Shown one piece after another: positions 1 to 43,371 of a stretch of 43,371 bases of DNA (position 1 is the stretch's first letter; every line of letters begins with the position of its first letter). The translations under genes were made by a program, and so were the position numbers. The notes under the pieces were generated by a model. It was given only the letters and a program-made list of their open reading frames with translations, did not search any database and was not told the DNA's origin. The DNA comes from Halonotius pteroides (GTDB lineage: Archaea; Halobacteriota; Halobacteria; Halobacteriales; Haloferacaceae), in NCBI RefSeq assembly GCF_003605635.1, contig NZ_QMDW01000021.1:1-43371 (forward strand), in the 5' to 3' direction.

Positions 1-1081
1 TATTAGCGGCAGCGTTGATGTCGGCCTGAAACGTCGAAACGTGGCAGTCGTCGTGCGGGCATCGGAACTCTACCTGTGAGTCCCGACGCCCGAGACGGTA
101 ACATGAGTGGCACGTTTGCGAGGTGTACTCTGGATTCACGTACTCGACGGGGACGCCTGCTTCCGCCGCCTTATCCTCGATGCGGCCTTGCAGCCGGGCG
201 AACGCCCACGAGTGCAGCCGACGGTTCATGTACTCGCCGTAATCCAGTGATTCACGGATGTACGTCAAATCCTCCATCACTACCACTGGATTCTCAAACT
301 GTTGGGCATACTCGACGGCCTGCCGAGACGCTTTCTCGACAATATCAGTGAGCGCGTTCTGGTAGTGGTCGAATCGATTGTCGATCCGCCACTCGGCAGC
401 GTCACGCTCTTGCAGCCGTTTCAGGGTCGTATGCATCTCCTTGCGGAGGTGTTTCGCTTTATTGCCGCTACACACGAACGGGTCAGTCGGAGAACCGTCC
501 TTGAGGGCACAGCCCGTTATCAGGGCGGTTTCTCCGATGTCTAACCCGACGTATGTGGCGTCACCGTCTGTCGCTGGGTCTTCGACCGGGTACTCGACGG
601 TGACGTGTAGTACCCAGTTGTTCTGGTGCTGTTGCAGCCGTATCTCGCCTGCTTTCGCGTCCTCTGATACAAGATCATGCCAGAGGTCTTCTTGTTCAGG
701 ATTGATTCGAAGCGGTATCCAGAAGTTCGTCCCCCGGCCCGGTTGTGGAACCCACCATGTAAACTCGTAGTCGCGGTCGGCGGAGTGATCGAACTCCGCT
801 GCTTGATTGGTGAGCCGTATCGGGTGTTCGTCGTCTAACTCCTCGGCGTTGTACGTGTTGCGGAGTTGCGGGACGTAGTTGCAGAGGGCGGCCTTCGCTT
901 GATACGGCAGGTCGTAGGGTGTCACGATGTCGCTGACTGCCGACATGGTACTCGCCCCAGCATCGAAGGCCGCTTGTAGCCCGTCACGATACGTTTTAAG
1001 CAGATCCGTCAGCTTCGACTGTTTGTGTGCTGTCGGTGGCGCGAACGTCGCCTGTAACGTCTTCGTGACGGTGTTCGGCAT
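1..1081 (-). CDS. tnpB: TnpB, IS605-family RNA-guided endonuclease (3' end off-window)
   Basis: TnpB is the RuvC-type nuclease carried by IS200/IS605 elements; characterised relatives use an RNA from the element's right end as guide. I translated the minus strand from the ATG at 1081: about 360 residues, open to the window edge. It shows a RuvC-I motif (GLDIGE), a RuvC-II motif (VVMEDLTYI), the start of a zinc ribbon (CHSCYRLG, then a second Cys pair in RCPHDDC) and the RuvC-III motif DINAAAN in the last visible residues. All catalytic acids are therefore present and only the extreme C-terminus and right end are missing. The start lies 2 nt after the tnpA stop, so the pair is one transcription unit. 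Confidence 0.93.
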   Translation of the reverse strand, partial: MPNTVTKTLQATFAPPTAHKQSKLTDLLKTYRDGLQAAFDAGASTMSAVSDIVTPYDLPYQAKAALCNYVPQLRNTYNAEELDDEHPIRLTNQAAEFDHSADRDYEFTWWVPQPGRGTNFWIPLRINPEQEDLWHDLVSEDAKAGEIRLQQHQNNWVLHVTVEYPVEDPATDGDATYVGLDIGETALITGCALKDGSPTDPFVCSGNKAKHLRKEMHTTLKRLQERDAAEWRIDNRFDHYQNALTDIVEKASRQAVEYAQQFENPVVVMEDLTYIRESLDYGEYMNRRLHSWAFARLQGRIEDKAAEAGVPVEYVNPEYTSQTCHSCYRLGRRDSQVEFRCPHDDCHVSTFQADINAAAN

Positions 1082-1083
1082 TG

Positions 1084-1479
1084 TTACTGATCCTCCACGT
1101 AGTCCATCAACACGTCGATGCTCACCTGTCCGGTCGTAGCAAGAAAGTATCCCGGCTGCCAGAAGGCATCATCGAGTGCCTGCCGGGTTTCTGGGTATTC
1201 GTCCCGAATTTTCCGAGACGAGACACCCTTGAGCGAGTTGATGAACTTGGTAAGCTCAGTGGTTGGTTCTGCGGTAAACAGGATGTGAACGTGGTCAGAA
1301 CCACCGTTGACGTTCTGGATGTTCACATTGAAATCTGCGGCGATATCACTGGCGATCTCCCCCAGCCGTTCTGCAATCTCGTCGATGAGGATGTCGCTCC
1401 GATACTTTGTGACGGTCACAAAGTGATATTGGAGCGCGTACACCGTGTGCGACCCTTTTTCGAGGTTATACTTCATTTG
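1084..1479 (-). CDS. tnpA: TnpA, IS200/IS605-family HUH transposase
   Basis: This is the small tyrosine (Y1) transposase that cuts and joins single-stranded DNA at the hairpin ends of IS200/IS605 elements. The 131-residue product contains the HUH motif as DHVHILF and ends with the segment DYVEDQ, whose Tyr matches the catalytic tyrosine in the family's Y-x-E-x-Q tail. The YHFVTVTKYR segment near the N-terminus is also typical. I chose the internal ATG at 1479 because the family usually begins a few residues before the SHTVYALQYHF segment; an upstream ATG at 1527 would add 16 unlike residues. It looks intact and may mobilise related elements in trans. Confidence 0.92.
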   Translation of the reverse strand, partial: QMKYNLEKGSHTVYALQYHFVTVTKYRSDILIDEIAERLGEIASDIAADFNVNIQNVNGGSDHVHILFTAEPTTELTKFINSLKGVSSRKIRDEYPETRQALDDAFWQPGYFLATTGQVSIDVLMDYVEDQ

Positions 1480-1581
1480 GCCGTAACATTTTCTATACAC
1501 CCAATTCCAATAAACGTTTGCTAACATGGGGTATTCAGCCTTCGACCAACGGTGGAACGGTCAGTAGTTGTCGGCTTCACG

Positions 1582-1622
1582 CCCGCCGTAAACGGCGGGA
1601 TTCTCGCCTTGAGAAAAGATAG
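1582..1622 (-). repeat. IS605 left-end hairpin and conserved end sequence
   Basis: A perfect 7-bp stem with a TAAA loop lies at 1582-1599 (CCCGCCG / CGGCGGG), upstream of tnpA. The bases 1588-1622 match 4571-4605 at 30 of 35 positions, which marks both as the left ends of related IS200/IS605-type elements. The element boundary is probably near 1620, but the exact cleavage site cannot be fixed without an empty-site comparison. The rest of 1480-1703 shows no gene. Confidence 0.7.
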
Positions 1623-1703
1623 CAGCAATATGTGCTGTCTCTGTCAGACCAGCTGACTGCCTGAACAGGATCGAACCACACGAGAGCCGCTAACGCGTTT
1701 TGC

Positions 1704-2636
1704 TCACGATCGATCTGTTGGGTTTGTCTCTCGGCCTGCTGAGAGACGGTCGCGGATCAGCCCCTGTTTCAGCAGCAGAAAACCGACGAAGATGACGACG
1801 AAGCCAGCGATCGCCGCCGTATCGAGCGACTCGTCGAGCACGAGCCACCCCGAGAGAGTAGCAAAAACTGGGACGGAGTACGAAACGAGGTTGATCTCGA
1901 TCGCACCGAGGCGATCGAGCAGTTCGAAGTAGATGACGTAGCCGACCGCGCTGGCGAACACCGCGAGATAGACGACTGAGACGATCGCGACTGGCGTGAC
2001 AGTAACGTCGGCGACAGACTCCGCGGGACGGCCGGCACTCATCACGTGCAACAACAGGGCTCCGACTGCCGTCGACCACGCGACCATCCCCTCGGTGCCG
2101 ATGTCGCTGTCGATACGCTGGATGGCGACGCTCCCGAACGCGACACAGCCCGCCGCCGACAGGACGAACGCCGGCGCGATGAGATCGGCAGCAAGCGAAC
2201 TCGTTGACTCGGGGAAAGCGACCAACCCCACGCCGAGAAAGCCGAATAAAAGCCCCACGGTTTCGATCCCGCCGAACTGTTCTTGCGGGAGCAAGACCCG
2301 GGAGAATCCCGTCGCGAGAATCGGGTTCATACCGATAAGGATGGCACCGACGCCGCTGGTGACACCCTGCTGGCCGATAAACAGGAAAGCGTTGTAGAGC
2401 GCGATAATGAGCGTCGCGCCGACGAGGACGGTCAGCCAGTCGGCACGGCTTCGTGGTCGCCACTCACCGGTCGTCGCCGCCACGTAGCCGAGCATCAGGA
2501 TGCCGGCGATATCATACCGCACCGCCGCGAACAACACTGGCGGCATGAATTCGACACCGAGTTTGATCGCCATGAACGAGGTGCCCCAAAGAAACGACAA
2601 CAGGAGAAACAGTCCGCCGTCGCGTATGGTGCTCAC
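1704..2636 (-). CDS. EamA/DMT-superfamily membrane transporter
   Basis: A drug/metabolite transporter of the EamA (RhaT/YdcZ-like) type, probably exporting a small metabolite; the substrate cannot be read from sequence. The 310-residue protein has about ten hydrophobic helices in two EamA repeats. The first contains SFLWGTSFMAIKLG near the N-terminus and the second contains LVSYSVPVFATLSGW near residue 250, the usual conserved spots. The GTG at 2636 is chosen because the first membrane helix starts right after it; the open frame further upstream runs antiparallel through the carbonic anhydrase remnant and is not protein-like. It sits between two transposon zones but appears complete. Confidence 0.88.
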   Translation of the reverse strand: MSTIRDGGLFLLLSFLWGTSFMAIKLGVEFMPPVLFAAVRYDIAGILMLGYVAATTGEWRPRSRADWLTVLVGATLIIALYNAFLFIGQQGVTSGVGAILIGMNPILATGFSRVLLPQEQFGGIETVGLLFGFLGVGLVAFPESTSSLAADLIAPAFVLSAAGCVAFGSVAIQRIDSDIGTEGMVAWSTAVGALLLHVMSAGRPAESVADVTVTPVAIVSVVYLAVFASAVGYVIYFELLDRLGAIEINLVSYSVPVFATLSGWLVLDESLDTAAIAGFVVIFVGFLLLKQGLIRDRLSAGRETNPTDRS

Positions 2637-2709
2637 AAGCGGGCTTTGACGGGGGGCAGCATAAATGAGTTGCAGCCGGGACACGGGTCGCTGCCGCTCG
2701 GCTCGGGGG

Positions 2710-3060
2710 TCAGTACTCCCAGAGGCGGCCGATCCGCGCGTCGATCTCTGGCTGAGCTGCTCGGAGCGTTGCGACGTCGGTTTCACCGTCGATATTGATG
2801 ACGTGGAGTTCGCCGCGTTTGCCGTCGTACTGATCCTGGAAATCGTCGACAACGCCGACCGCGGTGACGCTGTCTGCGATGGCATCGCCGTGCCGCAGAT
2901 GTTCGATCTGGCGGTCGACGTGGCACTCAACGAGCCGGTTGATCGCTGCCTCCCGCGAGAGGCTCGTGGAAAGCCGTTCAACACCGGGCGCAAGATGCGG
3001 TTTCAGGAGCCCGAGGCTGTGTTCAATGCCGGCCGGCTCGTTCCGGTGGTCGCTGATGTG
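2710..3060 (-). pseudogene. Beta-carbonic anhydrase, 3' half only
   Basis: I translated the minus strand from 3060 to the stop at 2710-2712. The 116 residues resemble the C-terminal half of haloarchaeal beta-carbonic anhydrase: PAGIEHSLGLLKPHLAPGVE, then INRLVECHVDRQIEHL, VGVVDDFQDQYDGKRGELHV and the ending ARIGRLWEY. The N-terminal half with the zinc ligands (C-x-D-x-R and H-x2-C) is absent. Homology begins exactly where the right end of the neighbouring TnpB element stops, so the gene was most likely interrupted by that element. The missing 5' half is not on the other side of the element (4416-4638), so there was also a deletion or rearrangement. The identification is by eye and needs a database search. 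Confidence 0.75.
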
Positions 3061-3090
3061 ACATCCTCCTCGCCGTCAACGGCGAGGCTT
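3061..3090 (-). repeat. Right-end hairpin of solo TnpB element
   Basis: CCTCGCCG at 3068-3075 and CGGCGAGG at 3080-3087 form an 8-bp stem with a TCAA loop, just downstream of the tnpB stop. In characterised systems the right end forms the 3' part of the guide RNA scaffold and the host sequence beyond it (here 3060 downward, in the carbonic anhydrase remnant) supplies the guide. Hairpin position is seen; the guide-RNA role is inferred from the family. Confidence 0.6.
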
Positions 3091-3110
3091 CCCGACCGCA
3101 GTTGGGATAT

Positions 3111-4415
3111 TTATGATTTGCAGCTGCTCGCTTGTTCAGCGAACGTCCCCTGTCCACAGCTCGGGTCGTGTTCTCCACGACGGAACAGGTTGACTACTGG
3201 ACGTGCCACACGCCCGCTACTCCTATCCCCGGACGACCGAGGATTCAGAGTTACCTTTTCTGCTTGATCTAACCGACACCGAATGTTCTCCGCACCATTC
3301 GAGTCAGCGTTCATTACGGTTCCACAGTTTCGACAAACGTACAAGCCGCGCTCAACACGGTTGGCGTCTCGCTTCTGTCCACAACACGAACACGTCTTCG
3401 ACGTGTCTCGCTCGCTCACTACAACTACGGCGATGCCTTCGGTTTTCGCCTTGTAGGTGAGCAAGTTTGTGAATCGGTCGAGTGCCCACCCGTGCAAGCC
3501 TTCGTTGCCACGGTCGCCCCAGTTGCGAGGCTCACCTGTCTCATCGTCTTCACGGATGCCTTCGAGATTGCCGACAGCAATCGTCCCGACACCTCGTTCA
3601 ACACACTCTGTAACGATGTGTTTCGCAACAGCGTGCAGGTAGTGGGATCGACGCTCAGAACGCTTCTGTCGGAGTTTGAGTGCTTTGTTCGACCGAGACG
3701 AGTTGCACTTCGCTATCTCCTTGGCGAAGTACCGTTCGTCGGTCTTGAGAGCGTTCCCCGGATACAGCTCGTGATCGCTCGTAGAATACGAGACGGCGGC
3801 GAAATTCGATATACCGAGGTCGATTCCAGCAGTTTCGTCGCCGGGAGACTCAGCCTCAATCTCGTGTTTGCAGACGATGTGGAGCTCCCATTCGTCTCCG
3901 TTCCAAACTGCTTTCACCTGACGGACGTTCCCAATGGTCACATCTGGTCGGGTTTCGATCTCGCAGAGGATGAAGTCTGACCAGTGTTCTTTGAGGTTGC
4001 GGCCTTTTGAGAGGCGTATCCGATTGTTCTTGGGGTCGTGTTTGAATCCGTCTTCTTTGAACGTGACCGTCGACCGTGGGTGGTCGTCGCCGCTCTTGCG
4101 ATACTTCGGTGGGTTTGCGCGGTCGTCCCCGTTTCGGCGTTTGGCATACCACCCGTGGAACGCTTCAGCGAGTTCTTCAATGACTCGCTGACTCGACTGA
4201 GAATTGAGGTCGGCGTAGCGTTCGTGATTCTTCAGGTATGCCTTGAGTGGGCCATCCTCGGGGATTGTCCCTGTTTCGCTCCAGATACGGTCGCACGTCC
4301 AGCGTGCGATGTTCCAGAGCTTCGAGGCGGCAAACCCGAGCGAATCCAAGCCACTCTGTACCTGTTGCTGATTCCGTATGGTAGCAACGTAGGTTCGAGT
4401 GACCTGAATCGCCAT
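3111..4415 (-). CDS. tnpB: TnpB, solo IS1341-type RNA-guided endonuclease
   Basis: An intact 434-residue TnpB with no tnpA beside it. The RuvC-I motif is AGIDLGISNF near residue 197, RuvC-II is VGNLEGIRED near 283, the zinc ribbon has CSCCGQ and CRNCGT around 343-366, and RuvC-III is MNADSNGAENI. All catalytic acids and four zinc cysteines are visible, so it should be an active nuclease if expressed. A TATA-like TTAAGTAG lies about 25 nt upstream of the ATG at 4415, giving a leaderless transcript. The basic, low-complexity tail after the RuvC-III motif probably overlaps the guide-RNA scaffold. It belongs to a different TnpB lineage from the one at the left edge but shares its left-end sequence. 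Confidence 0.93.
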   Translation of the reverse strand: MAIQVTRTYVATIRNQQQVQSGLDSLGFAASKLWNIARWTCDRIWSETGTIPEDGPLKAYLKNHERYADLNSQSSQRVIEELAEAFHGWYAKRRNGDDRANPPKYRKSGDDHPRSTVTFKEDGFKHDPKNNRIRLSKGRNLKEHWSDFILCEIETRPDVTIGNVRQVKAVWNGDEWELHIVCKHEIEAESPGDETAGIDLGISNFAAVSYSTSDHELYPGNALKTDERYFAKEIAKCNSSRSNKALKLRQKRSERRSHYLHAVAKHIVTECVERGVGTIAVGNLEGIREDDETGEPRNWGDRGNEGLHGWALDRFTNLLTYKAKTEGIAVVVVSERDTSKTCSCCGQKRDANRVERGLYVCRNCGTVMNADSNGAENIRCRLDQAEKVTLNPRSSGDRSSGRVARPVVNLFRRGEHDPSCGQGTFAEQASSCKS

Positions 4416-4512
4416 GCATAGGCTATGTAGACAAACCTACTTAATGATGCGGATTAGCGTTGAATATCCGGTCTGCTATCGACGGGGGCTGTGGTGGAGT
4501 TGTCGGATTCAC

Positions 4513-4605
4513 GCCTGGTCGCCAGACTGCGTCTGGCGGGCAACCAGAACGCCGGCGTTCTGGTGACGGCGTAAACGCCGGGATTCTCTCCTTGTAGAAA
4601 GATAG
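4513..4605 (-). repeat. Left end of solo TnpB element with nested hairpins
   Basis: Three inverted repeats lie upstream of the tnpB promoter: CGCCAGAC/GTCTGGCG with a 3-nt loop (4520-4538), a perfect 20-bp palindrome (4544-4563), and CGGCG/CGCCG with a TAAA loop (4567-4580). Bases 4571-4605 match the left end of the tnpA-tnpB element (1588-1622) at 30 of 35 positions. The rest of 4416-4638 contains no coding sequence that I can recognise. Confidence 0.65.
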
Positions 4606-4638
4606 GGTAATGACCGCCGGCGGACACCGGATTGCCGA

Positions 4639-5088
4639 TCAGAACTCGCGGTTCGATTTCGAACCCAGATCGGCCGGATCGGTCTCGATCCCACCACGCC
4701 CGACAAACTCGTAGTCGTCGTCGACGAGTTGGACAACGCCGTCTGCAACCGTGAGATCAACCTCGCTGAGGTACGCGCCCTCGCAGGGCCCGAAGGTACA
4801 GAACCCAGTATCGGACTCAAAGTACGCGCCGTGATTGGTACAGATGATCTCGCCGTTGCGCATCTCCGCGCCGGAGCCCTTGTCGAGTTTGATATGTCGG
4901 AAATGCTGACAGTAGTTGAGCCAGCCGACGACCCCCTCGTCGTCCCGCAGCATGATCGCCTCCCTGATCTCGCCGGATTCCCTATCGGGGCTCTCCCGAA
5001 CCTCGGCGTCAGTCGGCCGCACGCGGAACAGGAATGTCGTATCTGTCGGTACGTCGTCAACCGGTGCGATCCGCCTGTCAGCACTCAT
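4639..5088 (-). CDS. Rieske [2Fe-2S] domain protein
   Basis: A stand-alone 149-residue Rieske-type ferredoxin or oxygenase-ferredoxin-like protein. The two cluster motifs are visible: NYCQHFRHIKL (C-x-H, with a further H) near residue 59 and ICTNHGAYFE (C-x2-H) near 81, so two Cys and two His ligands are available. There is no signal peptide or membrane anchor, so it should be cytosolic. The first 50 residues contain a charged segment (REAIMLRDDEGVVGW) forming the early beta-strands. Its partner is not evident; the pab genes behind it on the same strand are separated by about 50 nt and could be cotranscribed. Confidence 0.88.
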   Translation of the reverse strand: MSADRRIAPVDDVPTDTTFLFRVRPTDAEVRESPDRESGEIREAIMLRDDEGVVGWLNYCQHFRHIKLDKGSGAEMRNGEIICTNHGAYFESDTGFCTFGPCEGAYLSEVDLTVADGVVQLVDDDYEFVGRGGIETDPADLGSKSNREF

Positions 5089-5139
5089 TGGATCTTGGTA
5101 ACGACTGCGACCGTTTAACCCTACAGCTCCCGGCAGCGA

Positions 5140-6084
5140 TCAGTCGTAGTGTTCGCGGTCGATACGCGCAGCAAACAGCCGCGAGAGCAGCGTCGTGACC
5201 GGCCCCGCGGGTGACTGCGTCGCTGCCGCAGTGTCGTTATCATCGCCCTGGTTCGCCGCATCGCCGCCGACCTGAATCCCATCGACGACCGCCACGGGGC
5301 GGATCTCCCACGTCGAGTTGGTCAGAAACACCTCGTCTGCGTTGCGGATCTCGTCGGGCGTATACCGGCCTTCCTCGATGGGGATCCCTTCCTGCTCGGC
5401 GATATCGAGAACGACACCCCGGGTGATCCCCGGCAACACCGGGACAGCAAGGCTCGGCGTACGGAGTGCGTTGTCGCGAACGAAAAACAGGTTGCTCGTC
5501 GCGCCCTCGGCGGCATGGCCGTCGGTGTCGACCATGATCGCTTCGTCGGCATCCGAGACGCGGAGTTCGAGGCGTGCGAGAACCCCGTTGAGATAGTTGT
5601 GGGTTTTTGCCTGTGTTGGTATCGCGCTGTCGGGGACGCGCTTGGTTTTGACCGTCTGGAGTGTTGCCGGCCCGTCGTACACCGGCTGGCCGTCGCTGCC
5701 GCCACGGGGCAGCGGTTTGACGATAACGACGACCGTGGGATCGACAGCCTCGTCGGGCGTGAGCTTGCCGGGCTGGACACCGCGGGTGATCGACAGCCGG
5801 ACGTAAGCCTCGCTCAACTCGTTGGCGGCAAGCAGATCGGTGATTCGCCCGTAGAGATCGTCGTCTGTGAGTCCATGTGGTAACTCCAGTACCGAACAGG
5901 TCTCCTGTAAGCGGTTGGCGTGGGCGTCCCACGCGAAGATCTCGCCGCCGTAGGCGCGCATCGTCTCAAAGGCGGCGTCGCCGTAGAGAAAGCCGCGGTC
6001 GGCGACGTTGACACTGGCCTCGTCGGCTGGGACTAGCTCGCCGTCGACGTGATAGATGAGGGTATTCGACTCCGGTTCAGTCAT
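5140..6084 (-). CDS. pabC: Class IV aminotransferase, probable aminodeoxychorismate lyase
   Basis: A PLP fold-type IV enzyme of 314 residues. The family includes branched-chain aminotransferase and 4-amino-4-deoxychorismate lyase, which releases p-aminobenzoate and pyruvate. I see VADRGFLYGDAAFETMRAY near residue 27, the PLP lysine in QAKTHNYLNGVLA near 160, and EGATSNLFFV near 193. The start overlaps the end of the amidotransferase gene by 8 nt, and pabB is next upstream, so lyase is the more likely role. The C-terminus carries an Asn/Asp/Ala-rich insert (GGDAANQGDDNDTAAATQ) that most relatives would not need. A branched-chain aminotransferase role cannot be excluded. Confidence 0.85.
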   Translation of the reverse strand: MTEPESNTLIYHVDGELVPADEASVNVADRGFLYGDAAFETMRAYGGEIFAWDAHANRLQETCSVLELPHGLTDDDLYGRITDLLAANELSEAYVRLSITRGVQPGKLTPDEAVDPTVVVIVKPLPRGGSDGQPVYDGPATLQTVKTKRVPDSAIPTQAKTHNYLNGVLARLELRVSDADEAIMVDTDGHAAEGATSNLFFVRDNALRTPSLAVPVLPGITRGVVLDIAEQEGIPIEEGRYTPDEIRNADEVFLTNSTWEIRPVAVVDGIQVGGDAANQGDDNDTAAATQSPAGPVTTLLSRLFAARIDREHYD

Positions 6085-6721
6085 CGGTGGCCTCGCAGAT
6101 ATCGACGAAGTTCTCGACCATCCCCTTGCCGTCGTCGGTCAGGATGCTCTCGGGGTGGAACTGGACGCCGAACTGCGGTCGCTCGCGGTGGCGGACGCCC
6201 ATTACAACCTCGCGCTCGTCGGCCGTGTGGGCGGTTGCAACGAGGTCGTTGGGCAACTCGCCGCGTTCAACACACAGCGAGTGGTAGCGCCCAACACTGA
6301 GTTCGCCATCGAGGCCCGCAAACAGCCCCTCGCCGTCGTGGGTGATCGTCGAGGATTTCCCGTGGACGACGCTCGGCGCGTGACCGACGTGGGAGCCGCG
6401 GGCCGCACACATCGCCTGATGGCCGAGACAGACGCCAAAGATCGGACACGCGAAGTCGAAGACATCCATTGAGACGCCGGCGGACTGCGGCGTTCCCGGC
6501 CCCGGCGAGAGGACGATCCCGTCGGGGTCGATCTCCCGAACCCTGTCGGGGTCGACGGCGTCGTTGCGCCGGACAGCTACCTCGCCGGCGAACTCGCCGA
6601 CGTACTGGACGAGGTTGTAGACGAAGGAGTCGTAGTTGTCGATCACAAGCACACGCGGCCCGCCGGCGACGTTGCCGTCGGTGAGCCCGGCCGTTGCTGC
6701 TGGCAGCGTGTCCGCGCTCAT
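6077..6721 (-). CDS. pabA: Glutamine amidotransferase subunit of aminodeoxychorismate/anthranilate synthase
   Basis: A class I glutamine amidotransferase that hydrolyses glutamine and passes ammonia to the chorismate-binding subunit. The 214-residue protein starts its domain with VLVIDNYDSFVYNLVQY near residue 25. The nucleophile is the Cys of FGVCLGHQAM near 96, and the His-Glu pair is in QFHPESIL near 192. The oxyanion-strand motif LSPGPGTP is also present. It lies 16 nt after pabB and overlaps the class IV aminotransferase gene, so the three form one operon. TrpG and PabA cannot be told apart by sequence alone; PabA is chosen from context. Confidence 0.9.
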   Translation of the reverse strand: MSADTLPAATAGLTDGNVAGGPRVLVIDNYDSFVYNLVQYVGEFAGEVAVRRNDAVDPDRVREIDPDGIVLSPGPGTPQSAGVSMDVFDFACPIFGVCLGHQAMCAARGSHVGHAPSVVHGKSSTITHDGEGLFAGLDGELSVGRYHSLCVERGELPNDLVATAHTADEREVVMGVRHRERPQFGVQFHPESILTDDGKGMVENFVDICEATDD

Positions 6722-6737
6722 TTTATCACCCGCGCGC

Positions 6738-8294
6738 TCATTTCGCAGCCTCCTCGACGGTCAGCCGGCCGGCGGCCAGCGCGTCGTCGATGGCGGTCAC
6801 CAGCGCGCGGCCTTTCGCCAGCGTCTCCTCGTACTCGGCTGCCGGATCGGAGTCATGAACGATGCCGGCTCCGACGCGGAGGTGATACTGCTCGCGGTGC
6901 CGTGTCAGCGTCCGGATGATGATGTTGAGCGTCGCCCGGCCATCGAAGCCGAATACTGCCATACTCCCGGTGTAGGGGCCGCGCCGGGTCGCTTCGAGCT
7001 CGTCGATGATCTCCATTGTTCGGGGTTTGGGCGCGCCGGTGACGGTGCCGCCGGGGAACATCGCGGCGACAGCGTCGGCCAGTGAGCGATCCTCGCGGAG
7101 TCGGCCGTCGACCTGCGAGACGAGATGCATCACCTCGGCGTAGCGGTCGATCCGGCGGTACTCGCTGACATCGACGGAGCCGAACGCACTCACCTTTCCC
7201 AGATCATTGCGTTCGAGATCGACCAGCATGGCGTGTTCGGCGCGTTCCTTCTCGTCGCCCAACAGGTCGGTTTCAAAGCTCTCGTCGGTCGTCGCCGTCG
7301 AGCCCCGCGGCCGGGTGCCGGCGATGGGTTCTGTGATGAGTTGGTCACCCTCACGTTCAAGCAGGAGTTCCGGGCTCGCACTCACAAGATCGATCCCGTT
7401 CCAGCGGTCGTCGCCGCGGCCCGAAAACTCGATCAGTCCCGAGTAGGGCGCGGGGTTGACCTCACGGAGCGCGTCGTAGGCGGCAACCGGGTGGACGGCT
7501 GCGGGCGCGGTCAACCGCTGGGAAAGATTTGTCTGAAAGGTATCCCCGTCGCGGATGGACGCTTTCACCTGTCGGACGCGGTCAGCAAATGCGGCCTCGC
7601 TGGTGTCGCCGGAAAACTCGGCGTCGGCGGCGTCGACCGGCGGGTCGCCGATGCCGGGATCACCCTCGCGGGCTGCCCTCGCCAGCGATGACACTCGCTC
7701 GACAGCCGTCTCGTAGATGGCGTCGACAGCGTCGGCGTCGGCGGCTTCGGGGATGGGCGGACAACACGTGATTCGCAACTCGGTGTCGTCGTCGTGCGGT
7801 TCGGGCCACGCCGCCACGCAGTCGTAGACACCGACTTGCAGTCGCGGCAGTCTACGGTCATCGACTGCGTCGCCGTCAAGCGTTTCGAGTTCGCGGGCGA
7901 TATCGTAGGAGAGCCAACCGAACGCGCCGCAGGGGTAGGGCACCTCACAGTCGCCGCGGACGAGCGTTTCCCCGTCGAGCAGGCCGGCGAGGGCGGCAAG
8001 CGACGGCGTTTCGCGCTGGTAGTCGCCGCCGGCTGCTCGTTCAGTGTCAGCGACGACGGCCTCGGGATTAACTGTCAGTTGCTCGACCGGCGCAACCGCA
8101 AAATAGCCCCAGCCCGGTTGCCCGCCGGTTGTTTCAATAAAGATGCCGCCGGGGCCGTCGCGGGCCCGTCGATACGCAGCAAACGGATCGGCGACGGCGA
8201 CCCGAAGTTCGACCGGGACGCGCGCTCCCGGTGGCGCGTCGGCCGCCAGCGAACGGAACGCCGCCCGATCGGTGACGACAGTCGGCGATTGCAT
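6738..8294 (-). CDS. pabB: Chorismate-binding subunit, aminodeoxychorismate synthase component I (or TrpE-like)
   Basis: This 518-residue enzyme of the anthranilate/ADC synthase component I family aminates chorismate with ammonia from its partner. The chorismate-binding domain shows [11 protein letters not shown] near residue 250, [12 protein letters not shown] near 328, [17 protein letters not shown] near 350, and [19 protein letters not shown] near 417. The motif is PIAGT, with Ala where E. coli PabB has the Lys of PIKGT, so the active site resembles TrpE. I see no LLES-type tryptophan feedback motif in the N-terminal domain. The pabA-pabC neighbours favour p-aminobenzoate synthesis. Confidence 0.85.
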
Positions 8295-8338
8295 ACACAG
8301 AGCCTGTCGCCGGCGGCGGGTAACAGTTTCGTGCGCGA

Positions 8339-8917
8339 TTACTTTTTGCCGGCGCGGTCGATCCAGTTGCTCACCGTTTTCGGCGAGACGTTGATCGCGT
8401 CGCCGACTGTCTCGGCGTCGCTCTCGGCCAACTCAGCGATAGAGGTGATGCCAGCGTCATGGAGTCGTTCGCTGTAAGCCGGGCCGATCCCCTTGATCGA
8501 ATCCAGCGGCGCATCGCTGTACCCGTCGCCGTCGTCGGTGTCGGCTTCAGGTTCCGCGGCCGCCGCTGACTCCGTGCTGTCGGCCGACTCAGCCTCCGCA
8601 TCGTCGACAGCGACCGCGGGGCCGGATTCGTCTGTCACCGCGTCGGCTCTGGGCTCGTCGGTGGTTGCCGTAGCCTCATCGTCGCTCTGCTCAGCGGCCG
8701 GCTCTTTATTTGCCGTGTCGTCTGCTGTGGCGTCGCCGTCGACCGGCTCCGGTTCGGGCTCACTCGTCGGCTCCGCGGTGTCGGCCGGCTCGTCGACCTC
8801 GTCGTCAGTCACCGCATCAGGGTCGTGTTCGACCGTGACCGTCGTCTCCGTGCGGCGGTCATCGTCGGCTCCCCCACCGATGCCAAACAACGATTTGAGC
8901 TTGCTGAGTAAGGCCAT
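8339..8917 (-). CDS. Acidic helix-hairpin-helix protein
   Basis: A 192-residue protein with three parts. A short amphipathic, basic N-terminus ([20 protein letters not shown]) is followed by a very acidic Ala/Asp/Glu/Thr-rich linker of about 110 residues with no predicted fold. The C-terminal helix-hairpin-helix domain contains [20 protein letters not shown] and [20 protein letters not shown]. HhH domains usually bind DNA without sequence specificity. I chose the ATG at 8917 because it precedes the conserved-looking helix; an ATG 17 codons upstream would add an unrelated stretch. It is just upstream of pabB on the same strand but with a 44-nt gap. No enzymatic function is visible. Confidence 0.8.
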
Positions 8918-9025
8918 TAGTGACTGATACGCGTCGCCGCTATTTAAAAACCAGTCACAGCCCCACACGATTGGCCTCCTGCAACGATTCAGTGCGTTAA
9001 TGTATTTTGGCTGAGATCACCACAT

Positions 9026-9379
9026 ATGGCTGCAATTCGGTCGCTAAAACCGGCCATTAGTAGTCTCGTTCGCAACCCGATCATCATCGTCGTCGGGCGG
9101 TGATCGGCCTCCTCCAGTTACCACAGTTGCTCGTCCCAACAACGTCGCCGCTGCTTGCAACAGCCGTTTCGGTGAGGGTAAGCGGCCTGCTGCTGTTCGT
9201 GCTGCCATTCTATCAGGGCGGGATCATCGGGATGGCCGACGACGCCCGTACCGGCACCACGAGTATCGGGACGCTGATTGCGGCCGGAGAATCGAACTAC
9301 GTCTCGTTGCTGTTGTCATACGGCGTACTCGGTGACGTTCTACCGCGATATCGCCGACTCGCCGGGGTTCCGGCTGTAA
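9026..9379 (+). pseudogene. Decayed haloarchaeal membrane protein (DUF7847-like)
   Basis: The ATG at 9026 begins a plausible membrane protein (MAAIRSLKPAISSLVRNP) that stops at 9101. The same kind of protein continues in another frame from 9100: GLLQLPQLLVPTTSPLLATA, then LLFVLPFYQGGIIGMADDAR and LIAAGESNYVSLLLSY to about 9322. A third frame then gives YSVTFYRDIADSPGFRL and a stop at 9377. The intact family members I recall are several times longer with multiple helices, so an internal deletion and a frameshift near 9098 are likely. The frame used after 9322 is my judgement. It ends before aroE, on the opposite strand. Confidence 0.6.
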
Positions 9380-9408
9380 GCCTGCCGCCTCCGACACGGC
9401 GTGTGTGG

Positions 9409-10215
9409 TTAGTCCAAGGCGTCGCGTAACGCCGCATCCATCGCCTCGATCGGAGCGTCCTCGTCGATCCAGATCTCAAAGGCCTCCACACCCTGAAACA
9501 GCAGCATCCACAGGCCTTGGATCGTCGTCGCCCCCACGGCATCAGCATCGCGGAGCAATCGCGTGTCTCGGGGCGTGTAGACCGCATCGAGAACGGCAAG
9601 TCCATCGTGCAGCAACCCCGCCGGAACTGGTGTCTTGGCTTCCTCCATCCCAACGCTCGTCGCATTGACCAGCAGATCGGCCGCCGGCACCGTCTCGTCT
9701 AAGCTGTCGAGACCACCGCTGCTCGCACCGTCGACCTCGCTGGCCAGCGACTCGGCGCGTTCGACGGTTCGATTAGCGATATGCACGTCGGCCCCGGCAT
9801 CGGCGAGCGCGAACGCCGCCGCCCGACCCGCGCCACCGGCACCGACAACGACCGCATCTTGGCCGTCGATCGCGACATCGTGGTGTTCGAAGGAGCGCGT
9901 CACGCCAGCGGCATCGGTGTTGTACCCCTGCGGCTGGCCATCGGCAGGGAAGGCGACCGTGTTGACCGCGCCGATACGAGCGGCCAGGGGGTCGGGCGCA
10001 ACGATCTCGAAGGCATCCTGTTTGAACGGGATCGTGACGTTCAGCCCGGCGATCCCGAGGGCATCCGCACCGTCGATCGCCTGTTTAATCTCGTCTTCGG
10101 CGGGTTCGAAGGTAACGTAGGTCGCGTCGATACCGCGGTCGGCAAAGCCGGCCGTCTGCATCGGTGGCGACACCGAGTGGCCGACCGGGTTGCCGACGAT
10201 TCCGTACACATCCAT
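9409..10215 (-). CDS. aroE: Shikimate dehydrogenase
   Basis: It reduces 3-dehydroshikimate to shikimate with NADPH in aromatic amino acid and folate precursor synthesis. The 268-residue sequence begins with the substrate-binding motif [16 protein letters not shown]. The catalytic Lys is in [13 protein letters not shown] near residue 65, the Asp in [11 protein letters not shown] near 101, and the NADP-binding glycine loop in [20 protein letters not shown] near 122. The length is normal for the family and the ATG at 10215 is directly in front of the first strand. It supplies the same chorismate pool that the nearby pab operon draws from, though the two are separated by the decayed gene. Confidence 0.95.
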
Positions 10216-10299
10216 ACACCGTCGTCGGGCGACCAGCCCCTAAATTCTCTGTGTTCTTCGATCCGGTGGCGTTTTGCTGATCGATCTCCCAGCAGGGAT

Positions 10300-11760
10300 A
10301 TGATCGGCATCGTCGTCAGCCGGGCCGACGAGGCCTCGACGCATCTCGGCGAGCAGCTTCGCGCCGTCGGCGAGTGGACAGCCCACGAGGATGAGCACCG
10401 CGCCGACGGCGACGGCGGCGGTAGCTACTACACGACCGAGGGGTTCGAACTCCGCGAGTTCGACACCATCCACATCGAACTCGACGATCCCACACCGGCG
10501 TTTTCGACCCCTGACGACCTCGATTTTATCATCTTTGTTTCCCGACACGCCGGTGATACCGGCCGGCTGCTGACCGCCCACGTCACGGGCAACTTCGGGC
10601 CGGCGGAGTACGGCGGCGATGCCGGCTCGTTTGCCCGTGCTGCACCCGGAGCCCACAAGACCGTCGTCGACAACCTCAGCGAGCACGCACCTGACAACTA
10701 CGAGGTCGGCATCGAATGTACCCACCACGGCCCGACAGCGTGTTCGACGCCGTCGATGTTCGTCGAACTCGGCAGCGGTGAGGAGCAATGGCAGGACGCG
10801 GAGGCCGCTCGCGCGATTGCCAAGGCTGTCCTCGATCTGGGCGGCGTCGCCGCCGATCACCGCCCGGATGGCCTCGAAGCACCGCGCCACGTCGTCGGCT
10901 TCGGCGGCGGCCACTACACGCCGCGCTGTGAGCGGATCGTCACCGAGACCGACTGGGCGGTCGGCCATATCGGCTCGGATTGGCAACTGGATGCGATGGG
11001 CGACCCTGCCGCCAACCGCGAGGTGATCGATGCCGCCTTCGCGGCGAGTGCCGCCGAGCTGGCCGTCGTCGACGGCGAGAAACCCGACTTGGAGCGCGTC
11101 ATCGACGACCTCGGGTATCGGGTCGTCAGCGAGACATGGCTCCGAACCGTGGGTGAGCGACCGCGTGCGGTCGTCGACGCCGCGGAAGCAACACTATCGC
11201 CGGTCGCAGAGGGACTTCGGTTCGGCGAGATCGCGGTCGACAGCGACACCAGCCGCGACGGCGACACCAACCCGGCGGAGACATGGACGGCCGTCTCACT
11301 GCCCGACGACCTCATCGCAGCGGCAAACGGAGTCGATCCCGACACAACGCTGGCGGCTGTCACCGAGACAACAATCGGCTACGAGACAACCGAAGGAGCG
11401 ACGCTGCCGGCCGGTCGCGCCCTCGTCGCCGACACGGCTAATTTCAAGCACCTGATCGATCGGCTGGCTGAATCGCTGGCAACTGACTACGAATCGGTCG
11501 AACAGACGGCCGAGGGCGTCGTCTGTCGGGACACCGGGTTTGATCCAGCGAAGGCCGCCACCCTCGGTGTGCCGGAAGGCCCGACGTTCGGTCGGCTGGC
11601 AGCCGGCGAAACGGTGACCGTCAACGGCCGAGAGATCACCCCCGAGTCCGTTGAAAGCGAGCGCGTCGAGCAGTTCACCGTCGACTGGCCCGAAGCGGAT
11701 CCGGCCGGCCAGCGGGCTGAAACCGCGTCAGACGGCCGGCTGACGAATGGGGAAAGATAA
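10300..11760 (+). CDS. dtdA: D-aminoacyl-tRNA deacylase, archaeal type
   Basis: The archaeal/plant (GEK1-type) D-aminoacyl-tRNA deacylase removes D-amino acids wrongly attached to tRNA. The 486-residue protein starts MIGIVVSRADEASTHLGEQL. It contains the conserved blocks DFIIFVSRHAG near residue 78, ECTHHGPTACSTPSMFVELG near 141 and HVVGFGGGHYTPR near 197. The C-terminal third (ETTIGYETTEGATLPAGRA onward) is a haloarchaeal-style extension. The ATG at 10300 is chosen because the conserved first strand follows at once; the open frame continues upstream antiparallel to aroE but is not protein-like there. The ftsZ1 promoter appears to lie in its last codons. Confidence 0.93.
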   Translation: MIGIVVSRADEASTHLGEQLRAVGEWTAHEDEHRADGDGGGSYYTTEGFELREFDTIHIELDDPTPAFSTPDDLDFIIFVSRHAGDTGRLLTAHVTGNFGPAEYGGDAGSFARAAPGAHKTVVDNLSEHAPDNYEVGIECTHHGPTACSTPSMFVELGSGEEQWQDAEAARAIAKAVLDLGGVAADHRPDGLEAPRHVVGFGGGHYTPRCERIVTETDWAVGHIGSDWQLDAMGDPAANREVIDAAFAASAAELAVVDGEKPDLERVIDDLGYRVVSETWLRTVGERPRAVVDAAEATLSPVAEGLRFGEIAVDSDTSRDGDTNPAETWTAVSLPDDLIAAANGVDPDTTLAAVTETTIGYETTEGATLPAGRALVADTANFKHLIDRLAESLATDYESVEQTAEGVVCRDTGFDPAKAATLGVPEGPTFGRLAAGETVTVNGREITPESVESERVEQFTVDWPEADPAGQRAETASDGRLTNGER

Positions 11761-11766
11761 ATAGGC
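11753..11766 (+). promoter_or_regulatory. Probable ftsZ1 promoter (TATA box)
   Basis: An A/T-rich AAAGATAAATAGG stands out in GC-rich sequence about 30 nt before the ftsZ1 ATG at 11791, the usual haloarchaeal TATA distance for a transcript with almost no leader. It overlaps the dtdA stop codon. Confidence 0.5.
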
Positions 11767-11790
11767 TTGGTTCGCAAGCCACGGACAGTA

Positions 11791-12957
11791 ATGGACTCTA
11801 TCGTTGACGACGCTATCGACGAGGCCGAAGACTCCGCGGCCGACGAGCAAACAGAGACTGGCCCACCCAGCAGCCCCCAGTCGGGCTCGATGACCGACGA
11901 GGAACTCCAGGACGTTCTCGAAGATCTTCAGACCGATATCACCGTCGTCGGCTGTGGTGGGGGCGGCGGTAACACGGTCAACCGCATGGCTGAGGAGGGC
12001 ATCGAAGGTGCAAAGCTGGTCGCCGCCAACACCGATGTCCAACACCTTGTCGACATCGAGGCCGACAGCAAGATCCTGATGGGCCAACAGAAAACCGAGG
12101 GCCGTGGCGCGGGCTCGCTGCCACAGGTCGGCGAGGAGGCCGCCCTCGAAAGCCAAGAGGAGATCTACGATGCTATCGAGGGCTCCGATATGGTCTTTGT
12201 TACCGCCGGCCTCGGCGGCGGTACCGGAACTGGTGCGGCCCCCGTTGTCGCCAAGGCCGCCCGTGATTCCGGCGCGCTCACGATCTCGATCGTCACGACA
12301 CCGTTCACCGCGGAGGGTGAGGTTCGGCGCACCAACGCCGAAGCCGGCCTCGAACGCCTGCGTGACGTGAGCGATACGGTCATCGTCGTCCCCAACGACC
12401 GGCTGCTCGATGCGGTCGGCAAACTCCCCGTCCGGCAAGCCTTCCAGGTCAGCGATGAGGTCTTGATGCGTTCAGTGAAAGGAATCACCGAACTGATCAC
12501 CAAACCCGGTCTCGTCAACCTCGACTTCGCCGACGTGCGGACGGTCATGGAGAAAGGCGGCGTCGCCATGATCGGCCTCGGCGAATCCGATTCGGAGTCA
12601 AAAGCACAGGACTCGGTCAAAAGCGCGCTCCGCTCGCCGCTGCTCGATGTCGATATCTCCGGGGCAAACTCCGCGCTCGTCAACGTCACCGGCGGCAACG
12701 ACATGGCTATCGAGGAAGCCGAGGGCGTCGTCGAGGAGATCTACGACCGGATCGACCCCGACGCCCGCATCATCTGGGGCACCTCGATCGACGAGGAGTT
12801 GGAGGGGACGATGCGGACGATGATCGTCGTCACCGGCGTTGATTCCCCGCAGATCTACGGCAGCAGCGGGGTCGCCGACGAGCAGGCCGAAACCGCCCAG
12901 GCATCGAGCGAGTCAGCTCCGGTCGACGATGACGACGATATCGATTTCGTCGAATAA
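11791..12957 (+). CDS. ftsZ1: Cell division protein FtsZ1
   Basis: Tubulin-family GTPase that forms the cytokinetic ring; in Haloferax FtsZ1 is known to act with FtsZ2 in division. The 388-residue protein has an acidic N-terminal tail of about 48 residues, then [17 protein letters not shown], the tubulin signature [15 protein letters not shown] near residue 145 and the T7 loop region [11 protein letters not shown] near 247. A short acidic tail ([10 protein letters not shown]) ends the protein. The ATG at 11791 is supported by the upstream TATA. Linkage to secE and spt5 is the arrangement I associate with the ftsZ1 paralogue in haloarchaea. Confidence 0.95.
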
Positions 12958-13008
12958 CACCGTCTGTTCGGCGTTTGCTGACGATCCAGCCGCCGACGTG
13001 CATCAATA

Positions 13009-13018
13009 GATAAAAAAA
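13009..13018 (+). promoter_or_regulatory. Possible secE-spt5 promoter
   Basis: GATAAAAAAA lies about 30 nt before the secE ATG (13043) in otherwise GC-rich sequence between ftsZ1 and secE. It fits a TATA element, but cotranscription from ftsZ1 is also possible. Confidence 0.4.
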
Positions 13019-13042
13019 GCCTCGCGTCAAACGTCGGGCAAC

Positions 13043-13216
13043 ATGGACGTTCCGTACGATCTCAACAGCTATGTGCGCGTGCTCAAACTGGCGAGTACGC
13101 CATCGTGGAACGAGTTTTCGCAGGTCTCGAAGATCGCTGGGGCCGGCATTCTGCTGGTCGGGCTGCTCGGCTTCATCATCTTTGCGGTTATGAGCTTCAT
13201 TCCCGGTGGTGTCTGA
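13043..13216 (+). CDS. secE: Protein translocase subunit SecE/Sec61-gamma
   Basis: A 57-residue protein, the small essential subunit that clamps the SecY channel in the membrane. It begins [20 protein letters not shown], has the amphipathic segment [14 protein letters not shown] typical of SecE, and ends with one transmembrane helix ([20 protein letters not shown]). Its stop codon shares a base with the spt5 start (TGATG), which implies translational coupling. The secE-spt5 pair is conserved across archaea and mirrors bacterial secE-nusG. Confidence 0.95.
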
Positions 13217-13653
13217 TGAGCATCTACGCCGTCAAAACGACCGCCAGCCAAGAGCAGACGGTCGCCGACATGATCGCCACCAAGGAGGAAGATGAGATCC
13301 ACGCCGTGCTCTCACCTGACTCCCTGACGAGCTACGTCATGGTCGAAGCCGACGGCACAGCGGCTCTCGAACGGCTCTTCGATGAGATCCCACACGCACG
13401 ATCGATCGTCCCCGGTGAGTCCGGGCTGGCGGAGGTCGAACACTTCCTCTCGCCGACCCCTGATGTCGAGGGGATCGCCGAGGGCGACATCGTCGAGCTC
13501 ATCGCCGGCCCCTTCCAAGGCGAGAAGGCTCGCGTCCAGCGCATCGACGAGGGCAAAGATCAGGTGACCGTCGAGCTCTACGAGGCGACGGTGCCGATCC
13601 CGGTGACGGTTCGTGGCGACCAGATCCGTGTGCTGGACAGCGAGGAACGGTAG
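13216..13653 (+). CDS. spt5: Transcription elongation factor Spt5 (NusG family)
   Basis: The archaeal Spt5 binds the RNA polymerase clamp and increases processivity, usually with Spt4. The 145-residue protein has an NGN domain from [20 protein letters not shown] to about residue 80 and a KOW domain with [20 protein letters not shown] near 92 followed by [11 protein letters not shown]-like strands. It starts in the TGATG overlap with secE. Its last codons (DSEER, stop) lie inside a hairpin repeat that recurs downstream, so the 3' end may be shaped by the repeat. Confidence 0.95.
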
Positions 13654-13770
13654 TTCCTCGGGCCGTGCGAGCGGCGTTGCCGCGAGCAGATAGTGAGGAG
13701 CGGTAGCTCCTCAAACCATGCGAACGGGTGCTTCGCACCCGTGCGCAGACAGCGAGGAACGGTAGTAGTC
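13636..13770 (+). repeat. Tandem hairpin repeat copying the 3' end of spt5
   Basis: Two full units and part of a third. Unit A is 13636-13688, unit B 13689-13747, unit C 13748-13770. Each begins GA(C/T)AG(C/T)GAGGA(A/G)CGGTAG; units A and C are identical over 18 bp. Unit A holds the stem GAGGAAC/GTTCCTC with a GGTA loop (13642-13659). Unit B holds the compensated stem GAGGAGC/GCTCCTC with the same loop (13695-13712) and a second stem CGGGTGC/GCACCCG (13725-13741). The spt5 stop codon is in the first loop. Confidence 0.8.
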
Positions 13771-13777
13771 AAAAAAA
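13771..13777. terminator. A/T run between convergent genes
   Basis: Seven A residues on the + strand are seven T residues for the gene ending at 13780 on the minus strand, directly after its stop codon. Archaeal termination commonly occurs at such T tracts. On the plus strand the hairpin repeats before it could end the spt5 transcript. Confidence 0.45.
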
Positions 13778-13779
13778 GC

Positions 13780-14076
13780 TCAGTTAACTGCGTCGAGATC
13801 GGCGATAACGGCTTCAAGATCGGCCTCGGATTCGATCTGTGTTTTGATCGCCTCGCGTCGTCGGACGGCTTCGGAGTCGGCGTCGTAGGCGCGGACGTAT
13901 TCGGCGCGAGTGTGTTCCTCGAAGGCGTGGCGGATGGCAAAGTAGCCGTCAGGAACGATGGTTCCACAGACCTGACACTCGTGTTTGGTGTGTTGGGTCG
14001 TCTGGTGGTGGATGAGTTCCTCGACGGTCTCGGTCTGTATGCCACAGCCGTCGATGCCACACCGCCATGAACTCAT
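13780..14076 (-). CDS. Small zinc-finger-like haloarchaeal protein
   Basis: A 98-residue protein with two Cys/His clusters. The first is WRCGIDGCGIQTETVEELIHHQTTQH, the second HECQVCGTIVPDGYFAIRHAFEEH, each resembling a C2H2-type finger (C-x4-5-C or C-x2-C followed by two His). A charged helical tail (RRREAIKTQIESEADLEAV) follows. I believe it matches a haloarchaeal conserved hypothetical (DUF7565-like), but no function is known to me. The ATG at 14076 is chosen because the Cys motif starts directly after it; the longer frame upstream overlaps the divergent PHP-like gene's leader. It may bind nucleic acid or protein; this is inference. Confidence 0.8.
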   Translation of the reverse strand: MSSWRCGIDGCGIQTETVEELIHHQTTQHTKHECQVCGTIVPDGYFAIRHAFEEHTRAEYVRAYDADSEAVRRREAIKTQIESEADLEAVIADLDAVN

Positions 14077-14174
14077 AGCTATCGATTGCGGTGGCGACGG
14101 TATAACGATTGCTGTGCCGACGGCGTCCGGCGACGAACCGATATCGACTAAGGGATGTGGGGAAACCATCGACC

Positions 14175-14939
14175 GTGAGCGATGCCGACCAGACCCGTGT
14201 CGACATGCACACGAAACTGCTCGATGAGCGTGTTGTGTCACGGGCGAAGCAGCGAGGGATCGACATCCTCGTCTACGCGCCACACTTCACGCGGCTGCCG
14301 GAGATCAAAGCGCAGGCAGCCGCCTACAGCGATTCGGAACTGCATGTCGTCGCTGCCCGGGAGGTCTTCACCGGCGACTGGAACAACCGTCGCCACCTAC
14401 TGGCGATCGGCCTCGATGAACCGGTGCCGGACTTCATCACCTTCGAGGGGGCGATGGCTGAGTTCAACCGACAGGACGCGGCGGTGGTGGTTCCCCACCC
14501 GGAATTCATGAACGTTAGCCTCACCCACCCGGAGATCCGTGCCCACGCCGCTCGGATCGATGCCGTCGAAACCTACTGCGCGAAGCTGTTTCCCCACCAG
14601 AACCGCCGCGGCCAGCGGATCGCCGCCGACCTCAACCTGCCAGGGTTCGGCTCCTCGTACACCCATCTGCCGGGGACGGTCGGCGAGGCATGGACACGGT
14701 TCGACCGCCGGATCGAGTCGACAGCCGACCTTGTCGACACACTCACCACCGGGGCCGACCGACAGGTGATCCACCGCAATGGGTTGGGCCACCGTGGCCG
14801 GCGGCTGCTCGAATACGGCCATCTCGGCTACGAAAACAGCTGGAAAAAGATCGATCGACTACTGCTGTCGGGCGACGAGCCGACCCATCCGCGAAACCTG
14901 CTCTATGAGGGCCGGTTCGATGACGTACGCGTGTACTGA
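14175..14939 (+). CDS. PHP-like metal-dependent phosphoesterase-family protein
   Basis: A 254-residue protein related to PHP-domain proteins. It starts with VDMHTKLLDERVVSRAKQRG, a variant of the usual D-x-H-x-H-T...SD opening in which the second histidine pattern is altered. Later segments DILVYAPHFTRLPEI, VAAREVFTGDWNNRRHLLAI and AVVVPHPEFMN match the Glu and His positions expected for the fold. A C-terminal HRNGLGHRGRRLLEYGHLGYEN stretch is basic. The start is the GTG at 14175, 10 codons before the first motif. The missing metal ligands leave activity uncertain. It begins only about 100 nt from the divergent zinc-finger-like gene, with a shared promoter region. Confidence 0.8.
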   Translation: MSDADQTRVDMHTKLLDERVVSRAKQRGIDILVYAPHFTRLPEIKAQAAAYSDSELHVVAAREVFTGDWNNRRHLLAIGLDEPVPDFITFEGAMAEFNRQDAAVVVPHPEFMNVSLTHPEIRAHAARIDAVETYCAKLFPHQNRRGQRIAADLNLPGFGSSYTHLPGTVGEAWTRFDRRIESTADLVDTLTTGADRQVIHRNGLGHRGRRLLEYGHLGYENSWKKIDRLLLSGDEPTHPRNLLYEGRFDDVRVY

Positions 14940-15434
14940 TCAGAGCGGGATACTGAGTCCCATCTCAGCGGTGTAAGTGGTCACCTCGGGGACGACGTAG
15001 AACAACACGCCAGCGAAGCTACCAACCTCGGCAACCGTAACCAACACCGTCACAAGATCCGACCTGCTGCTGGAGACCGGAACCCCGAACGGGACGTTGT
15101 ACTCGGTTTTCGACAACGGGTAAAACAGCGCGATCCCGCGTGTGCTGCCGACGACATCGAGGATGTAGTGCGTCGCAATCCCGATCCAGACGTAGTTGAG
15201 ATTGCCCATGTAGATCGGCCATACGGCGAAGATACCCAACACGAGGAGGTTGTGCAGTGTTTTTCGATGTGTTCCGAAGGCGGTGTCGACATCCGGAAAC
15301 AGTGCGCCCAGTGTCACCGGCAACAGGAGTTCGCCCATCATCCGCGCCGTCGCAACGGTGGCCGACGGCTCCAAAACATACCCTAACCCGATACTCAACA
15401 GAACGGCGTTGAGCACGTGCCCACGTTTGTTCAT
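14940..15434 (-). CDS. Membrane-bound metal-dependent hydrolase (YdjM/DUF457-like)
   Basis: A 164-residue membrane protein of the YdjM/DUF457 family. The signature LGALFPDVDTAFGTHRKTLH near residue 42 carries the Asp and His residues typical of the family, and another His is in ATHYILDVVG near 93. Four hydrophobic segments are visible, the first right after MNKRGHVLN. The ATG at 15434 is preferred to one 5 codons upstream because the MNKRGH start is what I expect for the family. Its stop abuts that of the PHP-like gene (14939/14940), so the two converge with no space. The substrate is unknown. Confidence 0.82.
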   Translation of the reverse strand: MNKRGHVLNAVLLSIGLGYVLEPSATVATARMMGELLLPVTLGALFPDVDTAFGTHRKTLHNLLVLGIFAVWPIYMGNLNYVWIGIATHYILDVVGSTRGIALFYPLSKTEYNVPFGVPVSSSRSDLVTVLVTVAEVGSFAGVLFYVVPEVTTYTAEMGLSIPL

Positions 15435-15557
15435 TGCGTGGGCCAACACGACCCCCCTACCTGTATCTTTGTGATCAACGCAGTCGCTGGTGACATAATT
15501 GCGGGAGCCACGGCAAAGTGACGAAAGACACAGGCCGACGGCGTGTCAGCCGTGGGT

Positions 15558-16661
15558 ATGGACTACCAGACGCCGCAGTTCTTCCACGTCATGCAGTACG
15601 CCGACGACGCCGACGGCGACATCATCGACATGGTCAGCGGTAATCCTGACTGGGAGCCGCCGGCCGCGATACGGGAGGGACTCCACGAGTACGCCGACAG
15701 CGACGCCGATGAGTTCCAGTACCCGCCGAGCGACGGCCTCCAGTCGCTCCGCGAGGAGATCGCCGCCCGGCGAAACGTCGATCCCGACCGGGTGATCGTC
15801 ACCAACGGCACCAGCGAGGCCAACTACCTCGGGATGGCTCGCGCACTCGACGGCGACTGCGGCGACGGTGTTGTTCTCATCGACCCCGTCTACCCCTACT
15901 ACACCGGCAAGGCGTCGATGCTCGGCGGCGACACTCGGCTGGTTGAGGCCAACCGCGACGGGGGTCTCGATACCGAAGCCACCTGCGAGGCCATCGACGA
16001 CGACACCGCCGTCATCGTGCTCAACACACCCAACAACCCGACCGGCGCGGTCTACGATCTCAACGCCGTTGAGGCGGTCGTCGAGACTGCCGCCGACCAC
16101 AACGCGATCGTCGTCGTCGACGAAGTGTACGACCACTTTGATTTCTCGGGGGACTTCGAGAGCGCGCTGATGCTCGACGCCGACAACGTCATCATCACCA
16201 GCGGCGTCTCGAAGTCGATGGCGATCACCGGGTTTCGCATCGGCTACGCCGTTGTCCCGCCTGCACTCGTTGCGGCCGCAAAAACGCGGCACATGCTCGT
16301 CAACGTGACCACCAGCCGGCCGGCCCAGCAGGCCGTCTACGAGGCCTATCGGGAGACCGACCCCGACTACTACGCCGACGCCCGCGACCGCCTCGAATCG
16401 CGGATTGAGAGCGTTACCGCCGCACTCGATGCGGCCGGAGCCGACTACACGAAGCCCGACGGCGCGTTCTACGTGCTTGCGCGGTTCGACGACTTCCCGG
16501 GCACGATGGCCAACGTCAAGACGCTGATCGACGAGGCCGGCGTCGCAGGGATGCCGGGGGCAACGTTCGGCTCCGCCCGCGAGGAGTGGATTCGGTTCGC
16601 GCTGGTCACACCCCGTGTTGAGGCGGCCGCCGAGCGACTGATCGATTACTTTGCCGACTGA
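15558..16661 (+). CDS. Class I/II PLP aminotransferase
   Basis: A 367-residue fold-type I aminotransferase, substrate not determined. PLP-binding features are clear: TNGTSEANYLGMARAL near residue 80, NTPNNPTGAVYDL near 158, VVVDEVYDHFDF near 189, and the Schiff-base Lys in TSGVSKSMAITGFRIGY near 220. The C-terminal Arg that binds the substrate carboxylate is in EEWIRFALVTPR near 346. The ATG at 15558 follows a short leader, and the open frame upstream is not conserved-looking. It resembles the aspartate/aromatic aminotransferase group but lacks a diagnostic neighbour. Confidence 0.93.
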   Translation: MDYQTPQFFHVMQYADDADGDIIDMVSGNPDWEPPAAIREGLHEYADSDADEFQYPPSDGLQSLREEIAARRNVDPDRVIVTNGTSEANYLGMARALDGDCGDGVVLIDPVYPYYTGKASMLGGDTRLVEANRDGGLDTEATCEAIDDDTAVIVLNTPNNPTGAVYDLNAVEAVVETAADHNAIVVVDEVYDHFDFSGDFESALMLDADNVIITSGVSKSMAITGFRIGYAVVPPALVAAAKTRHMLVNVTTSRPAQQAVYEAYRETDPDYYADARDRLESRIESVTAALDAAGADYTKPDGAFYVLARFDDFPGTMANVKTLIDEAGVAGMPGATFGSAREEWIRFALVTPRVEAAAERLIDYFAD

Positions 16662-16731
16662 CGGCGATCAGCGCCGTCGCCACCTGTGCCCGACCGACGG
16701 CTACACAAGTCCACGCTGTTTGGAGGCGGGT

Positions 16732-17901
16732 ATGAGCGATATTGATGTCGAGGCGGTCGAGGAAGTCGACGACGAGGGCGACGAAACGGCCGAGTCGGTT
16801 GCCGTCGAAACAGATGACACAGCGGTCGAGGTTACGGCGACAACGACCGATCTTCCGGACGGTGTCGACGCCCCCGAGTACGTGCTGTACGGCGGCAAGG
16901 GCGGCGTCGGCAAGACGACGATGGCCGCCGCGACCGCGTTAACGAGTGCGGCCGGCGACGCGGCGACGCTTGTCGTCTCGACCGACCCGGCCCACTCGCT
17001 GTCTGACACCCTCAACACCGAGGTTCCGGCGCGACCGACCCGCATCCGCGATGAGATCCCGCTGTGGGCCGCCGAGATCGACCCCGACGACGCGATGGAC
17101 GAGGGCGTTTTCGGTGCCGATGACGACCCGCTCGGCGGGATGGGCGACCTCGGCGACCAGCTCAGCCCGATGGGCGATATGCTCGGCGGGATGGGCGACA
17201 GCGAGGATGACGAGGGGGGCCTCAGCGCGATGCTGGGCATGGGTGGCTCGATGCCCGGGGCCGACGAGGCCGCAGCGATGCGACAACTGCTGGAGTATCT
17301 TGATGATCCCAGATTCGACCGTGTCATCGTCGACACCGCCCCGACCGGTCACACCCTCCGATTGCTCCAACTCCCTGAGATCATGGACTCGATGGTCGGC
17401 CGCGTGATGAGCATCCGCCAGCGCATGAGTGGGATGGTCGACGGTCTCAAGGGCATGTTTGGTGGCGGGAACGACGACCCCGAGCCGTCGGCCGATCTCG
17501 ACGAACTCCGCGACCGGATCGAACGCCTGCGGGCCGTGTTACGCGACCCCGAGCAGACGGATTTCCGGGTTGTGATGATCCCCGAGGAGATGAGCGTCGT
17601 CGAGTCCGGACGACTCGTCGACCGCCTCGGTGAGTTCGGGATTCCGGTACAGACGCTGGTGGTCAACCGCGTCATGGAGAGCGTTGACGACATCACCGAC
17701 GCCGAGATCGACCCCAAGTGGATCGTGACGCCGAACCTCGAAGACTGTGAGTTCTGCCAGCGACGGTGGCAAGTCCAGCAGGATGCCTTGCAGGCGGCGA
17801 CCGATCTCTTTCGTAATCGAACGGTCAAGCGTGTGCCGCTGCTCGCCGATGAAGTCCGTGGGGAGGCGGCACTGCGGGTCGTGGCGGCCTGTCTCGACTA
17901 A
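16732..17901 (+). CDS. Get3/ArsA-like ATPase
   Basis: A 389-residue P-loop ATPase of the Get3/ArsA family, which in eukaryotes delivers tail-anchored membrane proteins and in some bacteria powers arsenite export. An acidic N-terminal tail of about 45 residues precedes the deviant Walker A KGGVGKTTMAAATAL, switch I STDPAHSLSD and switch II DTAPTGHTLRLLQLPEIMD. A Gly/Met-rich segment (GGMGDLGDQLSPMGDMLGGM and on to about residue 180) sits where Get3 has its hydrophobic client-binding helices. The CxxC of CEFCQRRW near 343 matches the zinc-mediated dimer motif of Get3. No ars genes are nearby, so tail-anchored protein targeting is the better guess. Confidence 0.9.
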   Translation: MSDIDVEAVEEVDDEGDETAESVAVETDDTAVEVTATTTDLPDGVDAPEYVLYGGKGGVGKTTMAAATALTSAAGDAATLVVSTDPAHSLSDTLNTEVPARPTRIRDEIPLWAAEIDPDDAMDEGVFGADDDPLGGMGDLGDQLSPMGDMLGGMGDSEDDEGGLSAMLGMGGSMPGADEAAAMRQLLEYLDDPRFDRVIVDTAPTGHTLRLLQLPEIMDSMVGRVMSIRQRMSGMVDGLKGMFGGGNDDPEPSADLDELRDRIERLRAVLRDPEQTDFRVVMIPEEMSVVESGRLVDRLGEFGIPVQTLVVNRVMESVDDITDAEIDPKWIVTPNLEDCEFCQRRWQVQQDALQAATDLFRNRTVKRVPLLADEVRGEAALRVVAACLD

Positions 17902-17902
17902 C

Positions 17903-18727
17903 TCAGCTCAGTCGCTGTAACCACGACCACAGCGAGTCGCGCGCGCTGTCGGGGATAAACCGGGCAAGAACGGAAGCGGACGCGAGTGTCCCAACCGGGA
18001 TCCGGGCCGGCGGCTTGGTCGAACTGGCGGCGTCAACGACATCCTCGGCAACACGCTCCGGCTCGACCGATCCGGGGCCGTCGCCACCAATGGCTTGGGT
18101 ATCGTCGAACAGTGTGTAAAACGCCTCGTAGGCCCCCGAGCGGTCGATGCCGTCGACCTCGTCGTCGGCACGCTCGGTAAAGCCCGTCTTGACTGGCCCG
18201 GGTTCGATGACGACAACATCGATATCGAAGGGTTCGACCTCAGCGCGTAGCGCGTCGGACATCGCTTCAATCGCAAATTTCGAGCCGCAGTAGACGCCGC
18301 CACCGGGGAAGGCGACGCGGCCGGCGACCGAGGAGACGTTGATGATCGTCCCGTCTTCCTCCCGGCGCATGTGCGGAAGGACGCTCTTGATGAGGCGGTG
18401 AGGTCCGTAGACGTTGACCGCGTACTGCTGTTCGATCTTTTCGGTCGGCACATCCTCGACGGGGCCGAACTGGCCGTAGCCGGCGTTGTTGACGAGACAG
18501 GAGATGACGCCCTCCTCGTCGAGAATGCGGTTGACAACGCGATCGATATCATCCTGTTCGGTGACGTCGAGTTCAGCGGTCTCACAGCCGGCGTCGGCCA
18601 GCGGCTCGATGTCCGAGCGGTCGCGGGCGGTCGCATAAACAGTCCAGCCCTCCGCGGCGAAGGCCAACGCCGTCGCCCGCCCGATCCCGGATGAACAGCC
18701 GGTGATGAGTACCGTCTTCGGGTGCAC
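17903..18727 (-). CDS. Short-chain dehydrogenase/reductase
   Basis: A classical SDR oxidoreductase of 274 residues. The nucleotide-binding motif TGCSSGIGRATALAF is at residue 9, NNAGYG near 87, the catalytic Ser in INVSSVAGR near 138 and the Tyr-Lys pair in VYCGSKFAIEAM near 152. The Ala-Arg pair after the first strand (TARDRSD) suggests NADP(H) preference. The C-terminal EPGPVKTGF is typical of the retinol-dehydrogenase-like subgroup. The substrate is unknown. It ends 2 nt from the Get3-like stop on the other strand. Confidence 0.92.
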   Translation of the reverse strand: MHPKTVLITGCSSGIGRATALAFAAEGWTVYATARDRSDIEPLADAGCETAELDVTEQDDIDRVVNRILDEEGVISCLVNNAGYGQFGPVEDVPTEKIEQQYAVNVYGPHRLIKSVLPHMRREEDGTIINVSSVAGRVAFPGGGVYCGSKFAIEAMSDALRAEVEPFDIDVVVIEPGPVKTGFTERADDEVDGIDRSGAYEAFYTLFDDTQAIGGDGPGSVEPERVAEDVVDAASSTKPPARIPVGTLASASVLARFIPDSARDSLWSWLQRLS

Positions 18728-18786
18728 ACGTCCACGTTGCTGTCGGGGGAGTTAATTATGCGGCTTTTTCGGGCCGCTGCCGTCGC

Positions 18787-19602
18787 TCACAACAGCTTGG
18801 ATTTGACTTCGTCGGCGTAGCTGTCAGCCAGCCGCGTCGGCTCCGGGAGCTTGTAGCCGTTACACAGCGCGGCGACGAAATCAACGGTCGTCTCGGCGGC
18901 GACACGGTGGCCCGGACTGACGTAGAGCGGATTGATATGGCGACCCGACGACTCGTACTGCCGAGACTGATAGGCGTGACCGATGAGGGTGCCATCGGCG
19001 CAGTCGACCGCATCGTCGGCCGCGATTGGCGTGCGCCAGCCGGCGGGCCGCCCGTCGACCGACTCGCGGGGCGTCCCACAGAGCAGGTTCTTGGCGATCC
19101 CGACGCTCGGTGTGTCGAAGACGACGCCGAGATGGGTCGCTAGGCCGGCCTGTCGGTAGTGGATTCGGCCGCTGCCATCGAAACACAGCAGATCTGGCTC
19201 ACAGTCCAGCGTTTCGAGTGCCGCCACGATAGGGTCGCCCTCACGGAACGCCAGCAGCCCCGGAATGTAGGGAATCGACAGTTCGGTCACGGCGTGCGTT
19301 CGTTCGACGACCTCGCCGGCCTGTAACACAACGACCGCGCTGATCGCCCGCTCGTCAAGGAACGCCTGATCGACGCCGGCGGCGAGCGGCGCGTCGCTGG
19401 GGGCCGATCCGTCGCTGTCGGTGTCGCTTGCAGGAGCAGTCAACTGTTGCTGTGATGAGTCAGCGGGACTCTGTACGGCGGTCGGGTCGAAGTCGAACTC
19501 GTCGTCGAAGACGGCACTGTCGGCGATCTCGCGCTGCAGCGATTCCATCCCTTCCTGCGACAGTGACGCGTCCGGGAAAAGTGCAGAACGAACGGGCTCC
19601 AC
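18787..19602 (-). CDS. nfi: Endonuclease V
   Basis: Endonuclease V cleaves the second phosphodiester 3' of deaminated bases such as hypoxanthine. The 271-residue protein shows the catalytic Asp in AAGVDQAFLDE near residue 92, the Glu of YIPGLLAFREGDP near 130, and the Asp in LLCFDGSGRIHYRQAGLATH near 158. The first 85 residues include a 30-residue Ser/Asp/Ala-rich acidic insert that separates an N-terminal strand from the core. I chose GTG at 19602; ATG 18 codons later would lose the first conserved-looking helix. It begins 3 nt after the rhomboid stop on the same strand, which indicates an operon. Confidence 0.9.
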   Translation of the reverse strand: MEPVRSALFPDASLSQEGMESLQREIADSAVFDDEFDFDPTAVQSPADSSQQQLTAPASDTDSDGSAPSDAPLAAGVDQAFLDERAISAVVVLQAGEVVERTHAVTELSIPYIPGLLAFREGDPIVAALETLDCEPDLLCFDGSGRIHYRQAGLATHLGVVFDTPSVGIAKNLLCGTPRESVDGRPAGWRTPIAADDAVDCADGTLIGHAYQSRQYESSGRHINPLYVSPGHRVAAETTVDFVAALCNGYKLPEPTRLADSYADEVKSKLL

Positions 19603-19604
19603 GG

Positions 19605-20531
19605 TTAGAAGCGTCCGCGGCCAGGGCCACCCGGGCCGCCCGGCCCACCTGGCCCGCCGGGGCCGCCACCGAACTGGAGTTGGTTTGGTACCTGCACCTC
19701 GCCTTTGAGTTGGCGGCCGTACCACAGGCCGATCACGAGGCCGACGAGGTGGGCGAAGTGGGCGACGTTACCCATCCCAGCCGAGCCGGCCGCACCGGGG
19801 TTGATAAAGAAGAGCACCGAGATGAGCGCGAACCCGCCGGTGAGGAGGTACAGCGGAAGCGGGATCACAAAGAACAACACCTTGAGATCCGGCTTGAGAA
19901 CCGTAAGCACGCCCATGATCGCAAAGACCGCGCCACTGGCCCCAAGTACACGGGAGGTCTCACCCATGACCAGCGAGATGCCGGTGTGTCCCACCCCGGC
20001 GAGCGCACCCGCAGCGAGGAAGAGGGCGACAAACTTCTTCGAGCCGGTGTAGCGTTCGACCAGCGGGCCGAAGAAAAACAGGACAATGCTGTTGGCCGCA
20101 AGGTGATAGAGCCCGCCGTGTGAGAAGATCGAGGTCACCCACGTCCAGAGGTATTCGGGGTTGGCCGTCGACAACGTAAACAACGAAACGTAGGCGCGAG
20201 GGCCGACGAAGACGCCGACAAGCTGTTGCAGGAGGAAAGTGATCCACATCAACCCCAACAGGGTGTAGGCTGCGTTGCCACGGAAGTAGCCCAGCGGGCC
20301 GCCGGTGCTGCTGATCTTGTCGATGAGCTTCGAGGCTTTCGACGTACCACCCTGATTCTCGACGGAGTCGTCGAACCCACTATCGAAGACGCCGTCAGGA
20401 TCATTCCAGTCACCCAGCCCTGGACAGTCGTGGTTTTCCGGGAGTCGATGGTCGGCACAGAAGGTGTGGCCACACCGCTTGCACTGATACGGCATGTTTT
20501 CGTCGGCACCACACTCGTCGCAGTTGGCCAT
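19605..20531 (-). CDS. Rhomboid intramembrane protease with N-terminal AN1 zinc finger
   Basis: A 308-residue fusion. Residues 4-40 form an AN1-type zinc finger (CDECGADENMPYQCKRCGHT and CADHRLPENHDC). Six hydrophobic helices follow, with the rhomboid loop His in FSHGGLYHLAANSI near 137, the nucleophile in LGASGAVFAI near 192 and the partner His in VAHFAHLVGLVIG near 255. The catalytic Ser-His pair is intact. The C-terminus is a Gly-Pro repeat (about four GGP units) ending GRGRF, probably disordered. It cleaves membrane segments of unknown clients; the AN1 domain may recruit them. It is the first gene of the unit with endonuclease V. Confidence 0.93.
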   Translation of the reverse strand: MANCDECGADENMPYQCKRCGHTFCADHRLPENHDCPGLGDWNDPDGVFDSGFDDSVENQGGTSKASKLIDKISSTGGPLGYFRGNAAYTLLGLMWITFLLQQLVGVFVGPRAYVSLFTLSTANPEYLWTWVTSIFSHGGLYHLAANSIVLFFFGPLVERYTGSKKFVALFLAAGALAGVGHTGISLVMGETSRVLGASGAVFAIMGVLTVLKPDLKVLFFVIPLPLYLLTGGFALISVLFFINPGAAGSAGMGNVAHFAHLVGLVIGLWYGRQLKGEVQVPNQLQFGGGPGGPGGPGGPGGPGRGRF

Positions 20532-20610
20532 TACCAGTAGCTAACGGTGGTGGGATAAAATGCGTTTGGCTCCGGGGAGCGGCGTCGGCACGAGCGGGCG
20601 GATCGTGGGA

Positions 20611-20742
20611 TCACGACTGCTTGGTGTCGTCGCTGTCCTCGGCATCGCCTTTCGGTTGTGACTGCTCGGCGGTCGCCGAATCGAAGTTTGTCGGAACGAC
20701 CGTCAGATGCTGGATGCCGAGTGAGTCGGGACTGGCACTCAT
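20611..20742 (-). CDS. Small hypothetical protein, 43 residues
   Basis: A short acidic ORF beginning MSASPDSLGIQHLTVVPTNF and ending in a Glu/Asp/Lys-rich tail. It has no homologue I can name. Support comes from the upstream sequence: a TATA-like TAATTATTTG lies 28-37 nt before the ATG (20770-20779), and a perfect inverted repeat sits just beyond it. The LTVVPTNF segment looks like a single beta-strand with a disordered tail. It lies about 80 nt upstream of the rhomboid gene on the same strand and may be cotranscribed with it. A longer frame upstream exists but lacks protein-like sequence. Confidence 0.5.
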   Translation of the reverse strand: MSASPDSLGIQHLTVVPTNFDSATAEQSQPKGDAEDSDDTKQS

Positions 20743-20769
20743 TGTACGACCCGCTAGTCGCCACACCAA

Positions 20770-20798
20770 CAAATAATTACCCATGCGCATATCGCATG
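20770..20798 (-). promoter_or_regulatory. TATA box with adjacent inverted repeat
   Basis: The minus-strand TATA (20770-20779) is followed upstream by CATGCG-N5-CGCATG (20782-20798), a perfect 6-bp inverted repeat at the position where the BRE and activator sites lie. It could be an operator for the 43-residue ORF and the rhomboid unit. Confidence 0.45.
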
Positions 20799-21009
20799 CG
20801 ACACAACACAGATATACGCGGGAGACATGAGCCACACGAGACCAGTTGGAGCGATATCTGTCGTTGTCAGTCAGAAACAAACATACGCATCGATGGTGCG
20901 GCTGCAAGCGATTAGAAACGAAGATTTGGACAATACACGGCGCTATTTTTGAGTTATACCGCCGAGTTGTAACACGAACCGCGGGGGAAGTTGTCGATTT
21001 TCCAAACGG

Positions 21010-21016
21010 TTAAGTA
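21010..21016 (+). promoter_or_regulatory. TATA box of the PadR gene
   Basis: TTAAGTA is centred about 24-27 nt before the two adjacent ATGs at 21037 and 21040, so the transcript should be leaderless. The rest of 20799-21036 holds nothing else I can identify. Confidence 0.5.
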
Positions 21017-21036
21017 GACACATGACATATCAATGT

Positions 21037-21393
21037 ATGATGTCAGAGGCACAATCAATCAGCGACGGTTCGGGCAAAGTGCGGGATCTCACCGCGTTTC
21101 AGCAGAACATTCTCGCAATCCTCGCCGAAGAGGCACGATACGGGCTGGCGATCAAGCGGGAACTTGAGGACTACTACGGAACAGAGGTCAACCACGGGCG
21201 ACTCTACCCCAACCTTGACGACCTCGTCGAGGACGACCTCGTCGAAAAAAGCGAACTCGACAAGCGAACAAACGAGTACGAGCTCACCGATGCCGGCTAC
21301 AAGGCGATCCTCGACCAGTTCGAGTGGACGCTTTCGAAGTTCGTTACCGACGACGAGCGCGCCGACGACGTGCGTGCGCTGATCGATCAGTAG
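21037..21393 (+). CDS. PadR-family transcriptional regulator
   Basis: A 118-residue winged-helix regulator. LTAFQQNILAILAEEARYGL starts the fold, followed by the recognition-helix region YYGTEVNHGRLYPNLDDLVE and the wing EKSELDKRTNEYELTDAGYK; the GRLYPNLDDL segment is the PadR hallmark. A short C-terminal helix (FVTDDERADDVRAL) likely makes the dimer. Two in-frame ATGs, at 21037 and 21040, both fit a leaderless start. The regulated genes are not evident; autoregulation through the TATA region is the usual pattern. The rnhA operon ends convergently 14 nt away. Confidence 0.9.
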   Translation: MMSEAQSISDGSGKVRDLTAFQQNILAILAEEARYGLAIKRELEDYYGTEVNHGRLYPNLDDLVEDDLVEKSELDKRTNEYELTDAGYKAILDQFEWTLSKFVTDDERADDVRALIDQ

Positions 21394-21407
21394 ATCGTCA
21401 CCGACAG

Positions 21408-22016
21408 TCACTCATCACTACTTTTCGTCGACCACTCCGGGCACTCAGTGTCGGCGGCTGCAAACACATACTTCAGAGAGGCATCCAACGCCGCCTGCTG
21501 ATCAGCCGAGGCCCAGACGTTTCGCCGATAGTATTCCGCATAAAACTCAGCAAGCTCGTCGGCTGTTGCGGTTTCGACACGACGACAGTAGTGATTTCCC
21601 ATAAAATCCGCAAACGCTCGAGCGTTGGCCGCATGCATCGACCCGTGAGCGTCATCGACGGCGTCGACAAGCGCAGCGTTGTGGGCTTCAACCGTCGCCC
21701 ACGTGTCGTCGCCCGACCCCGAAAGCGGGATCTCAACGGCGCGGTCGGTGTCGTCGATGCGGTCTAACTGAACCGTTCCGTCCTCGATCCACTCGTCAGG
21801 ATACAAGACGAGCGTGTCGTCGTCCTCGCGGATGCGAGCCGTGTAGTCGTGAGCGGCAACTGTCTCAGCCCGGTCGGCGCGGTAGGCGTCTGCTTCAGCC
21901 GCATCGGGAGCCTGGCGGGCTAACCGTGTCAGCCGCTCGGCGTCGTCGACGACCGCCTCCGGAAGCGGTGCCGCATCGTCGGGTTCGGTATCGGTTGTTG
22001 AATCTGTGTCAGTCAT
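21408..22016 (-). CDS. rnhA operon protein (DUF7108-like)
   Basis: A 202-residue acidic protein overlapping the 3' end of rnhA by 8 nt, so it is translated with it. I recall haloarchaeal homologues being called rnhA operon protein. It has an acidic N-terminal tail, a helical segment (ERLTRLARQAPDAAEADAYR), a strand-rich middle (DDTLVLYPDEWIEDGTVQL) and a helical C-terminal part (YCRRVETATADELAEFYAEY). No catalytic motif is visible. A role in nucleic-acid maintenance is inferred from the operon only. Confidence 0.82.
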   Translation of the reverse strand: MTDTDSTTDTEPDDAAPLPEAVVDDAERLTRLARQAPDAAEADAYRADRAETVAAHDYTARIREDDDTLVLYPDEWIEDGTVQLDRIDDTDRAVEIPLSGSGDDTWATVEAHNAALVDAVDDAHGSMHAANARAFADFMGNHYCRRVETATADELAEFYAEYYRRNVWASADQQAALDASLKYVFAAADTECPEWSTKSSDE

Positions 22017-22599
22017 CGAAGGCCTCGTTTGCGAGTTCGTCGGCGCGTTCGTTTATTTCGCGCGGGACATGGGCAATCGACCAACGGTCAAAGTCGGTGA
22101 GCAGTTCCCGGGCGCGGACACGTTGTTCCCGAAGTTCGGGGTCGTTTGTGTCCCACTCGCCGCGTACCTGCTTGACGGTCAGCTGGCTGTCGCCGCGGAT
22201 ATCAACCTCGCTGGCACCGAAATCGTGGGCGGCCTCAAGCGCTCGGAGCAACGCCGCGTACTCGGCTTGATTGTTTGTCGTTTCGCCGATCCGCTGGCCA
22301 CCCTCGGCGGCGATCCCGTCGCCGGTGACGATCACCCAGCCGACCGCTGCCGGGCCAGGATTGCCGCGGCAGGCCCCATCAAAGTAGACGTGGGCGCGGC
22401 CGCCGCCGTCCTCCAACAGCAGCGTCAGTTCAGCCGGGTTCCCGCCTTGTACCACGACCTTGTCGTCGTAGGCGACGGCGACGGCCGCGCCGCGTTCGGC
22501 CCGCCAGCGTTCGTGATCGGTATTACCCGTCTTGACGCTGACGCCGGCCGCGCGGAGTCGGTCGGCTGCCGCATCAGGATCGCAGGTGATCGTCGGCAT
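22009..22599 (-). CDS. rnhA: Ribonuclease HI
   Basis: It degrades RNA in RNA-DNA hybrids. The 196-residue protein has an N-terminal extension of about 65 residues, similar to the one in the characterised Halobacterium enzyme. The RNase H core follows: the first catalytic Asp in VYFDGACRGNPGPAAVGW, the Glu in TTNNQAEYAALLRALE, the Asp in DIRGDSQLTVKQV and the final Asp in EINERADELANEA. The ATG at 22599 is chosen from the start of the extension; upstream sequence is the divergent TFB promoter region. It heads a two-gene unit with the DUF7108-like gene. Confidence 0.93.
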   Translation of the reverse strand: MPTITCDPDAAADRLRAAGVSVKTGNTDHERWRAERGAAVAVAYDDKVVVQGGNPAELTLLLEDGGGRAHVYFDGACRGNPGPAAVGWVIVTGDGIAAEGGQRIGETTNNQAEYAALLRALEAAHDFGASEVDIRGDSQLTVKQVRGEWDTNDPELREQRVRARELLTDFDRWSIAHVPREINERADELANEAFDD

Positions 22600-22705
22600 G
22601 GCTGGAGGATCGACTGGGAGGCTAAAAGATAGTTCGCTCTCGGTAGAAAAATTTGGGGTTTCGATAACATATCTACGGGATGTGACTTCATCACATGCAC
22701 AATCC

Positions 22706-22712
22706 TTATATA
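22706..22712 (+). promoter_or_regulatory. TATA box of the TFB gene
   Basis: TTATATA is centred about 30 nt before the ATG at 22740, in an A/T-rich stretch shared with the divergent rnhA start. The transcript should have almost no leader. A second A/T block, CATATAAG, at 22728-22735 is too close to the start to serve as its TATA. Confidence 0.5.
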
Positions 22713-22739
22713 CAATCAGTCGACAACCATATAAGTGTA

Positions 22740-23699
22740 ATGACACGGTCCAGCCGCCAGCGATCCAACCGGGAGCCCCAACGTCAGGAGACCGCCGACG
22801 AGGAGGAGATCGACCTCGACAACGTCGATCCTGACGAGGTCAAGCGCACGGCCGACGATGAGCTCATCCATGAGCCGACCGGACTCATTCTCGAAGAAGA
22901 TCAGATCGACCGCGGCCCCGAGTGGCGGGCGTTCAACCACTCCGAACGACAGGAGAAATCCCGTGTCGGCGCACCGACAACGAAGACGATGCACGACAAG
23001 GGGTTGACGACGACCATCGACTGGCAGAACAAGGACGCCTACGGCCGATCGTTATCCTCTGAAAAGCGGAGCCAGATGCATCGTCTGCGGAAATGGCAGG
23101 AGCGCATCCGCACGAAGGACGCCGGCGAGCGCAACCTGCAGTTCGCGCTCAGCGAGATCGACCGCATGGCGAGTGCGATCGGTGTTCCCCGCTCGGTACG
23201 TGAGGTTGCCTCGGTCATCTATCGCCGCGCGCTCAACGAGGATCTGATCCGTGGGCGCTCCATCGAGGGCGTCTCGACGGCCGTCCTGTATGCCGCCTGT
23301 CGAAAGGAGGGGATTCCGCGCAGTCTCGAAGAGATCGCCGAGGTCTCCCGTGTCGAACGCAAGGAGATCGGCCGAACATACCGGTATATTTCCCAGGAAC
23401 TCGGCCTCGAAATGCGACCCGTCGACCCGAAGAAGTACGTTCCCCGTTTTTCCTCACAACTCGAACTCAGCGAAGAAGTCCAAGCCAAAGCCAAGGAGAT
23501 CATCGACACGACCGCCGAGCAGGGCCTGCTTTCCGGCAAATCGCCGACCGGCTTCGCCGCCGCTGCGATCTACGCCGCCTCGCTGCTCTGCAACGAAAAG
23601 AAGACCCAACGCGAGGTCGCCGATGTCGCCCAGGTGACCGAGGTCACGATCCGCAACCGGTATCAGGAGCAGATCGAGGCGATGGGCATTCCCACCTGA
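22740..23699 (+). CDS. tfb: Transcription initiation factor TFB lacking zinc-ribbon cysteines
   Basis: Archaeal TFIIB orthologue: it binds TBP-TATA and BRE and recruits RNA polymerase. The 319-residue protein has the B-reader/linker segment [20 protein letters not shown] near residue 57, then two cyclin folds: the first with [19 protein letters not shown], and the second from about 215 with [20 protein letters not shown] and [14 protein letters not shown]. The N-terminal zinc ribbon is atypical: the four positions that normally hold Cys (about 25, 28, 44, 47) are Asp, Asn, His and Thr, and there is no Cys in the first 100 residues. The neighbouring [10 protein letters not shown] matches the usual ribbon end, so the region is kept in length but not in metal ligands. 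Confidence 0.92.
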
Positions 23700-23784
23700 A
23701 CGACTGAGTCTGTTTTCGCAGCAGTATTCGGTCTGACAAGCAGGCAAGTGGATCGGCTGGCCAATCAGCTGCCTCCCTGGCGGA

Positions 23785-23828
23785 CTGAAAGGGCGAGTCC
23801 CGGGAGCCGAGAGCGACGAGGGCTTTCA
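23785..23828. repeat. Imperfect inverted repeat in the TFB-nreA gap
   Basis: CTGAAAG (23785-23791) and CTTTCA (23823-23828) bracket a GC-rich spacer that can also pair internally (GTCCCGGGA). It resembles interspersed hairpin motifs that I associate with haloarchaeal intergenic regions. The rest of 23700-23912 shows no gene. Confidence 0.35.
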
Positions 23829-23912
23829 AAACGATACAGCAGATTCGTAGCTGGACACGAGTTCACTGACTGACCGAATATTCAAGCCGACCGATATGCC
23901 AACTTCGTATAG

Positions 23913-25175
23913 ATGCGGCTCTCGGAGTTCATCGAGATCGAGAAAAACGAGCGCGCCGAGCGTCGCCGCCTCGCCGGCGAGAAATCCTACGAGATCCTCG
24001 ACCGACTCGATGGCGTCGACGACCAGTTCGCCGACATCAGCGGCGGCGACGCCGTCGGCAGCGTCTCACCGTCCATTTTCGTCGGCCGCACCGGATACCC
24101 CGAGGTTTCGACGGGTCTGCTGTCGCCGGTCGGCAACGAAAGCGACGCCGGGCAGTTCGTCACCGACGGCGCGTGGTACGAAGCGGGCGTCAGCATCGGC
24201 GACGTGTTCGAGCGCCGAACCTCCCTGCTCAACGCGAGTCAGACCGCACCCGTCGGAACCAACGTCCACGATACATGGGAGGGGTTTCTGGGCGTCCAAC
24301 GGGAGGTTGCCCTCGCGGATCGCCCGGTCGGGATCGAAGTCGGTCTCGACGGCTCGCCCGAACTCGATCTCGCCGACAGCGTCGACGACGTGTCGGCGCC
24401 GACCGGGCCACGGGCGCGGGCCAACGACGCGACGCTGACCGAGAACCCCCACGTCCCACGACCCGTCAAAAAGACGCTCGAAGACGACGACTGGCGGGCG
24501 GGTGGCGCGATGAACTACCTCTACAACCGCGGGTTCGACGTCTACGAGATCAATACGATTCTCTCGGCGGGCGCGCTCGGCCAGCAAGAGAACCGCCGGC
24601 TCGTGCCGACACGGTGGTCGATCACCGCCGTCGACGACACGGTCGGCCAGTACGTGCGGGGCAAACAGCGCAACGCAACGAGCGTCGACACGGTGTCGGT
24701 CTGGCACAACGAGTATCTGGGCAACAGCTTCTGGATCATTCTCGCACCGGGCCAGTGGGAGTTCGAGCTCGTCGAGCTCAAAGCTCCCGGCAGCGTCTGG
24801 AACCCCGATCCGACCGCGGGCGTCTGGCTCGCCAGCGACTACGAGGGCAGCGAGGGCCACACCGGCTACGTCGAGGAGACAGCAGGGGCGTACTACGCCG
24901 CGCGGTTGGCCGTCCTCGAATATCTGGATTCGATCGGCCGACAGGCGAAAGCCCTCGTCCTCCGGCACGTCTCTGAGGACTACTGGGGGCCGGTCGGCGT
25001 CTGGCAGGTGCGGGAAGCGATCCGGCATGCTTTCGATGGCGACCACGCCGAAAGCGAAACGTTCGACGATGCTGTCGCTGGGATCGCCGAACAGCTCCCG
25101 GTGAGTCCTGCTGACCTGCGGCGGAAATCGACGCTTGCGGCCGGGCGGCAAACGGGTCTCGACGCCTTCGGGTAG
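23913..25175 (+). CDS. nreA: DNA repair protein NreA
   Basis: NreA is an archaeal protein needed for resistance to some DNA-damaging agents and shown to interact with PCNA in related species. The 420-residue product begins MRLSEFIEIEKNERAERRRL. Conserved blocks include VSPSIFVGRTGYPEVSTGLL, FLGVQREVALADRPVGIEV and GQQENRRLVPTRWSITAVDD, and a later block is NEYLGNSFWIILAPGQWEFE. The last residues QTGLDAFG match the form of a C-terminal PIP box (Q-x2-L-x2-F), the PCNA-binding signal. The usual N-terminal zinc-binding Cys set of some Nre proteins is not visible here. Confidence 0.92.
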   Translation: MRLSEFIEIEKNERAERRRLAGEKSYEILDRLDGVDDQFADISGGDAVGSVSPSIFVGRTGYPEVSTGLLSPVGNESDAGQFVTDGAWYEAGVSIGDVFERRTSLLNASQTAPVGTNVHDTWEGFLGVQREVALADRPVGIEVGLDGSPELDLADSVDDVSAPTGPRARANDATLTENPHVPRPVKKTLEDDDWRAGGAMNYLYNRGFDVYEINTILSAGALGQQENRRLVPTRWSITAVDDTVGQYVRGKQRNATSVDTVSVWHNEYLGNSFWIILAPGQWEFELVELKAPGSVWNPDPTAGVWLASDYEGSEGHTGYVEETAGAYYAARLAVLEYLDSIGRQAKALVLRHVSEDYWGPVGVWQVREAIRHAFDGDHAESETFDDAVAGIAEQLPVSPADLRRKSTLAAGRQTGLDAFG

Positions 25176-25180
25176 CCGAC

Positions 25181-25633
25181 TCAGGTGTCGCCGTCAAGCT
25201 CCGCAAAGACCGCTTCGACCATCTCGCCGGTGTCGGCGATAATGTCGTCCATGGCTTCATCATCGGTTGGGAGGCCGAGCAGGCGGGCGATCTTCATGAT
25301 ACTGAGATGGTAGACGCGCTGGACACCCGGCTCCTCCTCCCAAATGATCATGTTACAGGGGAACAGCGCGCCGATTCGCTTATCGGTCGCATCGAGCGCG
25401 CGGTCGGCCATTGCCGGGTTACAGGCTCCAAGCACGTAATACGGATCGCGGTCAGCATCAACCTTCTCGTTGAGCATCTCCGACGGCGAAAATTCGACAG
25501 GGACCCCAAACCCGTTGTCAGCGCAAACCTCACGGACATATTCGATGGCTGTCTCGTGTTCCATCTGCAGGGTTGCCTGTTGTTCGCCGTACGCAGCGGG
25601 ATCGATAGCTGCGGGGTCGATAGGCAGCGTCAT
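25181..25633 (-). CDS. DUF302 family protein
   Basis: A 150-residue protein with the DUF302 fold. The typical core is YYVLGACNPAMADRALDATD near residue 65 followed by IGALFPCNMIIWEEEPGVQR near 88. The two Cys and the PCN segment are the family's best-conserved positions. DUF302 proteins are small and have been linked to heme or redox stress, but the biochemical role is not established. It converges on nreA with a 5-nt gap. The ATG at 25633 follows an AT-rich CATATATATG that is too close to be its TATA. Confidence 0.88.
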   Translation of the reverse strand: MTLPIDPAAIDPAAYGEQQATLQMEHETAIEYVREVCADNGFGVPVEFSPSEMLNEKVDADRDPYYVLGACNPAMADRALDATDKRIGALFPCNMIIWEEEPGVQRVYHLSIMKIARLLGLPTDDEAMDDIIADTGEMVEAVFAELDGDT

Positions 25634-25692
25634 ATATATGGTTGGATCGGGGAGATCAAAAGCAGGGTGGTCAGGGCGTCGAACGAACTGTA

Positions 25693-25983
25693 TTATTCGG
25701 TGGCGACTGGTTCGCGGCCGATCACGTCGCGGACGGCAGCAACAAACGTCTGCCGGCGGTCAAAGTAGGTGTCGTCGACGGATTCAAGAATCGTTGCCAG
25801 CGACTGGGGGCCGTCAGGCGTCCGAATGTCGGTGTCGCCGAACTTTTCGAGGATATCGCTTTTTGTCTGTGGCCACGCAAGCCGGGCGGCGACACGGGCG
25901 ATCGGCGCGCCCTCAACGGCACGGCCGTCGCCGAGTTGTACCGTCGGCGTCGACTCGTCGTCGCTGTCGTCTCCATCTGACAT
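25693..25983 (-). CDS. DUF5789-like haloarchaeal protein
   Basis: A 96-residue acidic protein with the pattern VQLGDGRAVEGAPIARVAAR, followed by WPQTKSDILEKFGDTDIRTP and VDDTYFDRRQTFVAAVRDVI. These features match the DUF5789 family as I know it; its function is unknown. It looks like a small alpha/beta domain after a disordered acidic tail. The ATG at 25983 begins this tail; the longer open frame upstream is basic and unlike the family. It precedes the solo TnpB element and is not interrupted by it. Confidence 0.82.
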   Translation of the reverse strand: MSDGDDSDDESTPTVQLGDGRAVEGAPIARVAARLAWPQTKSDILEKFGDTDIRTPDGPQSLATILESVDDTYFDRRQTFVAAVRDVIGREPVATE

Positions 25984-26091
25984 AACCGTGCGTTCGACCG
26001 GTGTGTTCCTAATCGTTTCGATCGTCTTAGCCCGTCGGAACCGCCGACAGCGGGCAGCTATGCTGGACGCCACCTAATACAGCGAGGGAGT

Positions 26092-26109
26092 CCCGCCGTT
26101 CACGGCGGG
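26092..26109 (+). repeat. Left-end hairpin of the frameshifted TnpB element
   Basis: CCCGCCG (26092-26098) and CGGCGGG (26103-26109) with a TTCA loop, similar in stem to the left end at 1582-1599. It marks the 5' end of the element. The rest of 25984-26204 has no gene; the only other signal is the tnpB promoter. Confidence 0.6.
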
Positions 26110-26170
26110 CGGGAATCGCGCCATGAGAACCAATCTATCGGTACACTCCGTGCCAACCAGCTCCCAGATG

Positions 26171-26180
26171 TTTATAAATA
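26171..26180 (+). promoter_or_regulatory. TATA box of the frameshifted tnpB
   Basis: TTTATAAATA is centred 28-30 nt before the ATG at 26205, a strong haloarchaeal TATA giving a leaderless transcript. The promoter looks functional even though the reading frame is broken. Confidence 0.6.
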
Positions 26181-26204
26181 CATAACTCCACATGTGGACT
26201 ATAG

Positions 26205-27438
26205 ATGGAGATTCAGCGTACCGCCGTCGTGAAACTCGCAGTCCCCGATGACCGCCGGGGCAACCTGAAGGAAACAATGGACATCTTCAGGAACGCCGCC
26301 CAGCGGTTCGTCAATCGCGGCTGGGAAGGGAACGACGACGGCTACGTAATCACATCTCGATCTCACGTCCAGTCGCTTGTCTACGACGAGATTCGGCAGG
26401 ATACTGGCCTGCACGCCGACCTCTGTGTCGGAGCCGCGAATCATGCCTCCGCAGCACTCCGTGGGGCTGTCGAGCAGATGCAGGACGACGACAACGATGA
26501 CCCAGTTTCCAAACCAGTGTTCACGTCGAACACGACCGTTTACAATACCAATGCAATCAGCTATTTTGATGGGTATTGTACGCTGGCCGCCTACGGCGGT
26601 GGTCGAGTAACTGCCGAATACGTCTATCCCGACGACTCCATCCAAGCCGAATACATGGAGTCGGATGAGTGGGAGAAACAAGGGGGCGAAGCTCCGCTAC
26701 GACCGACAATCAGATACCTATTATCTCCACGTCACAGTCAAGCAGGAACGTGACGACCCGCAGGCAGAAGCCGAGGGCCGAACAGTGCTCGGCGTCGATC
26801 GCAACGTGGACGGGTATCTCGCTGTCACTAGCTCCGGTGTGTTCATCGGCAATGCCGACCTGTTCAATCACAAACGCCACGAATACGAACGGCGACGTGG
26901 GAAGCTGCAGCAGAAAGGTACACGGTCGGCACACCTTACGATTCAGTCAATTGGTGATCGATTCGCCAACTGGAGTGAGGACTACCTACACCGGGTGTCG
27001 AAAGAAGTAGTGCTGGAGGCCGTCACCAATAGGTGTGATACAATCGTACTGGAAGATCTCAAAGGTATCCGCGAGCGGATTGCCGACCTGAGCAAATTCC
27101 AGCAATGGGCCTTTGGTGAGCTTGCTCAGCAAATCACCTACAAGGCCAAAGCTGAGGGAATTACCGTCGAGATGGTAAACCCGGCCTACATGAGTCGGCA
27201 GTGCAGTCACACCGAGTGTGGGTTCACACACACGCAGAACCGCGACGGGGATGAGTTTGTGTGTCAAAAGTGCGGCAAGGAGCTACACAGCGATTACAAC
27301 GCAGCACGAAACATTGCAGCGCGGTATCTCCAGAACCGGCGTAATTCTGGTGCTGGAGGGGCGACCAATCACCTTGCCCTGAAGTCGGGGACAGTGACCG
27401 GGAGTGGCGATTCCACGCCCACCGCATCACGCGGGTAG
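26205..27438 (+). pseudogene. tnpB: TnpB with a single-base frameshift
   Basis: A solo TnpB in two overlapping frames. The first runs from 26205 to a stop at 26753 and the second continues the protein to 27438. Reading four instead of five G at 26682-26686 restores one frame with no loss of residues (EWEKQGAKLRYDRQSDTYYL), giving about 410 residues. All nuclease motifs are kept: VLGVDRNVDGYLAV, TIVLEDLKGIRERI, the zinc ribbon CSHTEC and CQKCGK, and SDYNAARNIAARY. The lesion is therefore recent, or the run is slippery and read through. It is a different TnpB lineage from the other two. Confidence 0.88.
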
Positions 27439-27460
27439 ACCGGGAGTTCCACCGACAAAC

Positions 27461-27478
27461 CCCGGCGCTTACGCCGGG
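27461..27478 (+). repeat. Right-end hairpin of the frameshifted TnpB element
   Basis: CCCGGCG (27461-27467) and CGCCGGG (27472-27478) with a CTTA loop, 22 nt after the tnpB stop. This would form part of the guide-RNA scaffold in a working element. The element ends close to the next gene, whose start is 55 nt downstream. Confidence 0.6.
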
Positions 27479-27532
27479 TGTAGGTGATCTGTCTGACGTA
27501 CTGTTTTGTACCGGGCCCGCGTAGACAGGGAT

Positions 27533-28582
27533 ATGACCGCGCTTTCGGACGCCTACTCGGGGACTGTCGCCGACCAGCGAGGGCGGGGGTGGCTGTATCT
27601 CGGTGTCGGCCTCTTCGGTGTTGGCGCGATCCTCGTCGTCGCCGGGATCGTCGCCGCCGGCTCGGGGCTGTTGACCGCCCAAGGCTACTCGCTGGGTGAG
27701 GCTCGCTGGCTCGCCGGCGTCCTCGGCGGGATCGGCGTCCCGGCAGTCTTTCTTGGGATCGTTACCATTCTGCCGGCCGGCCGAACAACGCGGGGGGCCG
27801 CGCTCATCGGCGCGTCGATCGCGGTGTTCGGCGTCGCGCTGTTCGCCTACGCCTACCCCTGTCAGTGGATCGGCAACACCTGTGCGACAGGCGGCCCGAA
27901 TCTGACGTTGCCGACCGCGGGCGTCTACTTTCTCGGCACGCTGACGACGTTTTGGTGTCTGTTCACCGGCGTTGCCAACTTCAAAACCCGCAACGACCCC
28001 GGCGGAACGGTACGGATGGAGATCCGCAACATCACCCGCCAAGGCGACGGCGACAACGATGACAGCGGCGATGGCTTCGGCGGTCTCGGCGGCGTCGGCT
28101 TTTTTGGCACCGATCCAGATGGCAATGTGGCAACCCAGACGAACGCGCCGGGATCGGCACCGGCCGGCGGAGCAGCTGCCACCAGCGACGGTGGTGCGAC
28201 GACCGAGCGGCTCGCCTCGCCGCTGGACGAGCCGACAACGACGCAGCAGGCGACAACGGAAACCGACGGAGCCACAACCGAGCCGTCGACAACGACCACC
28301 GAGACGGCGTTATCGGCGACACAGTCGTCGACACCCGACCAGTCCAGATCGACGACCAACAGCGGCGTCGACCGGGTGTCGCCGAAAGCCAGCCGCGGGC
28401 CGACAACCACCGCATCCGGACGATCAGATGAGCCCGAAGGTGAGAATTCGATCGATCGCTACTGCGGGAGCTGTGCGCAGTTCAAATACGTCCGCACTGA
28501 CAGCGGCATCAAACCCTACTGTGCCCACCACGACGAACTCATGGACGACATGGAGTCCTGTGACGCCTGGGAACCCCGTTAA
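27533..28582 (+). CDS. Four-helix membrane protein with C-terminal zinc-finger tail (DUF7139-like)
   Basis: A 349-residue protein with four hydrophobic helices in the first 150 residues (for example WLYLGVGLFGVGAILVVAGI and GIGVPAVFLGIVTILPAGRT). A disordered Thr/Ser/Glu-rich linker of about 140 residues follows. The C-terminal domain has a Cys/His set: YCGSCAQFKYV, then CAHHDELMDD and a last Cys in ESCDAW, consistent with a small zinc site. I relate it to haloarchaeal DUF7139 proteins; no function is known to me. It probably displays a cytosolic zinc module from the membrane. Its stop overlaps the polX stop by 4 bp. Confidence 0.8.
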   Translation: MTALSDAYSGTVADQRGRGWLYLGVGLFGVGAILVVAGIVAAGSGLLTAQGYSLGEARWLAGVLGGIGVPAVFLGIVTILPAGRTTRGAALIGASIAVFGVALFAYAYPCQWIGNTCATGGPNLTLPTAGVYFLGTLTTFWCLFTGVANFKTRNDPGGTVRMEIRNITRQGDGDNDDSGDGFGGLGGVGFFGTDPDGNVATQTNAPGSAPAGGAAATSDGGATTERLASPLDEPTTTQQATTETDGATTEPSTTTTETALSATQSSTPDQSRSTTNSGVDRVSPKASRGPTTTASGRSDEPEGENSIDRYCGSCAQFKYVRTDSGIKPYCAHHDELMDDMESCDAWEPR

Positions 28583-30351
28583 TGCAGAAACGCTCGTAGC
28601 TCCGAGCTCGGTTTCGCGTTCAGCACATCGGTCGGTTCAACCCACCCACGGCGGGCCGTTTTCACACCGTACCGGCGATTGTCGAGCTCGGCTGGGCTGT
28701 GGGCGTCGGTGTTGATCGCTACCGTGCCGCCGGCCTCAACGACGGCTCTGACAGCCTCACCGGCGAGATCTAAGCGAGCCGGAGTCGCGTTGATTTCGAG
28801 TGCTGTGTCGGCGGCAGCGGCCGTTTCGGCCAGCCGTGTCATATCGACAGAGAGGCCGGCGCGGCTGTTGAGCAGTCGGCCGGTCGGATGGCCGATCACA
28901 TCGACTGAGGGATGCGTTGCCGCCTGACAGAGGCGGTCGGTCGCCGCGTCGGTATCCTGATCCAACGCGCTATGCGGGGAAGCAACGACGATATCCAACT
29001 CGGCCAGTAGCTCATCGTCGGTACTCAGTGAGCCGTCGGCCGCGATGTTGGTCTCAACACCGTGGAAGACGGTGATGTCGCTGTCTGCGGCGACTGCATC
29101 GACTGTTACCATCTGCTCGCGGAGGGCATCGTCGTCAAGTCCGATCCCTTCGATGATCCCTGGGCCGGTGGCGTGATCGGTCACGCAGTGGAAGTCGTCG
29201 CCGCGGTCGGCCGCGGCCGCTACCATCTCCTCGATCGAGTTGCCGCCGTCCGACCACTCGCTGTGAGTGTGGCAATCGCCGTTGATGTCGCCGGTCTCGA
29301 CGAGCGTCGGAAGGGTACCCTCGGCGGCGGCGTCGATCTCACCGGTATCCTCGCGGAGTTCCGGTGGGATCCACGCCAAGCCGAGTTCCGCGTACATCGC
29401 GGCCTCCGATTGGCCGGCGAGTTTGACGCCACCACGTTGGCTGTCTGCGGTGTCGGAGGTGGTATCGGCGGCATCGGTATCGAGATCCGAGATATCGAAG
29501 AGACCGTACTCGTTGAGCTTGTAGTCCCGGGCGATCGCTCGGTTGCGAAGCCGGACGTTGTGGTCTTTACTGCCGGTAAAATACTGAAGCGCCGCGCCAA
29601 ACTCCTCGGGAACAACAACGCGGAGATCAACCCGAACGCCGTCGGCTCTGAGGCTGGCCTTGTGGCTCCCGGCTTCGATCACATCGTCGGCGTCGCCCCA
29701 CTCGGTGAAACCCGCAACGACCGCCTCGCTGTCATCGCTGGCGACAAGCACATCCACGTCGCCGATGGTATCCTTCCACCGGCGGATCGAGCCGGCGACA
29801 TCGACGCGGGCGACGGTGTCGAGTGTGTCGAGATACGCACATAGGTCGTCGGCAACGGGGCGGGCCGCACCCAGTCGTTCGCGCTGTTGGCTCTGGCGGG
29901 CAAAGGGGATATTCTCACGGATGTTCTGTTCGGTTTTCGCGCCGAAGCCCGTGACCTCCTGAATCTCGCCGGCCTCGGCAGCGGTTTCCAGTTCGTCAAG
30001 CGTCGTGATACCCAGTGCCTCATAGAGGGTGCCGACCGTCTTCGGGCCAACACCCTCGACGCTGGTGAGGGCAGCCATCTCAACGGGCAGTGAGTCACGC
30101 AGGTCTTCGAGTTCGTCGATCGAGCCGGTTTCGACGTATTCGACGATCTTCGAGGCGATCGCGTCGCCAACGCGGTCGATCTCGGCGACGGCATCCTCGC
30201 CGGTCTCGGCTAGTTGGTCGATCGGCTCCGGGTAGTCGGCGACGTTCTCTGCGGCCCGGCGGTAGGCGTTTGGCTTATACTCGACACCCGTTGCTTCGAG
30301 GCGGTCGGCAAACTCAACGAGCAGGCGGGCGACCGCGTCGTTAGAGCGCAT
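28579..30351 (-). CDS. polX: DNA polymerase X with PHP domain
   Basis: A family X repair polymerase of 590 residues fused to a PHP nuclease-like domain. The N-terminal 8-kDa-like domain is followed by an HhH (VEGVGPKTVGTLYEAL). The polymerase site is in VAGSIRRWKDTIGDVDVLV near residue 190, with the two Asp of GDVDV, and a third Asp is in VRVDLRVVVPEEFG. The PHP domain begins DCHTHSEWSDGGNSIEEM near 358 and includes VTDHATG, HGVETNI and NTDAHSP. Gap-filling with a proofreading-type exonuclease or AP-site function is the family role. It converges on the DUF7139-like gene. Confidence 0.95.
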   Translation of the reverse strand: MRSNDAVARLLVEFADRLEATGVEYKPNAYRRAAENVADYPEPIDQLAETGEDAVAEIDRVGDAIASKIVEYVETGSIDELEDLRDSLPVEMAALTSVEGVGPKTVGTLYEALGITTLDELETAAEAGEIQEVTGFGAKTEQNIRENIPFARQSQQRERLGAARPVADDLCAYLDTLDTVARVDVAGSIRRWKDTIGDVDVLVASDDSEAVVAGFTEWGDADDVIEAGSHKASLRADGVRVDLRVVVPEEFGAALQYFTGSKDHNVRLRNRAIARDYKLNEYGLFDISDLDTDAADTTSDTADSQRGGVKLAGQSEAAMYAELGLAWIPPELREDTGEIDAAAEGTLPTLVETGDINGDCHTHSEWSDGGNSIEEMVAAAADRGDDFHCVTDHATGPGIIEGIGLDDDALREQMVTVDAVAADSDITVFHGVETNIAADGSLSTDDELLAELDIVVASPHSALDQDTDAATDRLCQAATHPSVDVIGHPTGRLLNSRAGLSVDMTRLAETAAAADTALEINATPARLDLAGEAVRAVVEAGGTVAINTDAHSPAELDNRRYGVKTARRGWVEPTDVLNAKPSSELRAFLH

Positions 30352-30371
30352 ATCGGTGGTTGGGTCGCCGG

Positions 30372-30821
30372 CTACTTAGCTCCGGGCGGCGGGCCGCTGC
30401 GGTCGCCGTCGTCGTGGCCCAACGCTTTGCGGAGAAACCGCGTCCATCGCTTCCGGTCGGCGGCATCCTGTCGCTGGGCTTCGGCTTCGAGGTCGACAGA
30501 TTCCAACTGATCGAGGGCGTTGAGCGCGCGGTCGATCCCAACGATCTCATCGGCAAGCTCGACGCCGTCCTCGTAGCTGATCGCGCCGTCTTCGATCTGC
30601 TCGACACGCTCGATGCGGGCGCGGCGGAGGTTTCGTTTGGCGGTTTCGACACGGTCGCGCTCGCCCGGCGGGATCGTCTCCCGGCGCTTGATCTCGAAGA
30701 CGAACGCCTGGAGATCGATTGTCTCCCCTTGGATCTCGATGGCCTCGGGGAGCTGGTGGCCGACCGTCGCCCCGTCGCGGCCGATCCGTTCGAGGAGCTG
30801 CTTTTGCTGGTAGGCCTTCAC
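30372..30821 (-). CDS. DUF5788-like haloarchaeal protein
   Basis: A 149-residue, mostly helical protein. Its start VKAYQQKQLLERIGRDGATV, then LPEAIEIQGETIDLQAFVFE and IPPGERDRVETAKRNLRRAR, matches the DUF5788 pattern I know from haloarchaea. No catalytic motif is seen. The GTG at 30821 is preferred because homologues start with this K-x-Y segment; an ATG 16 codons upstream would add a Trp/Arg-rich stretch. It ends 21 nt before the polX start on the same strand, so the two likely share a transcript, which suggests a link to DNA metabolism by association only. Confidence 0.82.
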   Translation of the reverse strand: MKAYQQKQLLERIGRDGATVGHQLPEAIEIQGETIDLQAFVFEIKRRETIPPGERDRVETAKRNLRRARIERVEQIEDGAISYEDGVELADEIVGIDRALNALDQLESVDLEAEAQRQDAADRKRWTRFLRKALGHDDGDRSGPPPGAK

Positions 30822-30931
30822 ACGCCCACTCAGAGCTCGGCGTACTTGCCTCCACCGCCACAGCGTCACCGACAGCGGCCCAAATGGGCCGAAAACTGAA
30901 CCTTCTTATGTGACTCACCAGTAGATTGTGT

Positions 30932-32275
30932 ATGGGTTTGTTCGAACGGCTACGCGGTGACGACGGCCCCCGCGTTGCGTTCATCGGCATCGACGGCGTG
31001 CCGTACAGTCTGCTTGCGGAGCACAGCGATCGGTTTCCGAATCTGACCGCCCTTGGTGAGGCGGGTGCCGGTGGCGCGATCGACAGCATCGTCCCGCCGG
31101 AATCGAGCGCCTGTTGGCCCGCCCTCACGACCGGCGTCAACCCCGGCGAAACGGGCGTGTATGGCTTTCAGGATCGGGAAAACGGCTCCTATGAGACCTA
31201 CGTCCCGATGGGCCGAGATGTCCAGGCGACCCGGCTGTGGGATCGGGTTACCGACGCCGACCGGAAGGCGACCGTGATGAACGTGCCTGTCACGTTCCCG
31301 CCGCAGCGGAACGTCCAGCGGATGGTCTCGGGCTTTCTCTCGCCAAGCGTTGGGAAGGCCAGCCACCCCGAGGAGCTGACCCAAACGCTGGAGGACGGCG
31401 ACTACATCATCGATGTCAACGCCAAACTCGGCCACAAGGATGACAAAGGCGAGTTCGTCGACCACGCTCACAAGACCATGGATCGGCGGTTTGATGCCTT
31501 CGAGCAGTATCTGTCGGCCGACGACTGGGATCTCTTCTTTGGCGTCTTCATGACGACCGACCGGATCAACCACTTCCTGTTCAAGGATTACGAACACGAC
31601 GGCGAAAACAGGGAGGCCTTCTTCGAGTTCTACGAGCAACTCGACGACTATCTCGGCCAGATCCGGGAACTGCTGCCGGATGACGTGACGCTCGTGGTCG
31701 CCTCAGATCACGGCTTTACCAGCCTCGATTATGAGGTACACTGCAACACGTGGCTCAAGGAGCAAGGCCTGCTGTCCTACGAGGATGATGACCACAGCGA
31801 ACTCGGCGATATCGCCGCCGACGCGACAGCCTACTCCCTGATCCCCGGGCGGTTCTACATCAACCTCGAAGGTCGAGAGCCCCGCGGCAGCGTTCCCGAA
31901 TCCGAGTATGAAGCCGTCCGCGAGGATCTCAAATCCCGGCTTGAAGCTCTCGAAGGCCCTGACGGCACGCCGGTCTGTGAGCGCGTCGTCGAGAAGGAAG
32001 ACGCCTTCCGCGGCGACCACGACGATATCGCCGCCGATCTCGTGGCGATCCCGAACCACGGCTTCGACCTCAAATCCGGGTTTTCGGGCCACGACGACGT
32101 CTTCGACACCGGCCCCCGAAACGGGATGCATAGCTTCGACAACGCGACGCTGTTCATCGATGACGATGACGCAACCATCGAGGATGCCGACCTCTACGAT
32201 ATCGCGCCGACGATTCTTGAGCTGATGGAGATCGACTACGACCGCACCGACTTCGACGGCGCGAGCCTGCTGTAA
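30932..32275 (+). CDS. Alkaline phosphatase superfamily hydrolase (phosphodiesterase/pyrophosphatase type)
   Basis: A 447-residue metal-dependent hydrolase of the AP superfamily, closest in motifs to type I phosphodiesterase/nucleotide pyrophosphatase. The two metal sites are visible: the Asp of VAFIGIDGVPYSLL near residue 21, the nucleophile region PPESSACWPALTTGVNPGET near 56, DRINHFLF, ASDHGFTSLD near 264 and the distal His in GMHSFDNATLF near 406. There is no signal peptide, so it works in the cytosol. The substrate cannot be assigned. A TATA-like CTTCTTATG lies about 25 nt upstream of the ATG. Confidence 0.88.
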   Translation: MGLFERLRGDDGPRVAFIGIDGVPYSLLAEHSDRFPNLTALGEAGAGGAIDSIVPPESSACWPALTTGVNPGETGVYGFQDRENGSYETYVPMGRDVQATRLWDRVTDADRKATVMNVPVTFPPQRNVQRMVSGFLSPSVGKASHPEELTQTLEDGDYIIDVNAKLGHKDDKGEFVDHAHKTMDRRFDAFEQYLSADDWDLFFGVFMTTDRINHFLFKDYEHDGENREAFFEFYEQLDDYLGQIRELLPDDVTLVVASDHGFTSLDYEVHCNTWLKEQGLLSYEDDDHSELGDIAADATAYSLIPGRFYINLEGREPRGSVPESEYEAVREDLKSRLEALEGPDGTPVCERVVEKEDAFRGDHDDIAADLVAIPNHGFDLKSGFSGHDDVFDTGPRNGMHSFDNATLFIDDDDATIEDADLYDIAPTILELMEIDYDRTDFDGASLL

Positions 32276-32337
32276 AGACGCGACCGTCGACCCACACGAG
32301 CGGCAAGGGTTTTGCCGGCGGCACCGCAACCGACGGT

Positions 32338-32769
32338 ATGCTTCATACGCTTGCTGAGGAGACGGCCGATCTTTCTCCGAGCGCACTCCACACCGCCTAC
32401 AAGGAGTGTCTCCAGCGCGTCGTCGAGACGGTCGGCGTCGACACCACCGTCGCCGACACCGATCTTGACGGCGACACGATCGAGGCCGTCGTCAACGGCG
32501 AGACTGACGATCTGACACTCACCGAGGCGGCCGATATCGCCGCCCTCGACGACGATGCACCCGACGCCGAGGCGATCGTGCTTGAGACCCGAGATCACCT
32601 GCTGATGGGGATGACGACAGCCGTTCTCGATGTCGACGCCGTCGCCGCCGAGCTTGACGCTGATCTCACCGGCCAGGAGGTTCAGCAGGCCATCGAGGGG
32701 CGGATCGAGATGACGCTGGCCGAACTCGCGGCAATCCAATCGGTGATCGAACAGCGGCTGGAGGCCTGA
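32338..32769 (+). CDS. DUF5791-like haloarchaeal protein
   Basis: A 143-residue acidic helical protein of unknown function. It begins MLHTLAEETADLSPSALHTA and contains two helix-rich halves, the second with LLMGMTTAVLDVDAVAAELD and ELAAIQSVIEQRLEA. It matches the DUF5791 pattern as I recall it. The stop codon lies 1 nt before the start of the SDR gene, so the two are coupled. It may be a regulator with a helix-turn-helix-like repeat (LTLTEAADIAALDDDAP), but this is only a shape resemblance. Confidence 0.8.
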   Translation: MLHTLAEETADLSPSALHTAYKECLQRVVETVGVDTTVADTDLDGDTIEAVVNGETDDLTLTEAADIAALDDDAPDAEAIVLETRDHLLMGMTTAVLDVDAVAAELDADLTGQEVQQAIEGRIEMTLAELAAIQSVIEQRLEA

Positions 32770-32770
32770 G

Positions 32771-33664
32771 ATGGCACAGGTCGTCATTCTCGGCTGTGGC
32801 TACATCGGGATCGAACTTGGCCGGCAGCTCACCGCGACGGGTCACGACGTAACCGGCGTCCGTCGCTCCGAATCCGGCCAGCAAGCCATCGAGACGGCCG
32901 GCTTCACCTCCCACCAAGCTGATCTTACCGACCCCGACGAGATCGACGCCCTACCGGACGCCGACTGGCTCGTTTTCGCCGCCTCCTCCGGCGGCAGAGA
33001 CGCCGCGGCGGCCCGGGAGATCTACGTCGACGCGCTGGGCGACGCTATCGACAACTACGGTGTCCGTGAGTCGCCACCGGATCGCCTCGTCTACACCTCC
33101 AGTACGGGCGTCTACGGCGACCACGACGGCGACTGGGTCGACGAAGAGACACCGCTGGAGCCAACGACCGACAAAACCGAGGTGCTCGTCGAGGCCGAAC
33201 GGATCGCCCGCCAAGAAGCCGCCGAAAACGGGATCGACGGCACCGTCGCGCGGTTTTCCGGGCTGTATGGGCCGGATCGCTACCGGCTGGAACGGTATCT
33301 AGAGGGGCCGGTGACGGCGGGCTATCTCAACATGGTACACCGCGTTGATGCCGCCGGCGCGGTCGCCTTTCTGCTGACCGAGAACCGTGCCCGCGATGAG
33401 GTGGTGCTCGTGACCGACGACGAGCCGGCCGACAAATGGGCGTTTGCCGACTGGCTGGCCGACGCCTGCGGCGTCCCGGAGCCGCCCAAACAAACCAAGC
33501 CGGAACGACTTGCCGAAAGCGACCTCTCAGCGGCGGGTCGCCGTCGTGTGCTGACAAGCAAACGCTGTGGGAACGACTATCTACACGACCTCGGCTACGA
33601 GTTCACGTATCCAACCTTCCGGGAGGGGTATCTGGACGCGGTCGACACATACACCGCGGAGTAA
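32771..33664 (+). CDS. NAD-dependent epimerase/dehydratase-like SDR (YeeZ type)
   Basis: An extended SDR of 297 residues. It has the nucleotide-binding start VVILGCGYIGIELGRQL and VYTSSTGVYGDHDGDWVDEE near residue 110, the region of the catalytic Ser/Thr; the usual Tyr-x3-Lys is not clearly present (the nearby segment is TDKTEVLVEAERI). The substrate domain follows with FSGLYGPDRYRLERYLEGPV near 170. This form is like the YeeZ/sugar-nucleotide epimerase-like subgroup, whose substrate is unknown. It is translated with the DUF5791-like gene upstream. Confidence 0.87.
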   Translation: MAQVVILGCGYIGIELGRQLTATGHDVTGVRRSESGQQAIETAGFTSHQADLTDPDEIDALPDADWLVFAASSGGRDAAAAREIYVDALGDAIDNYGVRESPPDRLVYTSSTGVYGDHDGDWVDEETPLEPTTDKTEVLVEAERIARQEAAENGIDGTVARFSGLYGPDRYRLERYLEGPVTAGYLNMVHRVDAAGAVAFLLTENRARDEVVLVTDDEPADKWAFADWLADACGVPEPPKQTKPERLAESDLSAAGRRRVLTSKRCGNDYLHDLGYEFTYPTFREGYLDAVDTYTAE

Positions 33665-33757
33665 GCCACCGGCGTCGTCATCGCCGCCCAAATTCGTTGC
33701 CAACAGTCGACCGAAGCCACACGAACGTTCTTGATGACGGCCCCAGTTAGGCGTGGT

Positions 33758-34936
33758 ATGGAGCAGTTCGTGGCCATCGATGGCGCGGTCTCAGCGATCG
33801 CGACCGTAATCGAGAGCCGGCCGGTTCTCGTCGCGATCGGCCTCGTCATCATCGCTGGGGGCGCGGCAGCAGCCTACCGCTGGCTGCGGACGACCCCCGG
33901 CGAGCGGTTCAGCGAGCTGGTGGCCGACCGCGAGGCGGCGGTCGTGCTCATGCACCCAAACCCCGATCCTGACGCGATGGCGGCGGCGATGGGTGTCGCC
34001 GCCCTCGGCGAGCAGGTCGACACCGAGATGACGATCCAGTATCCCGGTCAGATCCGCCATCAGGAAAACCGAGCGTTCCGAACCGTCCTCGAACTCGATA
34101 TCGACGCTGTCGACCACGTCACCGAGTTGGCCGCCGAGGATGTGATCCTCGTCGATCACAACGAGCCCCGCGGCTTCGATGGCTGTGATGGGATTCTCCC
34201 GTTGGCGGTCGTCGACCACCACCCCGGCGACGGCAGCGGCGAGCAGTTTACCGATGTGCGTACCGACTACGGCGCGGCGTCAAGCATTGTCGCCGAGTAT
34301 TTCAGCGATATCGACGCGGTGCCGGTGCCGGCCGGCGAACACGCCAGCGAGACCAACGCCAGCCGGGTCGTTCCATCGTTTACCGCGACCGGCCTGCTGT
34401 ATGGGATCTTAGCGGACACCCAACATCTGACCGTCGGCGCGGCCGCCGCCGACTTCGATGCCGCCGCCTATCTCCAACCGGGTGTCGACGAGGACAAACT
34501 CGACCGCATCGCCAATCCGGAGGTCGACGCCGAAGTGTTAGAAATCAAGGCCAGAGCGATTGCCGGTCGCCAGACTCAGGGCTCGTTTGCGGTCTCAGAT
34601 GTCGGTACCGTCACCAACGCCGATGCGATCCCGCAGGCCGCCGACGAGCTCATTCGGCTGGAGGGGATCACCGCGGTCGTCGTCATCGGCGAACGCGAGA
34701 GGACGATCCACCTCTCGGGGCGCTCGCGGGATGATCGCGTCCACATGGGCCGAGCCTTAGAGCAGGCGACCACCGACGCCCCAACTGCGAGTGCCGGCGG
34801 CCACGCCCGGATGGGCGGCGGCCAGATCGCCCCCCAAACTGAGGTCACCGATGGCGGCGAAACCGACCAAGAGCCGGCGATGAACCGGGATCGACTCATC
34901 GAGGAGATCTTTGCCTCACTCTCGGGGGATGTGTGA
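33758..34936 (+). CDS. DHH-family phosphoesterase with N-terminal membrane anchor
   Basis: A 392-residue DHH/DHHA1 phosphoesterase, the superfamily of RecJ, GdpP and NrnA-like enzymes that hydrolyse oligonucleotides or cyclic dinucleotides. Residues 25-45 (LVAIGLVIIAGGAAAAYRWL) form a single anchor helix. The metal motifs are LMHPNPDPDAMAAAMG near 72, ILVDHNEP near 133 and the DHH motif LAVVDHHPGDGSGE near 152. The DHHA1 substrate domain ends with the glycine-rich GGHARMGGGQIAP near 357. The ATG at 33758 fits the anchor helix. The substrate is not determined; cyclic di-AMP or short RNA are the family options. Confidence 0.88.
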   Translation: MEQFVAIDGAVSAIATVIESRPVLVAIGLVIIAGGAAAAYRWLRTTPGERFSELVADREAAVVLMHPNPDPDAMAAAMGVAALGEQVDTEMTIQYPGQIRHQENRAFRTVLELDIDAVDHVTELAAEDVILVDHNEPRGFDGCDGILPLAVVDHHPGDGSGEQFTDVRTDYGAASSIVAEYFSDIDAVPVPAGEHASETNASRVVPSFTATGLLYGILADTQHLTVGAAAADFDAAAYLQPGVDEDKLDRIANPEVDAEVLEIKARAIAGRQTQGSFAVSDVGTVTNADAIPQAADELIRLEGITAVVVIGERERTIHLSGRSRDDRVHMGRALEQATTDAPTASAGGHARMGGGQIAPQTEVTDGGETDQEPAMNRDRLIEEIFASLSGDV

Positions 34937-35014
34937 CCAGCCGCAACCGAAAGGTGACACCCACACGGTGACGCCGATCCCGACGCTTATTCGCCGCGGG
35001 CCGAAAGCGGAGGT

Positions 35015-36118
35015 ATGGCAACCGAACGCGGGACGTGGAACTATCGAGACCGCTTCGGCGATAGCTTTGGCCGCACCTACTTCCGGCGATTCCCGCCCGG
35101 CGTCGCCGGCTCAGTCGGGATCGGTACCTATCTCGGCGAGCCAACCGACGCCGTCGACAACGACTACCGCAAGGCGATCACCACCGCCCTCGACAACGGG
35201 ATCAATATGATCGATACGGCGATCAACTACCGCTGTCAGCGAAGCGAGCGTGTCGTCGGCGACGTAATCGACACAACGGCTGTCAGCCGCGAGGAGATCG
35301 TCGTCGCCACAAAAGGTGGGTTTCTCCCTTTCGACGACGACGGACCCAACGATCCGGGGCGATATATCCGCGAGCAGTATGTCGAGCCAGAAATCGTCGA
35401 CCCCGAGACGCTTGTCCGTGGCAGCCACAGCATCGAAGCCGGCGTCATCGACCACCTACTCGACCGGTCGCTGTCGAATCTCGACGTTGAGGCGATCGAC
35501 TGCTACTACGTCCACAATCCTGAAACACAACTGCTCGACCGCGACCCCGAGGCGGTTTACGATAGTCTCGAAGCCACCTTCGAGCTGCTGGAGCGTCGCC
35601 GGGCGGCCGGCGATATCGGCTGTTACGGGCTAGCAACATGGGAAGCGTTTCGGGTCGAACCAGGGGCCGAGCAGTATCTTTCGCTACCGAGGCTGTTGGA
35701 TCGAGCCGCGCAAGCCGCCGAGACCGTCGGCGTCGACGACCACGGGCTTCAGGTACTACAACTCCCGTTCAACGTCGAGATGGCCGATGCCTTCAGGCGG
35801 GCGACCCAGCCGGCCCCACCCGACGCCGATGAGGAGGGTTCGGTCAGCGTGTTGGAGTACGCCCACGCTGTCGGTCTCCACGTCGTCACCAGCGCAAGCA
35901 TTGGGCAAGGCGCGTTGGCAACGTCGCTGCCGCCGGCGATCGCCGCGGAGTTGGCCGGCGATACGACCGCCCAGCGGGCGATCAACTTCGCCCGGAGCGC
36001 GCCCGGCGTGACGGCCGCACTGGTCGGGATGGCATCGCCGGCTCACGTCGCCGAAAACGTCGCCGCCGGCACGTTCGATCCGCTGGGCGCGAGTGCGTTT
36101 GACGCGATCTTCGAGTAA
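35015..36118 (+). CDS. Aldo/keto reductase
   Basis: A 367-residue NAD(P)H-dependent oxidoreductase with the AKR barrel. The catalytic tetrad is seen as the Asp and Tyr of DTAINYRCQRSERVVG near residue 69, the Lys of VVATKGGFLPF near 97 and the His of CYYVHNPETQLL near 166. A C-terminal SASIGQGALATSLPP segment is near the cofactor phosphate site. It is longer than the average AKR by about 40 residues, partly from a linker near 110-135. The methylglyoxal synthase gene follows after 42 nt on the same strand, so ketoaldehyde reduction is a reasonable, unproven role. Confidence 0.9.
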   Translation: MATERGTWNYRDRFGDSFGRTYFRRFPPGVAGSVGIGTYLGEPTDAVDNDYRKAITTALDNGINMIDTAINYRCQRSERVVGDVIDTTAVSREEIVVATKGGFLPFDDDGPNDPGRYIREQYVEPEIVDPETLVRGSHSIEAGVIDHLLDRSLSNLDVEAIDCYYVHNPETQLLDRDPEAVYDSLEATFELLERRRAAGDIGCYGLATWEAFRVEPGAEQYLSLPRLLDRAAQAAETVGVDDHGLQVLQLPFNVEMADAFRRATQPAPPDADEEGSVSVLEYAHAVGLHVVTSASIGQGALATSLPPAIAAELAGDTTAQRAINFARSAPGVTAALVGMASPAHVAENVAAGTFDPLGASAFDAIFE

Positions 36119-36160
36119 CACCGCGAACTTTCAAGCCCCCAGCGGGCACAGCACAAACCA

Positions 36161-36535
36161 ATGCGATTGGCACTGATCGCCCACGACGAAAAGAAAGATG
36201 ACCTGATCGAGTTCGCCCGCGACCACGAGGAGTTGCTTTCGGAGGCCGAACTGATGGCAACCGGGACGACCGGTAAACGCCTGATGGAGGCGACCGACTT
36301 GGATATCGAACGGAAGGCCTCCGGCCCGCTCGGCGGCGATATGCAGATCGGCGGCGAGATCGCCGACGGCGACTGTGAGGGGCTGATCTTCCTGCGGGAT
36401 CCGCTGACCGCCCAGCCACACGAGCCGGATGTCTCCGCGCTGTTGCGGATCTGCGATGTCCACGACACGCCGCTGGCGACCAACGAGACCTCCGCGACCT
36501 TCCTGCTGGAAGGGTTGTTCGCCGACGACCGCTGA
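36161..36535 (+). CDS. mgsA: Methylglyoxal synthase
   Basis: It converts dihydroxyacetone phosphate to methylglyoxal and phosphate. The 124-residue protein has the family start [17 protein letters not shown], the phosphate loop [13 protein letters not shown], the catalytic Asp of [15 protein letters not shown] near residue 60, and [20 protein letters not shown] near 86. The length is slightly short but complete. An aldo/keto reductase precedes it, which could remove the toxic product. Haloarchaea commonly carry mgsA. Confidence 0.95.
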
Positions 36536-36569
36536 GGAGATTTTTGTACGGGCGGCGACAGTACACTGT

Positions 36570-37103
36570 ATGGCACCCCGGAGGCTGCACCGAGTAGCGG
36601 CTGTGGTGGTAGTGAGCCTGCTGCTTGCCACAACCCCGGTTGCGGCCGTCACCGATACCGGGATCGACGAGATCGCTGGGGCCGACAGCACCACGGCGAT
36701 AAGCACGACCACAGAGAGTCCGACCACGCCACGCCAACAGTCCGACGCGACCGGCGGCAACGCCTGTTTTCCGGCGGGCGGCTACAACTTCACCATCGGG
36801 ACGCTCGGCCCACAGATCGAGATGGTCGTCCATCTCTCGCTGTTGACCAATCTTGGCGGCCCCGGCACCATCGGGATCGAGCTTGCGGGGATGACCGCCG
36901 AGGGTGCCCCGCCGATGATCGAGCTTCGGACAGGTGTCGTCTTCCGTGGGGTAACCGACGTTGAACGGTTCCTCAACGATCCGTTTGGGCTGTTTGCGAT
37001 CGCCTACGAGTATCGGTTTACGCTTCCGCTGGGCGGCAGCGGGGTCGACTACCAGTCCGACGAGCCGCCGATCTCCGGGCCTGTTGGCGACGCCGACTGT
37101 TAG
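36570..37103 (+). CDS. Secreted haloarchaeal protein (DUF7332-like)
   Basis: A 177-residue exported protein. A Sec-type signal lies in the first 25 residues (RRLHRVAAVVVVSLLLATTP, then cleavage near VAA-VT). A Thr/Ser-rich mature N-terminus leads to two Cys, one at GGNACFPAGGYN and the other the last residue (ADC), which may pair as a disulfide. The rest is strand-rich (GPQIEMVVHLSLLTN). I relate it to haloarchaeal DUF7332 from memory; no function is known. Its stop overlaps by 4 bp the stop of the convergent lipoprotein gene. Confidence 0.75.
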   Translation: MAPRRLHRVAAVVVVSLLLATTPVAAVTDTGIDEIAGADSTTAISTTTESPTTPRQQSDATGGNACFPAGGYNFTIGTLGPQIEMVVHLSLLTNLGGPGTIGIELAGMTAEGAPPMIELRTGVVFRGVTDVERFLNDPFGLFAIAYEYRFTLPLGGSGVDYQSDEPPISGPVGDADC

Positions 37104-37600
37104 CCCGCGTCGCTGCCGACGGCTCGAACGTCCTCACCGGAGAAGGTAGCGAGTTCCTGGAAGTTCGCCCCGTAACCGCCGACCTTGGCGTTGATGATAA
37201 GTCGGGTCAGCCGATCACGCTCCGATGGCGAGAGCTTGATCCCCCCGTTTGGGAAACCGACCCGTTCTTCGACGCCCGGACGGAGATCAAACACACGATC
37301 AACCGTGCGAAGCGGCTCGTTGGTGTCGTCAGTATAGAGAAACGCTCTGAGCGTGATCGGCTGGCGTTCCGTCCCGGTGTTTTCGGCTGTCACGACGAAG
37401 TCGACGGCCGCGCCCTTGTCCTGAAGCGTCTGCTCTCGAAAGACAACCCCGGCAAACGGATCGTTCTCGCCGTCTGCTGTGCCGTTTTCGGCCTCCTCAA
37501 AGCCAGGAAGCTGGGGGTCAAGCTCCGGCGGGCCGCCGAGGCAGCCGGCAAGCCCGACCGATACCCCGAGGGCGGCAAGGGCCGTACGTCGTGTGGGCAT
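37100..37600 (-). CDS. Haloarchaeal lipoprotein
   Basis: A 166-residue predicted lipoprotein. MPTRRTALAALGVSVGLAGC carries a twin-arginine (RR) start and a lipobox with the Cys at residue 20, the typical haloarchaeal Tat lipoprotein signal. The mature part has an acidic linker and then an immunoglobulin-like strand pattern (VVFREQTLQDKGAAVDFVVT and ITLRAFLYTDDTNEPLRTVD). No function is known. It is probably anchored on the outer face of the membrane. Confidence 0.85.
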   Translation of the reverse strand: MPTRRTALAALGVSVGLAGCLGGPPELDPQLPGFEEAENGTADGENDPFAGVVFREQTLQDKGAAVDFVVTAENTGTERQPITLRAFLYTDDTNEPLRTVDRVFDLRPGVEERVGFPNGGIKLSPSERDRLTRLIINAKVGGYGANFQELATFSGEDVRAVGSDAG

Positions 37601-37647
37601 GATGCAGCGTAGCGTCGCCGGCAGTAAAACAACGGCGTCGTCGATGA

Positions 37648-38067
37648 TCAGCGCACACGGAACTCGACGGTCGCCGTCGCCCCGTCGGCCAGCGCTGCCA
37701 CCAACCCACGGTCGATATCGGCGGCTGCGGCGTCGGCGTCGATCATAACTGTGCGGTCGTCGGTGTACGTTGAGCTGCGGACGACCATACTTCGGTCGTC
37801 GTCGAACGTCAATTCGGGGTGGCCACGGCCAGCGATTGTCTGGCTGTGGTCGCCGGCCTCGATGGTGACCGTGATCTCGGCGTCGGCCGATTGGGCCGCG
37901 TCGACGACCGCCGGATCGAAGTCGGCGGGCACCTGATCGGCCTCAACCCCGAGGATACAGTCGCCAGCGGGGGTCAGCCAGTCGTCGCTGGTGAACTCGA
38001 CGGTCGACTCGTGAGTCGCCTGGACGTGCTCGTGACCGTGTGCGGTGATTGTCTCTGTTGTTGCCAT
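37648..38067 (-). CDS. DUF371 family protein
   Basis: A 139-residue protein matching the archaeal DUF371 family. It begins ITAHGHEHVQATHESTVEFT, with the His-rich G-H-x-H-V opening that is family typical, then DWLTPAGDCILGVEADQVPA, and later SMVVRSSTYTDDRTVMIDAD. The usual function is unknown. The start is the ATG at 38067 because the conserved block begins nine residues later; the frame upstream is not conserved-looking. It is divergent from truD, with a 115-nt shared promoter gap. Confidence 0.85.
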   Translation of the reverse strand: MATTETITAHGHEHVQATHESTVEFTSDDWLTPAGDCILGVEADQVPADFDPAVVDAAQSADAEITVTIEAGDHSQTIAGRGHPELTFDDDRSMVVRSSTYTDDRTVMIDADAAAADIDRGLVAALADGATATVEFRVR

Positions 38068-38182
38068 ATCCCGGCTCGCTTGTGACGCCGCAAGTATCGC
38101 TCGGTTCGCTACCGCCACACGCTGCCGTTCTCGACGAAGGGACAGACGGATGTGGGAGCCCGTCTGATCGGAGGTATGCACA

Positions 38183-39583
38183 ATGACCGCCGATCGCTCG
38201 GCGTGGTCGCCGATGCGTGAGGCCCACCCCATCGAGCAGGCCGTCGGCATCGACTACTACGTTAGCGACACCGACGGCATCGACGGGCGACTCCGTGTCG
38301 ACCCCGCGGATTTCCGGGTCACAGAGATCGAACAGTTCGAACCCGAACCGCTCGATGCCGACCCGGGTGCCTACCCCGAGATCCTGCTGCGGGCGACGCT
38401 GCGGTCGTGGGACACCAACGATTTCGCCGGACGGCTCTCGGATGTACTGGAAATCAGCCGCGAGCGGATCTCGTGGGCCGGCACAAAGGACAAACACGCG
38501 GTGACGACACAGCTCTTCTCCGTGAGCAACGGCGACCCTGATGCCCTCACCGCCTGCGATATTCGAGCCGCCGACATCGACGTGCTCGGTCGAACCGGCC
38601 GACCAATCTCGTTTGGCGACCTTCACGGGAACCGGTTTCAGATCCGGGTTCGGGAGGCCGAGGTTAACGCGGGCGAACGCGTTAAGGGGATCACCGACGA
38701 TCTGCGGGCCTTTGATGGCGATGAGAGCGGCGACACTGACGGCACCGTCACCGCCGGAATCCCTAATTGGTTCGGCCAACAGCGGTTCGGCAGTCGCCGG
38801 CCGGTGACCCACGAGGTTGGCCTGAACATCGTCGCCGGCGAGTGGCGCGAGGCGGTGCTGTCGTACGTCGCCAACCCCTTTGAAGCCGAACCCGAGACAA
38901 CGCAGGCGGCGCGGGCGTTCGTCGCCGCGGAGGCCGAACGCGGCGATCCCGACTGGGCGGCCTGCCTCGATGAGGTGCCGAGAAAACTCGGCTACGAGCG
39001 ATCGATGCTGCACCGACTCGCCGAGGACGGGGCATCCACAGCCGCCGATTTCCGGCACGCGCTCGAAGCCGTTCCCTGGAACCTCCAGCAGCTGTTTGTC
39101 AACGCTGCTCAGTCGTCTCTGTTCAACCGCATGCTCTCGGAACGCCTGCGCCGCGGGCTCCCGTTTGACCGTCCGGTCGCCGGCGATGTCTGCTGTTTCG
39201 TCGACAGCGACGCCCCTGAAGGGTTGTACGCCCCGGACACCGACCGCCTCCAGCGCGTCGGCGAAACCCGTGTCAGCGTGCTGAAACGGCACTGCGACCG
39301 TGGCCGGGCGTTCGTGACCGCGCCGTTGGTTGGCACCGACACCGAGTTGGCCGACGGCGAACCCGGCGAGATCGAACGTGAGGTGCTTGCGGACGCGGGC
39401 ATCGAGCCGAGCGACTTCGAGCTGCCGGGGGAGTTCACGTCGAGTGGAACCCGGCGGGCGATCTTGGTGCGTACCGATCTCGCTGTCGACCCCGACGAGC
39501 TGACCTTTTCGTTCGCGCTGCCGAGTGGGTCGTATGCGACCGCGGTGTTGCGAGAGTACCAGAAACGTGGGCCGCTGGCGTAG
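38183..39583 (+). CDS. truD: tRNA pseudouridine synthase D
   Basis: TruD makes pseudouridine at tRNA position 13. The 466-residue protein has the catalytic Asp in the motif [15 protein letters not shown] near residue 102. The TruD-specific domain follows with [20 protein letters not shown] near 195, and later [20 protein letters not shown] and [14 protein letters not shown] near the end. The first ATG (38183) or an internal ATG at 38213 ([12 protein letters not shown]) could be used; the second matches the usual start of the family. Haloarchaeal truD commonly follows pth2, but here it follows the divergent DUF371 gene. Confidence 0.93.
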
Positions 39584-39637
39584 GGAAATCGTGTTGAGAA
39601 GGGAGAAAGACGCCGCAAATCGGTCGCTACCGGAGTC

Positions 39638-40474
39638 TCAGGCTGTTCGCGGCGGCGGCACCATATAGACGTTACTCGCCGCTTGGGCGATAATCGTCTC
39701 GGAGACGCTGCCGATTAGCAGCCGCCGGAGGCGACTCTGGCCGCGAGAACCAAGCAGGATCGTCGTCGGCGTCACCTCGGCTTCGGCTGCGAGGATCTCC
39801 TCGGCCGGATCGCCGTCCCGAACCTGCGTGTTGGTATCGATATCCCACTGGTCGAGTCGACCGTCGAGTGTCGCCAACTGGTCGGCAGCATCGGTCTCGT
39901 CGGGCTCTTTCGGCGATTCGACGTGAACCAGTGTGGCCTCCTGAGTCGCATGGCGGAGATAGGAAAACGCGTCGAAGGCGCGGTCGGCGTTCTCCGAGAA
40001 ATCCGTCGCATACAGAACGCGCTGGAAGAGGTGTTCCCGGAGCACGTCGGGGTCGTCGGCCTCGCGTTCGATCCGGTTGACCAACAGCGGGACGACCGTC
40101 GTCCGGGAGAGGTTGCGCGCAGTCGAGCCGAGCACACGGTTTGCCAGTGGGCTCTGCCCCCGGGAGCCAACGATCGTCAGATCGGCCCGCTCGGCGTCGG
40201 CGATCCCGTTGATTCGGCGGTGGGGCGTCCCCCGCACCACGTGGGTCTCGGTGCTGAAACCGGCTTCTTGCATCACGCGCTCGTATCGATCGAGCCCCTC
40301 GCGTCGCCGCTCCTCGAAGTTCATCCCCGGCATGCCGGCATGCATATTTGAGGGGATGACCGTGACCAGGTGGATCGCCTCGACGCCGATGCGTTCGAGA
40401 CACTCCAGACAGGTTTCGTTGTGGATCGCCGCCTCGCTGGCCGCCGACAGATCGGTTGCATAGATCGCGCGCAT
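39638..40474 (-). CDS. Tandem universal stress protein
   Basis: A 278-residue protein with two UspA domains. The first starts RAIYATDLSAASEAAI and ends with the ATP-binding loop VGSRGQSPLANRVLGSTARN. The second starts RVLYATDFSENADRAFDAFS and ends LGSRGQSRLRRLLIGSVSET. Both domains keep the G-x2-G-x9-G(S/T) loop, so nucleotide binding is expected. The promoter is visible: a TATA-like AATATTAAGG lies 24-33 nt upstream of the ATG at 40474. It is monocistronic. Confidence 0.93.
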   Translation of the reverse strand: MRAIYATDLSAASEAAIHNETCLECLERIGVEAIHLVTVIPSNMHAGMPGMNFEERRREGLDRYERVMQEAGFSTETHVVRGTPHRRINGIADAERADLTIVGSRGQSPLANRVLGSTARNLSRTTVVPLLVNRIEREADDPDVLREHLFQRVLYATDFSENADRAFDAFSYLRHATQEATLVHVESPKEPDETDAADQLATLDGRLDQWDIDTNTQVRDGDPAEEILAAEAEVTPTTILLGSRGQSRLRRLLIGSVSETIIAQAASNVYMVPPPRTA

Positions 40475-40839
40475 GCCAGCAGCTACACCGCCGATCCTTA
40501 ATATTGTTTCTATTGATCAAGACTAACGGGCCTGTGAGCGGTTTGTGCACTCGCCCGATGCGCGGCGTCAACAACCGGTATCGACCAACATCGGTGGCAG
40601 CGGGAGATATGTCAGCGCGCGTAATTGAGAGATCGGCGGTTTGGAGCCCGATTTTTGCGACACGCCGCGGCGGCTGTATTTTGATAACGTATGGAGATAT
40701 TCACGTGGGATAGCCGTTGCCGCCGCGTTAGTAATATTGTTCAGCGAACCCAAAACTATTATCACGCTGCTCCGACTACGAGCTACTGAGCAGAACAGTA
40801 TGAACCACACAAGACTGCGGAGCAACGGGGTGCAGCGCG
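40475..40839. other. Intergenic region upstream of the TauE unit
   Basis: A 365-nt gap. It holds the minus-strand promoter of the stress-protein gene near 40500, and an A/T-rich AAAACTATTATC near 40751-40762 that could be the promoter of the TauE unit. A micro-ORF of 15 codons starts at 40800 (MNHTRLRSNGVQRDD) and ends inside the first codons of the next gene. I see no RNA gene or repeat. Confidence 0.4.
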
Positions 40840-40989
40840 ATGATTGAGGCTGGCTCGCTGTCGGCGAGTGTCGACGGCGCGATACTGATCGGCGCGGTGC
40901 TGCTAGAGGCAATCGCCCTCTACGGCGTCTACGGTGTCGTTGAGGATGTGTTTGGCCAGCGCGTTGTGAACCAACTCAGGACAACATAA
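40840..40989 (+). CDS. Small single-helix membrane protein (DUF7512-like), TauE partner
   Basis: A 49-residue protein: MIEAGSLSASVDGAILIGAV leads into one transmembrane helix (ILIGAVLLEAIALYGVYGVV), then a charged tail (EDVFGQRVVNQL). It ends 1 nt before the tauE start, so it is coupled to the exporter. I recall short proteins of this type (DUF7512) beside TauE-like genes in haloarchaea; it may be a subunit or a stabiliser of the exporter. It is too short to identify further. Confidence 0.75.
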   Translation: MIEAGSLSASVDGAILIGAVLLEAIALYGVYGVVEDVFGQRVVNQLRTT

Positions 40990-40990
40990 G

Positions 40991-42022
40991 ATGGAGCTAC
41001 TCGGGCTCAGTTTGGCGATGGTGGGGCTGTTCGTCGGGTTCGGTCTCCTGATCGGCGTGCTGTTTGGCTTCTTCGGGATGGGTGGGTCGTTTCTCGTCAC
41101 CCCGGCTCTGTTGGTCATGGGGTATCCAACGCGTGTGGCTGTCGGGAGCGGGCTCGCATTTGTGTTCGGTACCTCGGTGATCGCCACGCTGAAACACCGG
41201 GATCTCGGCCAGGTTGATTACAAACTCGGGCTGTTGATGATCGTCGGCACGACCGCGGGCATCGAGGTCGGCAAGGAGATCGTCGTCCATCTCGAAAGCC
41301 TGGGGCTTGCTGGCTCGATCATCAGCGTGACCTACGTCTTCCTGCTTGGCGGGATCGGCGCGTTCGTCACCTACGAGGCGGTCAACGGCGACGGCGGCGA
41401 GGGGATCGACCACGACGCCGCCGAGGAGCCGGCCGATGCCGACGACATCCCCGATATCGCCAAAACGATCCAGTCGTACCGCGTCCCCCCAATGATCGAT
41501 CTTCGGGGTGGCGTCACCGTCTCGCTGTGGATGATCCTCGGGGTCGCGTTTGCAACCGGGCTGCTGTCGGGCTTTCTCGGGGTCGGCGGTGGCTTCATCC
41601 GAATGCCGGCGTTGTTCTATCTCATCGGCGTTCCGGTGCCGATCGCCGTTGGGACGGATCTCTTCGAGATCGTCTTCTCCGGCGGGTTGGGGAGCTTCCT
41701 CTATGCGCTTGACGGCGGGGTCGATCTCTCGATCGTCGTCCCGCTGTTGGCCGGGAGCGCCTTCGGCGCGCGGATCGGCTCGGCGGCCACCAGCATCGTC
41801 GACGAGGGGGAGATCAAGGTCTACTTCGGGCTGATGCTGCTCGGTGGCGCGCTGGCGGTGGCGATCCGTGAGATCGGCAAGATCTACGAGCTGCCGATCC
41901 TCAACCGTGTGAGCCTGGTGTTGATCCTCGGCTCAGCACTGTTGGTCAGTGGGGCGGTCGTCTACAGCAGCATCACCGCACTGCGGGAGGAGAACCAGAC
42001 CGCTTCGCCAACCGTAGAGTGA
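40991..42022 (+). CDS. TauE/SafE-family sulfite exporter-like membrane protein
   Basis: A 343-residue transporter of the TauE/SafE family, members of which move sulfite, sulfoacetate or other organosulfur anions. Two repeats are visible: LFGFFGMGGSFLVTPALLVM near residue 26 and LSGFLGVGGGFIRMPALFYL near 195, each with the glycine-rich motif of the family. About 8 hydrophobic helices are seen, with an acidic cytosolic loop at 133-152. Its operon partner is the single-helix protein, and a TrmB-like regulator follows, but the substrate is not shown. Confidence 0.9.
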   Translation: MELLGLSLAMVGLFVGFGLLIGVLFGFFGMGGSFLVTPALLVMGYPTRVAVGSGLAFVFGTSVIATLKHRDLGQVDYKLGLLMIVGTTAGIEVGKEIVVHLESLGLAGSIISVTYVFLLGGIGAFVTYEAVNGDGGEGIDHDAAEEPADADDIPDIAKTIQSYRVPPMIDLRGGVTVSLWMILGVAFATGLLSGFLGVGGGFIRMPALFYLIGVPVPIAVGTDLFEIVFSGGLGSFLYALDGGVDLSIVVPLLAGSAFGARIGSAATSIVDEGEIKVYFGLMLLGGALAVAIREIGKIYELPILNRVSLVLILGSALLVSGAVVYSSITALREENQTASPTVE

Positions 42023-42082
42023 AGAGGCGGGCGACAAACTGACCGTGGTAATGACGACTGTCGCCGACGCTGATCGAATCAA

Positions 42083-42111
42083 TTGTGTGTAGAATTGTGG
42101 TTTATACACAA
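42083..42111 (+). promoter_or_regulatory. TATA box flanked by an inverted repeat
   Basis: TTTATACA (42101-42108) is the probable TATA, about 40 nt before the ATG at 42147. TTGTGT (42083-42088) and ACACAA (42106-42111) form an inverted repeat around it, and AATTGTG is also repeated directly (42081 and 42093). The overlap of operator and TATA suits repression, possibly autoregulation. Confidence 0.45.
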
Positions 42112-42146
42112 CACTTTTGCTGTCACAGCAAGTAGTAGCGATTACA

Positions 42147-42551
42147 ATGGTCGATTCAATGGCCGAGCAACTCCGGTCAGATATGCAGTGTGAGGATCTT
42201 CTGGCCTGTTTTCACGGCCTGAAGCCGCTTGACCGGGAGTGCTATCAGGCGTTTGTGGCGGCCGAGGAGCCGTTGACGATTGACGATGTCGCCGACGCTG
42301 TCGATCGGGAGCGGTCGACAGCGTACCGGTCGGTACAACGGCTGCTACAGACCGGGTTTTTAGAGAAAGAACAGATCAACTACGAGGCCGGCGGCTACTA
42401 CCACGTCTATATCCCAACCGACCCCACGACGGTTGTCGACGAGATGCAACGACTCCTCAACGACTGGTATGCCCAGACCGGCCAACTGATCCGGGAGTTC
42501 GAGGAGAAGTACGCTGACGCCACGCCACCTATGGCCGAACTAGAGCCCTAA
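42147..42551 (+). CDS. TrmB-like winged-helix transcriptional regulator
   Basis: A 134-residue regulator of the TrmB type. The helix-turn-helix is in LTIDDVADAVDRERSTAYRS, followed by VQRLLQTGFLEKEQINYEAG and the wing YYHVYIPTDP; a C-terminal helix (MQRLLNDWYAQTGQLIREFE) is for dimerisation. A Cys-x-Asp-x2-x-Cys-like N-terminus (CEDLLACFHGLKPL) may bind a metal or sense redox. A second in-frame ATG at 42159 is also possible. It follows the TauE gene by 124 nt and may control the exporter. Confidence 0.85.
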   Translation: MVDSMAEQLRSDMQCEDLLACFHGLKPLDRECYQAFVAAEEPLTIDDVADAVDRERSTAYRSVQRLLQTGFLEKEQINYEAGGYYHVYIPTDPTTVVDEMQRLLNDWYAQTGQLIREFEEKYADATPPMAELEP

Positions 42552-42647
42552 ACGCCCGACGGTGACGCCCACACGACAGCCGCAGTCACACGATTTGGCC
42601 AACACAATCTCTGACCCCCAACCAAACCGGGCCGTAGTCACAGACCC

Positions 42648-43025
42648 ATGGATCCGCATATCGCTATCGTCGATGCCTCAATCGGCGACACACCCGCTGA
42701 ACGAAACCTGACCCGCGGGATCGACGCTGAGACGGCGGTCTACAAGGTCAGCGAGAGCGAGCGGCCACCAATGCCGGGGCAGCGCGATCGAGGCTACGAC
42801 GCTGTCGTCATCAGTGGCTCCCAGACATCGGTCTACGACGATCACGACTGGATTCACGCGTTGACCGCATGGGCTCGCACCGCACAACAGGCGGATGTAC
42901 TATCCAGGGAGCAGATACTACAGTATGGTCGACAACTCGTGGATGCAATCTGGCAGTACACCCACTGTCCTGTTGGAAACAACTGCAACGGGAGAGGTCT
43001 GTTAGGGAAAGATACCGATAGCTAA
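42648..43025 (+). pseudogene. Truncated class I glutamine amidotransferase
   Basis: The first 84 residues match the N-terminal part of GuaA-like class I amidotransferases: HIAIVDASIGDTPAERN, then YDAVVISGSQTSVYDDHDWI. Family members continue with the nucleophile motif GVCWGHQ. Here the sequence leaves the family pattern near 42900 and gives a 40-residue unrelated tail (LSREQILQYGRQLVDAIWQY and onward). The catalytic Cys and the His-Glu pair are absent, so it cannot be an active amidotransferase. The tail may come from another gene joined by deletion. Confidence 0.7.
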
Positions 43026-43330
43026 TCAGTGTGGTCTGGGCTGGTTTCGGTTACAATCCCAGGTTCTTCACTTGAGATGATCGTGATACGATCTGTGAGA
43101 TCCTCGATCGTGTTTGCAAGCTCATCCAACAGCACAGCGAGTTCACGGTACACTAGTGGTTGTGGAACGTCGCTGCTGAACGCGGTCGCAATGACATCGT
43201 TCCGGGCGGTGTCGCAGTTGCTTTCGAGTGCCCGGATTGTCTCGATCTCATCGGTGAGCGTCTCTGAAGCGTCGTTTCGTGCAAGTCCGGAGATAAATCG
43301 CTCAACGACATCGCTAATAATCACGGACAT
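43022..43330 (-). CDS. Short PhoU/DUF47-like helical protein
   Basis: A 102-residue helical protein. Segments such as DEIETIRALESNCDTARNDV and YRELAVLLDELANTIEDLTD resemble half of a DUF47/PhoU-type helical bundle (full-length members are about 200 residues). A TATA-like CTTTACGTA lies about 25 nt upstream of the ATG at 43330. Its stop overlaps the stop of the truncated amidotransferase by 4 bp. It may be a free-standing short member or a remnant; the identification is by shape only. Confidence 0.5.
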   Translation of the reverse strand: MSVIISDVVERFISGLARNDASETLTDEIETIRALESNCDTARNDVIATAFSSDVPQPLVYRELAVLLDELANTIEDLTDRITIISSEEPGIVTETSPDHTD

Positions 43331-43371
43331 AGATACGTAAAGACTTCTGGAGGTTCTAAGTTTTTGAGTGC

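What the first reader, a model, noticed from the sequence alone, without database searches (positions are those of the whole stretch)
2710..4605. Carbonic anhydrase half-gene abutting an intact TnpB element
The beta-carbonic anhydrase homology begins exactly where the element's right end stops, and the catalytic half is missing from the other side. The element therefore seems to have entered the gene and part of the locus was then lost. If TnpB is active, its guide would be read from the sequence beyond the right end, that is from the carbonic anhydrase gene, and could attack an intact copy brought in by gene exchange, spreading the disruption.
Basis: partly seen in the sequence, partly recalled or inferred. 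Interest (0 to 1): 0.5.

Follow-up and report, generated by a model that had tools for sequence, protein, structure and literature searches.

The report
TnpB transposon replaced carbonic anhydrase start
In a salt-loving archaeon a small TnpB transposon sits in the promoter of a carbonic anhydrase gene whose first half is now missing, leaving a dead remnant; this is a well-documented example of ordinary gene loss by a mobile element, not a new kind of system.

Summary
The half-gene is real. Window 2710-3042 (-) is the C-terminal half of a beta-carbonic anhydrase (CA). In three named Halonotius species the same place (EamA gene - CA - Rieske gene) holds an intact CA with no element. The element runs 3058-4601: a tnpA-less IS200/IS605-type TnpB element with an intact tnpB under purifying selection, preceded by CTAT (4602-4605). 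Twenty-eight of 32 left ends read have CTAT.

The left end lies after the CTAT of the CA TATA box, 26 bp before the ATG in all three relatives, so the element entered the promoter, not the gene body. The 374 bp from there to codon 117 are gone. Unambiguous CA homology resumes at 3041; the 15-16 nt before it (the guide position) do not match CA significantly. The predicted guide has no target in the relatives' CA genes.

The genome has no beta-CA family hit. The mechanism of the deletion is unresolved: recombination between two copies, a later deletion, or repair after a TnpB cut. Deletions next to mobile elements in haloarchaea are already published. Novelty is low; the useful by-products are the element's exact ends and TAM.

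The parts
2710..3042 (-). 3' half of a beta-carbonic anhydrase gene (from about codon 117), pseudogene without start
3042..3057 (-). 16 nt right of the element: guide position of the predicted omega-RNA; origin ambiguous (promoter flank or diverged CA)
3058..3093 (-). right end with 8-bp hairpin (3068-3087) ending AGGATGTCAC; predicted 3' part of the omega-RNA scaffold
   Evidence: hairpin in 14 distinct copies with two columns of three pair types; base after GTCA is C in 11 of 11 elements with both ends
3111..4415 (-). tnpB, 434 aa, intact; D199, E335 (alternative Glu), D371
4416..4601 (-). left end with palindromes, starting CTTTCTACAAGGAGAGAATCC
4602..4605 (-). CTAT target motif (TAM), at the place of the TATA box of the carbonic anhydrase promoter
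4606..4638 (-). remaining Rieske-CA intergenic region
4639..5088 (-). Rieske-type protein gene, upstream neighbour of CA in relatives
1704..2636 (-). EamA transporter gene, downstream neighbour of CA in relatives
1..1618 (-). second element in the same orientation, with tnpB (2-1081, cut by the contig end) and tnpA (1084-1527) and the same kind of left end after CTAT (1619-1622): possible transposase source in trans

Best explanation
A non-autonomous IS200/IS605-type element (tnpB only) inserted 3' of the CTAT in the TATA box of a beta-carbonic anhydrase gene in a Halonotius, moved by a tnpA in trans (inferred; one sits 1.6 kb away). In the same or a later event the 374 bp between the insertion point and codon 117 were lost on the right-end side (shown by comparison with three relatives). 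What remains is a promoterless, startless 3' half-gene. How the deletion arose is inferred, not shown: a deletion adjoining the right end, or recombination between two same-orientation elements, are the ordinary routes.
For: Intact CA without element between the same neighbours in G003, G002 and G004. CTAT sits 26 bp before the CA start and 374 bp before the resumption point in 3 of 3 (G002 has two further CTATs nearby). CTAT precedes 28 of 32 distinct left ends read; its background is 0.0009 per position in the window. Taking the element out leaves an open frame in two other copies, read by eye, and joined flanks match contiguously in element-free genomes for three elements, so ends and TAM are set. 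tnpB dN/dS is 0.10 against a 93%-identical copy of another genus. No PF00484 hit genome-wide.
Against: No strain of the same species without the element was available, so the pre-insertion sequence is inferred from relatives about 80% identical. In two other copies the empty sites of relatives read CGAT, CAAT or CCAT rather than CTAT, so the TAM may be looser than CTAT. Fragment dN/dS (0.145-0.153 against three relatives) is not clearly above that between intact relatives (0.085, 0.086, 0.182), so decay is recent or slight.
Confidence: 0.85

Rival explanations
1. Two same-orientation elements, one in the CA promoter and one in CA near codon 112, recombined and deleted the DNA between them, leaving one hybrid element.
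For: Same-orientation elements with like ends lie close together in this window. In another genome (G095) an element has flanks that are 7.35 kb apart and collinear in G014, with CGAT just before the right-hand junction in relatives.
Against: In relatives the four bases before the CA junction would be GGAT or GGTT, not CTAT (read), and the 16 nt next to the right end do not look like CA (P=0.33). Identity to four sister copies (two of them identical) shows no step along the element.
Confidence: 0.35
2. TnpB cut the element-free promoter allele about 15-21 bp from the TAM; repair copied the element plus about 15 nt of flank from a sister copy and then joined the resected right end to CA codon 117.
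For: Clear CA homology resumes 16 nt after the right end, where ISDra2 TnpB cuts (15-21 bp from the TAM, PMC8612924, passages read). The first six nt resemble the promoter flank (ATCAGC/ATGAGC; P=0.067 for the 16 nt).
Against: One case only; the other deletion found (G095) has no such remnant. Cut site, guide length and activity of this TnpB are unknown.
Confidence: 0.12
3. Unrelated ordinary deletion after insertion, by illegitimate recombination next to the right end.
For: Simplest; Haloquadratum indels are reported to start or end at mobile elements (PMC3119063, passages read).
Against: Does not explain by itself why the right end is intact to its last base.
Confidence: 0.4
4. The 2710-3060 frame is a complete short gene of another family.
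For: No Pfam or NCBIfam hit alone.
Against: Aligns to the C-terminal half of full-length genes in the same synteny and has no start codon.
Confidence: 0.02

Closest known systems
IS200/IS605 TnpB-only elements (IS1341-type) of haloarchaea, with tnpB-overlapping sotRNAs/omega-RNAs (PMC12558985 and PMC3119063, passages read)
   Same: tnpB alone, near-terminal palindromes, no target duplication, short target motif at the left end
   Different: nothing essential; the ends, TAM CTAT and right end GTCAC are defined here for this subgroup
TnpBs with rearranged RuvC-II Glu (Ealt; PMC10711439, PMC10278001, passages read)
   Same: E335 lies in the pattern ExxxxxxCxxC; D199, E335 and D371 invariant in 30 of 30
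   Different: RuvC-I reads DLG, not the DPG of the Fanzor-like group
Deletion-coupled insertions of Haloquadratum (PMC3119063, passages read)
   Same: foreign DNA stands in place of a lost host segment
   Different: here the insert is one defined transposon and its left junction is a normal TAM
Beta-carbonic anhydrase (PF00484)
   Same: C-terminal half
   Different: catalytic half, promoter and start missing

Membership tests
IS200/IS605-type TnpB element | TnpB with OrfB/TNB domains and RuvC D-E-D | tested here: met
   PF01385, PF07282, NF040570 over cut-off; D199, E335 (alternative position), D371 in 30 of 30
IS200/IS605-type TnpB element | insertion 3' of a fixed short motif without target duplication | tested here: met
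   CTAT in 28 of 32 left ends; joined flanks contiguous in element-free genomes for 3 elements; but relatives' empty sites differ in one letter
IS200/IS605-type TnpB element | near-terminal hairpins | tested here: met
   right-end hairpin in 14 distinct copies, 108 of 112 cells paired, columns 3 and 6 with three pair types each
IS200/IS605-type TnpB element | RNA-guided cleavage of the TAM-flanked empty site | not testable with these tools
   needs biochemistry
Functional beta-carbonic anhydrase | zinc ligands and start codon present | tested here: not met
   first 116 codons absent; no start
Deletion-coupled insertion | insert in place of a lost segment at one position relative to relatives | tested here: met
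   374 bp replaced by 1544 bp plus about 15 nt
Deletion-coupled insertion | insertion and deletion mechanistically coupled | not testable with these tools
   no intermediate allele found

The most novel reading that the evidence does not exclude
The locus is a scar of TnpB-guided copying: TnpB cut the element-free carbonic anhydrase promoter at the end of its guide, the element was copied in from a sister chromosome together with the guide-length flank, and the broken right end was joined about 350 bp away. If so, TnpB drive leaves flank deletions that begin at guide length and erode neighbouring genes in haloarchaea.
Probability: 0.1. Interest if true: 0.65.

Novelty: new member of a known kind. 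Interest (0 to 1): 0.3.

Why it matters
It is a clean natural knock-out of what seems to be the only beta-carbonic anhydrase of a haloarchaeon, with intact sister species for comparison, so the need for this enzyme can be tested. It also fixes the ends, TAM (CTAT) and guide position of a TnpB subgroup with an alternative catalytic Glu, which makes a cleavage assay directly possible. If flank deletions starting at guide length proved recurrent, they would be a genomic trace of TnpB activity.

Tried and rejected
Rejected: the fragment as its own family. Rejected: insertion in the coding region followed by deletion leftwards, because the left junction coincides with a conserved CTAT of the promoter in 3 of 3 relatives. 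Considered: CTAT as part of the element; rejected because G014 carries CTAT at the left flank of a G095 copy without the element and the three Halonotius relatives carry it here. Led nowhere: the origin of 3042-3057; relaxed selection on the fragment; a gamma-type carbonic anhydrase in the genome (hexapeptide hits; four of the eight loci looked at read as acetyltransferase-like or DapD-like by eye, names recalled; alpha type not tested); Rfam (0 hits); further flank-deletion cases (12 joined flanks of 12 elements searched: three contiguous empty sites, one collinear 7.35-kb gap, the rest not decided); the L095 codon comparison is not usable (indels) and L092 was missed by the start pattern; one search dropped L046; one search counted 0 through a wrong pattern and was redone.

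Full report
What the fragment is. Window 2710-3060 (-) is open for 116 codons. Alone it matches no Pfam or NCBIfam family and nothing relevant in the PDB. In 60 genomes (own and relatives), 44 have a match at E <= 1e-5; the best same-genus matches are 77-79% identical and cover the last half of intact proteins of about 228 aa. The H. aquaticus protein is a beta-carbonic anhydrase by PF00484 (5.5e-26). In the genome of the window PF00484 gives 0 hits at E <= 0.001, while it rings in 9 of 14 control genomes; the fragment itself has no second copy (one weak hit, E 0.06).

Which organism. G003, G002 and G004 carry contigs of the lengths of H. aquaticus F13-13, H. roseus F9-27 and H. terrestris F15B, so the window is from a Halonotius. 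The size (3.01 Mb) fits H. pteroides (3.0 Mb in PMC6719526, passages read), but no call names it.

The empty site. In G003, G002 and G004 the window aligns collinearly on both sides: EamA - CA on one side and Rieske onwards on the other, with window 3042-4610 (G003), 3042-4627 (G002) and 3042-4626 (G004) not aligned and an intact CA in its place. G001 keeps CA next to Rieske on a 6.7-kb contig. The relatives have CTAT 26 bp before the CA start and 374 bp before the point where homology with the window resumes (codon 117), in 3 of 3; G002 has two other CTATs near.

The element. Right ends AGGATGTCAC with a preceding 8-bp hairpin occur throughout the family; in 14 distinct copies 108 of 112 hairpin cells pair, and two columns show three pair types. 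Left ends found by a pattern (53 matches in 19 of 148 genomes) were read for 32 distinct contexts: 28 have CTAT, and one each CGAT, CTGT, ATAT, CCAT before CTT...CAAGG. Taking out the element leaves open frames in L092 and L093, read by eye; joined flanks of three elements (own 347-bp mini-element, L093, L092) match contiguously in element-free genomes. At those sites the relatives read CGAT (17) or CAAT (2) for the first and CGAT (5) or CCAT (1) for the second, against CTAT in the carriers. I read this as insertion into alleles with CTAT, but a looser TAM or a change made on insertion is not excluded. In the window the element is therefore 3058-4601 (1544 bp) with TAM 4602-4605; sister copies are 1493-1545 bp and 88-90% identical.

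TnpB. It passes PF01385, PF07282 and NF040570. The usual RuvC-II Glu position reads Gly against PDB relatives, but E335 in ExxxxxxCxxC is invariant with D199 and D371 in 30 of 30 copies, the rearranged arrangement described for other TnpBs (PMC10711439, PMC10278001, passages read); one rearranged ortholog of another clade cleaved DNA there. tnpB dN/dS to the copies in G025/G128 is 0.10. So activity is plausible but untested.

What happened. The left junction is a normal insertion after the promoter CTAT. The right junction is not the other half of that insertion: 374 bp are missing. The 16 nt next to the right end (3042-3057) score 2.5 against CA (P=0.33 among 4000 random window 16-mers) and 4.5 against the bases that follow CTAT in relatives (P=0.067): undecided, leaning to promoter flank. 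No relative's CA locus is among the 52 near matches to CNAT plus 13 guide nt.

Is it usual? One other copy (L070, G095) has flanks collinear but 7.35 kb apart in G014, with a right-hand junction directly at a CGAT of relatives and no guide-length remnant. Haloquadratum indels that begin or end at mobile elements, deletion-coupled insertions, and 52-bp core-deleted elements are published (PMC3119063, passages read). TnpB acting as a drive against element-free plasmids is reported (PMC11870625, abstract). My literature searches did not turn up this locus, the CTAT motif or guide-length flank deletions; the held library lacks most subscription papers.

Consequence. CA here has lost promoter, start and the catalytic half. 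4 of 29 near-invariant columns are changed in the remnant (28 homologs), but dN/dS against relatives (0.145-0.153) overlaps that between intact ones (0.085, 0.086, 0.182), so the loss looks recent.

Noticed in passing
L014 (own genome C32 start) and L081 (G086 C25): In two copies the element sits exactly at the stop codon of a gene running towards it; the element's terminal TCA supplies a TGA stop in place of the relatives' stop (CTA, TCA or TTA on this strand), so the gene is kept.
   Followed up: partly
L151 (G095) against L150 (G014): A TnpB element whose two flanks are 7.35 kb apart and collinear in G014; the right flank cuts a gene that reads like orc1/cdc6 (name recalled).
   Followed up: partly
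empty sites L190-L209 and L210-L214: Relatives' element-free sites read CGAT, CAAT or CCAT where carriers have CTAT.
   Followed up: partly
window 1-1622: Second element (tnpB cut by the contig end, tnpA) with the same left-end type after CTAT but a TnpB with the usual Glu (MEDL): two TnpB lineages share one end type.
   Followed up: partly
L081 (G086) and own C104:122780-123121: Mini-elements of 52 bp (left and right end fused) and 347 bp, like the PATEs of Haloquadratum.
   Followed up: partly
G002:C4:54056-54385: H. roseus carries a second, distant carbonic anhydrase paralogue (36% identity) that the window's genome lacks.
   Followed up: no
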